From Letharia columbiana (Eukaryota > Ascomycota > Lecanoromycetes > Lecanorales > Parmeliaceae), in the NCBI RefSeq assembly GCF_014066305.1, contig NW_023501105.1:209033-273032 (forward strand): a stretch of 64,000 nt of DNA, given 5' to 3'. The translations under genes and the position numbers were made by a program. Positions 1-64,000 of the stretch are shown here, piece after piece; positions within the stretch are counted from its first letter, which is position 1; every line of letters starts with the position of its first letter. Below the pieces are notes generated by a model. It was given only the letters and a program-made list of their open reading frames with translations, was not told where the DNA came from and made no database searches.

Positions 1-643
1 GGCACTGAAATCTCATGGATCATTTGCGGCTAAGACGGAAACCACACTCATGCTTAGCCGCCGCAATGCTATGGAATTGTCACACCATAGTCATCGACAG
101 AGGCCTTTGCTAATCCGCCCTTGGGATCTGGTGGCAGGAAAGCTGTCGGAAGAAGCCATGGCAAAAGACAACTGCATAGAGAGTATTTGAGACCAGGGAA
201 ACCCAATTGCTCTTCACTGATATGCGTAAGACTTATCCCGCTACATTTTCACTTCCTCTGCCAGCGCGCCTGGTGGGTGACCTCCAAACTCAACCTCTTC
301 GCCATCGTACCGCCCTGACCAATTGCCCGATTGATCGGAGGGAGATGGCCGTGGCTGATCACCACGCATTGCTTTATACCAGCCGTGTCGAGCTCCTTCC
401 CTTCAATCTCGACCTTTTCACTCAACTCTCGCTCTACCGCGGGACCAGCATCGACACATTTATTGGATGTCAACAGATAAAATACTGACGACTTTCTTCA
501 CGCATCCCTTGAGTCTTCTGCCAATTCGGGAACATTTCGTCGTCCATCTGTCCCCAGTACGCCAACACTCGTGCCTTTGATGCCGCTATTGGCTGCTGCT
601 GCGTTGGATGGTGGTGTGTGTCTTTGAGATGTCTATTGACGTG
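1..643. other. No gene recognised
   Basis: Short open frames occur on both strands, but none shows a recognisable domain or a consistent exon chain. A minus-strand stretch near 505-600 and another at 249-473 look mildly coding-like in composition. I could not connect them to each other or to a family. Confidence 0.5.
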
Positions 644-1010
644 TCACACGCGGCCAAGACATAGATGATAGCGGTGCATTAGATGTTGGGCTTCGTCTCT
701 CATGGCGTCATATCTTATGTAGAGATAAGTTTGCGCCAGTCTCGGTTGCTGGAGGAGTCTGATGTCGGGAGAAATCCATGTCGTGTTGTGAAGGCTGGTT
801 TTAGCCATGAAAGAGGAAAAGAAGATGTCAGACATGGCGGTAGCGATTTGTCTCAAATGCCCGCTCTCAATTTCCTGCCGGCCGGATGTCAGGACCCATT
901 CGTCGTGCGCCTGTTGCTCGGGGCTTGTGTGAAAGCACCGGTCGACGGAGGATTTGAGGGTGTCGTGGCCGTGGGGGGTTTCGCCTACGCCCTGTTGACC
1001 ACATATGGTA
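644..1010 (-). CDS. Possible coding remnant, unrecognised
   Basis: A minus-strand frame stays open for about 120 codons and ends in TGA at 644. The translation has a protein-like mix of residues, including acidic/aromatic stretches and a His-rich end (HLMHRYH), but I recognise no domain. The open stretch begins just after an in-frame TAA rather than at a clear ATG, so it would have to be an internal or last exon, or a gene remnant. The neighbouring Ap4A phosphorylase relic shows that this end of the window carries decayed genes. It may equally be chance; certainty is low. Confidence 0.2.
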
Positions 1011-1246
1011 AATTAGGCACCAAGGGACGAGCGAATCCGCGACTGGACATGAAATTGAAAAAGTTTGAGTAGCATTGTATGATGGGTGTGTATGTTGGGT
1101 GCCGACCGGGTGTGTTGACCTCTTACGAGGTCAAGTCAGTAACATCAACAAATTGCAGTGAGGCTGGTGGAGGGACGCTGCTAGTAGTCATGTTGAATGT
1201 TTGGATTGGCTGACGAAGACCTTCCTTCCGTTGCAGGCCACGTTGC

Positions 1247-2431
1247 TCAGGTACGCTGTAGTGGGATACCTAACTCAGCAAGCATATCTACAATCGGGTG
1301 TTTGAGCATATCATCTCGCTGCTCCTCGATCCTGAGCCACAGTGAGCCCACCATATTCGCTGCATTTGCGATAAAGGACCCCCAGCCTTTCCTCCTGCGT
1401 GGTATCAGAGCCATCCATTCGGATACAAGTATCAAGTTGTAGTCAGTGCCGGCATGTGCAGCTTTCAGGGCGTCTTTCGCCATTCCAAGAAGCCTCTCAT
1501 ACTGCGTGTAGACTTGTTTGGAGGACGATTTCTCTGGCAGGCGGACAACAAAGTGCACAAATGGCACTCCCGAGATGCTGGTCTCCACGTATGGCTTCAA
1601 AGGTCAGCTTCGTGAACTTGAGAGCATGTCCTGCAATAGTCCCAATGCAATATACTGGTGGAACGAAAAGACCTGCCTTCTGTCGACGTGGCTTTTGAAG
1701 GGAACATCTGGAAGTCCTCAGAATCTAGTCTCGGGAATATTTGGATGTGCTTGTGTCACTGAGAGGAGCCAGCTTCCACACCACAATTGTATATGATCAT
1801 TTGTGGTGTCTCAAATTGTCTCAAAATCGCCCATGCAGCTGTCAGGTCATCTACATCCAAGTCATTCGTCTGTGGTACGAATAGCGTTGTATGCAGAATC
1901 AGCATTAGTCGATAAACACATTATTTGTTCAGTATAAGCTTATGCGACTGCCCGATCCTTGCTATGATCTACGCAGATTTTGGAGTCAGTATCGCTTATT
2001 CGGGGTAGAAAATGGAGGTCTGGGGAGTAGAAAGGTCTTCTTGCTCCCAAAATATGTCTTGCGACTCAAGTCGGATACCAAATAGGAAGGATCAGCTCCG
2101 CAATGTACGTACCCATTCCTCTGGAGGGTCGACAAATGGACCGATGGGGTTTGAACGACCTGGATCTTCGGGCGAGAGTATTGGCTTGTTGCTCAAAGCT
2201 GGCGTTACGTCAAACTGGAACTGCACAAGACATATGTTCAGTTCACCGCGGTCCTACTGCATCGGTGTGGATATCTGCCGTGAAGCATCGCTCAAGTACC
2301 TGAAACCCCTGTGCCCATACTACCGAAGTCTTTGGCCGCTCGTACTGTATCTCTCCTCTGTCCACAAGGCTATCGAATTTTCGCAGAGCAATTGCTTCCA
2401 GCTCAGGTGGAATCTCTCTGTTGGAGTCCAT
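1247..2431 (-). pseudogene. Ap4A phosphorylase (ATP adenylyltransferase) relic
   Basis: Ap4A phosphorylases split diadenosine tetraphosphate into ATP and ADP using a His in an HxHxQ motif. Pieces of the family are in order on the minus strand. The N-terminal part is near 2431-2243 (IPPELEAIALRKFDSLVDRG). The central segment at 1925-1740 carries NKxCV, HTTLFVPQTNDLDVDDLTAAW and the catalytic HKHIQ. The C-terminal domain at 1600-1247 carries YNLILVSEWMALIPRR and ANAANMVGS. The central frame is cut by TAA at 1921-1923 (inside LNKxCV) and by TGA at 1756-1758, directly before HKHIQ where relatives often have Arg or Pro. A change of frame separates it from the C-terminal part. The TGA is what a CGA-to-TGA change would give. 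I read this as a dead gene; a heavily spliced live gene is unlikely because the stops fall in conserved exon sequence. Confidence 0.72.
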
Positions 2432-3488
2432 GATCTAGAATTAGACACTAAAGTCAAGTGAAATTTTGACCTAGTCACGAATCCAAAGTTCGGCTCTTTG
2501 AGCACACAATCATCACCGCAGCCTGGCCCTGAGTACGGTACTCCAACTGTGAACTTGTGAAGGCCAAGGCTTTCGGATTTCGCTCCGGCTTCTGGCTCCA
2601 GCCGCAAAGTTAGCGCTTTCGTCTCGCGTAAGTACTACAGTACGTGCATCGTCAAGGACTTCCCGCCTCAGGAGATAGATCGCCAACAAGTGTTCTGTTT
2701 TGATATCTCGAACATGTTTGCTGTCAACTGGCCTGGGTTTCCACTGATAAGCGGGAAGTCGTTGATGATGCACGATTGGCGCCCTCGAATTTGGTCACCA
2801 CATACGAGTATTGTTTGACCAAGATCTGCCGACCGCCGTTCCCCACACATGCACATAACGTCGCAAGTCTACGGAGTAAGTGAAAGGTCGATCTGGATAG
2901 TCTGGAGAGCCTGCGAACTCGGTGAGTTGAGAATGCCTGCTCAATCCGAATAAATCCGTTGGCGGGATCTCCTTAGAAGCGGTATCGAATAGATGGCTTT
3001 CGTTTGCTCTAGGCTGTGACCCCTCAAACAAATCTTCCCCACACACACACACATCCTGCGTACAATTATTTCGAATGAAGAGGCGGCAACAGCCCTGTCG
3101 ACGTTTCCTTGTTCTGTATGTACAGTCTACCTTGTGACTCGCCCTCCTAGGCGGCAAGTCCTCCCATCTGCCACAGCATTGGAGAAATCGACATTTGTAG
3201 CGCTAGATGAGGTACTGATTGCGAGGCGTATACCGCGAGGTGCATATCGCCTGGCCGAGCCCCTTCTAGCACACCAAGAAAAAAAAAAATCTGCTGCTTG
3301 AGACGTTTCCTAAACATTTGCCCTAATCTGAAATAGCTGCCTAAAACATGTAGGTATGGCACGTTTAGCCATGGGGCTGTGTCGGGACTCGGTCTAGACT
3401 CTGTGTAGAGAGAATTCGATCTGATATAGAGCGCACGACGCACTCTAGTCTCCGTCTTACTCGAATTCTGTTTGTCTCAGTGACCATT
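2432..3488. other. No gene recognised
   Basis: About 1 kb upstream of both the minus-strand Ap4A relic and the plus-strand CorA-like gene. It holds a short run of A (about 3281-3290) and an (AC)n run (about 3039-3051), but no open frame with recognisable protein features. Confidence 0.5.
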
Positions 3489-5246
3489 ATGTCCGCTCCT
3501 ACCGACATCGAAAAGCCTACCGGGCAGCGGCTCGCAAGCCAATACAAAGTCATTGAGAGGAAAGAGCTCGAGAGATCACAATACCCATGCACACTTAATT
3601 CGTCGTCTGCATCCATTCACGATCTCGCCTACCACCAAAGTATCCTAGGCAATGAAGACAACTTCGCCGAGCAAACCACCTGCAGTATCTTTGATGTGAA
3701 TGGAGACGGGGTTGGCTTTCTGAAACCTGAGGTTCACGATGACGAGCTTCGTTGCTACATCCAAGCATGGACAACTGCTTCGATTCTGCTCGCATTGACT
3801 AACAGTCGACTAGAGTCCAATGCTCCACAATGCTACTCGCATTATGTGAGTCCAAACCATGTGATTGTCCACCATGGGTCTTTTCTCACTTATATTGATG
3901 TTGCAGCTTCTTCACATCCAAGCAGCAAAAGGGCACAACATTCGCCTAGCAGATATCTCTGAGCCAAACTCTGGCTCGAGAACTCCTCCACACATTCGAG
4001 GTGTCACCACATTTTGTCCCTTTGCTGCTTGCCGAGCCAGAGTATGCAGCCCCGGGTACCTATCATGGCTATGACCCCACAGGCCAGCTCTTTAGGCAAG
4101 GTAATGCTACTCGAGCGGAGACATACTAGATGAAATGACTGATGATCGTGCCAGAATTCATATGTCAGCATCCGCGATGGAACATACATACAAAACTTCA
4201 ACCGTGCTCCATTTACATGAGCTTCCACAAGGCGATGGCGGTGACCACATACATTGTCGTTTCAGGAGATGCCGATCCTATAGTTGAAGTCGCCAAACAG
4301 AGATTGAAAGACGCGTTCGCCCATCCGCATCAACTCAACAAGCTTCACGCAGGACTTCAGACTCGTTCTTCCTGCACGGCGTTATCGCCCAAGAGTCGTT
4401 CCTTCAATCAAAAGGTGTCATCACGAAACTTCGACATCGTCTCTACGATCAACTGGACGTCGTCGATGATGACAAAAATGCAGAAAAAGGCAAGACTGAG
4501 CTGGCATTAGACCGAGATGCCCTAAGAGGCATAACGAAGAATCTACACATGATCTCGCAAGATGCCGATGTACTTGTCTCAAGCACAGAAATGGGCACAA
4601 TGGTAGTTGAGCGTATGGCTGTTGCGCACGCCTATCTCAAGACAACGTCCGACATCTCCTCGCGACAAGGGCACAATCAAGTCGATGACATGTTGGAGCA
4701 TCTTATGCACTCTTTGCAGTCTAGGAAACGGTGGATTCTAGGCTACAAGTCGCGGAAAGACACTGCTATGAACCTTGTGAGTTATCCTCGATCGCCTTGT
4801 GCAATTAGCTAGCGACTAACAGTATGCAGGTCTTCAACTTAGTTACCCAGCAAGACAGTGAAACAAACACTTCTATAGCACGAGCCACAAGGGCAGACAG
4901 CTCGGCTATGAAGATCATCGCCGCCTTGACCATGATATTTCTTCCTGCGACAGCTGTCTCGGGCTTTTTCGGCATGGTATTCTTCGACAACCAGAACGGC
5001 GAGGTTGTCGTGACAACTGATTGGTGGCTTTTCATTGCGACGACGATACCTATCACCATCATCTTGATAATGATCTGGCGGATTTGGCTATCGTGGACAG
5101 AGCTCATCGAAGGACCCCAAATCGTTAGACGACTGGCGATAAGAGCCTGGTCCGCGGTTAAGTCTAAGATGACTTCGATTTCATTCGAGGGTTTCGGCGA
5201 TACCCCGTCGAGCATACCAGTGAAAGAAACCGATGATATAGTCTGA
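3489..5246 (+). pseudogene. CorA-like membrane protein gene with one-base frame break
   Basis: Four exons are supported: 3489-3845, 3953-4100, 4155-4776 and 4830-5246, with introns starting gtgagt, gtaatg and gtgagt. The product is a fungal CorA-like protein: a long soluble N-terminal region, then two C-terminal membrane segments (AALTMIFLPATAVSGFFGMV, and a stretch around WWLFIATTIPITIILIMIW). The canonical CorA GMN motif is replaced by GMV, as in many fungal relatives whose substrate is unknown. All junction phases agree except within exon 3. Its first part (to about 4360) and last part (from about 4360) are in different frames, and the exon is 622 nt where 623 would fit. A single lost base beside the CTTCAG at 4355-4360 explains this. 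Either the gene is recently inactivated or the assembly has a one-base error. Confidence 0.68.
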
Positions 5247-6006
5247 AGGCATGTCTGGCTCACACCAACCTGCTTTCCAGTCATCTACAGACCTATCTAT
5301 GGTGCATCCAGTCCCAGAAGTAGAAAAGACCATCCGTGTTAGGAGATACAACTCAACGTAGCAGCATCTAAGGCTCTAACGCGTTGTTTAGCTTGTCTCG
5401 CGTAAAGTTCTGATCATCAAATGTCAATAATACAGCTTCTGGTTGGAAGCCAAGGATAGAGTCCGAGGAACATAGTCGATGCCCTTCTTTCCCTCTCAAG
5501 CGAGAGCTGTTGTTGGAGTGATGACTGATCGTATACATTACCCAGATGCTGGTTAAGAAGATGGTCGAAGCGGACATCGACCTCGTCCGCAGTGAACCCT
5601 GAACAGAGTTTCTTCGATCGCGCACGACAAACCCATCAGTAGAACCAGCTGAAACCCGAAATCGCGCTTGATTTTTTCGAAGATGTCTCAACTACAGCTG
5701 TGCTCAATGTCTGGCTATCTGGTAGCCTACACACCACCCTACTCAAGCATGCTACGCTTTTTGTTGCCTCAACCTTCAAAATACCAAAACAAAAAGCCTT
5801 ATTAGCCAAGTGTAGCGCAGAAATGAGCGGCCAAATTTGAGCGAACACCACGGCGCTTTTTTGTTCTAAGCACTTGCGTCGAAAATTCCATTTGTGTATG
5901 TGCACTGATCCCCTATGAATTATGGACTAAGCAAGAAATCTGTATCCGCGGTCCAGAAGTACTGACCTCTGCTTGGCTCATCCGTGCTAGCTTACGCGTG
6001 TCTGGT
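5247..6006. other. Convergent intergenic region, no gene recognised
   Basis: Lies between the 3' ends of the CorA-like gene (plus) and the GDP-L-fucose synthase gene (minus). A minus-strand frame at 5368-5691 is open, but it has no recognisable domain and no linked exons. Confidence 0.5.
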
Positions 6007-7468
<1,462 letters not shown>

Positions 7469-8086
7469 GGGCAGCGTAGGCAGAGATTGGACCTCTAGTT
7501 TTTGCTCAGACGACAATAGTATCCGGGGGGATTGCGTCCGCTATCATAAAATGGACCTCCTATTATGAGATTTGGTCTCGTTCCAGGTTGACCTCAAATC
7601 ATGCTGATAAAGAGCAGCATCAACTACGGACAGAAGATGTCCAGCGCTTACTCGCCTCCTCCTTTTGATCGCTATGGGCTCCTTGGACAAGACAGCAAGA
7701 ATTCCCCTGCTAGGCCCCCACTTGCTACCTCAGCACAGCGTGCATCGTTGCCTTCTTCGACACCGATCAGCGGGCTGATCTCGTAGAGCGAGCTTCGTAG
7801 GGCGGGACGGGATTCTGAAAACGTTGGCTGTTGGATTCCTGTGGGTGTGGGTGGAATCGCACTCATTTGCTGTCATGTTATTCATTATTCGTTTCGCTCA
7901 TCTCGACTATCGTGACTGTATTAAGACCGCGTATGATTTCTATTCTTTTTGAAAGAATACCAGCACAGGTAGCCGGTCCACTCTGGCTGCCTGAAAGTTA
8001 GATCACTTTCCCCGCTTCTTCGGGTGATATCTGAACAACCTCCTAAATTCCGAAGATAGTCTCCCAGCAATAGGTGATCGGTAGTC
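7469..8086. other. Upstream flank of GDP-L-fucose synthase gene
   Basis: No supported gene. Short frames on both strands have no recognisable domain. Confidence 0.5.
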
Positions 8087-8587
8087 ATGGTCTCCGCGGG
8101 CAAAGTGGGCTTTCTCGGCCTTCCCGAAACATGCACTGGCGACCTTTGGCATAATGCTGCGGCTCAAATCCTGTCCAAGCTTGACGGACGAGGAATCCGA
8201 ATGGCACACGTCTCGATCCGTGGGATCGTTGCCAGAATGAAAGAAGAAGGAGAGAGCGTGCAGCGCATTCCGGAGCTGTTCAGTTATCTGACGTCGCTCG
8301 GTCTCCCGTGTCTGCTGGTCAAGTTTGATGTTGGCCGCGACACGGAAGAGCAGCTTTTTGATGCGATGCTTGACGTTGATGCGAATCCATATCGTCTCTT
8401 GTGGGAGGCCCAACAGCAGCGTGGAAGTCAATCATTTCAAGCTCTCTGGCCAATTGCCCCAACGACCAACAGGATGGGAACGGTGAGCCCGAACTCTCAA
8501 ATATGTTATTGGGAGCAGGACGGGTCTTTTAGATGTTGCTGTTTTCGAGGGCATGAACTGCTGTTCATACGACGGAGCTGCATTTGA
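8087..8587 (+). CDS. Unrecognised open frame, doubtful
   Basis: An ATG-initiated frame of 166 codons. The first part looks protein-like (GKVGFLGLPE, LFSYLTSLGLPCLLVKFDVG) and resembles the start of a nucleotide-binding fold, but no family motif follows. Past about 8484 the translation becomes Cys-rich and unlikely. A gtgagc at 8483 and tttag at 8535 could be an intron, after which DIAAGAGDPEWASFRTKEYL appears in another frame, but the phases do not join cleanly. The antisense frame 8003-8431 is also open. It could be a decayed gene or chance. Confidence 0.2.
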   Translation: MVSAGKVGFLGLPETCTGDLWHNAAAQILSKLDGRGIRMAHVSIRGIVARMKEEGESVQRIPELFSYLTSLGLPCLLVKFDVGRDTEEQLFDAMLDVDANPYRLLWEAQQQRGSQSFQALWPIAPTTNRMGTVSPNSQICYWEQDGSFRCCCFRGHELLFIRRSCI

Positions 8588-9173
8588 CATTGCTGCCGGT
8601 GCCGGCGATCCAGAATGGGCCTCCTTTCGTACCAAGGAGTATCTCGGTTAGGAGGTTCCGCAGGACCTTCGCCCCCTGCAACAATGCTCTATCATGAGTA
8701 TTGGCTTGCTCGAGCCGAGTAGCTTTTGCAAAACATCGGGACGTTATCTAAGACTGAAAGAAGAGCCTTTTTACCGGTGGTTGGGTGGTGAACAAAACAT
8801 TCATCCCGTGATACATTCGTCACAAGAAGCAGTAATAGAGGCAATAACACAGCATCACTATCATTAGTCGTGACTGATACAATCTCATGGTACCAGTGCC
8901 TTGAACGCTACCTCAAGCATCTTGAGCGCCCGGGCTTCGGGATTGTCGCAAATGATCAATTTCTGAAGGGTGTACTCCTTCATGTGAATCGCAATTCAAT
9001 TGGAGTCTCTTGCATTTCAGAGTGTGACTGCGAGTCGTTCAAGGGGAATTGAGGGATCATGTGTCCCTCGCCGCCAACTACTTTGTTGCCAACGAAGTGA
9101 AGTAAACCAGCGGCATCGTTTGGGTTGGCACATAGCGAGGCTAGCTAGCGCTAAGCCATCTGCAGAGAGTAGG
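8588..9173. other. No gene recognised
   Basis: Nothing beyond short open frames; ends at the GTAGG target duplication of the adjacent inverted-repeat element. Confidence 0.5.
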
Positions 9174-9398
9174 CACGCGGGTTTCAAAAAAGCCTGCACA
9201 CCCCAAAATCTACAAATCTACCACAACTTGTCAACGAGTGGTCATAACAAAAGGCTTTCGCTATATATGTCAAAGATTACATCAGAAACAATAAACTCAC
9301 CGCAAAACATATTTTGTAAAGATAATATTGATGGAGTTATTTCAAAGAGTATCATTGGGGATTTCTTGGCGTGTGCAGGCTTTTTTGAAACCCCCGTG
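9174..9398. mobile_element. 225-bp MITE-like element with long inverted repeats
   Basis: The two ends are inverted copies of each other over about 32 bp, with two mismatches. The left end begins CACGCGGGTTTCAAAAAAG (9174 onward); the right end is its complement, ending CTTTTTTGAAACCCCCGTG (to 9398). The repeat continues inward through CCTGCACAC. The element is bracketed by GTAGG at 9169-9173 and 9399-9403, a 5-bp target duplication. The interior is A/T-rich and encodes nothing. Size, inverted repeats, duplication and lack of coding match a non-autonomous DNA transposon. The superfamily is not assigned. It sits about 390 bp upstream of the HeLo-pseudokinase gene. Confidence 0.8.
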
Positions 9399-9786
9399 GT
9401 AGGCAAAATCAGGCGTCGGGTTTTCGAAGGCTGCAACGCGAACCACTCTGGATGCGGTATCAAGCGGTTTTGCAAAGCCTCCTCGGTCCTCCTGTCAGAG
9501 CCTGACCTGACGTCGTGTGTGTAGCGCACCTTAGGGGGCAGTGCTTTGCTCAACCGTCAAAATGTTGCGAAGGCTCCGCTCCTTTCTATATTCTGGCTGT
9601 GTCCTTTTGGTAAGGTCGACTTGATACCTCGACTTTCGATGTAGTCGCTGTTATATATTACGCCTGCAATTGTTGTCTTTCTTGGATCTTGGATCAGACT
9701 TAGCCTTTTTTAAATAAATATTCGCCACATTTGCGCAACGCAAATGAGCCGTCTGACCGCATTACGCCCGTTTCAATAAATTGGAA
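9399..9786. promoter_or_regulatory. 5' flank of HeLo-pseudokinase gene
   Basis: Upstream region of the plus-strand gene that starts at 9787. A TATA-like ttatatatta lies at 9651-9660, and a second A/T-rich tract (tttaaataaatatt) at about 9708. No other signal could be named. The MITE at 9174-9398 forms its distal edge. Confidence 0.35.
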
Positions 9787-11698
9787 ATGGTTGATCCGGT
9801 AGGAACGACACTTGGAGCTGCCTCGCTGGCGCTGCAATTGCTTGATGGCTGTGTCAAAGGTCCGTAGGGCGGTTATCAGACCCTAAAGCTCCTTCAAGCC
9901 CTGAGCTAATCAGGAACCAGGCTACCGATACTTCATTGCGGCCGCTGGCATGCCTGAAGATTGCCGGTACATGCGGATCCGACTCCAAATCGAGTACGCC
10001 CGGCTGTTGGATTGGTGTGAGGTTGCAGGCCTGCCTGAGAGCTTGAAAGTAGACACGGCTGTCTTGCTTGCTGTCCTCAAAGAAATCCGCGAATCGATGG
10101 AAGAATTGGCAAAACTCAGCGGCAAATATATCGAGCTGAAACCTGAAAAGCATGCTGCGACCGAGAAGTCAGCCATAGAGCTTGATTTGCTCGAAGAATT
10201 TTCCCACATAACACTTTCTTATGACAAGAAGGGTGGCCACCGCAAGTACACTCGCGGCTTGAATAGCATCGCACGCGGAACCAGCATGGCCAGTAACATC
10301 GCGAGGAACCCAAAGAGGCTGCAATGGATCGCCTTTGACAAAGATGCGTTCTTGAAGCTGCTGGGGAGATTGACCGAGTTTAACGATCACCTGTATGAGC
10401 TGATGCATGGACACCAAGCGAGAGCACTTGAACTTGCGACGCAAAAAAGCTACCTTGAGATGGTACAAATGCGCGCTTCAGTCGAAGAGCTCAAGCACCT
10501 CGTAACAGCAGCAATGTTGCTGCAAGAGCACGATTCAGCCGAGTTCTCGAGTGCCCCTACCAGACGCCGCAACGAGAAAGCGTTAGCATCTCTTGCTGAT
10601 TTCAAACGTCTCAATGCCACCTTCGACGAGCTTCCTCGCCAACACTCCAAGTCTCGCGAGCAAGTCACGAGGTCTTCTCAATTGACTTATTCACAAGTCT
10701 TTTATGACGGAGACACCGCCCCCACTCTCTCAGTGGACGGCAGAATCCATGCCGAGGGGAAGCTGTTTCTTGGCGACGGTACGGAACACTATGTCTGGAT
10801 CGAATGGAAGAGGTACAAGACCAAGTATAGTCGACGTCTCGAGAAGCATGTGCCTCTACCAGAGAACCTCAAACGCGTCAAGGAGCTCGTTTCTCTTCTG
10901 CAGTCTGACAAACCAAAACAGTTCTGTGCGCCCCAGTGCCTCGGCTTCTTTGACGATCGTGACGATATCAAAGACAGTCAACATGACGCCCGGTTTGGCC
11001 TCGTGTTCAAAAAGCCGGACAAGAGCAGCTTGCCAGTGTCACTGCGTCAAATGATCTCCAAAGAACCCAAAGCATCATTGACAGACCGAGTCTCATTAGC
11101 CCACGGAATCAGCACCTGCGTTCTATACCTTCATGCGGTCAACTGGCTGCACAAAGGGCTAAGAAGCGACAGCGTCATGTTCTTACCAGGAGACCTCAGC
11201 GGTGATGCATCAGCAATTGATCAGCCACATGTGACGGGCTTTGAATACGCTAGACCCGATAGAGATGGCGAAACTACCACCAGTGGAATGGAAGTCAATG
11301 ACTACGTGATGCTCTATGTGCATCCAGATTACCAGGGCTCTGACGCCAAAGGCACCTACCGGAAAACCTTCGACATCTACAGTCTTGGCATCATATTGCT
11401 GGAGATTGCTTACTGGAAGCCCATCGACAACATCCTAGGTATTGACATGAACAATGCTACTCCTGCCCAACTCAAGGGCATCCGGGGCCGATTGCTGCAA
11501 CCTGGCTCAGATTATCTGGCCCATCTGAAGGCCAACCTTGGTGATAGATACTGCACTGCCGTCAAGAGCTGCATCGACGGATGTCCTACTTTTGGTGTCG
11601 ATGTTGATGAAAGTGAGGTCGATGTTCAGACCGGAGCAAAGCTACAGCACAGCTTCACTACGCTCGTCGTTGATGCTTTGGACAGTATTGCCGTCTGA
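9787..11698 (+). CDS. HeLo-domain pseudokinase (MLKL-like architecture)
   Basis: Two exons, 9787-9859 and 9921-11698 (61-bp intron), give 616 residues. The N-terminus (ATLGAASLALQLLDGC-type start, then GYRYFIAAAGM and RLQIEYARLLDWCEVAGL) is a HeLo domain, the helical membrane-damaging fold of fungal HET-S and relatives. The C-terminal half (about residues 250-600) is kinase-like, but the catalytic HRD position reads LHKGLRSDSV, the DFG position reads GFEYA, and no glycine-rich loop is evident. The distal helices (TFDIYSLGIILLEIAYW) are well kept. I infer a pseudokinase. Proteins of this layout are common in fungi as prion-inhibition/propagation (HeLo) proteins, and the layout matches that of MLKL, the necroptosis effector, where a pseudokinase controls a four-helix killer domain. 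A role in regulated cell death is inference. Confidence 0.8.
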
Positions 11699-13439
11699 AA
11701 CCGCATGAGTAGCACTGGGCCAATTGGTCTCCGAATGTTCGGGGATCGCTTTAAATGTATCGCTGTTATCGGTCTGTTCACACTAATAGCCCTATTTTTC
11801 TTTGTTGCAGTATCAACCCATGCGTGAATGGAATATCGTTGAATTGCGTACATTTCTTCACACTTCAATGCGAGAAAATTAAAGAGGGTATTCCTATATC
11901 CTCTGGGAGCATCACCTGGGTTAACCACATGCTACCTTCTCAGCGACCAACCGCAATTTTCTTGTCTTAGTATTATGAGATTACACAGAGTAACGTGCGG
12001 AATGTCTCTGTGTTTAGAGTCCTTGTCCCCGATGCTGAACGTAATGATCACCTTCCACGATTCTTAGTGCTGCCATTGTGTGGTCCACGGAAATTTCAGG
12101 GCGCAGGCACCCTCTACATCCATACACCAAGTCCTGTGTCGTCATCCTCTCGTTCTCTCGCCAGGCAGACGGTTATTTGCGTAATCAAGAACACTCCTAA
12201 GAGGCAAAGTGTACGAAGAGATCCTGGAAGAAGGAACAATGAACATAGCACAAAGAGATCAATGGTACTTCAAATTCCAGAATGGTGGTTTCAAAGTTTG
12301 CTTTTCATTTCGAGGAGTCAGCCCCGCCCAGATTGGATCGGCTGACTGCACGGGAAAGCTGATTGAACCATCCGAGAAATGTACCTCACAAATTTGGTCA
12401 GCATGAGTGGTATGATTCATGGAACACAGAGGTTGACATAGGCTTCTTCAGTCATCAGTCGTAGCTCACTCCAAGCTGACTCAGATCTGGTGCTCCGGAC
12501 CTCTCCACAAGGCTGGTAGAGACTGACCTGACCGTTTTTGATTCATGAGAACAGAGCTGCCTAATCGAGGCGTCAGGCTGAGAGGAATCAGCTCCTCATA
12601 CTCTACGGTCACAGTCTCTTTGCTAAACATTTTTGGAAGTTCCGGGTCGTGTCTTATCCCAATGTGAGCCCTGGTTTGCTGTAGGTAGACCCATCCAACG
12701 GTCATGACGGCCAGACCATCCCAACGGTGGGATACGCAGTCACCTTCCGCGCTCGGAAGGGCAAGGTACATTTCCAAGGCGTCCAATTTCAACAGCGAAG
12801 CATCGCCCGACGCAAATATTATTTTCTGCGAATCGGGACGATGGACGATGTTGTTTCATGACCTCAAGTCACATACCGCGCCGCTATTCCGCATCATACG
12901 CCTGGATTCGTAGGATCGCCTTTCTTCATTCCTATCGCTCTGAAACGAGTGGACGACAATCTGCTGCGTGATAACCATGTAAGGAGGAATGGGGTTCAGC
13001 CAGTGTGCATTAGCGGCACACCCCAGCTGCTCCGGTCATATCCGCCCGATCTCGATAAAAGACCGCGGGGTCACCAGCCTCGGGTGCTTCGGAGGGTAAG
13101 GCTTAGTCTCTAGTATGAGTGTGGGCTGTACGCATACCATTGCATCTTGATACCAGTGGCTTAGCTGTAGTTCTGTTACTACAGAAGCTCGACAGTCACT
13201 TTGAGCAGAGCTGAGTTAGCTGATCCGTCGAGATCAGAAGGCAACATGCAACTTGGAATCTCCAGTGCCAAGAGATGGCAGTGCAAGGATCCTCCGCCTA
13301 GCTTGCGAGCGCGGAACTACCATTGGCTGTACCAAGGACGGAGTACAGGACTGTGCTGAGAAAAGGATGCGGGACGAAGCTGCTGTTGAGCGGTGAAACT
13401 CGTGACGCATGGACTCTCTGTGGAATCCCGCGAGGATGC
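11699..13439. other. Gene-poor stretch with two coding-like fragments
   Basis: No complete gene. On the plus strand 12193-12406 reads as a plausible last exon (WYFKFQNGGFKVCFSFRG, stop TGA at 12404-12406). On the minus strand 12852-12481 reads plausibly as protein (LDALEMYLALPSAEGDCVSH, then GWVYLQQTRAHIGIRHDPEL). Neither has a recognisable domain or supported exon partners. They may be remnants of accessory genes. Confidence 0.4.
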
Positions 13440-13447
13440 AGCCTGCT
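13440..13447. repeat. Left 8-bp target-site duplication (AGCCTGCT)
   Basis: AGCCTGCT directly before the TAGGG end of the adjacent element, repeated exactly at 13774-13781. Confidence 0.85.
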
Positions 13448-13773
13448 TAGGGATGACAAGCCCTTGAATTTTTGAAAGTCTTGGCATGAAATTTTGCTGA
13501 AATTTCAGAAACGATTGAAGTGATTAAATACACTAACCCGATTAGATAACTCGCTAATGTTCTGATAGGGTAGAAAAGTGGTAATTTTTGGCTCTAAAGC
13601 AGGGTTTTATGGAGGAGTCTTTGGGCCAGACTTGATTATTTTGCATGGTCAACTAGTACTATCTTGAATCTACCCAGCAAGCGGGTCTTGGCTAGTTCAT
13701 GAAATCGAGCTAAATCCATAAATTACTGAAATTTCAATACCGATACATGTTTTCATGAAATTTGGCATCCCTA
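13448..13773. mobile_element. hAT-type MITE, 326 bp
   Basis: The left end begins TAGGGATGACAA and the right end is the complement of TAGGGATGCCAA: inverted repeats of 12 bp with one mismatch, followed by weaker inverted similarity (TGAAATTTCAG-type tracts near both ends). An exact 8-bp duplication, AGCCTGCT, flanks it. An 8-bp duplication with YAGGGNTGNCAA-like ends is the signature of the hAT superfamily. The interior is clearly more A/T-rich than its surroundings and codes for nothing, so the element is non-autonomous and would depend on a transposase elsewhere. The exact duplication and closely matching ends suggest a fairly recent insertion. Confidence 0.88.
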
Positions 13774-13781
13774 AGCCTGCT
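13774..13781. repeat. Right 8-bp target-site duplication (AGCCTGCT)
   Basis: Exact copy of 13440-13447, directly after the right inverted repeat of the hAT-type element. Confidence 0.85.
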
Positions 13782-15273
13782 ACTCTTTCGTCATGAAGAA
13801 GTCACCGTTCCATTGCCGACTTCGCCGGTCCCCACTCAGTGAGACCTCTGCGATAGGAAGGTGGTAAGGATGTCGGGTTTTTCGGGTTCCATCATGAGCG
13901 CAAAGGGGCGCCCAATTGCTGTCCAGTACCACCCTCCATCACTGGTCTATGCTACACGTGGCCTACGTTCGGTGGAATTGAGATTCATGGCGATACGTCA
14001 AACAAAGTCAGTGGGTCTTGCGCATCTGCTTAGAGTCTTGTCTTGCTCTATCACTCACCTCAGCTGCATTGAGTGTGTGCCAGACAAAAGCTGATATACC
14101 TACCGTAGACGCCTGGTCCAGTGGTCCACTTGTGTTTTATGGGTGGCATCATTATTGCACCCAAAGATTCTGATCCTAGCGGAAGCGAAGGATCCGAATC
14201 TTGCATTTGAATCTGCAACCATCCTGTTTGAATGCAAGCCGCATCCTGCATTTCACGTCTGCTTGCAGATAATTGTCAATTGGTTGGTACAGTACCTAGC
14301 TTCGGCAAGCGACGGCATCCCTGAACAGCCTACCGTCTGCCAGCGTGGCCGTCCTGGCAAGTCCCTCATGAATCCCTTACCTCTGGCTCTAGAAGCTGTC
14401 AACATGCTGGAAATTGTGAAGGCTCTCCTATTGATGCTGCACTTGTCCAAGCCATGTGAGACGGTAGTCATGAGGCGGTAAGAAATCTTCCAGCTATGGT
14501 GGAATTTTCTGCGCGATTCCAGTGTAAAATAAGCCGGGGCTAGTCAATGCTGCGTCGCAGATCCGCAGGGTCAAGCACACAGTCCTGGCGACTAGGCGAA
14601 TTCTTATTTTGGGCGCGTCACTGATTGGAGCGCAGTTACCCCAGAGCCCCTGACTCAGCTTGAGATCTTGATACGATTGGTGGTCCTTGGCGTCGTACGG
14701 CGGAGGACGATGGATTCAGCCCTCCACAATGGTTGGCACTGATTGGTGACTCAGGCCTGAGAACCTCGTACTAATCGCTCATTGGTGTCACGCTGGGAGG
14801 ATGCACGACAGCTGCAGGGAGGATGCACGACAGCTGCATCTACAAGATATGCATGTCCATGATTGTCCGGGCCTGCTTGCTGACGAGTTCCATGGAGCCA
14901 CAGACCAAGATGACGGAAGCGCGTTGTTATCCCTCCCACTCTCACAACCTTTTGGATCGCCTGGGCCGTTCTAAGATCGAAACGGCGCGCGTTGGATCGC
15001 TTTTTTGGAAAGAAATGGGGGCGCCTCAGCCCTGATGGTTCATTTCAGCCTGACGACAATGCGCATTACATGCGCCTGACTATGCCATCAGCCGGACTTC
15101 ATAATGTTTGAACAGCTGGTCGTCAGAATTAATATTGCTTGCTGCCGGGACGCCTCAGTATCAGGATTTTACCTTCCGGTTCGACCAATCTAGCAAGCAC
15201 CATATCCTCAACGGCTAGAAACCAATCATTATCCCTCAGCCAACCAGCTTGCAAAGAATAAGGAGAGACGATA
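13782..15273. other. Intergenic region upstream of patatin gene
   Basis: No supported gene. It contains one small perfect tandem duplication (14795-14838). Open frames such as 14143-14481 have no recognisable domain. Confidence 0.5.
14795..14838. repeat. Perfect 22-bp tandem duplication
   Basis: The unit GGGAGGATGCACGACAGCTG plus CA occurs twice head to tail (14795-14816 and 14817-14838) with no mismatch. No wider repeat was seen. Confidence 0.85.
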
Positions 15274-16983
15274 GTGCCTACAACCCCAAACTTAAGAGCA
15301 AACGATTGTGGGAAACCCACGTCTTCCTACTTTGATATAGGCCGCAGTCTCTCCGTCTATCATAACTGCATTGAGCCGGTGTCCGCTAGTCGCCACCGTG
15401 CCCTCTCTGTCGCCGTCCTCCCTCAAGGAATGTTCCCTGTAAGCGCAACGTTACCATCAGGGAGGTCCACTGATGTCAAGAAAGGTGTGCATTTCGGAAA
15501 CGAGTATGTCATCCATAGTGCTCGGATATCAAATTCCCACGGGCTCACTCAAGGCCCATCCAATGGCTCGGGACAAGGGACAAGTGACTGCGACGAACCC
15601 TCTGCGGAACCCTCACTAGCAACCATCGATGACGATGATCCCTGGGATAGAAAGACCTTATTGAGCCTAGATGGGGGCGGGGTAAGGGGATACAGTTCGC
15701 TTTTGATACTGCAAAGGCTCATGAAAGAGATTGGAAAGCTTGAGATGGAAAGTGATTCTGGAGCAATATCGAGCGCATACTCTCCTTTGGTGGATTGTCT
15801 GCCAGACGTACCTCTCGCAGCGTCACCCAATGGAACAAGACCTGCACTGGAGTACCTCCCGTGCCATTATTTCGATTATGTTGGGGGGGCGAGTACTGGT
15901 GGATTGCTTGCAATCATGCTGGGCAGACTGCGAATGAGCGTGGACGAAGCGATAATGGAGTATAAAGAGCTCTCTGCGAATGTTTTCGAGAAGCCATCTT
16001 CTCGACTGAAGAGGTTTCTGACGAAGTATGACAGCACGGTAAGGAAGGAGAAACTCAAGGGTCAATTCGACGCCCTGAAGTCCACAAGACCTAGCCCCCA
16101 AGAGGAAAGCAATCAGTTCAAATCAGACCGAGACCGATGCAGAACGATAGTGTGCTCCATCAAGAGCAGCGAAAACAACAATTTCCAGACACCCTTCCTA
16201 TTCCGTTCATACGACCGCAAAATGTCATATAGTACACCGTTCGATAGAAACCCGGGCGATCCAAATACGTTCGCCATCTGGGAAGTCGCGCGAGCGACTT
16301 CAGCCGCTCCTTCCTATTTCAAGTCCGTACGCTTGTTTCAGGCACGATACTATGATGCCGCAGTAAATCTAAACAATCCGAGCTGGGAAGTACTCAACGA
16401 GGTCAATCTGCTTGCGGACAAGTCTCAGGATCCCATTGATCTTCTGTTGAGCATTGGTGGCGGAAACGCGAAAGCAAACAATCCCAAAGTCAAATTTGGC
16501 AACGATACCCTGCTGCAAGACCTAACCGACATCTCTGATGTCGTGCACAAAAAGGTCGAGTACGAGAGAGAACGACAGCTGTTTGATTATTATCGTTTCG
16601 ATGTGAAGGAAGGCCTTCAGGAAGTCCACATGAACGAGTGGAAGCCCAAGCCGAGCGGCTCAATCACGCTGAAGCGGATTCAAGAGGCGACTAGTAAATA
16701 CCTAGAACACAAGAAAGTCAGCTATCGCATCCAAGAATGCGCGAAAAGACTGGTCGAGAAACGGGCGCAAAGAGCACAGACAATGCGGTGGGAGCGCTTT
16801 GCAACAGGTATAAGGTACAAGTGCCCACTGGACTACTGTCCCATGTCCAAGACTCATCGTTTCAACACACGTAACGACTTGATGGACCATCTACGAATGC
16901 AGCATGACCAGGCTCCTCCAGACGCAGATCACTACCGGCTTGTACAAAGTTTGCTTGATCGAGGAAGAACTAATAGTGATTGA
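15274..16983 (+). CDS. Patatin-like phospholipase with C-terminal C2H2 finger
   Basis: A 569-residue, intron-free frame. The patatin domain (about residues 127-400) has the oxyanion loop DGGGVRG (133-139), the nucleophile elbow GASTGG with Ser207, and the catalytic Asp361 in YYDAAVNLNNP, where most patatins read DGG or DGA. This gives a complete Ser-Asp dyad, so an active acyl hydrolase is likely. The domain ends at LLLSIGGG. A short helical linker (EKRAQRAQTMRWERFATG) leads to a C2H2-like finger with C517, C522, H539 and H544. The pairing of patatin with a terminal finger recurs in the gene at 42861-45152, a diverged paralog. Fungal patatin domains often occur in NLR-like immune receptors; here there is no NB-ARC or repeat sensor, only the finger. 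The true start could be a later Met (for example residue 53). The substrate is unknown. Confidence 0.85.
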   Translation: MPTTPNLRANDCGKPTSSYFDIGRSLSVYHNCIEPVSASRHRALSVAVLPQGMFPVSATLPSGRSTDVKKGVHFGNEYVIHSARISNSHGLTQGPSNGSGQGTSDCDEPSAEPSLATIDDDDPWDRKTLLSLDGGGVRGYSSLLILQRLMKEIGKLEMESDSGAISSAYSPLVDCLPDVPLAASPNGTRPALEYLPCHYFDYVGGASTGGLLAIMLGRLRMSVDEAIMEYKELSANVFEKPSSRLKRFLTKYDSTVRKEKLKGQFDALKSTRPSPQEESNQFKSDRDRCRTIVCSIKSSENNNFQTPFLFRSYDRKMSYSTPFDRNPGDPNTFAIWEVARATSAAPSYFKSVRLFQARYYDAAVNLNNPSWEVLNEVNLLADKSQDPIDLLLSIGGGNAKANNPKVKFGNDTLLQDLTDISDVVHKKVEYERERQLFDYYRFDVKEGLQEVHMNEWKPKPSGSITLKRIQEATSKYLEHKKVSYRIQECAKRLVEKRAQRAQTMRWERFATGIRYKCPLDYCPMSKTHRFNTRNDLMDHLRMQHDQAPPDADHYRLVQSLLDRGRTNSD

Positions 16984-17468
16984 CGAGAACAATGCAGACT
17001 ACAAACGCCTTAGGATCAGCTATCCCTTCGCAAAAACAGGCTCGGGACAGATCGAATACGAAAGGAATGCCCGTGCCATACCTGTCAATGATAATGGGGA
17101 ACGTGCTCCGTTACCTCATGGTCCGTGGAAATGCCGTGCGCTGTCTTTGTGCTTGCAACGGTCTGGTATCATCCTGCCAGCTTGCCACTGTGCCTTCATG
17201 ATGGCTTGGTCGCTTGTAAGACACGCGTGCAAGCCAAAGGAACAGGTCCACATAGATTGTACAATATGGTCGATTGCACTCCAAGAATGCCAATGGTCTT
17301 TAAGCCATTTCGCGCATGCTCGTGACCTGCCATCAAGAGTATCAAACACCCTTCTGGGCCATTATGCTCAAGCTGCTTAGGAGTAGAATTCGAGTGTGTT
17401 CTCGAACCCCAAAACTGTCCTAGCGTAAAGCTGCCAGCGCGTGTAGTCTTCACGATCACGTTTTTCGC
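16984..17468. other. Convergent intergenic region
   Basis: 485 bp between the 3' ends of the patatin gene and the minus-strand kinase gene. A plus-strand frame runs through much of it (16904-17380) without recognisable protein features. Confidence 0.5.
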
Positions 17469-19778
17469 CTAATCAGGTTGCAGGGGATGCGCAGCATAAT
17501 TGCGGACATATATCCTGGGGAAATCTCCTTTCCAGCGGCGAATTCGAGTTCCCCAGCCAAGTGGTCCAAGATTCACTTTGGCGATGAGTATTGGCCTCTC
17601 GCCAATTTCAACCTGTTGACCGGTCTTGGGCAATGGACACGAAATATAATCGAGATCTGAAACATTTAATATGACATCAGAGAGAGACAAAGGCGACTCG
17701 GGCAATGGACTGAACACACCTTTGAGAGAGGCGAAAACTGTCACGAAAACTATAGATTGGGATACATCATAAACTATGATCGGTGTCTGTGGAGTTGGAA
17801 TGGTTTCTTTAGTTATCGTCGCAACGCTTTCTCGGTAACTGGTTTTCTCTTGACTATTTGCTCGGAGTTGCAGGGTTTGCGAAGTGGTAGTTGGGTAGGA
17901 GGCAGAAGGCAATCCGGGGTCGCCCTTTGCAGCTCGCAGGCCTGAATTTTGGGATCTTGGACCTAGGGGTATGGCTTCGATATTGCTCAGACTTTGGGCT
18001 GGGTAATCCAACGCTGCGGTTTCGATAATGCTTGCAGGTATGATTTGTGATGGAATTGGGACCTCTTCGCCACTCATCATCTCTACACTTGTTTCCGAAA
18101 TGTGCAGTCTAGGGGATGTGGATCTCTCATTTCGGCCCGCACTTCCAGGCCTCTCAATCGGTCGTTGAGAGATCGGAGACTTTGGCCTTGACATTGCTTT
18201 GGGGTGATCACGCCTCGTGAAAGTCCGTAGACTTGTGCTTGGTGAGGATCCGCGCGGTCGTCTTTGGTCAGAACGAGTCAGCAAATTATGAGCAGAGAGC
18301 AGGGTACTGTCAATTCTTCCGTATCTGAAGGGCTCTCTGGCATCAATGTCCGGATCGTTTTCCACATGCATAGAGCGACGATTGATGAGGCCAGTCTTAG
18401 CGTTACTTTGCTGCCTGATTGATGGCTCCCACATATCTTCAGGCCGTCTTGGATCACAATCTTTACATCGCTCTGAGCCGATTTCTTGAAATTGCTGCCA
18501 TAAATATTTAGACAGTGGTCGGTTCGAGGGAACCTCATCCAGCATTCGTCGAACATCAACTAGAGCTCCAACCATACGATTTTCAGGACTCGAAATGAGA
18601 TCTTTGGCTCTCGATATCGCGCTGGGCCGCCAACTGTCTTGCACTAGCTTAAATCCATTTGATGCCCTCAGATGGTCTATCCATAAGTAGACCTTGTCAA
18701 GGTTGCAGTAATAAGCTTTTTCCTTCGCAGAGACGTTGACTGTGGTAGTGCAATGTTTGGAAAGACTGGTCAGATTCTCGCCCAGTAGCAATGTGGCTAT
18801 CTCGAGGAATACGCATCCAAGAGAGAAGACATCAGAGGGATCGTCCCGGAGCATCCTTTTACCCTTCATCATTTCAGGAGAAGCGTATTTTCGAGTAAAA
18901 TTCCACTTGTCATTGGTGACATGGGGTTTGTCCTTCGGAAAGCGCCTGGATATTCCAAAATCGGTCAATATTACGCTCCCAGATTCATCAATGAGGATAT
19001 TCTTGGGTTTGATATCCTTATGTCGAACCCCTGATTCGTGCAGATAGCTCAGTGCTTGAGATAAACAAACGAAGAAGCCTCGTAGAATTTCCATTCTCCT
19101 ATCAACGGAAAGCATCAGAGGCCAGGCCTCGGTCTTGCTATCACGGTTTTCAATGGCCTTCTGTTTGCTTGCAGGAATCTCTGGGCCGTGTGGATTTCGA
19201 GAATGACTTGTAGTGCTGTCTTGCGTACTAGTGCCAGATGATTGGCTGACAACTCGATGTAGGGTATTGGATGGATGGCTCTGATCGCAAATTCCTTGTA
19301 GGTCTTTGGACAGTTGCTTCATGTATTGATGCAGGTCGCAACGAGCAGCTGGAAAGATCAAGATGCTCAGTCTTTCTTGATGTTCAAATGTGCCAAGCAG
19401 AGCACTGATATGGGGATGGCGGAGGTCTCGCATGTTATTGACCTCGTTAGCTGTCATACTCCGGGCCTTTTGAGAATTGGTTTCCCGTATGGTCTTTACC
19501 ACGAAAGCCTCCCGGAAGGCAAAGCCCGGAGGCGCCTCGTACTTGTCGATCGAGGCCTTACTCTTGTCAGATATTTTTCTTATCCATTTCAATGGTATGC
19601 ATTCATCCGGCCTAAGGTCGCAGTGGTTCCCATAGCATTCTCCTAGGTGTCCTGGCCACGTAAAATCCATTCCAGACTCAAGAAATTTGCGCATGACGGA
19701 AATATCTTTGGCGGGTGACGAAGAGCTGCAATTGTCAACCTCCTCCTTACCCTGGTCCAGGCCCGTCCCACAATTCAT
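17469..19778 (-). CDS. Serine/threonine protein kinase, accessory type
   Basis: A 769-residue, intron-free frame. The kinase domain spans about residues 65-400. It shows the ATP-anchoring Lys in AFVVKTIRE (about 96), an alpha-C region with NEVNNMRDLRHPH, the catalytic loop VRHKDIKPKNILID (the common HRD is HKD here; the catalytic Asp is kept), the metal-binding DFG in ILTDFGIS, and SPE in place of APE. All key catalytic residues are present, so activity is likely. A Ser/Thr-rich linker of about 55 residues sits between the N-lobe and the catalytic loop. The rest (about 400-700) is low-complexity and Ser/Pro/Arg-rich, and ends in a more ordered segment of about 100 residues that I do not recognise. 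It lies tail to tail with the patatin gene. Its target is unknown. Confidence 0.8.
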   Translation of the reverse strand: MNCGTGLDQGKEEVDNCSSSSPAKDISVMRKFLESGMDFTWPGHLGECYGNHCDLRPDECIPLKWIRKISDKSKASIDKYEAPPGFAFREAFVVKTIRETNSQKARSMTANEVNNMRDLRHPHISALLGTFEHQERLSILIFPAARCDLHQYMKQLSKDLQGICDQSHPSNTLHRVVSQSSGTSTQDSTTSHSRNPHGPEIPASKQKAIENRDSKTEAWPLMLSVDRRMEILRGFFVCLSQALSYLHESGVRHKDIKPKNILIDESGSVILTDFGISRRFPKDKPHVTNDKWNFTRKYASPEMMKGKRMLRDDPSDVFSLGCVFLEIATLLLGENLTSLSKHCTTTVNVSAKEKAYYCNLDKVYLWIDHLRASNGFKLVQDSWRPSAISRAKDLISSPENRMVGALVDVRRMLDEVPSNRPLSKYLWQQFQEIGSERCKDCDPRRPEDMWEPSIRQQSNAKTGLINRRSMHVENDPDIDAREPFRYGRIDSTLLSAHNLLTRSDQRRPRGSSPSTSLRTFTRRDHPKAMSRPKSPISQRPIERPGSAGRNERSTSPRLHISETSVEMMSGEEVPIPSQIIPASIIETAALDYPAQSLSNIEAIPLGPRSQNSGLRAAKGDPGLPSASYPTTTSQTLQLRANSQEKTSYRESVATITKETIPTPQTPIIVYDVSQSIVFVTVFASLKGVFSPLPESPLSLSDVILNVSDLDYISCPLPKTGQQVEIGERPILIAKVNLGPLGWGTRIRRWKGDFPRIYVRNYAAHPLQPD

Positions 19779-22700
19779 GGTATAGTTGTGACTTCGGGTG
19801 ACGAATGAGGTGAATCATTACTGTATATAGAAAGGTACGCCAACAGGAGAAAGGTATAGATACTGCTCGCGTGCTGTCAGCCAGATTCCAGAAGTCGGGC
19901 AGAATACCTACTGTGTAGTATATACAGCTCGTGAGCTTCGTCGCCTTCCAAAGGGCTCACTGTCCAGTACTCTTTGCCCATTGCCGGTACATTGAGGACG
20001 TTACGTACATAGCCAAAGGAACAGGCGAAGACTCACCAATAAATTAGAAAGTCACCATGCGAGCGCCCAAAAACATGCCCGGAAGCAAAGCTAGCCTTGT
20101 CCCACCCAGATGAAAGTAGGACGAGTACATCGCAGCGGGGCGCTTGGCTACCCCACAATTTGGGGGTAATCGCCACTCGCTCCTCAGCGCATCCTCCGGG
20201 GCAACAATTCTTGCCAGACTAAGATCTTCGTTTACAGAAGATGACCCAGTCTGATCTGGTGAGGTATTAGCTGATACAAATGATGAAGACAAATCAAACT
20301 GCAAGGTCAAGAAAATATCCTCTAACAGCATTACTTTACAGGGACAACCCTCAAATCAACCTTCAAACCAATACCTTAGACCGAGGGACATGGTAGCTGC
20401 CGCTGAAGCTTATCGGAGGCTTGGGAATTTTCTCGAAACTCAACCAATCACGTACATACGAGATCGGGCCCTTCTGCGTGGTTTTTGGTATCTCTGAGTC
20501 TTCTCTCACCTTCAATGACTCACTGTTCCAAGCGTCTCGATGACGGAGCATGAGTCTCGAACAAGAAGCACCCTCGTTGCATGCTGTCCAAATATCGCGC
20601 ATGTCTTGAATCCTGAAATATTTCATTGAACACACGCTGATGCTCGTGGGCAACTTGCAATCCTCTTTTCAGTCGGAAGACATGCCCTGAGGACAAAATG
20701 AAAGCGATGTGCCTTTATTGTTGAAGGTCGATACCGATGATCGACTTCGTTTTGGAGTCGCAAACCGTTGGAATATATAAATCTAAAGCTCCAAGCCTAA
20801 TCTCGATCCCTTGCATGAAATGATAAGTTGTTGAGCTTTTGCGTTACGCTCAAGCATGGAGCACAGGGGAAAGACACTTTGGGATCTGAAGACATTGGGC
20901 AACTGCCATGTCTGCCCCACTGCTTATTGCTTTGTTCAGCTGCGCGAGCGGCATTTCCAGGTATAGGTTTTACTGATTTGAGGCTATGCACACTGCACAT
21001 ACATCAGGTCGGATGCTAAGGCACACATCGCGTGGAGAGCTAGATACTGAAACGAAGTGATCCTCCGAGAACAAAAAAGAGAATGTCGATAAGGCGTGAT
21101 ATGGCCATGATGTTACTTGCTTCGCAGAATCTTGCAGGCGTTGTTTTTTGGAGATGGATATCAGTCCACTTTTTCCGCAGTGCTTGTGTCACTACTGCTC
21201 TTGACAGATATAAGATGATGGCTATAAGCGAGTATTCGCATTCGGGAAGAACGTCTTCTGTCACTTTAAGAAACGGCTCACAACGGCCCCTACACGTTAG
21301 CGAGTCTGATTACCGATTGACCAAGGTAGCGTCAAACTCAAAGACGCATAACCTGCTGCAAACAGTCAGAGAGTAGGGCCTGCTCTCCAAGGAGTTGCAA
21401 TTCAGGCGCTGCAAGATAAAGGATAGTGGGCCCGGGAAGCGGTGAAAAACCTGCGGGACTGAGACATCATGTGACTACTTGCTGATACAGTCCGTGGACG
21501 TGTCTCATATGATCCGCAGTCGGCACTTGACTGGCTGTATTCCCGTCGTCTGTTCCATCCGTATAGGAACAGATGTGCGATCTCCAGATTATATACACCT
21601 TCAACCCTCATTCGGTCGTCTTTCCCGTCCCTTATCTCTAGGAGAATTGCGACCATTTCTACCCTTTGCACACCATAAGAGCTCGGTACTCAGGAACCCT
21701 TTCGTCTGGAAGTAATGAGTATTTGTATAACCCTCATAGAAAGTTAACGCTGCCGGTGTGTAGTATACAAATGTGTTGTTGCCAAAACGCATATACCCTT
21801 CATGATTGTTGACGGAGCCTGCAGCTGGACCGGGGTGTGTCGGATGAGTTGGATTGAGCTGTGCTCAGTACTCTGTTCTTTGTTAGTGGTTGACGTCCAC
21901 ACATCATCCTGTCTGGAATCGCAATTTATGCATATCTGCGAGGCTACGTGTTTGGCTATGTGTAAAATCAGAGCTCTCCGACTTTATGCTTGTCGAATGG
22001 GCCAACTGCCATCATTCGGAAGCAAGTCAAAGACTAGCTTATCCTCGTGCGCACGGGAAGGTGACAAGCCGGATGCTCTGGGAGTTCATTCTCGTTGTTT
22101 ACTTAGTTCAGACACTCTCAGAGTATAGTCCAACAGGGGCATCAGAGTCAGATTTCGAGCTCAACACTCCCAAATACGAGAAGAGGTGCAAAGCAATTAT
22201 GGCTCATTCTTCGAAGACTGGAGTCCGACATGGGTCACAGGCCCCAAATTCCGAGCCCAAGATACCATCAGAGGAAAAGGGGTACTCAGCAGTCATGGCT
22301 CACTGTCCTAAGACTGGACTTTAATATGAGCATCAGGCCTAGCGTTCGAGCCTAACATGCTCATAACCAAGCATAGATGTTAAGTAATAATAAATCCAAG
22401 AGTGCCCTCCAACCTAGGCCAAAGCCCCAAATCGCACCCGGGACATACTTAAGAAACCCCCAACAACCAGGCGGTCACGGCTGGTTGCTTCAAAAATGGT
22501 AGCGAAAACATGGAGTATCATAAGAGAGGCACATTCCTGAGGGGGCTTCCGAAATCAGCATACCGCATATCATGGAGCCATGATTAGCAAGAATGCAACG
22601 CGCTGTTGAAGTGTCGCATGTCGCGACAGCGCTTCCAGACAACCTTTCACTCATCGATAGCCGCCTTGCTCTGATACCAATCTCTGAACCTTGAAAGAAA

Positions 22701-23727
22701 GATCTTTGAGCATCTGGCGATAATGGCTTCCACTGTGGTGACTGCATAAACCTTTATTCTCCCTCCAAACAACCTCGTCTGCCAACTCGATGAGTTTGCG
22801 CATGGGTAGAACCATGCTCTTCACGCGTTGTCGACTCGTCTTCGCTAGCCTCATGCTCCACATCTACCAAGTCACCCATGACGCAACGCCCCCTGGGGCA
22901 CACAGGAGGGAAGCGAAAATGACCTAGGAACCGGCGATCCTATTGTTCTCCAACGAAAGTGTTTATAAGGTCGAGGTATCCGTATAGCGGATGAGAGATT
23001 CTCCCAAGGTGCACCATCCGGTGGTACTGTCAGCAAAGGACATGAGCAACGGAAGCGTAGAACTCGAGGAGACCATCCCGGAACATATTACGCTCTCTCA
23101 CTACGTTCCGAACAAGGCTCAAGACCATTCAGCGATGAATTTGCAACAGGTGCGGCGCGAATTAGAGGACCCTGAGGGTTCACAAGGACGCAAGATTGAG
23201 CATGCGCAAACAGTAATAAGCAGCACAACAGTTGTACCCTTTGAATTACATGTCGGCTACGTCGTTGTTTAGACACCATTATCCACAAATCACCGAACAG
23301 CGAGCTTTGTTCAGCGTCGTGGTTTCGTTGCCGCATCAAGAGCTCGCTCCACAGAGCCCTTTCCTACACTTTGAGGACTGAGAAGCTAATGATTCTCAGA
23401 CTCAAGAGCAAGACCTCGAAGAAATTTCTAAAGGAAAGAGAATTCCAAAAATGATCTGCCTTCGACATTTTTCGTTAGTTTTATATTTTAGGAGGATTAT
23501 ATGTGTCTACTATGACTCATGTCGTCTCAAATCGATGCTTCAACGGCCCATCTCAATGCAATAACACCTCGTTACATATGCATGCAGTATGCCACAACTC
23601 GCTCGCTAGCATCCAAACTAAATCCCAGTAACACTCATTCAATCATCCGCACGCATGATCATCCTCAGCTCATTCCACACTCCTTCTTGCCCTTGGTTGC
23701 TGGAGATGCCAGGCGACCTCTTCCATC
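19779..23727. other. Gene desert at the accessory/core border
   Basis: Nearly 4 kb with no convincing gene. A diverged tandem repeat lies at about 22150-22370. A plus-strand frame at 22991-23272 contains ITLSHY and looks faintly like the start of a HET domain (normally LSYxWG), but the match is too weak to call. The minus-strand 22863-22651 is helical in composition but short. No RNA gene was seen. Confidence 0.5.
22150..22370. repeat. Diverged ~96-bp tandem repeat
   Basis: Two clear copies start near 22193 and 22289 (spacing 96 bp), sharing ATGGCTCA, AAGACTGGA, CAGGCC and CGAGCC in the same order, at roughly 70% identity over about 72 bp. A partial third copy precedes them. Because 96 is a multiple of three, a plus-strand frame reads a 32-residue repeat (AIMAHSSKTG, then AVMAHCPKTG) before a stop at about 22322. 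This may be the end of a decayed repeat-protein gene. Confidence 0.6.
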
Positions 23728-26700
23728 TCAATCACTCCTCCCTTCCTCCCTCTCCTTATCTCTCCCTTTCTTCCTGAAGACGCCCCCGAAATCCAATCTC
23801 AGTCTCGAGATGTTGCCATCTCTACTACCAGGACTTTTGGGAGGCCCAACAGGATCGATAGCCTGCTGACTCGTGGAAGATGTATTGAGACTATAGATAC
23901 TCCTGCCTAGAGGCGCCGCGTTGTGCCTACTCTTTGTCGAACCGTGAGCACTCCCTGGACCTCTTGGCCCAACGATTTTCGAAATGTCCGCCCTGTCGGA
24001 GGAGCGGCGGAGACTGTAGGCGCTCCGTGGCCCAGGATGTCTTTTATCATAAGCTGGTGTGATGAGTGGGATGGACTTGGGGGTACCGCTTGTGCTCGTG
24101 CGTTTAGAGGTTGGGGTCAGGCTGTAGATGCTCGAGCCAATGTCAGTCGAAGATATGCCTAATTCCGCCTCTTCGTCAATGTCGTCGATCTCCGAGGGCC
24201 TTGGAGGAAGGTTCGAATCAGAGACGACGCCAGGATCCCAGACGCTTGAGGACGAACCGGGAGGTGTGTCCATCTCTGAGCCTAATTCGTCAAGGGGTTC
24301 ATCCTCTGGGGATCTGGGAGAATGGGGCGAACTCGAGACAAATGCTAGCCTAGAAGCTCCTTGAGAGCTGCGTGGAACGGCATTCCGGTGAAAGTAGCTG
24401 TCTGCTAGGCTTGACGTGCTGCTGTTCACCGTATGGCTACTACCAGGTACAGTTGGTGTGTCGGGTGAGCTTTGCTCGTTCGTTTCTCTAGACCTCGCCT
24501 TCCGCTCCATCTGCTCCACCAACTCTTCCCACTTCGGCTCGAGAGTGCCACTTGGTCGCTCGGCTTGTTCAGCGCGAGTAAGACATTGTCTAGACTTCTC
24601 ACGAGACTCTTCGCAGAGGTCATCGAATCTTCTCAGCTCTTCGCTCATTGGGGTATTAGGGTCTATCTCGCGCCGCGCGTCTAACCAAACGTCTATCAGC
24701 GCTGCAAATTCTCTAGCCTGATCAATCAAGTAGGGAAGGCTTGGGAATCCCTCTTTACTAGTGTCAGGCAAGCGCTTGAGTATTGTGATAGGCGTAGCGT
24801 AGGAAGGCGGAATAGCAGATGTTCGTGCCTCTGGACTGATGGAGCAAATCTCGTCCACAAAGTCCTTGAACTCTGGACGATGAGCATGCAGAAACTCGTT
24901 CATTTGCTCCATCCAAGGCTCTTTGCTACCAAAGGTAGTCATGTTGGCAAGGGTCTGCAATGCCTTGGTGATCAGTGTGAGGGTACGTTGAGCACGAGGG
25001 CGGGCGTGATCTGATGCAATGTTAGTGACGGTCAATATGAAGTGGATCAGTCCTCTCGTGAAGGACCAGGAAGGGAAACCGACCTTTGAGTAAGCCGAAC
25101 AGCTTGGGATTGAGCACTGCCGGACAGAAGAAGCGAAGAAAGAGAAAGCCTGACACGCTACTGTAGCTGACAGTTCGGGAGAAGTCTCCGTAACGATCCT
25201 CAGCGCAGGCACGGATGTGCCGCATGATATGGCGTATCTCAGGAGGGCAACGGTTTGCCGAACCCGCTATGGACTTCCAAACGTTCTCAGTTAGAGCGAT
25301 CAAGTTCCGCCAGTTGCGCGACAAGTCTTCTGGGTTCTTCACGCGATTCGGGTCTACCTCGCATTCGGGGTCGCTTTCGTCAATGTCTCTCATTTTCTCG
25401 CACAAAGTCTCTTCCAGATACTCTTTGCCAAGCCGGCGCATATGTAGATCGAGGGCTTTGGTGAGAAGAGAGTTGCCTCTAAAAAGCAGGTTGGCTTCCA
25501 CCGTTGCGTTCTTCCCCAGATCTCGAAGGAACACTTCACGCTCGACGCCTGATTCGTAGGAATCGTGCGACGCAATGCGTCGTCCGAAGCGAAACTTGGA
25601 CATCGGGGTCTCTTTGTGAATACTGTCAATCTCGTCCTCGACGAGCGATTTGAGCCAGTTACTGGCTTCCAAGGGGACCTGAAAGATATTCAGGAGAATT
25701 TCCGATATTCGTCGTAGCTCAGTGTGGGCCATTTGAGCGATCTGAATTGTCAAACCGTTTGAAAAGTGGCACAACAAATCCAACATGGGCCCGTAGTCTT
25801 GGCTCATAAGTACTACCAACTCTTCTATTCGAACCTTCATGAGTATATCACCAACAGCTTGCTCTTGTTCATTGACGATAGGCCACCATTTCTCCGTATC
25901 AGTTGCCCTTTCAAGGTCATCAAGTCTGAGGTCCAGTCTCCCGTATGTCATATCCAAGGGTGAAACCTCGATATCGCCATCAATGGAATGCGGGTTGATG
26001 TCGCCACGCTCGAGGTCGATGGGAGCGTGGGCCAGAGTCCAGTCCTTTTGACCTGGATTGCGAGTTTTGACTTCTATGGACGCATTTGAAAGGACAGGAG
26101 GCAGATCGACAAACTCGAAATCCTCCCTCCAGAACGGGTTACCTGTCTCGGGCCTCACGGCTGTCCGGCCCCTCAACTCCGTATCCAGTTGGACTTCGGC
26201 ATAGTAGTTGCCAGAGACCATTCCCATTTTGCTTGACGGCCGCTGTCCCGGTTGTGAAATCGGGCCATGCGAGAAATTGTCCCGACTAGAATGCAACTTG
26301 GCTTCTATAATCCGTAATGATAGCAGTCTCTCGACACGAAACATGTCAGAATTTGTGGTTTTAGGTGTTACCATCGCAGTGTCTAGTGAGTCGGAGGGGG
26401 TCTCCAAGGGTATTGTCTCAGGACCGTAAAGTTCTGGAACAGTGAAGGCTCTGAGTAATACAAGCCAAACCTCAAAGAGAACACGAGACTCCATCGACAG
26501 ATAGACTGTCTGCATAGTGGGTAAAGTGGTGGTTGTTGATGCATACTGAGGGTAAATGGCGAGCGAGAACTCATCGTCCAGTACTGATGGATCTAGTCGT
26601 TGGATAGCGCACCTTGAGAGCGCAGAGAGCGGAATAAAAGCCATCAGAGTCGAGTCTGATTCCGAGATCACCTTGAAGTGCCCATTCTCTTGTAGTGTAC

Positions 26701-27934
26701 ACGAGACCTTCCGCCAATTGCTTGACATTGCCTTTAGTTGCTTGTAGGTCGATGCTCTTCTGTGCAAAGGCGGTGGCGAAGAGATGCCTGCCCGATCTTC
26801 CTTGTCCCACATCAGCATTTTACCCACTTTGATGATGGACGCATCTTTGGTCGAGAAGTTGCCAGAACGCCTTTTGCTGTCCCCAAGCTTACGTTCAGCG
26901 ATGTGTGCTTCTTGTGGCTTCGTCATTTTGCCTCGGACACCCTTGGGTCGAATGGGCTGCCAACATAGTAGTGCAGCTAGCCATGAGTCAAAAGTCTCAG
27001 GCACATGCGGACGTAAGTGGATACCTATACTAGTGCTCCGGGTAGCTACATCGAGAAAAGTGGACCGTGAATCAGCGTCATACAGAGTCCGAACTTGACA
27101 TCCTCGGAGGTCAGGGATCAAGGTTTTGTTCTCAGACACCTTGCCTTTGGCCTGGTATATTAAGCTACCTGTTGCTACGTTGATAGCACAGTATCCAGAG
27201 GCCCATGTGCTCGTGGCTGAAGTTCGAAATGAGAGAATACCATGCATCCTTCCGCATGTGGTCTTCATGAGCTGCAGTATCTTTTTGGCATCCGTAGAAG
27301 AAGAGGACAACGGTGTACCCGGCTTGGCAGCGATTGGGTTCCTAATGGGTGATAGTGGCCGCAGCACTGGTTTAAGGGCCCGATGCCGTATCCGTGGCTC
27401 TTCCAACGGTGGAGAAGGGATGATTGAAGGGAAGCCGATAGACGAATCCTTGACACCTTCATGGAGACCAGGTGACTGTAGCGAGCCGACGCGTCGTCGG
27501 CCTTTTGATACCATAGACGTAGGAGATATGTCCCTGTAACGCTCCTCTAGAGTCCGGGTTCTCGGTCTTGAGCTAGTAGATTCCTTGCTGCCATTTCTAG
27601 AATGGCTCGGTACCTGAGGACGTACTTTGGGAGTAGGTGCGTGGGAAGCAGGATATGGGCTCCGAGGAATTTGTGGTGAATCGCTTCTCGAAGATGAGAA
27701 GGCCAACGTTGGAAGAGGAGTCCCAGAATGATGTATTTGACCTGGGTCTGGAGTAGTAGCTCGCGCGACCGTTTCCTTAAACTCATCGGAATATATCTGT
27801 CCTTGTCTGTCTCTGGAGGAGGCTTTTTTGCTTGTGCGCCGTTGTATTGAGGGTGGTCCGGTCTGCTCTTGCCCGAATATGCCCGAATTGCGCTTGCTAC
27901 CACCGCGCCTTCTATTCTCGGCCCTCTCCTCCAT
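23728..27934 (-). CDS. BUD2: RasGAP of the BUD2/CLA2 type
   Basis: Two exons, 25084-27934 and 23728-25010, with a 73-bp intron, give 1377 residues. The N-terminal 220 residues are disordered and basic/Ser-rich. Next come a PH-like region (around LMKTTCGRMHGILSF and IPDLRGCQVRTLYD), a second PH-like stretch, a C2 domain (LRIIEAKLHSS, YYAEVQLDTELRGRTAV, WREDFEF) and the RasGAP domain. The RasGAP domain keeps the arginine-finger motif LFRGNSLLTKALD and the FLRFFCPAVLNPKLFG motif, which the intron cuts. The tail is long, Ser/Pro-rich and likely unstructured. Bud2 activates GTP hydrolysis on the Rap-like GTPase Rsr1/Bud1, which sets the site of polar growth; in filamentous fungi the protein helps hyphal polarity. 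The first exon of this core block sits beside the gene desert. Confidence 0.85.
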
Positions 27935-28870
27935 TGTATGTCCTGCCTTCTCAGTCGCTATGGCCTCCTAATTTTGCACTCTATTACTGTCTATGTCATT
28001 ACTGGGGTCTCCAGAGCAGGCTTTCATATGCTTCACGGGGCTGAAAGATTGTTTTATCGCGCATAAGGGCACCCGTGCGATGAGGCGGAATTGTGCGGCC
28101 GAAAGGCAGCGAACATGAGGGACTGCCGCGATGACATCGGACGTAAGGTCTTTGGTCGCCTGAGGCAGTAGCATAGGGTCCGGAGACGGGTGGGATGCCT
28201 GCGGTGTTGTCGATGTGAGGACAAACAAGGCTCGCGGATGAGATTGAGATATCTTTATATAGAGCTTTGGTGGGAATCATGCAATCATATTCCCCTAAAG
28301 CGCCGCACCAAGCTTCAAGAAGAATCACATCGGTCAAAGCGGTGCTGGAAATGGGTAGTTTTGGCGAGACGCACAAATGTCTCAGGCGCAATGAATGTAA
28401 AAGATGTAGGTGTAGTGGAGGGCCGCCGAGATAGGACCGAGTAGCCTCAGGAAAAGGGTCCCACTCTTCAAACTTTACTCAAGGTACACCAGTAGGGTAG
28501 GTACAGAGGTATTTAACGGCTGAAGCCAGTAGCCTCCCGCCGAAAGGCCTTAAAAACTAAATCTACCTACCTACTCAGCTCTACCTAATAAGTAGGCTTT
28601 ACTGCCTTGGTCGTGAGACAGCTGGTCAACGTCTCATCATCGAGTCGGGTATTGAATTATCGAGATAAGGGCAGCTGATCCTTACATGTAGTCATCATAA
28701 TTCAAGATTGAAGTAAATACTCGCTGCTGGAAAAGGGTAGTCGAGGTACAGCAAATGTAAACATAGATCGTTATTGGGACCCATAGCCTCTCCGCCAAAT
28801 CTACAGGCCGACCCTTAAGCTTCGCTCCCAGGGCATGATCCCACACAATCCAATAATATCGCCGTTTCTT
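27935..28870. other. Upstream region of BUD2-like gene
   Basis: Divergent from no gene; it lies 5' of the BUD2-like gene and 3' of the next minus-strand gene. It contains short tracts rich in TACCTAC/GTAGG (about 28490-28600), typical of fungal promoters and UTRs, and pyrimidine-rich stretches. The open frame at 27999-28391 (minus) has no recognisable protein content. Confidence 0.45.
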
Positions 28871-29980
28871 TCATACATCCTTGAAAGGATGTTCGCCAAC
28901 CCCTGCATCTCCACCCACAGCACTCATTGGTGCGCCCCTTGCACCACTTAAGTCACCACTTCCAGTCTTCCTCAACGCTTGCCTCATGGTCTCAATCGTC
29001 AGTTCTCCTCCTGTTGGCGGACTGTGGCCGGAGTACGTGCTGCCGAGTCCATGCCCCCCTCGACTGGGAGAAGTCTCCAGACCACGAGAAGAGTCGGACC
29101 CACTTGCTACTGGCGAGCCGCCTAGACCTTGAGATGACAGTGGAGAGCGCACGGGGGACGGTGAGCGGTTGCGAGCAGCAGCGAGAGGACTAGAAATGGT
29201 GGGCGCAACACCACCAGAGTGATCCACATGTTCGGCGTGCACAACATCAGCAAATGATATGAAGCTGAGCCGATGGACGTCGTTCGAATCCAATGCGCCG
29301 TAATTTGACGCGGCATCGTCTTGGTCTGGATGGGCGACAAGGTCCTCCTGCCAAGAAGCTCCCGTGGCTTCGCTTGTTCCAGCTCCTGTTACCGTTACTG
29401 CAGCAGGCTGATGGGCTGAGTGCATTATTATTTCTACGTTGTCTGGATTCAGGTGATCGTCTGTGATTGCCACTGAAGAGGCATCTAAGACAGGAGGGAT
29501 GTGATTCTCGGTGGTAATGTGCGCTGGTATGGCTGGTGAAACGGAGGAGGCGAGACCATCTTCTTGGACAGAGCGCTCGAATATTTGTGAGGAAGCTGGC
29601 GATGGTATCCCAGGTGACGACGAATTGAGATTGCGCGATGGAGACGCTGGCGCGCCGTATGGATGTGAGATCGTCTGCGTGATTGGCGCACCAACTCCCG
29701 CGATTGGTGACACCGAACGCATAGACTTCGGAGGAGCTGTTGTAGCTGTCGGAGGGGGGATACTGGTTGAAGCAATCTCCCTGGTCCTCTTAGTCTTATC
29801 GTCTTCCTTCTTCCTGCCTAAGCCCCAGAACCTCCGCTTCCCGGTCTTCCCATCCAGCTCAGGGGCGGCACCGGCCTCAGGTGCGTTATTCAAGCCTTCA
29901 CCCAAAAGCGGTACCGATGATGTCCGCGACCCAGTATCATCACCTGCGTCCCTGCTTAGACTGATCCGTCTATCGGCCAT
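28871..29980 (-). CDS. Conserved fungal protein, disordered, function unknown
   Basis: A 369-residue, intron-free frame. Most of the sequence is low-complexity (Ser, Pro, Ala, Gly). Two islands look constrained: a basic/aromatic patch near the N-terminus (KRRFWGLGRKK) and a short motif in the second half (HRLSFISFADVVHAEH). The C-terminal 45 residues (ELTIETMRQALRKTGSGDL) could form a helix. Because the ordered motif is surrounded by disorder, it may be a docking site or a short membrane or protein-binding helix. I recognise the pattern as a conserved fungal hypothetical protein and do not assign a function. Confidence 0.65.
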   Translation of the reverse strand: MADRRISLSRDAGDDTGSRTSSVPLLGEGLNNAPEAGAAPELDGKTGKRRFWGLGRKKEDDKTKRTREIASTSIPPPTATTAPPKSMRSVSPIAGVGAPITQTISHPYGAPASPSRNLNSSSPGIPSPASSQIFERSVQEDGLASSVSPAIPAHITTENHIPPVLDASSVAITDDHLNPDNVEIIMHSAHQPAAVTVTGAGTSEATGASWQEDLVAHPDQDDAASNYGALDSNDVHRLSFISFADVVHAEHVDHSGGVAPTISSPLAAARNRSPSPVRSPLSSQGLGGSPVASGSDSSRGLETSPSRGGHGLGSTYSGHSPPTGGELTIETMRQALRKTGSGDLSGARGAPMSAVGGDAGVGEHPFKDV

Positions 29981-30518
29981 TGTGCCGAGTGGTCGCGAGG
30001 GCCTATTGCAATTGCATGGATGGACGAGGTCTGGTTTCCGGAGAAAAGACCTGATCGAGATTTAGTATAGAGCCACTATGAATGGCCGGGGAAAAACTCT
30101 GAACGCGTATCTCAAGGAGCGAGAAAATGCCCGGAGATGGCAATGGCATACCTTTCAGCTTTGAGTTTCTTGTGCGGCCTGAAGGCTTCCTCTCCACATG
30201 CACTTTCTTAGCGAAACGTGTGCGATCTGTAAAACCGTCGATCGAACTGTCTGATAACTTTGCAAGAACCAAAAAGGTAAGAAAGCCTGCTTCGAGTCAA
30301 GAGAGAGTGCTCCTGAGATGCTTCCAATAAGCTAAGAACAACTAGACTTGTTGTTTCACAAGGTTGGCCACGTCCTTTGCCAAACGGTGACGCTGTTGGC
30401 AGGGATCTTCAATCTCGCTACCGGCAAGATCCATACCGGCCGACATTTAGCCGACAAGGAGAAAAGATCAATTGCTAGTGACATTCTGTTCGACGACGAG
30501 TCACAACGCAGCAGCGAC
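29981..30518. other. Divergent promoter region
   Basis: About 540 bp between the start of the minus-strand disordered-protein gene and the plus-strand mL58 gene, so it probably holds both promoters. An in-frame ATG at 30348 would extend the mL58 frame by 57 codons, but that extension does not look like a mitochondrial leader. Confidence 0.45.
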
Positions 30519-31142
30519 ATGCCTATTTCCCTCTCACTACGACCACCTTCCAATCTCTCCTTCCTCTTCCCTTCATTCTCAAGCTTGGTACCATATGTTT
30601 CCCGAAGAAACGAATCCTCCGCGCGCCGAACAACCAAACGCCTCAGAACGAAACCCGACCCATCATTCACCTCCTCAATCCCTCCGTCCCAAGTCAACGA
30701 CCACATCGTCTTCAATCCACCGTCCTCCGCTCCATCTCCCTACCATACTCCTCCAGTCTTCCTCCCAGTCAATGACCCGCGCCGGACCCTCCTCGCTCAA
30801 TCCCATCAGCATGCCAACCCCTACGACCAACCTAATAAGCGATTACCACCAATCGTCCACAAGCATAAACCGTACGAGAAGAAGTACCACCTCCGGGAGA
30901 AGGAGATTGAGGAGATAAGAAGGTTGAGAAGTGAAGATCCGTATAAGTGGACACGGGCGAAGTTGGCGGAGAAATTTGAGTGCAGTCAGTTCTTCGTGGG
31001 TATGGTTGCGGAGGCGCCTTCAGAGAAGAAGGCGGCGGAGCAAAGAATGATAGAAGAGATTCAGGAAAAGTGGGGTAGGAGAAGGAGGTATGCGAGGGAG
31101 GATAGGGGCAAGAGGAGGGAGTTGTGGGGCAAGGATTTGTAG
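30519..31142 (+). CDS. MRPL20: Mitochondrial large-subunit ribosomal protein mL58
   Basis: A 207-residue, intron-free frame. The start at 30519 (MPISLSLRPP) gives a basic, Ser-rich, acid-free leader that fits mitochondrial import. The mature part has the family block VFNPPSSAPSPYHTPPVFLP, then NDPRRTLL, then a basic helical region (REKEIEEIRRLRSEDPYKWT, KLAEKFECSQFFVG) and a charged C-terminus rich in Arg and Lys. It is a fungus-specific component of the 54S mitoribosomal subunit. Its stop lies 364 bp from the stop of the convergent cyclophilin-40 gene. Confidence 0.85.
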   Translation: MPISLSLRPPSNLSFLFPSFSSLVPYVSRRNESSARRTTKRLRTKPDPSFTSSIPPSQVNDHIVFNPPSSAPSPYHTPPVFLPVNDPRRTLLAQSHQHANPYDQPNKRLPPIVHKHKPYEKKYHLREKEIEEIRRLRSEDPYKWTRAKLAEKFECSQFFVGMVAEAPSEKKAAEQRMIEEIQEKWGRRRRYAREDRGKRRELWGKDL

Positions 31143-31506
31143 GGGTGTGCCAGGAGTTGGATGCGTTTTATCTAAATCGTCGGTGGAAGCCTTGGGGTAT
31201 TGCACATCTTACAATGTAAAAGAGATAATCGAGCCGCTGGGTGTGGAGAAGCTGCGCGACAAGAGAGAGGACCAAAATCGAACGCTACAATGTCTAGGCG
31301 CTGTCCTAATGGTCGCGACTGGGCACATATGTATATCAGAGGTGCATAGCAAGGTGTATCTTTGCATTATTGAAGCGAGCGCTTCTGTGTACATATTCAT
31401 TCTGATCTATGGCATCACCTGTATCAACAACATTTCAAATGATCGTCTGCATTGCTTTGTCGTTTGCGCTCTGGTGGATATCTGGCAGGCAAAATCAAGG
31501 CTCCCT
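31143..31506. other. Convergent 3' region
   Basis: Between the stops of mL58 (plus) and cyclophilin-40 (minus). Nothing else seen. Confidence 0.5.
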
Positions 31507-33055
31507 CTACTCAAAGAACTTTTTGTACGCCGCCTTTTCTTTCTTAGCATGCTCAGCAGCTTTCTTCTTCGCAGCGCCCAACTCCTTACTGATGGCCACG
31601 TCGCCTGGCGCCAGCTTTTGGGCTGTCTCGAGGCTCTTCACCGCCTCCTCGTCGTCCTTGAGCCCCAGGAGAGCGAGAGCTTTGCGGTAGGATGCCTTGG
31701 CGCGATCCTGGTTGGAGACTTCTCCAACCTCCAGAGCGTTGTCCGCGCTGTTCTGGGCATCTTCAAAAGACTTCAGCTTGATTTGAAGAAGGGCTGAGTT
31801 CGAGTGCAGGGTGAACCGGATGTGCGTTAATTCCTTGGAGAGCTCCGGGGGGTCCTCAGGCAAAGCTTCTGGATACTCGTTCAGATAGCGTAGGCCTTTC
31901 TGGTACTTTGCAAGAGCAAGAGTCAGATCATTGGCTTTGAAGGCCTTGTTGCCGAACTCCTTTAGTTCGGTGGCAATCTTGAGAATCTCGGGGCCTTTGT
32001 ACTCCTCGCCTTGGTCTTGGGGAAAGTCTTCGTACGTGTCGCCTGTGCTATCAGGTTCCTTCTTGCCAACGTTCATAGCCTCATCGCCAGATAACTGACC
32101 GCAATCTGCGTCGTCCAGTCAGCGCCTATTTAGCGATAGGATGAGTAGAAACACACCAACGATTGTGACATCTTTCGTGGGCTTGTCCGCCTGTGTTGCC
32201 AGGTTCTCTATTTCCCGTATGAGACCTTTATTGTCTAGGACCTCTCCAAACACCACCTTGCGAACCGTCAACAAAGAATATTCAAGTGTTAGTAGCCTTG
32301 TCTGATATGACTTACATGCTTGCCATCAAGGTGGGGCGTTGGTACAGTCGTAACGAAGAATTGAGAGCCGTTTGTCCCTACTAATGATGAGAAAACGTCC
32401 TGTGTCGGAATTGCTGTTACGATTACCCGGTCCAGCATTTGCCATTGAGAGCAGGAACGGTTTTGAATGCTTCAGCTCGAAGTTTTCGTCTTCAAACTTC
32501 TCGCCGTAGATCGACTCTCCGCCAGTGCCATTGCCAGCCGTAAAGTCTCCTCCCTGAATCATAAAGCCTTTGATGACACGGTGGAAGCCAGAACCTACAA
32601 TACGTCTTAGACAAAATAAAGATAGCAGGCCTGTCAAGTAATCGAATAGTATCGACGAACCTTTGTAGCTTAATGGCTTCCCAGACTTTCCTTCGCCCTT
32701 TTCTCCGGTGCAAAGACATCGAAAATTCTCCGTGGTTTTGGGGACAACTACAAAAGGTCAGGCTAAAAGATCCTGGATATAAACCGGCCAACACTAACCA
32801 TCATCATACTACTCATTCATCAGCGAAGAAAGAAAGTCAGACCCCAGAACTCTTGCAACATGAAGGATGCTCATGAAATCATATACGTCTCTGATTTAGG
32901 GTCTTGGGACATACCAATTCGAAGACAACGCGCCCATTCTTCTCGTGAGATATTTCTATGTCAAAGAAGACCCGGCTACGACCTGTTTGGCTGTATTCAG
33001 CACCGGTATTGTAGGTCACGCGAGCCCGACACATACTTGACTTCTCCGATGCCAT
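31507..33055 (-). CDS. CPR6: Cyclophilin-40 (peptidyl-prolyl isomerase D)
   Basis: Eight exons join in phase: 33037-33055, 32915-32982, 32799-32808, 32661-32747, 32427-32594, 32316-32377, 32157-32256 and 31507-32105. They give 370 residues, the usual length of the family. The cyclophilin domain (to about 175) has [53 protein letters not shown] and the HLDGKHVVFGEV block; the catalytic Arg and Phe are present. The C-terminal half (about 215-350) is built of tetratricopeptide helices ([47 protein letters not shown]), which dock on the EEVD tail of Hsp90. Exon 3 is only 10 nt long and is needed to restore the FELYDDVVPK segment. The protein acts as an Hsp90 co-chaperone in the cytosol. Confidence 0.93.
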
Positions 33056-33383
33056 CTTGGCGGCTTGTAGGTTTGTGTTAAGAAAAAGAGGGGCCCGCAA
33101 CGCGTCTCAAACAATATTCAAATGACTGTCAATGAATGTGTGTATCAATTTTGGTGGTGAAGCAATGCATCAAATCGCGGAGTGAAATCCGCTGTTTGTT
33201 GGAATCTGAGGCACGAGGGGCAGCGGGCCGCAACTGACGTGGGGCTCTTCCATGAGGTTCTAAAAATTCACTCCTTTCAGCCGTGAGAACATGTCAGTAC
33301 AACATGAGAGCAGTACTGGAGAACCATGTATCTACATTTAGGGTGAATATTTACAGAGTGAAGACATTTGGTGACAGCAATTC
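33056..33383. other. 5' flank of cyclophilin-40 gene
   Basis: 328 bp between the cyclophilin-40 start and the end of the deacylase gene, both on the minus strand. No gene; it likely holds the cyclophilin promoter. Confidence 0.45.
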
Positions 33384-34284
33384 TTAATCTAATAATTCAA
33401 CTGGTAATTGAAAGCTCTCTGCGACCTTGCTTTTCCCTTCATCAGCTGAAGCTCTGCTCTGCTGATGCTCCCCTTGCTCATTTCCAGGCTTCTTGTTTCC
33501 ATCTTGACCTTTGTGAGGATTGGTATCAATCTCCAAAGTGACCTGAGAACCGCATCATTAGCAGAGGTTGATGAGCAAATAACGGATAGAAGAAGCTAGC
33601 AGAATACCACTTCATCGTGACTGGTGTAATCTAAACCTACAGGGCCAGAATTCTGTATATCCACTACCATAAACCAGGTAAGCAGTGCACCAGAACGAGT
33701 AGTATGGGCAATACCTTCCATCATGGCCTGGAAAACGCCGTTCTTCACCTTTGCAGGCTCATAAAGCTCTTGTACTTTGGCAAAGAATTGATCATACAGC
33801 TCTCTAGCTTCCTCACCACCTGCGGCACCATGGAAGTCCGGCTTATTCCCTTTCTTGGTTGATGCCAGCAAGGTGAACTGGGATACTGTATGGACTGAGC
33901 CTGAAAAGTCGGTGCCTATATCCACGAAGTTGCTTTTAACGTACCGCAAAGGACCTCCCCTTTGATGTCCTGTACATTTTGCTTCCACTTCGTGTGAGAG
34001 AGTCAGCATTTCCATACTCTGGAGGAGTGGTCTTGCACGCATACAGTACCGCCGCTTTCGTCGGGCCACATTTTCAGCTTCAGCACTTTGGCCGCCATAG
34101 ACTCTACTTCCTTGCGCGTGTCATCCTTAGCAACTGCAGCAAACACCAGTACACCCTTTCCAATCGAGGATACCAAATTTGAATCGACTGTCACCGAAGC
34201 CGATGCGACTCGTTGCAAAACAGCTGACCGATTTAGCAATTAGCACAAGATCTAGGAAACCTATTCAGAATACTTACCCTTCAT
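33384..34284 (-). CDS. DTD1: D-aminoacyl-tRNA deacylase (DTD)
   Basis: Six exons join in phase: 34278-34284 (7 nt, encoding MK plus one base), 34045-34223, 33945-33987, 33715-33885, 33641-33663 and 33384-33542. They give 193 residues. Family marks are AVLQRVASASVTVD at the N-terminus, KMWPDESG, the chiral proofreading motif SQFTLLAST, KGNKPDFHGA, and the NSGPVTLEI motif, which spans the last intron (donor gtaggt at 33640). The enzyme removes D-amino acids (and glycine) mischarged on tRNA, using the GPVT carbonyl to reject L-substrates. The last 40 residues are a polar tail outside the conserved fold. Two very short coding exons at the start and near the end make it easy to mis-annotate. Confidence 0.9.
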
Positions 34285-34907
34285 CTTCGCGCCGAATTAT
34301 CAACGAGCAGATGAAATGAAAGGTTTAAGGTATGAGAGGAAAAAGGTAGAATTAGCAACAGTATCAGCAACAGTGATACATGAAAAGAGCAGTAGAAAGG
34401 GGAAAATAGGTCAAAATCATGGGTGAAAAGCGGAGAAGTTCAAAAGCCTCATGGGCTGTTAACTCATTGAGTCAGAAGATTTACAGAGGATTCCGTCTCA
34501 TCTTCCAGACCTTCAAATCCTCGTAGAATGCTGGGTGAAAATGGGCTTTAGGTAATTTCTCAAGAGCTGATGACCTCCAAGGCTTCGATAGTTGCGGCCT
34601 CACAGCAGTATAAGGTAATCTGCACCCTCTCGCGGCTAGCCTTACGCGCCTTTCGCGATCCTTGGCACCTTCGAGAAAGTGCTTTGAGGTACCTCTAGCA
34701 ACACCGAGCTGCGTATTCCTACACCATAGCTGTGAAACCTTCATAAGGCGCCCACTTGATGCCTGTCTCACCAAAGCCTCCATTCTACTCTCAAACCCGA
34801 AATCACTGCAGCAAGTCAGCTCGAATACGGCTTATTCTCAACTCTCCTTCCAGCCTGGCCAATAACACAGGCAATCTCCTGTTTCCCTCACTCTCAATTC
34901 AGCGATC
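34285..34907. other. Divergent promoter region (DTD / NOT3-5)
   Basis: About 620 bp between the start of the minus-strand DTD gene and the plus-strand NOT3/NOT5 gene. The open frame on the minus strand (34481-34783) has no recognisable domain. Confidence 0.5.
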
Positions 34908-37109
34908 ATGGCTCAACGAAAGTTGCAGCAGGAGATTGACAAGACATTCAAGAAAGTTGCTGAGGGAATTGTGGTGTTTGAAGGCATATTCGATAAGATA
35001 CAACAAGCCACCAACGCCTCGCAGAAGGACAAATTGGAGGATGCTCTCAAGCGCGAGATCAAGAAGCTCCAACGGCATCGAGACCAGATAAAGACGTGGG
35101 CCGCGGGAAATGAAATCAAAGACAAGAAGCCGCTCATGGAGCAGCGGAAAGCCATTGAGAACGTAGGTGCTGCTTGTAAAAGCACTTCTCAGAACCATGC
35201 CACGTGCTGATTGTGGCTGTTCATGTAGGAGATGGAGAAGTTCAAGGCGGTCGAGAAGGAGATGAAAACCAAGGCCTTTTCGAAGGAAGGACTGCAAGCT
35301 ACAGCGAAGCTGGATCCTAAAGAGAAGGCGAAATTGGATATGTGCAATTTCCTCCAGAATATGGTTGAAGAGCTGGAGCGACAAATCGAAACGCTCGAAG
35401 CCGAAGAGGAAGCTTTACAGGCCACAGTTAAAAAGGGCAAGAAGGACACCGGTAAAGCAGACCGTTTGTCCGAGATATCGAGGACTACGGAGCGGCACAA
35501 ATATCATCAGGGGAAACTAGAGCTACTGTTACGATCTTTGGAGAATGGCAACGTTGAAACGGAGCAGGTACAAGATTTAGAAGAAAGCATCAAGTACTAC
35601 GTTGAAGAGAATCAGGCGGTGGACTTTAATGAAGACGACTCAATATACGATGATCTAAATCTCGAGGAAGAGGAGGAAACTTTCGGCCTGAGCAATGATA
35701 ATGATCGAGTCTCTTCACAAGATACACAATCGATAGCAGATGACATCCCAGAAACCGCGGATGCGCGAGGTCCTGGCACAGGTGCTGGGAAACCGAAATC
35801 GACGTCCGTCTCAGAGCCTCAAGGTACGGGTGTCCGAAGACCATCGAACCAATTGAAGTCGCCCTTACCAGCTCTGGCAACACTTCATACCCCCTTAGCA
35901 AACACAACCAACGGTACGGCAAACAACAACATGAAGCCTGCACCTTTACCCACAAGAGCCCCAGGAGAGACGCTAAAGTACGCTTCAGCAGCCGCAGCGG
36001 CGGCAGCAAGTGACAAAGCTGCTGTGGGAATAGCACCATTACCTCCACCACCAAGCACGGCCCCAGCGCCAACGCCTAGCGCGCCGCCTGGCCTGTCTGC
36101 TTTCCCGTCTACACAAAAGAGCAGTGCAACCACCTCACCCAGCGCAGCACCTTCACTACCGGCGAGCTCTGGTCCCACACCTGCCCAAAAGCCTGCTGTG
36201 CCTGTATCAGCAACCTCAGAAACTCCTCCAAGCACACAAACCCAACCAAAATCCCCACCACCTACCCAGCCGAATGCGACTGCTTCGGCCAGCACTCGCA
36301 ATGTCCCAACTCCATCTGTAGCGGCTGATACCTCTATACACTCGCGGGCTTCGTCAGCTTCGAAGATAGCAGCAGCTGTTCAGTCACCAGCTAACGAAGC
36401 TCCTCTTCCAGCGCCACAAGAGACGCACAATGCCCTTGTTCAACCCAAACCGCCTGTTCCAGAACAAACAAATGGCGAGCCACCAAGACAAGAAGAGGAT
36501 GAGTCTGTTTATCACCTGCCAGCAAGCCTACAGGATCTTCTACAGTCATTTGAAATCACAAAGAGCCGAACGCCTGCATCCGACTCACCTTCTGTACAAC
36601 GGCTGCTTGCAGCGTCTCATGCCAGTCGTCCAGATTATCTGGATGCGGAGAAGCCACGCCACTACCGACCAGACACAAAATATAACACGCCAGCATATTA
36701 TCCACAGGAGCCATTCCCAAATCTAGACGATCCTAGCTTGTACAGCAAGATCGATACCGACACACTATTCTATCTCTTCTACTATCGTCAAAATACTTAC
36801 CAACAATACTTGGCGGCCAAGTCGCTCAAAAGTCAAAGTTGGCGGTTTCATAAGCAATACCAAACATGGTTTCAGAGACACGAGGAGCCAAAGACAATCA
36901 CAGAGGAGTATGAGCAAGGGACTTATCGATTTTTCGATTACGAGAGTACATGGTAAGAATCGTCCCTTATCCTGGCCTTGGCCTCTCGAAGTGACAACAG
37001 CCCTCTCCGTTCCTTAGATCCGTTACTGACAGACTTTGCCCCGATCAGGATGAATCGGCGGAAAGCAGACTTCAAGTTTGCCTATAAGTTTTTGGAAGAC
37101 GATCTGTGA
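34908..37109 (+). CDS. NOT5: CCR4-NOT complex subunit NOT3/NOT5
   Basis: Three exons, 34908-35162, 35229-36952 and 37049-37109, give 679 residues. The N-terminal 230 residues are the NOT3 coiled-coil domain ([43 protein letters not shown], and the long charged helices that follow). A Pro/Ala/Ser/Thr-rich linker of some 300 residues follows, including a run of Ala. The C-terminal NOT2/3/5 domain (about 540-679) is clear: [58 protein letters not shown] and [12 protein letters not shown], the last in a 61-nt final exon. The complex shortens mRNA poly(A) tails and regulates transcription; NOT3/5 also senses slow ribosomes. Filamentous fungi usually have one such gene. Confidence 0.93.
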
Positions 37110-39120
37110 CTGCCGAGTATTCAGAGAGACACGAAATCCTTTTAGGTAACTCTGTGTATGTGCGATGAGCTCTCTCGCACGTTTGGTGATGGCTCCGGTC
37201 TATCGCTACATAGCGTACCTAGGAAATCTAATTGGCAGCATTTGTGATCGTGAAACGTGTCCACTAAGCAATTTTCGTTCTTGCATGTTTGTTGTATCAA
37301 AAGAGCGCTGACAAGCACAGCCTTGAGTGCAACCATGGTGAAGAACGAAGGGAGGCTGACTGTGCAGGTACCATTTTCTCCTATGTGGAACATGCTCCTT
37401 CAACGTCTCTGGCGCAAGTACTCCACAATACTACCGATCCAAACCCGAGGTCTGCGCCTCGCCCAGGATCGAAAACGGCAAAGTAATGCTCTTCTTCGTC
37501 AGCCTTAGCTTGTCGGTAAGTTCTTGTAGGAAAGAAGGCAAACAAGGCTATCGCGCTAAAACCTCATTGCCTCATTCTAGCCTTATGAAAATGTTCGACC
37601 TCAATATTTCACTACCAAAGACTCACACAATACTATGGCTCAATAAGGGGGCGTATGTGCCCCGTCGTGTGCCCGTCATCGCTCCAGGTATCTAGGCTAC
37701 AATATTCCACCACGATGGCCGCCAAGCTGTTGGCTGGGGCAGTGGGAAAGGTCGTGGCCTGGTGTATGGCGGCTATGGCATTGCGCAGCTTATTGTGGTG
37801 GTGGGGACCAGTCTTTCAGATTCTACGGTGCAACGATTGATCGATGAACAGGTATCGATCTGAGTGCGAAACGGACTGTGCTGCGCTGCGCCCTATTCCC
37901 TCAAACGTCATTGCAGCCAAGCACCCCAAGCCTGGACGGGCCACAGGTAGGGCGAAATGGTAGATATCTATCCTCATCGGCGGGGTTCCACTTGGGGAAT
38001 AGATATCATGATAATTGAGCGTTGCGCAAGAGTGAGACCTGGATCGTAATGGCAAGGCTATCAGAGTAAGTCACATGCATCAGAACGATCACGTGTTCCA
38101 ATACACATGGCTTCAAATTCACCGGTCAACGGGAACGATTAACGCACTGCCACAGCTTTGACAGTCATCGCCCTCGTCTGGATTAGATTCCGATGGCCCG
38201 GCCGTCCGGTCATGTTGCCAAAAGTTCCAGGATTTGAAAAGTGAGTCGCGCCGTTGCACTGATCCTGCGAATCTTCACAATACCTTGGGTCCTGCCAGAC
38301 TCTGCGCCATGCCAATTCCCGAAACTTCTGTCAGCAACGGAGCTGGGGAAAATGGGGAAACATACTCTTATGTCACAACGGATCCTGAGGATCGAAGACG
38401 AGTGCTTTCTAGAAGCATTAAAGCCAACGCCTCACGAAGTCACCATTCCTGCTGCTTCCCGTACAAGTGTTATCCACCAGCCGGCAGTGCTTGTGGTGCT
38501 GCGGGCCGCAGCGATGGCGCCGCTACCAACGAGTTTAAAGAACCCTCAGTGAGCCAGGATTGCAGTGCCCGCGGAGGACTCGACTATCTTCGCGCCCTTC
38601 CTGCCAGGCCTGGCAATTGCATTTTGTTCCGACCCTCCAAAGTCATGGCAGCTTCACCAGAATCTCTTGCGAATATCTGGCGCGTTTCAATCTTGAATGG
38701 ACACCGCAATGTTTTCCTCATCACACCGAAGGGGCACTACACTTTTCTCCGCCCCGGTGAAGATTCGACTTCGCCCTTTGGAATATTCCCTTTCCTTCCG
38801 CATAAGTGACAGGAAACCACACCGGTGAGTTTGATCCAGGCAAATGGCCCTTCCTTCTAGCGGCGGTTGACACACCGACCATAGGTTTGCTTCACCTTAT
38901 CAAAGCATACAAGATGTCCATGCATCCCCATACCTTGAACCTTTCCCATACAAACTAATACACACCAAGCTTCGTCACTCATTCTCAACTCGGTCTACTT
39001 ACTATCAATTTGTGCCTACAATACAGAAGACATGTAAGTCTTTGCCACCAAACGTATGAAAGCATTCTAACGTCTACAGTCATTCTCATAATAAGATTTC
39101 GTCTACGTTATATATACATC
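37110..39120. other. Two-kilobase intergenic region
   Basis: Open frames exist (for example 38234-38809, plus), but their composition is not protein-like and no domain is visible. The stretch just before 39121 (38890-39120) is rich in C/T and A/T and probably contains the promoter and a 5' UTR of the C2H2 gene. Confidence 0.5.
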
Positions 39121-40022
39121 ATGTGCAATTCATGTGGTAGCGCGAGTGGTCACCCCAATTTCACTGTAAGGCTTAAATCAATGTGGTATACCTCATTGGA
39201 CTAACATCAGATTCAAGTATTCATCAGATCCTCCCAGTTATCAACATCAACAGCAAACCACCAGTGGTTACCAATATCCACATGGGAACCAAAACCTCAG
39301 GCCTCCTCCACTCAACACTAGCTATTCATCCAGCGGCTACTCTATGAACCGTACCTCCTCTCACGGCTCAAGCGACTCTGGCTATGGTACGAAAACCCCT
39401 TCAGTGGCTAGCCCAAGACCACAACAGAGCTATCCAGTCCAGAGCTACCCAGTCCAGAGCTATCCAGTCCAGAGTTACCCAGTCATAAGCCATGTTCCCA
39501 GTCGCCAGCTAAGCCAACAGAGTACGAGCTATTCCCATGACAATCAGCGGAGTCCTGGTATTGAGGTTGTTCATACTGGTCCTGTATCCTCTTCAAGGCA
39601 CAAGAAGGAGCGCAGGCTTAGGTAAGATATTGCTAGTTTCGTTTGTCTATCCGACACGAATTATTATCCTCCTCACCCCACATCTCTCGCAAAACCCTGC
39701 AGTCTTCTTATTCGCTAACGTCCCATTCAGCACTCCTTCCCCATCCTCGCCTTCCGAATATCCCTGTCTACATCCCAGTTGCGGCCACATCAGCTCGCGC
39801 GCTCACGACCTCAAACGACACATGACAGTGCACTTCCCTCCTCCCCCGGACGAACTACTCGATTGCAAATATGAATGGTGCGGACGCACAGGTGCACACG
39901 GCTTCAAGAGAGAAGATCACCGCAAGGAGCACTACCGGAAGGTCCATATGAAGGAGAGTGAGTACCCAAAGACGGGCAAAGGAGGAAGGTCAGGAAGGTC
40001 GAGCGGGAAGTCTAAGCCGTGA
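39121..40022 (+). CDS. Small C2H2 zinc-finger protein
   Basis: Three exons, 39121-39165, 39218-39621 and 39731-40022, join in phase to 246 residues. The N-terminal half is Ser/Gln/Tyr-rich and disordered, and contains a perfect four-fold repeat of QSYPV. The C-terminal part holds two finger-like units: YPCLHPSCGHISSRAHDLKR followed by HMTVH, and LDCKYEWCGRTGAHGFKRED followed by HRKEHYRKVH. It ends in a basic Gly/Ser/Lys tail. The fingers suggest DNA binding, and the disordered Gln-rich part suggests a transcription factor. No regulon or ortholog name can be given. The start at 39121 (MCNSCGSASG) is chosen because it is the only nearby ATG that splices in phase, with the second exon read from 39218. 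Confidence 0.72.
39425..39484. repeat. Four tandem 15-bp units encoding QSYPV
   Basis: CAGAGCTATCCAGTC occurs four times head to tail inside the C2H2 gene with only silent differences (TAT/TAC, AGC/AGT). Confidence 0.9.
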
Positions 40023-40556
40023 TTGGGGCACTGGAGCACTTTTGGGTAAGGTAGGCGTATGGTTTGGTATCAATGCTGTTATGTCGGTTTGGTGATAAAA
40101 GGAAAAAGGAGTTATCGTTGTTTTGTGGCCTATATTGTACGAATTACGCTTGTATACCTAGATGTACTTTTGAGGAATTCATAGCGCTCCTTATCATTTT
40201 CTACAACCAGTACGAGCCTCTTCCGTTCATCAACACGGAATATTAGCCTCGATGCTATGCAGATGCTCTTGTATGTTCTCAGTGCTCCTGAAGCTGTTCT
40301 CTAGAATTTAGGGTCTGTGGCAATAGCCCTAAGAGACTGCATCCGATTCCGCAAGCATTGTCGATTCCCTCCCACCTCCATGCCCCGTGTACAGCCTAAA
40401 CAGCTCACCAATCCACTGCGTACGTCTTGCTTTGCCTCAACATCAAACCTCAAACCCTGTAGCCATACACTTTCTACAAGCGTTGCCCCTGCCCCAATCT
40501 CATCTCCGTCCCTCAAACCCCGCTTTCAGAACCGTTGTCTTTCAACATTTCGTACC
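40023..40556. other. Intergenic region upstream of DUG1
   Basis: 534 bp between the C2H2 gene and DUG1, same strand; no gene seen. A C/T-rich tract at about 40340-40540 precedes the DUG1 start. Confidence 0.5.
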
Positions 40557-42194
40557 ATGGCGCCTCAATTGGACGGCTACTTTAAGCAGTGAGCTTTTGC
40601 CATTTCACCAACTATTTTCTGGATATAAGAGATCGATACTGATTCTGACGTGCTCTACAAGGGTGGACAAGCTATCAGAATCCTTCATTGAACGTGAGTA
40701 TCATCAAATCCACAGGTCTTTCCATTTTCCTCCGGGGCCTTGCTTACACCGCTTCAGGTCTCCGCAAAGCAGTAGCCATACCGTCCGTCTCCGCAGATGA
40801 CGAACGCCGCCCTGATGTCGTCAAAGTCAGCTGCTCATCTCTCACCTTCCGCCTTCAGAAGGTAGCTAAACCTTGCCCAATTACAGATGTCCGAATTCCT
40901 CGTCTCTGAACTCACCGCCTTGGGTGCACATGTCGAATCCCGTCCACTCGGCCTCCAACCCGGCAAAAAGGATCTCCACCTACCTCCTGTCATCGTCGCT
41001 CGCTATGGCTCCTCTCCTAACAAACGCACTATTCTCCTCTACGGTCATTACGACGTGCAGCCTGCTTTGAAAGACGATGGCTGGGCTACGGAACCATTTA
41101 CGCTTACTGTTGACGACAAGGGGAGGATGTACGGGCGTGGTAGCACAGATGATAAGGGTCCTGTCCTAGGGTGGTTGAATGCTATACAAGCACACAAGGA
41201 GGCCGGTGTGGAACTGCCAGTGAATCTACTGATGTGCTTTGAGGGCATGGAGGAATATGGATCTGAAGGGCTGGATGATTTTATAGAGAAGGAGGCGACG
41301 CCCGGAGGGTTCTTCGAGAAGGCGGATGCGGTCTGCATTAGCGACAATTACTGGCTAGGCACCGAGAAGCCCTGTCTGACATACGGACTCCGAGGCTGCA
41401 ACTATTACAGCGTCAGCATCAGCGGCCCAGGCCAAGACCTTCACAGCGGTATCTTCGGCGGTTGTGCACAGGAGCCAATGACAGATCTTGTCCGCGTACT
41501 TGGGAAGCTGGTCGACACAGACGGCAAGATTCAAATACCGGGCATCAATGAGATGGTTGCCCCCGTGACCGCAGAGGAGAAGTCACTGTATGGAGATATC
41601 AGCTACACAATGGACAACCTCTATGAATCCCTGGGCAGCAAGACCGGCATCTTCCCTGACAAAGAGAAGACACTCATGGCGCGTTGGCGTTACCCTTCTC
41701 TCAGCGTACACGGAGTCGAAGGCGCCTTCTCTGCCCCTGGAGCCAAGACAGTCATTCCAGCAAAGGTCGTGGGCAAGTTCTCAATAAGAACAGTGCCAGA
41801 TATGGAATCGGAAAAAGTCGACTCCCACGTCTTCAAATATGTCAAGGACGAATTCGCCAAGCTTGGGAGCAAAAACACTATCGACATCCGCCTGATACAT
41901 GCGGGTAACTGGTGGGTAGCTTCACCTAAACACTGGAATTACACAGCCGCAGGACGAGCAGTGGAGAAAGTCTTCGGCGTCAAGCCAGACTTGACAAGGG
42001 AAGGAGGAAGCATACCGGTGACCCTGACCTTTGAGAAAGCGACCGGCAAGAACGTCTTGCTGCTCCCCATGGGTAGCTCGACGGATGCTGCGCACAGTAT
42101 CAACGAGAAGTTGGACCGAAGGAATTACATCGAGGGGACAAAGCTCTTGGGTGCATATCTGCACTATGTGGCAGAAGAGGAAATGAAAGCTTAA
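40557..42194 (+). CDS. DUG1: Cys-Gly metallodipeptidase DUG1 (M20 family)
   Basis: Four exons, 40557-40588, 40662-40693, 40758-40825 and 40887-42194, give 479 residues, matching the family length. M20 metallopeptidase marks are LLYGHYDVQPA (zinc His), GRGSTDDKGPVLGWL (bridging Asp), CFEGMEEYGSEGL (catalytic and zinc Glu), SDNYWLG, GQDLHSGIFGG, and the C-terminal GSIPVTLTFEKATG and GSSTDAAHSINEKL with a zinc His. DUG1 cleaves Cys-Gly released from glutathione and, with Dug2-Dug3, takes part in gamma-glutamyl-independent glutathione breakdown in the cytosol. The first two exons are 32 nt each. The 5' part encodes the usual MAPQLDGYF start. Confidence 0.95.
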
Positions 42195-42860
42195 GGGAGA
42201 CGCGAAGGATCGACTTTAGCATAGCGGAGATAGTTTTGATGCTACCTATGATTTTATGATATCCCTCCTCCAGCATACCACTACATGCGAACCCGTTCCT
42301 TGCGATCTAGGTGTAGAACGCTACAGGGCAGGCAAGGTGCCAGAAAAAATGGCAGTGGAGATGACACGAATTCCTAACCGATCAACCGGAGCAAAAACAT
42401 CGACAACGAGCCCCTCCGTCACCGAACGCTCTCCCCGAAGCAATCCTAGCCCGCCGTCAAGAGCGAAAGATTGCCCCAATCGACGCCAGGCCCCAAGAAT
42501 TTCAGCGTCCCAGATTGCCACTGTTTTCCGGACACCTTGCCCGAGGGAGAACTCTCCGTCCCAAAAGATCGCAGTCGACGAGGTACTTGAAGATGAGAGA
42601 CAAAAAATTGGACTATGACATTGTACCGCGCAGGCGAAGACCTTGAGTAGGAACAAGGCAGGACCGATTCCGGCCTCAAGCCAGATGGAGAGCGATCGAA
42701 CGTGTAAGGTTCTTCGCCTTGAGACATGTAGTATCACCGTGCGTGCAATGGTGTGAAATCTCTGGATCTTCAAAAGCCTGTTAAGTGCCAGCAATCTCCA
42801 GCGACCGCCCATTAAGAAAGGCCGGTCCCGGCCAGCCCGACCCCTTATCCTCTCATACAT
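42195..42860. other. Convergent intergenic region
   Basis: 666 bp between DUG1 and the second patatin gene (tail to tail). A minus-strand frame (42321-42860) of 179 codons is open, and its last 70 residues look partly protein-like, but no domain is visible and it lies immediately behind the patatin stop. It may be read-through sequence once coding, or chance. Confidence 0.4.
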
Positions 42861-45152
42861 CTATCCTCCAGCCCGTATCCAATCCTCCACCAACGACCCC
42901 TCCACCGCCTTATTCGCCAAGTGCCTCAAATCCTGCTCCCTCTTCCTTTTCGCCGCCGCGACACGCTCTTTCAAATCCTTCATCCTGGCTCCCGTGTCCA
43001 AAATCTCACCGCAGTCAATCTCCGTGTCCACCTTCCCCTCCCTCGTCCGACCCATCATCTCATACTCTTTCCTCGTGGCCGGGTCGTAGTACGCGTGCCT
43101 CGCACCGTGCGCCATCAACATATGGGTCCAGAACCCGAGACGGTCGGCGAACCGCTCGCCCCATGCTTCGCACCCGGGTTCGGGACACCGGTAGACGACG
43201 CCCAGGGCCCAGCGCTCCCACTGCAAGGTCCGGGCCCGAAGCCTTCGCCCGTCGACCAGGGCTGCGGCAAAGTTGTGGAGGTTGTCCGCCGTGACTTGGT
43301 TTCGGAGGTAGAGGTTGGTTGATGCTTCGATTCGGCCAAAGGTTCGATGGTCTGGACTTTCGGGTTCCCTTCCGTTCGCACCGATGTCTGGAAGGTCGGT
43401 GCCGGATACGTCGAGTCGACAGTAGTGGGCGGGGTTGAGGTACCGGGACGAGGTCAGTTGTTCTTCGTGGACCCGTTGGATTTGAGTGCTCATCTGATGT
43501 TGCAATCTATCGGCTCTGGGGTCGACAGGCTGATTGATCGAACCGCCGATGCTCAGTAGATGGATACCGTCTTTTCCAGAGAAGTCATGATTGGGTAATG
43601 AGTATATATCTTCAAGCATTGTGCGAGATATCTCCTTTACCAACGTGCGAGAAATCGTATCTCGGATCGTGCGAGATACCCGGTCTAGCATCCTGCAAGA
43701 TACCTCTTTTTGCACCATGCCAGATATCTCTTCCAGCACCGTGCGAGATATCTCCTTTACCAACGTGGGAGACACCCCTTTTCGCATCACGCGATATACC
43801 TCTTTTTGCACCATGCCGAATATCTCTTCTAGCAGCGTGTGAGAAACCTCTTCCCGGACTGTGCGAGATCCCTCGTCTAGTATCGTGGGAGACACCCCTT
43901 TTCGCGTCATGCGGAATACCTCTTCTTGAACCATGCCAGAGATCTTTTCTAGCAACGTGCGAGAAATTTCTTTTCGTACCGTGCCAGATAGCTCTTCTAG
44001 CAAGGTGTGAGATATTTCTTTTCGTACCGTGCCAGATACCATAGCTAGCACAGTGCGACTTGGGTTGTTGTAAAAGTGCTTGGCATTGCAGTATGATTCA
44101 CGAGACCGTTCTGCATCTACACATTGCACAAGAATATCATTGACAAATCTCGGAGGGCTATGATTGGCGTAAGATCGAAAAGGTTGCAGTTTGGCACCAC
44201 AGCCACAGACGATTGTACGACATCTGTTAGGGTCTGACTGGAGATGCACCTGATCCTCATTGGGACTTGGGAAATTTGGGACCAGCTTCATTGCCGGGGG
44301 ATTCGACCGTCGTGGCCCCTTGTGAATGCTTAGGAAGACAGACTTTCGCAATCGATGTTTTGGCAAAGGTGATACGGGCTGTTGCTTGACGACCGTAGCA
44401 TACATGTCTCTGTATCTCTCCATTGCTTCACGGACACTCATCCTGTACCTGCCCAACATCATAGCGATCACACCTCCGGTACCTGTACCGGCTATGTAAT
44501 CGAAGTAATGACAAGGCCAATATTCAGACTTCGGCATGGCATTAGGGGTTGGGGCGGCGCAAATCTCATCGTCTAGACGTCCAAGAACCGACGAAAAGAT
44601 GCTGGAAGTTGCCTTCGGGTTGCGTGCTCGCTCAATCTTTCCAACTTCTTCCATGAGTGCCTGCAGTATGACGAGAGAGCTGTATCCTCGGATCCAGCCG
44701 CCGTCGATGCTAAGGACGAACTTCTCGATGCTGAGGACGGACTTCATGGCCGATGGGTCATCGTCCGTATCGGTCAGATCATTGGCGTGCGGGAAAGAAC
44801 TTGGCAAAGCTCTGTCGTCTGGGGTACTCCATTGTGTAGGTTTTTGTGGAAGCACTTTCCTATCCGAGTGAACCGCCTTCTGATCTTCCATACCACTCCT
44901 GGCGTATCGGCTACTGATGCCGATGTAGGAAGCTAGGCGAATGTTAATGATGAGATCTGGAGAAGCTGTTGAGAGTAGATGCTTGCGGCCAGCCGCTGAT
45001 CGAGGTTGCTTGGGGAGCTTGGGCCGTAGGTTGACGAGTCCTCCAAATAAGGGTCGGACCTGTAGATTCGAGCGTTGTGTGTAGCCAGAGGCCGTTTGCA
45101 CTGGTGCAACAGGAGCTGAGAAGTCGCAGCGACTACGGACTGTTCCCAGCAC
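42861..45152 (-). CDS. Patatin-like pseudoenzyme with octad-repeat insertion and C2H2 finger
   Basis: A 763-residue, intron-free frame, a diverged paralog of the protein at 15274-16983. Aligned blocks: DGGWIRGYSSLVILQALM against DGGGVRGYSSLLILQRLM, WPCHYFDYIAGTGTGG against LPCHYFDYVGGASTGG, DPNRCRTIVC against DRDRCRTIVC, and LLSIGGS against LLSIGGG. The catalytic Ser is Gly224, the oxyanion glycine is Trp153, and the catalytic Asp before NNP (362-364) is absent, so no lipase activity is expected. Directly after NNP the protein carries 19 consecutive eight-residue repeats (365-516). The C-terminal part has TLQWERWALGVVYRCP and a finger with C656, C661, H677 and H682. The true start may be Met88 (MEDQKAVHSD); the first 87 residues look like upstream sequence. 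It may act as a scaffold or decoy; that is inference. Confidence 0.82.
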   Translation of the reverse strand: MLGTVRSRCDFSAPVAPVQTASGYTQRSNLQVRPLFGGLVNLRPKLPKQPRSAAGRKHLLSTASPDLIINIRLASYIGISSRYARSGMEDQKAVHSDRKVLPQKPTQWSTPDDRALPSSFPHANDLTDTDDDPSAMKSVLSIEKFVLSIDGGWIRGYSSLVILQALMEEVGKIERARNPKATSSIFSSVLGRLDDEICAAPTPNAMPKSEYWPCHYFDYIAGTGTGGVIAMMLGRYRMSVREAMERYRDMYATVVKQQPVSPLPKHRLRKSVFLSIHKGPRRSNPPAMKLVPNFPSPNEDQVHLQSDPNRCRTIVCGCGAKLQPFRSYANHSPPRFVNDILVQCVDAERSRESYCNAKHFYNNPSRTVLAMVSGTVRKEISHTLLEELSGTVRKEISRTLLEKISGMVQEEVFRMTRKGVSPTILDEGSRTVREEVSHTLLEEIFGMVQKEVYRVMRKGVSPTLVKEISRTVLEEISGMVQKEVSCRMLDRVSRTIRDTISRTLVKEISRTMLEDIYSLPNHDFSGKDGIHLLSIGGSINQPVDPRADRLQHQMSTQIQRVHEEQLTSSRYLNPAHYCRLDVSGTDLPDIGANGREPESPDHRTFGRIEASTNLYLRNQVTADNLHNFAAALVDGRRLRARTLQWERWALGVVYRCPEPGCEAWGERFADRLGFWTHMLMAHGARHAYYDPATRKEYEMMGRTREGKVDTEIDCGEILDTGARMKDLKERVAAAKRKREQDLRHLANKAVEGSLVEDWIRAGG
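43605..44060 (-). repeat. Coding minisatellite: 19 units of 24 bp (8 residues)
   Basis: The 456 bp encode residues 365-516 of the patatin-like pseudoenzyme as 19 octads with no gap. Consensus is S-x-T-V/L-x-K/E-E-I/V; examples are SRTVLAMV, SGTVRKEI, SHTLLEEL, SRTLLEKI, SGMVQKEV, SPTLVKEI and SRTMLEDI. Some higher-order blocks recur, such as SHTLLEEI-FGMVQKEV-YRVMRKGV-SPTLVKEI. The first octad occupies the place of SWEVLNEV in the intact paralog, right after NNP. On the plus strand the units appear as GTGCGAGATATCTC-like words. Confidence 0.92.
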
Positions 45153-46110
45153 AATCGCAATCAGTGGGAAATTGTGGTAAGAAACAATAGCTAGGTGGCA
45201 CCTGAGAACTGCGTCGTCAAGACGTCGGAGCGCTGTGATCTGAGGCTATAGCAAGATAAGAAAAGGCGAGATAGGCCGTTGTTTCGCAAAGCGTCGTAGC
45301 AGCAGAGGACTGTCCGGGAAGAGATTTGAGGCCGTTCAACGGCCTCCTGGCAGTGCAGTGATGGCGAAAAGTTCCCAACAGATGTTGTATGATCCTCCGG
45401 ATCCGCAGAGCAGCAGTAGACGACGAGGTATATTCAGGAAAGAAAGTAATGCCGCTCTCGAAATTGTTGGTCATGGAAGTCGTCAGAAATCGTGATGCAC
45501 TGTGAAGGAATGTCTTATTTGTGAGTAGTAGAATCTGGGATCGGGTGAGCATTTATACCGAGGATGTGTGGGGAAGGTGCTGTGGCCAGGCAATTCACGC
45601 GTGAAAGTTCAAGGTGTGAAGAATTCGGCGCCGACATTGTGGCAGATGGTCCCCATCCACTCACTCGAGCAGATCCACGGAAGATGGAACCAAGGAGGAG
45701 TCGATGAGATTGCATCGTATGCATCAGAAGCTGTCAAAGATGATGTAAGTAAGTTCTGTGAGGCGAAACAATGCGATTGCCTCAAAAGTGACCGCCCCAA
45801 AGCAATGAAACACAAAGAACCTCAACGCTGAAACGTTGCATAACGAGGATGACTTGTTTGAAAAGTGTCTCAGTTTTGCGATATATAGATCATCCAAAGG
45901 CATGACGGCCCTTGAACATGTCCGCAGGACTGTGTAAACATAAAACGCCTCCAAGTCACACCCTAAATATTTTCCGTATCGAAGAAGTCCGCCCCTGGCT
46001 GTCACAGCCGTATCCAATACGCCAAACGATTTTGTAGTTGCCTCCCTAGTCGCGACATGAGTTAGAAACGCTGCAAGGTATATAAGAAGAAAGTCGAAAA
46101 GTCCAGAATC
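45153..46110. other. Intergenic region
   Basis: About 960 bp upstream of the patatin-like pseudoenzyme and downstream of OPY2. Short frames only, none recognisable. Confidence 0.5.
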
Positions 46111-47641
46111 TCAAGGTGTCCTCGCGGCGTTCGCGTCTGAGAATGGACCTTCCCCCCTAGCATCTCTTCCGGTCCAGGCGGTCATGATGTTTCCCATACT
46201 ACCCAGACCGCCATGTCTGGGCTCTCTAGAGGCTCGCCTGGTGGCCTCCTCGATTATCTGATTCAGACTTCCGGATCGTTTGTGTTTCTTCTTTTGCTCC
46301 TTGCTCAGGAAATGGCGGGCTTGGCTGTCTGGTGAAGAGGAAGATGATATGATGGCTGGGGAATGTCTAAGGTCAGGTGCTGATGATGGAGACCGAACAG
46401 GAGGATCTATCGATCTGGATGAGGGCGACGCGGTCTTGGCGAATTGAGGTAGCTTTTCGTGGCCCATCAGACTTTGGTCTGCAGGTGAGTCTTCGTCGCT
46501 GCTAGAGGCATCATCAAAGGTTGACGAGTCAGGATTATGCCTAGAGCTTGCCACTGAAGCGTGCCGCTCTAATTTGGTCGGAGACCTATTCGATCTGTCA
46601 CTGGGAACAGGACTAGGGTTTGCGGCAACAGGAATGTTGTTCTGCGGAGATTTTGTGACGTGCACGGCTTTGGGAACACCCAGTCGAGCGACTATCGGGC
46701 TAGTGGTGTTCGTCTTTAAAAGATCGTGTCGCTTGCGATCCATTATGGGAAGAGGCGGAGTGGAGGATCTCGATTCAACAGGGCTATTCTTGCCATTTGA
46801 CTTGACAGCGACAGGATTTGCTTTACCACAGATAGCCGTTTGAGCAGGTATAGCGTTGACGACAGCACTACCTCGATAAGCCGTCGACTGGAAGCTACCT
46901 CGAGGCATGCTTGGGGCTATGCTCGATCTGGCGTAAGACGTCCTATCGACTGTATAGTCTGAATAAGTGGAGTCGCGGAGGTCGCTAGGCATGAAGAAGT
47001 GTTGGTCCTGTTGATGAGGCTGTGGAGTCCCTGCCGGAGAGAAGGCTGGTATTGGTGGTACCGGTGGGACAAGGTCTGGTGTGGAATCAACGGATCGGTT
47101 GGTGACTCCTGGTATGTAGGCTATTTGGATGACGTTGGAAGCTCTGGTAAGGACGGTCGAAGCTATCGAGCGAACTGAATGTACTGAGGCACGAGCATCC
47201 CTTTGCATGCCAAATTCGTCTCTACTCTTCTCCGTGGATTCCTCGTCTTGCCAGTCGTTTTCTACAAAACGTACCCTTCTATTCTTGATGCAGAATCTCC
47301 ACACCAGGAAAGTCATCAAGCATACAACAGCGACACCTCCGATGACGCCTCCTGCTATAGGACCCGCAGCTGGCCCAGAGCTTGATGGCGCTGATGTAGG
47401 CTGAGCTACCATTTTCGTGCACATAGTCACAGCACATGAATTGCAGCCTCCAGCGAAAAGAGAACAGACCTCGTCCGAAGCACATGATGGACATGGTGGA
47501 GGTTCAGGAGGGCAGGTGGCGCAACGTCGGAAAAGGTGAGGTGCATTGAAATCCACTTCTATATAGAAAGCGTCAGCATTATATCCTGATAGTGACATGT
47601 TGTCAGTGCTTACCATATCGGCCGAGACCATGGAGGTCCAT
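46111..47641 (-). CDS. OPY2: Membrane anchor protein Opy2
   Basis: Two exons, 47614-47641 (28 nt) and 46111-47558, give 491 residues. The N-terminal extracellular part (21-56) is Cys-rich with eight cysteines (CATCPPEPPPCPSC, then CSLFAGGCNSCAVTMC), the hallmark of Opy2. A Ser/Pro spacer and one membrane segment (about 76-99, GPIAGGVIGGVAVVCLMTFLVWRFCI region) follow. The rest is a long, Ser/Pro-rich cytosolic tail. There is no cleaved signal peptide, so the membrane segment must direct insertion. In yeast Opy2 holds the adaptor Ste50 at the plasma membrane for the Sho1 branch of the HOG pathway and for filamentous-growth MAPK signalling. The exon-1 model (MDLHGLGRYEVDF) is supported by phase and by giving the Cys-rich domain a short clean start; the frame is also open upstream to 47895, but that part is not Opy2-like. 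Confidence 0.87.
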
Positions 47642-50132
47642 CTTTGCGTTGGTGGGAGACGTATAAAGTCGAAACAGGGAAAGGAGCCCAGGAGGGGCTT
47701 GTTATCATCCACGAGGCCTAACAGCCAGTCGTTCCAAGGCAGTCGCTCCGTGGACCAGCAGTCAGGGCTTGAGATGCGTACGGCCGGAAATTGATTAAAA
47801 GAGTGTCTGGCCTTGTAGAGGGTGGTTGCAGAAGACTGTCTCGGTATGGTTGGTTGGTTGGTGAGATTCTTAACGGGAAAGAACAAAGGACTCAAAGGCT
47901 GAATGATTAGTTCCAGATGGTGCCGAACAATGAATGCGATGACTCCGACGTGATGTAAACGAATGACTGTCGGTTGCCGGCCTACTGCGTTTCCCTTTGC
48001 CCTTTTCCCTTGGGCGCTTCGTTATGGTCGAGGTGTTGTGTATTTGATTTGCGGCGTAATTTGACGGGCGCAAGTGAAATACCCTGACTCAAGGCGGAGC
48101 AGCTCCCTTCTTCACTGCGAAGGAATTGTTGGACCTTGCATGGCGCGGTTTTGTGGTGTTCAGTCGACAGCGGAGTGTAAGGGTTTTGGCTGAATGGTGG
48201 TAAGTTGATTGTGGCAGGTTGCTGACAGAGCTGGAAGGAGTTGGGGCCCTGGGGGGAGAGGGGAGGGGATAATGTTAGGACGATCTTTTTGGGACGGGAC
48301 AAGGGAGCAGACAGCGAGTAGTTTTGATTGGGCGAGAGTTTTACCTTTCAGGCTTTTAGGACTCAATTTGCCATTTGGCCCTAAATTTGGTGTGAAAGTT
48401 ACCTTAGAGTAAGTACCTTATGTAGTAAGGGAATAAACATATGTGGGCTGTGAGCCTGTGAGCGGAAATTACGCTGCCCTTGAAGTCCTTGCACTAAAAT
48501 TATAACGAAGGATACATCTTCCTTCCACTTTCCCTCCTACCTACCTCACCCTCATCTTTTTTGTCCCATAAAGATAATAAGCCTGACAAGAAGCCAACCA
48601 AGTCAAATTTCATCCCGCACACATCTTAGCCTTGCTCGTGATTCGGTGCTTAATTCACCGCCTTCTATAAGCGCAACGGTTACGCATATTATAACCGCCC
48701 CGATAACGGCTGCCATATCAAATCTCTCCGCACCGATTCACTTACTCTAGGTACTCAAGACGCAGGAATCCCAATCCAGAAGCTATCCAGCATGCTTGAG
48801 CGTCACCATATCATTGCACACGCTCGATCCGCATATGAGGGTTCAAGCCGACTCGTTGCATCTCGGGCGATGAGCGTAGACGATCAAAGCAATTGAGTCT
48901 CACTACCATCATATTAAGCGCACCTGAACGACACGTGGGTCTGATCATAACCTGGCTTGAGCTGCATCTGCATATCAGACCAGCAATACTCCGTATGCAG
49001 GCTTGGCCCAGGAGGCTCAGGTATCGCTTTCTGCAATCTTACGTCCCCTGCATGCGTGCATGAAAAACAGCAGATAATAAAGCTTGTGCATCATCTGGAG
49101 TATTCTCGCCTTCCAATCGATTTGATTCTTTACCTTACTCTCAATAGCTTTGGGATTCCACGCCCTTAGTATTTCCCCAAACGAACAATCAGCTGTAGGG
49201 TGCAATTTTGCTCGAAGCGTAGATAGACAACAGGCTCATGAACAAAAAAGCCGAGGGTCCAGCTTTTGGAGAGGTGGGGCCAAGATAAAGGCTACTATGC
49301 CGTACACGATGGCACTCAGATAGTAATATACGGCAGGAGAAGCAAGATATAAGGTACTAATCTCATCTATGGCAAACGCTGGCATTTTCTTAGGCCTAGT
49401 GAGCCTTGTCACCGAAGCTCTGCAACGACGTGTCAGCACGGCCACTGGACTCAAAATAATGTGTTGAGTCCAGCTGTGCATATCCGGAGGAGCCTGGGAC
49501 GCAAAGCACACAGCCCGTTGGTGGCCATGATTCCGTAAAGGAGGCTCGGAACTTCGTGTTGCTAATTTTGGAATTCAGAGACATGAGGGCGCCACAGTAA
49601 AATTCTAAGAGGAGAACAAAGAAAAAATACTCAGATATCGGCGGATTGAATAATCATTCTGCAAGGGTCTTCACTCTGCGTTGACCTTCAGAAAAATTCA
49701 CTTCTTCAATCTGCAGGAAGCATTGTCGTGTTTCTTGCGTGTCCTCAACTTTCACTGACTGTGCGTGCTGTGGCGGATGTCGGATTTGATTGGTAAAGCC
49801 ACACCTGGAGAAACAATCCCGGTCAGCAACAAAGCCAGCAGACCCCCCTGATCTCTGCTTTCGTACATTCTTCTACACCAACATCGTTCCAAAAAGTGAC
49901 AGCGAAAGGCCTCTTGGAAGGTTCGATGATATATGCAAAGACGGCCATACACGCTACTCTCTCTGAGCACTGCATCCTCAAGCCCTGGCGGCTGTAAACA
50001 AGTATTGACATTCTACTTCACTCCATCCAAAAACGCTACGCACTCCTAGTTTTGCCCTCCAACGCTTCCATCATCCTTCTACCACAGCGGCCGCCCTCAA
50101 TTCACTCCTGCTCTCGATCACAATACGCCCGA
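47642..50132. other. Divergent 2.5-kb regulatory region
   Basis: Lies between the starts of OPY2 (minus) and the class III chitin synthase (plus), so it should contain both promoters and leaders. C/T-rich tracts occur at about 48520-48560 and 50010-50100. No protein-like frame, RNA gene or transposon end was found. Confidence 0.5.
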
Positions 50133-53100
50133 ATGGCTTACCAAGCATCTCCGGGAGCTGGGGGCTATGAAGAGGACCACCGGTTGCACGACCTGCCCTC
50201 CGGCAGCGTTAGTATTGTGTCTCCAAGTTTTGCGACCCTTCGCTAACAATCGACACAGCAATATCATCTGCCTCCACACGAGGGTTCTGATGACGAAGAT
50301 GAACGAGCCCTCTTAGCCCACGGCCAGGGGCCCTTCAATGGGCCATTCGATGAGCCTCACTCCGGGATCGCAACTCCCCCTATCAGACCTGCTTCGAACT
50401 ACACTCTGACGGAATCATATGTTGGGGATCACAAGTCACAAGCACCTCCTTACAACGGGTATCACGGAGATGGCTACAGCTCGACTCTCGATGACCCCAC
50501 AGCGGCATTTGGCGTGCCTGGGCGAGCGCCGTCTCCATACGAGAGAAGTGACACCAGCTCCACGGAAGCATGGAGGCAGAGGCAAGCACCTGGAGCAAAT
50601 GGGTTGAGGCGATACGCGACTCGTAAAGTGAAACTTGTTCAGGGCTCGGTCCTGAGTGTGGACTATCCAGTACCTAGTGCTATCCAGAATGCTATTCAGG
50701 CGAAGTATAGGAGTGATCTAGAGGGAGGCAGTGAAGAATTCACACATCTGAGATGTACGCTGAATGTGAGCCCAGGAATATGCTGTCGCTAATTATATTC
50801 AGACACTGCTGCAACTTGCGATCCCAATGAATTCACGCTCAAGAATGGCTATAATCTTAGGCCGGCCATGTACAACCGCCACACCGAACTCCTCATTGCC
50901 ATCACATACTACAATGAAGACAAAGTATTGACTGCGCGTACCCTTCATGGTGTCATGCAAAATGTCCGCGACATTGTCAACATCAAGAAGACAGAGTTCT
51001 GGAATAAGGGAGGCCCTGCTTGGCAAAAGATTGTCGTGTGTCTGGTCTTCGATGGGATCGATCCCTGCGACAAGGAGACTTTGGATGTCCTGGCAACAGT
51101 TGGCATCTACCAAGATGGTGTCATGAAGAAAGACGTCGACGGCAAAGAAACCACAGCTCATGTTTTCGAGTACACTACCCAACTTTCGGTCACGCCCAAT
51201 CAGAAACTTATACAACCCCAGGACGACGGCCCCAGTACGCTTCCTCCAGTACAAATGATCTTTTGTCTCAAACAGAAGAATAGCAAGAAAATCAACTCTC
51301 ATCGATGGCTATTCAACGCTTTTGGTAAGATATTGAACCCGGAAGTCTGCATTCTTCTAGACGCCGGGACAAAGCCAGGGCCAAAATCTCTCCTTGCGCT
51401 GTGGGAAGCTTTCTATAATGACAAAGATCTTGGTGGTGCTTGCGGAGAGATCCACGCTATGTTGGGTAAAGGATGGAGAAACCTTCTGAATCCGCTTGTG
51501 GCAGCCCAGAACTTTGAGTACAAGATCAGCAATATCCTGGACAAACCGCTGGAAAGCTCCTTTGGGTACGTCAGCGTTCTTCCGGGAGCGTTCTCTGCGT
51601 ACCGATTCCGTGCTATCATGGGACGCCCTCTCGACCAGTATTTCCATGGTGACCACACCGCCGCAAAGATCAATGCGGGTAAAGGCATTGAGAATATGAA
51701 CATCTTCAAGAAGAACATGTTCTTGGCCGAGGATCGGATTCTGTGTTTCGAACTTGTCGCCAAAGCCGGATCGAAGTGGCACTTGACCTACGTAAAGGCC
51801 TCAAAGGGCGAGACCGACGTTCCTGAAGGTGCTCCAGAGTTCATCGGGCAACGCCGAAGATGGCTCAACGGCTCCTTTGCAGCCAGTATCTACTCACTGA
51901 TGCATTTCGGAAGGATGTATAAAAGCAGTCATAACATCGTGCGCATGTTCTTTTTTCATATTCAATTGCTATACAACATTTTTTCAGTGTTTCTCTCATG
52001 GTTCTCGATCGGTTAGTAATTTTAAGTATCCAACCACGAGTTAGAGATCTAACACATTTTCTAGCTTCGTTCTGGCTCACGACCAGTGTCATCATGGATC
52101 TCGTCGGAAAGCCAGGCGCAGCGAACGGAAACAAGGCTTTCCCCTTTGGCAACCATGTTACACCGGTCGTTAATACAGTGCTGCAATACCTCTATCTCGG
52201 CTGTGTCCTTCTGCAGTTCATCCTAGCACTGGGAAATCGGCCCAAAGGGTAGGTAAATTTCAATTGCCCTTGCAACACTTCGCTGACAATACGTATAGAT
52301 CGAGATGGACATACATCATGTCTTTCCTAGTCTTCGGTATCATCCAGGTCTATATTGTGATACTGTCAATGTATTTGGTGGTCCGAGCTCTCTCTGGTAA
52401 CAACGAAACGGAAATCGAGACACACAATGGTCTTGATGAGTTCTTCAAGACTTTCTTTTCCTCGTCGAGTTCAGGCATCATCCTTATCGCTTTGGCAGCT
52501 ACCTTTGGTTTGTACTTTGTGGCTTCCTTCATGTACCTGGATCCGTGGCACATGATCACCTCATTCCCACAGTATCTTTGCCTCATGTCGTCCTACATCA
52601 ACATCCTCAATGTCTACGCCTTCAGCAATTGGCATGACGTGTCGTGGGGAACCAAAGGCTCTGATAAGGCCGACGTTCTGCCATCAGCTCAAACCACAAA
52701 GACAGGAGACGGTAAAGCCGCCATTATCGAAGAGCCCGACAAACCTCAAGCGGATATCGATAGCCAATTCGAGATAACGGTCAAGCGTGCATTGGCCGAA
52801 TTCCACCCACCGGTGATCATCGAGAAGAAGACCTTGGAGGATTCGTACAAGAGCTTCAGAACAAGATTGGTCACGGCATGGATCTTCTCGAACGCTTTAC
52901 TTGCTGTTGGTATTACGAGTAACGATTTGACTTCTCTAGGGCTCTCGGTACGATGTCGCGTCCTTTTTTAAATGCTTGAATGTTGCTGACGATAGCTTAC
53001 AGAACAGTTCAACAGTCAGGACGTCGAATTTCTTCCGAGCCCTGCTCTGGTCCACAGCTGCCCTCTCCGTGATACGCTTCATAGGATGCTGCTGGTTCCT

Positions 53101-53140
53101 AGGCAAGTCGGGCTTGCTGTGCTGTTTCAACCGGAGGTAG
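50133..53140 (+). CDS. chsB: Class III chitin synthase
   Basis: Six exons, 50133-50207, 50259-50754, 50803-52011, 52065-52248, 52299-52947 and 53003-53140, join in phase to 916 residues. The N-terminal 190 residues are polar. The GT2 chitin-synthase core then shows [83 protein letters not shown] and the catalytic [11 protein letters not shown]. Several membrane segments follow (for example around [12 protein letters not shown] and [10 protein letters not shown]). The sequence after the core is that of class III, the filamentous-fungus class needed for normal hyphal growth and wall integrity (ChsB in Aspergillus). The enzyme polymerises UDP-GlcNAc to chitin at the plasma membrane. The last exon encodes a short Cys-containing tail. 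Confidence 0.94.
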
Positions 53141-53593
53141 ATAGAACGTTGTTGATGACTATTGAAGCATTGGTACGCGTGCATATTGGATTACCAGCGG
53201 TGCCCTATTGTTGGCTGCATGAGGAATACGGCGTCTGTAAATTGACTTTGCGTGTAATGAAATCCAGACGTCGATATTTATCAAAAGCGATATGGCAATC
53301 ACGCGAATAGCTGTGTCGACGCTTCAATTCTAGGAAATGCGTTAGGAAATATTTTCTCATCTCGTAGGCATCTTTGAAGCTAGTAGTCAGATCGCGTGGC
53401 GGATGGCTTTTCGCAGTGTCCAAGACTTAGACAACACAATCTTCGATTACGTTTAAATACACATTATAGCCTTTGATATATAACCCACCTCCGACAACCT
53501 GAACAACTCGTCAACCCTGATACCGGCGTTTCGAGCCTTCCCTTTTTCAATCACGACTCGGACTGGACAGTACACACCTCTACAGTCGCAAGG
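53141..53593. other. Intergenic region upstream of UBC12
   Basis: 453 bp between chitin synthase and UBC12, same strand. No gene seen. Confidence 0.5.
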
Positions 53594-54412
53594 ATGCTCA
53601 AAATATGGTCTATGGTGAGTCTCTACATCTACAGACGGACGCTGCGGCCCAGCCTTGGTAAGGATATACCCTGTAGCACCGGCCTGACATATGACCGCAG
53701 AAACAACAGCAGCAGAAGGATGCGAATGCTGAGGGAGCGGGGCCAAAGAAGAAGAAGGTGACAGCAGCTCAACTACGAGTACAGAAAGGTACGGCTATGA
53801 TATGCCCCTTATGCTCGTTCAGTGGAACAACCTGGCTGATCCTCCCCCTACCCTCAGACCTTGCAGAACTCGAAGGCACCCTGGGCCGCACGATGAAAAC
53901 CTCCTTTCCCAACCCCGACGATATCCTGAACTTCACCCTGACCATCGAGCCGGACGAAGGAATGTACAAAGGCGGCAGCTTCCACTTCAACTTCGCCATC
54001 AACCAGAACTTCCCTCACGACCCGCCGAAGGTGAAATGCACGCAGAAGATTTATCATCCAAATATTGATCTGGAGGGCAACGTGTGCTTGAATATCCTGA
54101 GGGAGGACTGGAAGCCTGTGTTGAACTTGAATGCTGTTATTGTTGGGTTGCAGGTACGTCTACGTCTGGGGTGGGACAGGTTACAAGGGAATCTGCGAGC
54201 ACAGAGTACGGTAAGGGATAAAATATTGGACCATGGCTAACAGCTGTGGCCTACAGTTCCTCTTCCTCGAACCCAACGCTTCGGATCCCTTGAACAAAGA
54301 GGCAGCGGAGGACCTGCGGTCGAACCGGGAAGGCTTCAAGAGGAACGTGCGGACATCAATGAGCGGAGGGGCAGTCAAGCATGAAAATTACGAGAGGGTC
54401 ATTGGCAAGTAG
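53594..54412 (+). CDS. UBC12: NEDD8-conjugating enzyme UBC12
   Basis: Four exons, 53594-53614, 53701-53788, 53858-54153 and 54257-54412, give 186 residues. The N-terminal peptide MLKIWSMKQQQQKD is the UBC12-type extension that docks on the NEDD8 E1. The UBC fold follows: [27 protein letters not shown], then the active-site block [19 protein letters not shown] with catalytic Cys113, and [19 protein letters not shown]. The enzyme passes NEDD8/Rub1 from the E1 (Uba3-Ula1) to cullins, which activates SCF-type ubiquitin ligases. The exon holding the docking peptide is only 21 nt. The C-terminal NYERVIGK is typical. Confidence 0.94.
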
Positions 54413-54822
54413 ATACGTCTGGGATAGTATTATGACTGGGCGTTAGCGATACCTATGATGGGCGTTTGAGCGGCATATGCATCGATGAGGCTGCAGCGAT
54501 AGACGTGGATGCTGGTATGGTAATAATTGCTCAGCAGGGTTCTCACTTTTGTAGATATAATACCTGCAATGTCTTACATGACGGCCCCCGCTCCTGAAAG
54601 TGCAATATTTGGTATCAACCTCAGAGCAAACAATTTGATTAGGGCTCAAGGGCTCTGTCTCCTAGGCGGAATCGTTCCGTTGGCAAGCTCCGAAGCTTCG
54701 CACATTTTTTGACAGCTGCTTGCTGCAATTAATAACGCGCCAGCATCGGGGTAGAGAGGTACTGAAATTCTGAATCCCATGTCCAAACCTGTCGTGGGCA
54801 AGCAGCTCCTCCAACGCCCACC
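54413..54822. other. Intergenic region upstream of WKF-domain gene
   Basis: 410 bp, same strand on both sides. No gene seen. Confidence 0.5.
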
Positions 54823-56640
54823 ATGTCTCGCATCTCTGAGCCAATCCATAAGCACGTGCCTGCGTGGAAAAAGCTCGGTCTGAAGCTCAAGTATGCCAAA
54901 GAAGAGCCTGAAAATACCCAACCTAGCCAAAACGGCACTGTTGACCGCAGGAAGCGCAAGGCACCTGCGGGAGAAGAAGCTGTGGTAGAGAACGCGCCTT
55001 TGGAAAGGCCTGCCAAAAAGCTCAAAGAGTCAAAATGGAGAGCAGAAGAGGCTGGAGAAGCGGTCAACGGCAATGGGACGTCTCACGAGGCTCAAGATGA
55101 GGATAAGCTTAGGGAGAAGATCAAGAAGTCAAGACCTAGCACCGAGAACTCCGAAGAAACCGTCAATGGCAATTACAAATCTTCCAACGAGCCTACCAAC
55201 GCGGAAAGACCCTCGAAGAAAACCAAGAAAGCGAAAGCGAAATTGGACGTATCTGCCTTATCAATCAATGGCAAACTTGGGGGTACTCATGAGCAGGAAT
55301 TCTCGCCTCCACCTGCATTGAAGACTACTCCTGCCTCAAAAGGGAAATCCGTCTCATTCACCCCAGACACTAAGACTAAAGACGGTGACAGTGTCAAAGG
55401 CCTCTACAAAGCCTGGATTGCAAAGCAGATAGCTACCGATCCTTCATTCGACCCTTCGACTGTCAGTCCAGCGCTCAGGTCAATCGTACCTTCAATTGTC
55501 CCTACACCAGAGTCGGCTTCACCTTTCGTATCCACTTCAACCTCAAATTCAGAATCAATCTCCAAAGACAAAAAGAAACCCACAAAGAAACCCAAACCCA
55601 GACTTCCCAAGACCTCATCAGGCCCTGGTCCCTCACGTTTCGATCCCGTACTCACCTACCTCACCACCCATCACACATCCCCTCAAACCTGGAAGTTTTC
55701 CAAACTTCACCAAAACCAAATCCTCAAACACCTCTTCTCCCTCACCCATATCCCTTCATATTACGACTCCGCCCTCCTCCCCTACATCCGTGGCCTCAAA
55801 GGTACCACAGCGCGCTCACGAATCCGAAAAGAAGCGCTCGCAATCTGTGGAGAGGACGAGAAGTGGCTAGCATCTGAGCCTTCGGAAACCGAAAGGATGG
55901 ATAACGAGACGGTTGCGCAATGCAACGCGCGCCGTCGTCGTGATTATGAAGCCGCGGTTGCTAGAATCAAACAGACATTGAAAGAAAAAGAAGAAGAGCG
56001 CGAAGAGCGCGACTGGGAACTCTTAGGCGACAAAGAAGAATGGGAGGAGCGAATCCGCAAGAGAAGGAGGGCGGAGATCGTATTGTGGAATGTCGGAAGG
56101 GAGGAAGAAGCTGCAGAGAATGAAAGTGTTGCAGTAACGCAGCAGAATACTTCTGGAGGCAACGGTGGACGTCAAACAAACTCTGGATTTGAGCAACTCG
56201 CGAAGGCCGCACGGGATCCCGGACCTGCACCAAGAGTGGGAAGAGGAGTCGGAATGGGGATGGGTGGGGTCGAAGTGATTGATTCAGGAGGCATCGCGCG
56301 GGCTAGCCGGGGGAAGAAGGTGGTTTTTGGCGAGGATGGGGCTGCGCAGGCTGCTGGGACGGACAGGGTGAATGAATTTGGCGGTGCAAATGGTGTCGGA
56401 CGGGCTGATGGAGCCGGCGGAGTCCATGGGGTTCAGACGCCCGATTGCGGCAATGGTGCCCATGGCATGAAGCCAAAAAGAAAGCGCAAGCACAAGAGGA
56501 GGACGGGGGTGCCGGATGATGACGAAAGCAGCAGCGAGAGCAGCAGCAGCAGCAGCAGCAGCAGTGAGGGCAGTGACGAGGGGAGAGAAGGAGCAGAAGA
56601 CGGAGTCGTTGTTGAAGAAGAAGAAGAAGAATGGCGCTGA
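54823..56640 (+). CDS. WKF-domain protein (C7orf50-like), probable nucleolar
   Basis: A 605-residue, intron-free frame. It begins with VPAWKKLGLKLK, then a long Lys/Glu-rich disordered part. The conserved WKF region lies at about residues 275-345: FDPVLTYLTTHH, WKFSKLHQNQILKHLF and ALLPYIRGLKGTTARSRIRK. A long charged coiled helix follows, then a Gly/Ala-rich part and an acidic/Ser-rich tail (ESSSESSSSSSSSSEGS, then a run of Glu). The WKF domain is found in human C7orf50 and fungal relatives linked to the nucleolus; the biochemical role is unknown. Basic tracts (RKRK, KKTKKAK) suggest nuclear localisation and RNA contact. It is convergent with the GCP3 gene. Confidence 0.78.
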   Translation: MSRISEPIHKHVPAWKKLGLKLKYAKEEPENTQPSQNGTVDRRKRKAPAGEEAVVENAPLERPAKKLKESKWRAEEAGEAVNGNGTSHEAQDEDKLREKIKKSRPSTENSEETVNGNYKSSNEPTNAERPSKKTKKAKAKLDVSALSINGKLGGTHEQEFSPPPALKTTPASKGKSVSFTPDTKTKDGDSVKGLYKAWIAKQIATDPSFDPSTVSPALRSIVPSIVPTPESASPFVSTSTSNSESISKDKKKPTKKPKPRLPKTSSGPGPSRFDPVLTYLTTHHTSPQTWKFSKLHQNQILKHLFSLTHIPSYYDSALLPYIRGLKGTTARSRIRKEALAICGEDEKWLASEPSETERMDNETVAQCNARRRRDYEAAVARIKQTLKEKEEEREERDWELLGDKEEWEERIRKRRRAEIVLWNVGREEEAAENESVAVTQQNTSGGNGGRQTNSGFEQLAKAARDPGPAPRVGRGVGMGMGGVEVIDSGGIARASRGKKVVFGEDGAAQAAGTDRVNEFGGANGVGRADGAGGVHGVQTPDCGNGAHGMKPKRKRKHKRRTGVPDDDESSSESSSSSSSSSEGSDEGREGAEDGVVVEEEEEEWR

Positions 56641-56939
56641 GGAGTCCAGGGACGTTGAAGCGTCAAGTTCAGGATCCGGCTCTGGCACGAGCTCGAGCGG
56701 AGACTCGGATTCGGACTGAAACGGGTCCGGGTGTGCGTCGTGACCGGTGGAAGAGCAAGGGCCGCACAGCTCGGTGCATACATTTGGGAAAAGATCGTGT
56801 GACAAGAAGTGGTCCCATATCAGATTTACACACCCGTCCATGAGGCATGACATGGCACTGCCGAATGCAGACCCTAAGCTTCCAGAGCCACGGGTAACGC
56901 TGACGATTGCGTCCAGGCATAATACCCCCCCGGCCTCGA

Positions 56940-59879
56940 CTACTTCGCAGGCACCCTCGTCCCCTTCTCCGCCCCCTTCGCCGCCGCACCGAAAGATCCT
57001 CCACCCTCTTTGCCCTTGCCCTTCTCCTCCGCATTCTCCCGCCTCCCCCGCCTCCCCCTGCCCCGGCGTCTTCTTCTCCCCCCTGTGCCCCTCCCTCCTC
57101 CTCTTCCGCGGCGTGTAAACGTCGTTGAAATTCATCACCACGGCCAAGAACTTCATGTCCACGTCCGGCTGCACCAGCAGATCCCCCAGCAGGTTGCTGA
57201 CCCTCGTCTTGAAATCCGCACTCAGATCCTGCAAGCGCTTGCGAAGGGCAGGCAGCATGGCGTCGTCTCCGCCGCTTCCTGTGAGGCCGAGGGCGGCGAC
57301 GGGGAAGGGGGAGTCGGCACGGTCCGCTTGCTGTGCTGCTCTGTTGGCTGTGATGGGCGAGGCGAGCTCCTCGTCGTCTTTTTCGGTCAGGCCCCATTTG
57401 CCCTGCGCGGTCCGCGTTTCGATCTTCGCGGCCAGTTCCTGCCGGCGGGTGAATTCGGCGACGGAGAAGGAGTAGAGGCCATCTACCGCGTCTTTATACG
57501 CCAGCATGATTTTCAGTAGTTCGTGTAATTGGGCCGTGAAGACGTCTTCGCGGTGGCCGGTGACGCTGTTGTGACGGACTGAGCCGAGGAGACCTTTGTG
57601 CGTGATGGCTTTCAAGTATCTAGTATGTGCTTCTATTAGATCGTCGAGTGTGCAATCTTGTTTGTGGATTGCGGCGTGCAATTGGTCCCAAGATGCTTCG
57701 ATGACTTCAAAGAGGATGTAGTACTGCAGCTGATTAACGAAATGGATCATCTCTGCTATACAACATCTTGCTGTTTTCCAATCTCTGCTCATCTTCGCAT
57801 CAACGACTGCCAGGACGCCACGAGCGCCCGTCATGCAGCGTCGCCAAGTGCTGCCAAGTGCGAATTCGACTCGTTTGACGCGCCAAAGGAGATTGAATAT
57901 TTTGAGATACTGCCGGTTCGCCCAGGGAGTTATGATAACGTCTACTGGGGCGTCGACTTTGTATTCGAGAGTAAAGACATCCCAGCCTGTGTCTCCCTTC
58001 TCCATTTCTGTAAGGCGGGCGTCGAGGCGGCGGAGGATGTCCGGGGAGTCGAATTGGGCGTTGGAGCCCCGGATCGCGTGTTCTAGTTGAGCTGTGAGGG
58101 TGTGGCGGTATTGAGAGCCGGCTGGCCTGTCAAGGTTTGTTGAAAGGGACTCCATGAGGAGAGCGATGAAATCGCCTTGGCCGAGGAGGAGGTATCGTTT
58201 CAAGGCGTTCAGATGTTCAAAAAGTCGGAATTTGTTGTCCATGAGGTATATCAGCCGGGCCATGGTGGCCTTGTATGCTTTATCGATCGATGTTTCCAAT
58301 GTAGCGGTATCGCCGTACCGCAGCTCTCTTGAGGCTTCTTTGCAGTATGCTTCTACCCAAGCAGAGTCGCCGCAGCCGTAGCGGATGAAGTTCAAGCTCT
58401 TTCCTATGAGGAAGACCTTCTTCGCAAAATCCTCGGTGACAATACTGGGTATCATCGTCTCATCCAACTTGTACTTCTCTTCCCACACACTAGTCGCAGG
58501 AGCTCTTCGAGGGTCCTCCCCCTGTTCATGAGCATCCTGCTCGGTAACAAAGAACTCGTGATAAGGATCAGAAAGCTCTCCGTCATATATCCATTGTCGT
58601 AGCATGTCGTAGAAAGGTCGTGTCACATGAGAAAGCATCCGCTCTGCAAAAGCGCCCACAAAAGGATCGCCGTGATGCGTAGAGAAGGAATGAATCATCG
58701 AGATCAGTTGGCCTCCCTTCCTGCTCTTGGCCTCTTCGACCATAAGACTCATCAATCGTAAACCCATCGTAGCTTCTCTCGTCCAAACAACACATCTCTT
58801 CAGCGTAACACCAGCTTTCCCAACTCGGCCTTGCTGCTCATTATTGTCCAGAGATATTATCGCTCGCCGTATTTCGCCCTCCAATGTCGAGATCAAGCCG
58901 AGATAAGAACGTAGTTCTTTGCCAATTGCAGACCGCAAGCTCTGGCCTATCAGCCCTTCGTCTCGTGAATCTACGAAGTCTGAGAGACTTCGGTATAGTA
59001 ACGACGGTTCGGCCAAAGTATGTAGAAGGGATATGATCGGTATCGGTAGATTTCGTGGGAGATCGAGAGTGGTCAAAGACGTAAAGGGCAGATTGGTAGA
59101 CGATAGGCCTTGGAGGGTGTAAGGGAGGTCGCGCAGTAGAGCAGACTCGGATGGGCCCATCGAATGGCTTTTTTCTATCTCGGGACCGCTTTCTTCAACC
59201 TTCTCAGTCTTCCGGCTCGGCCTCTGGTAGCCCCTCCGCTCAGCAGGTCCCGCATTATTCGACCTGCTTGTTGACCCGCTCTCACGCAATGGTGGCGGCA
59301 GCCTCGGAAGCCCAGCCGTCGCAAACGCATCCTCGTACACCTGCTGATCCTGACCATCATCATGCCTTCCCATCCCCGTGTCCCGACTTTTGGGACGCAG
59401 GTCGTCCAAAGTGGGCCCTCCACCATCTGGATCTGAATCTGCCAATTGATGTAAAAGGTATAGTATTGACCATTTCTGCGACAACACCGGCTGTGTGAGG
59501 AGCCGAGCATAGAGATTCGAAAACTGAACTTCTTTGTCCGGAGAGTCGTTGTCGCGGCGTACTTCAATATGGGTCAGCCTGCTTGTGTCAAGGCGGGGCA
59601 CTGGAGGGGAAGAGCTTACACTTCTTCCTGATCAGCTCAGCGGCATGATTGACGTCTGAGACTACCGCAGGGCTGCCCTGGCTACAAAGGAAAAGTCAGT
59701 CAATATTTGTGCGGTCATTCGCGGGTAACGCACTTGTCAATGATATTCCTAGCCAGCTCCAAGGCATCGTCGTGTCTTTCGTCTGCCGCAGCTTCATCTT
59801 CATCTGGTAGGGCGGGGATTAATATGTCTACGAGAGACGACAACGCGTCATCAAGGCGCTGGGCTTTCTCATCACCCAT
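56940..59879 (-). CDS. SPC98: Gamma-tubulin complex component GCP3 (Spc98/Alp6)
   Basis: Three exons: 59734-59879, 59622-59681, and one long exon from 59578. The GCP N-terminal grip runs through DLPYTLQGLSSTNLPF, EPSLLYRSLSDFVD, YLGLISTLEGEIRRA, MLRQWIYDGELSDPYHEFFV and FLIGKSLNFIRYGCGDSAW. The C-terminal grip has LKRYLLLGQGDFIALLMESL, TLEYKVDAPVDVIITPWANR, KIFNLLWRVKRVEFAL, MIHFVNQLQYYILFEVIEAS and LAVVMNFNDVY. GCP3 partners GCP2 in the gamma-tubulin small complex that nucleates microtubules at spindle pole bodies. After FNDVYTP the sequence is G-rich and the frame is uncertain. The long-exon frame stays open to 56284, deep into the convergent WKF gene. Another frame ends naturally at TAG 56940-56942 with a Lys/Glu/Gly tail typical of the family. 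I take 56940 as the likelier end. The start could also be the Met at 59900. Confidence 0.85.
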
Positions 59880-60457
59880 ATGCGCATTCTCTGGAATCAA
59901 TTTTCGGGTAGTGTTCGGCGCGCAAAGGTCTGAAGTAAAGAACGTGATTGTAAATACTCGCTAGATGCTCGACCGAAGATCTCCCGGAGCAATTCCGGCG
60001 GCGCGAGTCCGCAATGACGGGAGCAGATTTCCTTTGGCTCAAGGCCCTGTCTGAGCTAAAGCCATGTAACGACAGCAGATACTCTCGGCTTGGTACCCAA
60101 AAATTGGGTCAAGCCTTGAGACGGTCACTACTTATAACAGCTTGCCTGTCACGCGGAGTTGATGTCGCGCTGGTTGTGGCATCGGGCAAAGGTTTCGAAG
60201 GCAGAAAACGGTGAAGATGAAGTCGAAGTCTCATGCTTCTTCTGATTAGATATTACGAACCATAATACTCTATAACTCTATGTTCATCGATAGCTGACAT
60301 GTTGCTTTCGTCACCAACGAGGAAGCCCACAACGCCAACAGCAACGGGATATCCATGAGCGAGCGTGTCCGAAAAAAAAGCACCAAGATGCTTGCAAAAC
60401 GATGTGGATAAAAATTCATGCACGCCCGAACGCCAGACCTGTGTTCCCTTTTCCATT
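59880..60457. other. Intergenic region between GCP3 and GT2
   Basis: 578 bp, the upstream side of GCP3 and downstream side of GT2 (both minus). No gene seen. Confidence 0.5.
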
Positions 60458-63278
60458 CTACCATTTGAAGCGCATCAGACCAGGGTTGAGCACGATCGGC
60501 AGGACGAAATGGGCAAAGATGACAGTCGAGAGCGGCCAGATTGGGGTGAAGATCCTGATCCGCCAGAGAGCTGGTGCCCCAAGGGAGAGGTAAGCCATGC
60601 CAGCAGCGACAACGATGCAGAACAGCCACATCCTCCAGAACCTCCTGAACACTTTCTTGATCTCCTCACCGAAAGGGATGTCTTCGATTTCTTTGGCGGT
60701 AGCGCCCCATTCGATGTTGATCCCGAACAGATGGCAAAGAATGGCTTGGCTGACGTGGAGAGAGATACCGCCGAGAAAGATCGTCAGCAGGAAGACCCAT
60801 TTGAAATTGTTGATCAGAGCGGGCAAGAGATCTTGCTCGTTGTTTCTGACTCGTAGAACTGCCAAAGCGAGATTGCCAACACCATTGAAAACAACAATGA
60901 TGGAAACGTAGATCTTGAAGGAATCGATGTAGTAGTGGTCCAGGTGGCCGTTGTACCATCCAATGAGGATGTAATTGGCCAGCGTCAAGATCCAGGCTGA
61001 TCCAATGGCGTAGTAGGTACCGATGTAGGCCATGATGGTGATTTTGGAAGGCAATGCCATGGGCGAACGCATGAAGTTTTTGAACAGAGGCGTGAAGGGA
61101 CCTTTGGTGAACCATTGCTTGAAGGGGTGGAAGATCAACTCGCTGCATCCGTAGGCGTACTTCTCCCATCGAGCCAGTTCATCGTAAACGGTCAGTGAGA
61201 CACCTTCTTTGAAGCCATCCATGGTGTAAGAAGCGAAGCGAACAATGTATCCTGCAATTTGTAACCGGAGAGCCATGTCGAAATCTTCGGAAACAGTGTT
61301 CTCAGACCAGTACATCTCCTGACCGTCTTTCTCGTACGAGATCTCCTGGAGAGCTGCCCAGCGCAAAACGGCGTTGTGCCCAACGAAGGGTGCAACATCA
61401 CCGTTGGCTACAGCATACTTGATAGCGGTATAGATAAGATTGGTGAAGAAGGTGATACCGTTTTCGAAGAAGCTGTCTGAGACATTGGTGACACCGGAGG
61501 AGAATTGGATGATGGCCACTTCAGGCGATTGTTCCATTTCGCTTACGGCGTCGAGGAAACAGTCGTTAGGGACACGAGTGTCAGAATCGATGATCAAAAT
61601 GTATTCTCCAATACGGAGATTGCCTCCGGCCTGGGTCCTTCCTTCGTCCTCGTAGATGACCTCATCTAGACATCTTTGATATTCCCTGTTCTCGTCTTCT
61701 TGGGTCCACTCCGCATGTCGGTTGACCAGGGCAAGCTTGTCTTCAATGCGAACACTGACAGCCATTGAATAGTTCATGTTGGAAGCCTTCTTGAATTTTC
61801 CAGCACGAACGTAGTACTGTTGGCCCGGCTCCAACTCGGGAGCCTTTTCGGTTTTGCCGAATAACTTGCCTCCTGCCTTGGGGGGTGTCCTTTGTTTTGG
61901 GCGCGAGCACCAGCCGATCCTTTGCTCGTCGTAGTAGATCCTGCGCTGTTCTGCCTCATCTTGGGAGATGACCTGCATTCCGTCTTCGTTAACAAAAATG
62001 TTGGCAGTGCCTCCCTGCATCTCATAAGTTCGAATAGCGGCCATAACAGACTCCATGGTTGGAATGATGGTCTCTTCGAGACTTTCCTTGTACACAGGGC
62101 ATTGGATCGTCATGTGGGGAAGAACGTTGCGTGAGATCGGTCTTGGTTTGATGCCAGAGTAGAACTTCGAGTTCTGCCTCATCTGTTGAGTGGGACCAAT
62201 CATCTGAGCGACCATACCTGCGATGGATTGCATAAAGAACTGTCCGAAACTTTGTCAGCAAAGAAAAAGATGAGGGTTACTTGAAAACGGCGGCTTACCA
62301 AGGCGAGCCACATCTGAAACGGGACTGCGATGACGAAGGCAAGGCGAATGTAACTGTGATCAATGCCAATCTCGATCGCGATCTGGCGAAATCCAGAACC
62401 GATGGCGGCCACGATCAGGAGGAGGGTCATGCCAGTCAAAACAGCTTGTATCAGAACAATCTTGCGACGAGGCTCTTGGAAATTGTCTTCGGGGTCCACG
62501 TCGCCGGAATAAGCATCCTCGGAGCCTTCCATGGACATTTCCTTGACCATGACGGAATCCTTCTCTTTCTCATTGTAGGTGCCGAAGCCTTGGGAAAAGA
62601 CTTCGACCATCTGCTTCAGATACTTGTCCGCGCGTTGTTCGGTAGCATCGACACTGTCGCCCCAAACGACCAACATGTCCTGGTTTTTACAGAAAGCAGC
62701 ACCCTGACTTCGCTGGCACCTAGGAATGTACTCCACGTCTGGTACTATCTGTAGACGTAGGTTGTCCTGGATGGGGATGTAAAGGAGGTCCGGCTGGTTC
62801 AGCAGAACGGTAACGACACGGTCTTTGATACTAATCATCACCTAAAGCAGTTGTTAGCTTGTTTGGAAAGTCTGTGGTCCGTGCTCGGGTGTGAACTAAC
62901 CCCTTGAGTTGAGCTCCGCCGCGGCTTCGAAAAACGGGTCGTTGTTCTGTCTCAGCGACTCTGGATGTGTTATGAACTCTCCAGGCTTTACTTTGTACAC
63001 ACACCCTCCCCAGGTGGAGGGTGAGGCAAGCACCACATGTACCTCTGTTGAATCTGTGTCATACGCATCAGGTTGACTGTAGCGCTCATCAGACCCATGT
63101 CGCTGAAACTCGTGGCACCGCTTGCTCGACCGTAACCACCGGTAGGTGGACGGCTGGTATGAGGAGTTGTCGCGTAGGATCTGGGCGCCGGGGTGGAAGT
63201 GGCTGTCGGCAAGACATCGTTGCCTTTGGAAGGAGCCTCCTTCCCAGGCTTGATGTAGTTCTTGACGGACTTGAACAT
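60458..63278 (-). CDS. GT2: GT2-family glycosyltransferase (hyphal growth, ZtGT2-like)
   Basis: Four exons, 63043-63278, 62901-62946, 62299-62841 and 60458-62239, give 868 residues. After a polar N-terminus (KNYIKPGKEAPSKG) and two membrane segments (about residues 205-265) comes a GT-A domain: PHMTIQCPVYKESLEETI, GEYILIIDSDTRVPNDCF (metal-binding DSD), FENGITFF, GHNAVLRW and SEDFDMALRL (catalytic Asp). The usual QxxRW position reads ELARWEKYAYGCSE. Multiple C-terminal membrane segments form a probable channel. This is the fungal family studied in Zymoseptoria tritici and Fusarium, where loss abolishes hyphal growth on solid surfaces and virulence. The polymer it makes is unknown. Exon 2 is 46 nt and is confirmed only by phase: donor gtacat at 63042 and acceptor gagacag at 62947. 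Confidence 0.92.
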
Positions 63279-64000
63279 GATGTCGTTTTATCAGGAGTGA
63301 GCTATTGATTGAATTAATACTCAGGAATGAAAAGAGTCGTAGAAAGAAGGGGGAGCGAGTGTGGGGGTAACTGTATCAAGGCCTGCTCAAACGAGTGGGA
63401 GCAAGTCTTGAAAAATTGGAAATCCTCGAGAGGAGAAAACTGTGATGGAGGGGACAGGACAGGTTTATGAAGAGGAGCGAGCAAGGAAATAAGAAATCAG
63501 ACGAAGAATTTCCGTAACGATAAGCTGGACAGCCTGGCACCAGGCACGACCCGGTCTCGCCGGAGGTGGTGCTGGTGCCCAGGCCTCCAGCACATTTGAG
63601 CACCATCCCAATCCGGGCTCCGAGGACAGGAATGGTTTGCCAAGCTAACTCCTAAAGCGGCTCTTGTGTATAGAAGATCCCCAATGAAAGCAGGGACTAG
63701 TTAGGGGTATATTTTCAGATGCACGTGAATTCAACATCAAGGCGCGCTTAGAAGTAGGCCAATAACTCCGAACCCGATGAGATGCAGAATCGACTCGTCC
63801 AGAATCAGGACGGCTGCACGGACCACGAGCAGTACCAGAAGCCGCATGTGGTACGAAGGCGAGTAGACAGACGATAACCTGTCTCCTAATGGCTGTAGAT
63901 CTTCCACTTTTGAAGGCTCACCCTCGCAGAAGTATTGTTTGAGGCTTTCTCGACCAGAGGATTTCGAGGCTAGGCTTCTGAATCAATTGTCACGACTGCT
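63279..64000. other. Upstream region of GT2
   Basis: 722 bp to the window end, likely holding the GT2 promoter and 5' UTR. A polypurine/polypyrimidine stretch lies at about 63330-63480. No gene recognised. Confidence 0.5.

Follow-up and report, generated by a model that had tools for sequence, protein, structure and literature searches.

A lineage-specific coding minisatellite that likely grew a helical arm on a catalytically dead patatin of Letharia columbiana

The host gene and its octad array

The window analysed here, a 64,000-nucleotide stretch of the Letharia columbiana genome, encodes a patatin-like protein in which tandem octads begin directly past a conserved NNP (Table 1). In what follows, P0001 is the window protein, P0002 its closest relative and P0003-P0035 the 33 other members of their clade. 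The open reading frame at 42861-45152 matched Pfam PF01734 with an E value of 6.4e-05 and 23.7 bits, under the curated cut-off of 27.7 bits. Comparison with relatives suggests that translation starts at 44891 and gives a product of 676 aa: the column of this start contains Met in 26 of the 35 rows of alignment A2, and it is the first residue in 23. The open frame upstream of MEDQK (44892-45152, minus strand) looks, by eye, like the extensions that P0012 and P0035 have at their N-termini; either the protein is longer than 676 aa or this part is a conserved leader. Residues 365-516, the placement of the array in the initial annotation, are correct if counted from the ORF start at 45152; with the MEDQK start they become residues 278-429 of 676. 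The C2H2-like tail (C-x4-C...H-x4-H) is present in 26 of the 35 clade rows; among the nine rows without the full tail, P0012 and P0031, for example, stop short of the complete motif.

Table 1. Features of the array-bearing gene and its comparator paralogue in the window
Feature	Position	Strand	Remark
Patatin-like pseudoenzyme (by sequence) CDS, 676 aa from MEDQK	42861..44891	-	frame open further upstream to 45152
Oxyanion-hole loop DGGWIRG	44685..44705	-	DGGGIRG in P0002
Degenerate nucleophile motif GTGTGG	44472..44489	-	Ser of GxSxG replaced by Gly
YCNAKHF	44073..44093	-	Asn in place of the dyad Asp, in both P0001 and P0002
Conserved NNP	44061..44069	-	residues 275-277, directly ahead of the array
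Octad array, 19 in-frame 24-bp units	43605..44060	-	residues 278-429; 120-bp (5-octad) higher-order period
Unit 1, SRTVLAMV, ancestral octad	44037..44060	-	adjoins NNP
First RKGVSPT turn	43884..43904	-	octads 7/8, residues 330-336; both models break the helix here
Second RKGVSPT turn	43764..43784	-	octads 12/13, residues 370-376; both models break the helix here
YSLPNHDF, right flank of the array	43581..43604	-	relatives without the expansion have SSLxDHxL-like sequence at the aligned place
C-terminal C-x4-C...H-x4-H zinc-finger-like motif	43107..43187	-	kept
Comparator paralogue	15274..16983	+	GASTGG and YYDAAVNLNNPSWEVLNEV intact

Read unit by unit, the array consists, as had been annotated, of 19 gapless 24-nt units that encode one octad each; none contains a stop, and they run from SRTVLAMV (octad 1) to SRTMLEDI (octad 19). 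The hydrophobic character claimed for octad positions 4 and 8 is also borne out, position 4 being V, L, I or M and position 8 being I, V or L in 18 of the 19 units each. TRF detected the repeat independently, with a period of 24 (16.5 copies, score 109) and, more strongly, with a period of 120 (score 378). The best 64-residue window contained 22 identities at lag 8 (mean 8.1 and maximum 14 in 500 residue shuffles) and 39 at lag 40. A 120-nt reference copy reappears at every 24 nt of the array, and the DNA similarity between units is highest at a spacing of five (mean 0.73). Given this spacing and the lag-40 and period-120 signals in protein and DNA, the array was probably enlarged by single octads as well as by blocks of five. 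The initial annotation mentions neither this five-octad order nor the two RKGVSP turns nor the lost catalytic residues. A search of the fungus's own 52.2-Mb assembly found no match besides the array itself.

Loss of the catalytic residues

Active patatin-like phospholipases are defined by the GxSxG nucleophile motif and by a catalytic Asp in a DG[AG]-like motif ahead of NNP. The nucleophile position is occupied by Gly in all 35 clade rows (G137, invariant in the clade alignment) and by Ser in all 11 chosen outgroup rows. Of 15 further proteins of the same kind beyond P0001-P0035, 13 have Gly at this position, and the motif could not be located in the other two. At the dyad Asp, the 15.3-kb paralogue reads YYDA and the pair P0001 and P0002 reads YCNA, and other clade members vary at this position; in the glycine-rich oxyanion loop, DGGGxRG, it is the window protein that departs from the pattern (Table 1). 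Judged from these residues, the host of the array is a pseudoenzyme, a catalytically dead patatin. The 'folded enzyme domain' of the initial annotation thus holds as far as a patatin-like domain is concerned and fails as a catalytic one, because the Ser has become Gly and the dyad Asp has become Asn.

The same two substitutions set the window protein apart from patatin-like phospholipases (PF01734; patatin-17, PDB 1oxw/4pkb), as do the sub-cut-off PF01734 match and the 152 octad residues that begin right past NNP. It also falls below the cut-off of the CBASS_lipase model (20.4 vs 200 bits), which separates it from the CBASS patatins CapV and CapE (PDB 8zr9, 9iom). In a tree of 44 rows computed without the array, the dead clade is recovered with support of 100/99, the two array carriers with 100/100, and P0007, P0034 and P0035 as a separate group with 99/97. 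The named entries of the clade (Alectoria sarmentosa, Cornicularia normoerica and Usnea florida) are all Parmeliaceae. Outside the clade, Gly also replaces the nucleophile in P0071, P0093 and a locus of the fungus's own genome, and other changes at this position occur in P0063 and P0084, so the nucleophile has probably been lost on more than one occasion. The own-genome locus (L005, contig C51) is a patatin-like frame with GTGTGG in place of GxSxG.

Distribution and origin of the array

Within the dead-patatin clade of lichen fungi, P0003-P0035 resemble the window protein in their G-x-G-[TS]-G motif and, in most cases, in the C2H2-like tail, and differ from it in carrying one octad or at most ~2-4 octad-like copies. 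The array was found in two of the 94 fetched homologues, P0001 and P0002 (20 octads in the latter) and in none of the other 92, so that the refuting case named with the initial annotation, homologues in other fungi with the same fixed 19 repeats, did not turn up among the proteins searched; the full-length searches behind this count scored only the candidates with the most common words (~8,000 each), so that rarer carriers could be missed, and the homologue searches covered candidates of limited length with exact word matches. A search with the repeat region only returned P0001 and P0002 and no further protein; 23 more proteins came from a profile-based search, none of them with the array. This narrow distribution among the candidates scored makes it very improbable that the repeats are an old domain, fixed at 19 units and common to lichen patatins.

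The relatives of the carriers display the single-octad state. The segment that we measured begins six residues ahead of NPS and ends at the G of LLS[IVL]G; it spans 36 residues in 22 of the 33 proteins P0003-P0035, 41-42 in five and more in six (P0007, P0008, P0024, P0028, P0034 and P0035). It is 180 residues long in P0001 (36 + 18x8) and 188 in P0002 (36 + 19x8), which exceeds the commonest length by exact multiples of eight: whole octads were inserted past NNP. A typical relative has one SRTVLxEV-like octad at this place, and SRTVL adjoins NP in 30 of these 33 proteins (a script counted 27; P0025, P0027 and P0030, which have SRTVLAEV, read directly). In P0007, P0034 and P0035 the at most ~2-4 octad-like copies are weak, with 3-4 of 8 identities. 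On the other side of the array, YSLPNHDFSG aligns with SSLxDHxLSG-like sequence in the relatives. The other, longer inserts that six clade members carry at the array site indicate that the site itself tolerates insertion.

Most close relatives, by this comparison, still preserve the single original copy of the octad, which gives direct support to its amplification beside NNP; the proposed growth from the octad after NNP is thereby upheld, the single-octad state and the multiple-of-eight length increase both lying at the identical place. In a lichen-forming ascomycete, then, as the comparison with relatives shows, the octad past the conserved NNP of a catalytically dead patatin-like protein was amplified in frame to 19-20 copies, partly in five-octad blocks, presumably by DNA slippage or unequal exchange. 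With in-frame tandem units of 24 bp (3n) and a copy number that differs between relatives (19 vs 20), the array has the character of a coding minisatellite. In protein repeats generally, according to Persi, Wolf and Koonin (2016; PMC5120217), evolution is relaxed horizontally and conserved vertically; the near-neutral horizontal divergence and vertical conservation seen here are alike in kind, the difference being that the present repeat grew from a helix within a catalytic-fold domain.

Coding status, predicted structure and possible roles of the array

The array had been described as looking selected to stay coding, which the statistics of the units do not support. The proposed dN/dS comparison among units gave pS of 0.339, pN of 0.356 and omega of 1.07 (bootstrap 0.66-1.90), with no sign of constraint; column permutation gave a mean omega of 0.85, with 82% of permutations at or below the observed value. 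Variability is about equal at the three codon positions (0.38/0.33/0.34), and the hydrophobicity of positions 4 and 8 was reached by 32% of column-permuted nulls. No stop occurred in 22% of the permuted arrays and, as 24-bp units keep the frame at any copy number, the open frame lends no support to selected coding. Between P0001 and P0002, which differ at 5 of 152 residues in the array and 26 of 524 in the rest, plus one octad indel, the freedom from stops in the array is expected by chance with P ~0.2 and is compatible with neutrality.

Could the array be untranslated, as an intron or as part of a decayed pseudogene? The stop-free null arrays would allow it, as would the Trp that P0001 has at a Gly position of the P0002 oxyanion loop and two weaker GTANGN matches inside the array; however, no splice donor of the form GTRWGT lies within 43450-44250 on the coding strand, P0002, which is 94% identical, also has the array in frame, and the C-terminus of the 676-codon open frame aligns with the relatives. 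We therefore consider this reading unlikely, and splicing-out of the array likewise.

The hydrophobic moment over the 152 array residues peaks at 90 degrees (0.534), i.e. at 4.0 residues per turn, and is 0.014 at 100 degrees; analysed one helix at a time, the maximum falls at 90-93 degrees. With this amphipathicity a single straight helix would not hold a hydrophobic face. A heptad or hendecad coiled-coil rod was also considered and rejected, the array peak differing from the 3.5-3.7-residue period of such rods. Two AlphaFold2 runs of low to moderate confidence, on the full protein (array pLDDT 49-77 by 10-residue block) and on the array alone (mean pLDDT 61.5, pTM 0.36), both produced long helices split at the two RKGVSP turns, so that the extended rod suggested initially is less likely than long helices meeting at these turns; a third break, at residues 397-401, appeared in the full model and was absent from the array-alone model. 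The patatin alpha/beta core is present in the predicted structure of the host and is predicted to keep its fold, with the array extending outwards in roughly three long helices whose hinges are the two RKGVSP turns. Foldseek found no match in the PDB at E <= 0.001, and PDB sequence matches to designed repeat proteins were weak (best E 0.014). Solenoids of the ARM, HEAT or TPR type are built from regular helix-turn-helix units of ~34-42 residues; the 40-residue higher-order period and the two RKGVSP turns of the array could fit such a plan, but there are no more than two regular turns.

Taken together, the data point to a lineage-specific coding minisatellite that likely gave a dead patatin a helical arm, which may be a binding surface or may simply be tolerated. 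As a whole, we regard as probable the account in which in-frame octad amplification on a dead patatin created a predicted helical arm that might serve in binding on a pseudoenzyme scaffold retaining the C2H2-like tail. Since selection on the array is not demonstrated, growth that is tolerated and serves no function has about the same likelihood as a binding arm. The former, in which the minisatellite grew in the relaxed gene of a dead enzyme and its amphipathicity was inherited from unit 1, is a serious contender at slightly less than even chances: it agrees with the unit-to-unit omega near 1, the equally variable codon positions, the hydrophobicity not clearly above that of the nulls and the unrelated expansions elsewhere in the clade (P0032/P0033, P0024, P0007/P0034/P0035 and other inserts at the array site). 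It fits less well with array order and sequence about as conserved between the carriers as the rest of the protein and with frames open across 676 residues in P0001 and 684 in P0002; the general pattern of protein repeats described in PMC5120217 also weighs against it.

The alternative of a selected helical surface by which a pseudo-patatin adaptor would bind a protein, membrane or nucleic acid, which we rate very slightly lower, draws on the helices and turns predicted in two runs, the C2H2-like tail of most clade members and the array order kept in both carriers, but the statistics on the array give no positive evidence of selection. The patatin-like domain of the fungal NLR PLP-1 is, according to PMC10197012, essential in allorecognition cell death, which makes an inactive family member conceivable as a regulator. 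A bolder reading, that a new helical domain was born recently from two helix turns of the dead enzyme as a foldable three-helix module, through octad amplification, five-octad consolidation, fixation of the RKGVSP turns and a strict 4.0-residue period, is possible, with odds clearly against it. Early stages of new folded repeat domains can seldom be observed. In these related lichens the state with one copy, the exact site of growth, the unit that was added and the expanded array can all be seen, within a known fold whose catalytic residues had already been lost, so that the proposal that a fold becomes open to rebuilding in a pseudoenzyme is directly testable.

Other duplications were seen in the array carriers and elsewhere in the clade. 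P0001 and P0002, alone among the 35 aligned clade rows, have a second small tandem duplication (VLSIEKF/VLSIDGG; 44697-44738, minus strand) at the oxyanion-loop strand. In P0032 and P0033 another tandem repeat has expanded, acidic, TDTDDxxTDVDD-like and close to the N-terminus, and P0024 has three copies of a DHALQDIDxNE-type repeat ahead of its C-terminal part. In P0007, P0034 and P0035 an extra segment, by eye like the following helix, stands directly past the DGGGIRG loop and is apparently a second helix duplication in the patatin fold. Elsewhere in the window, at 39425-39484, lies a short tandem array of four 15-bp units.
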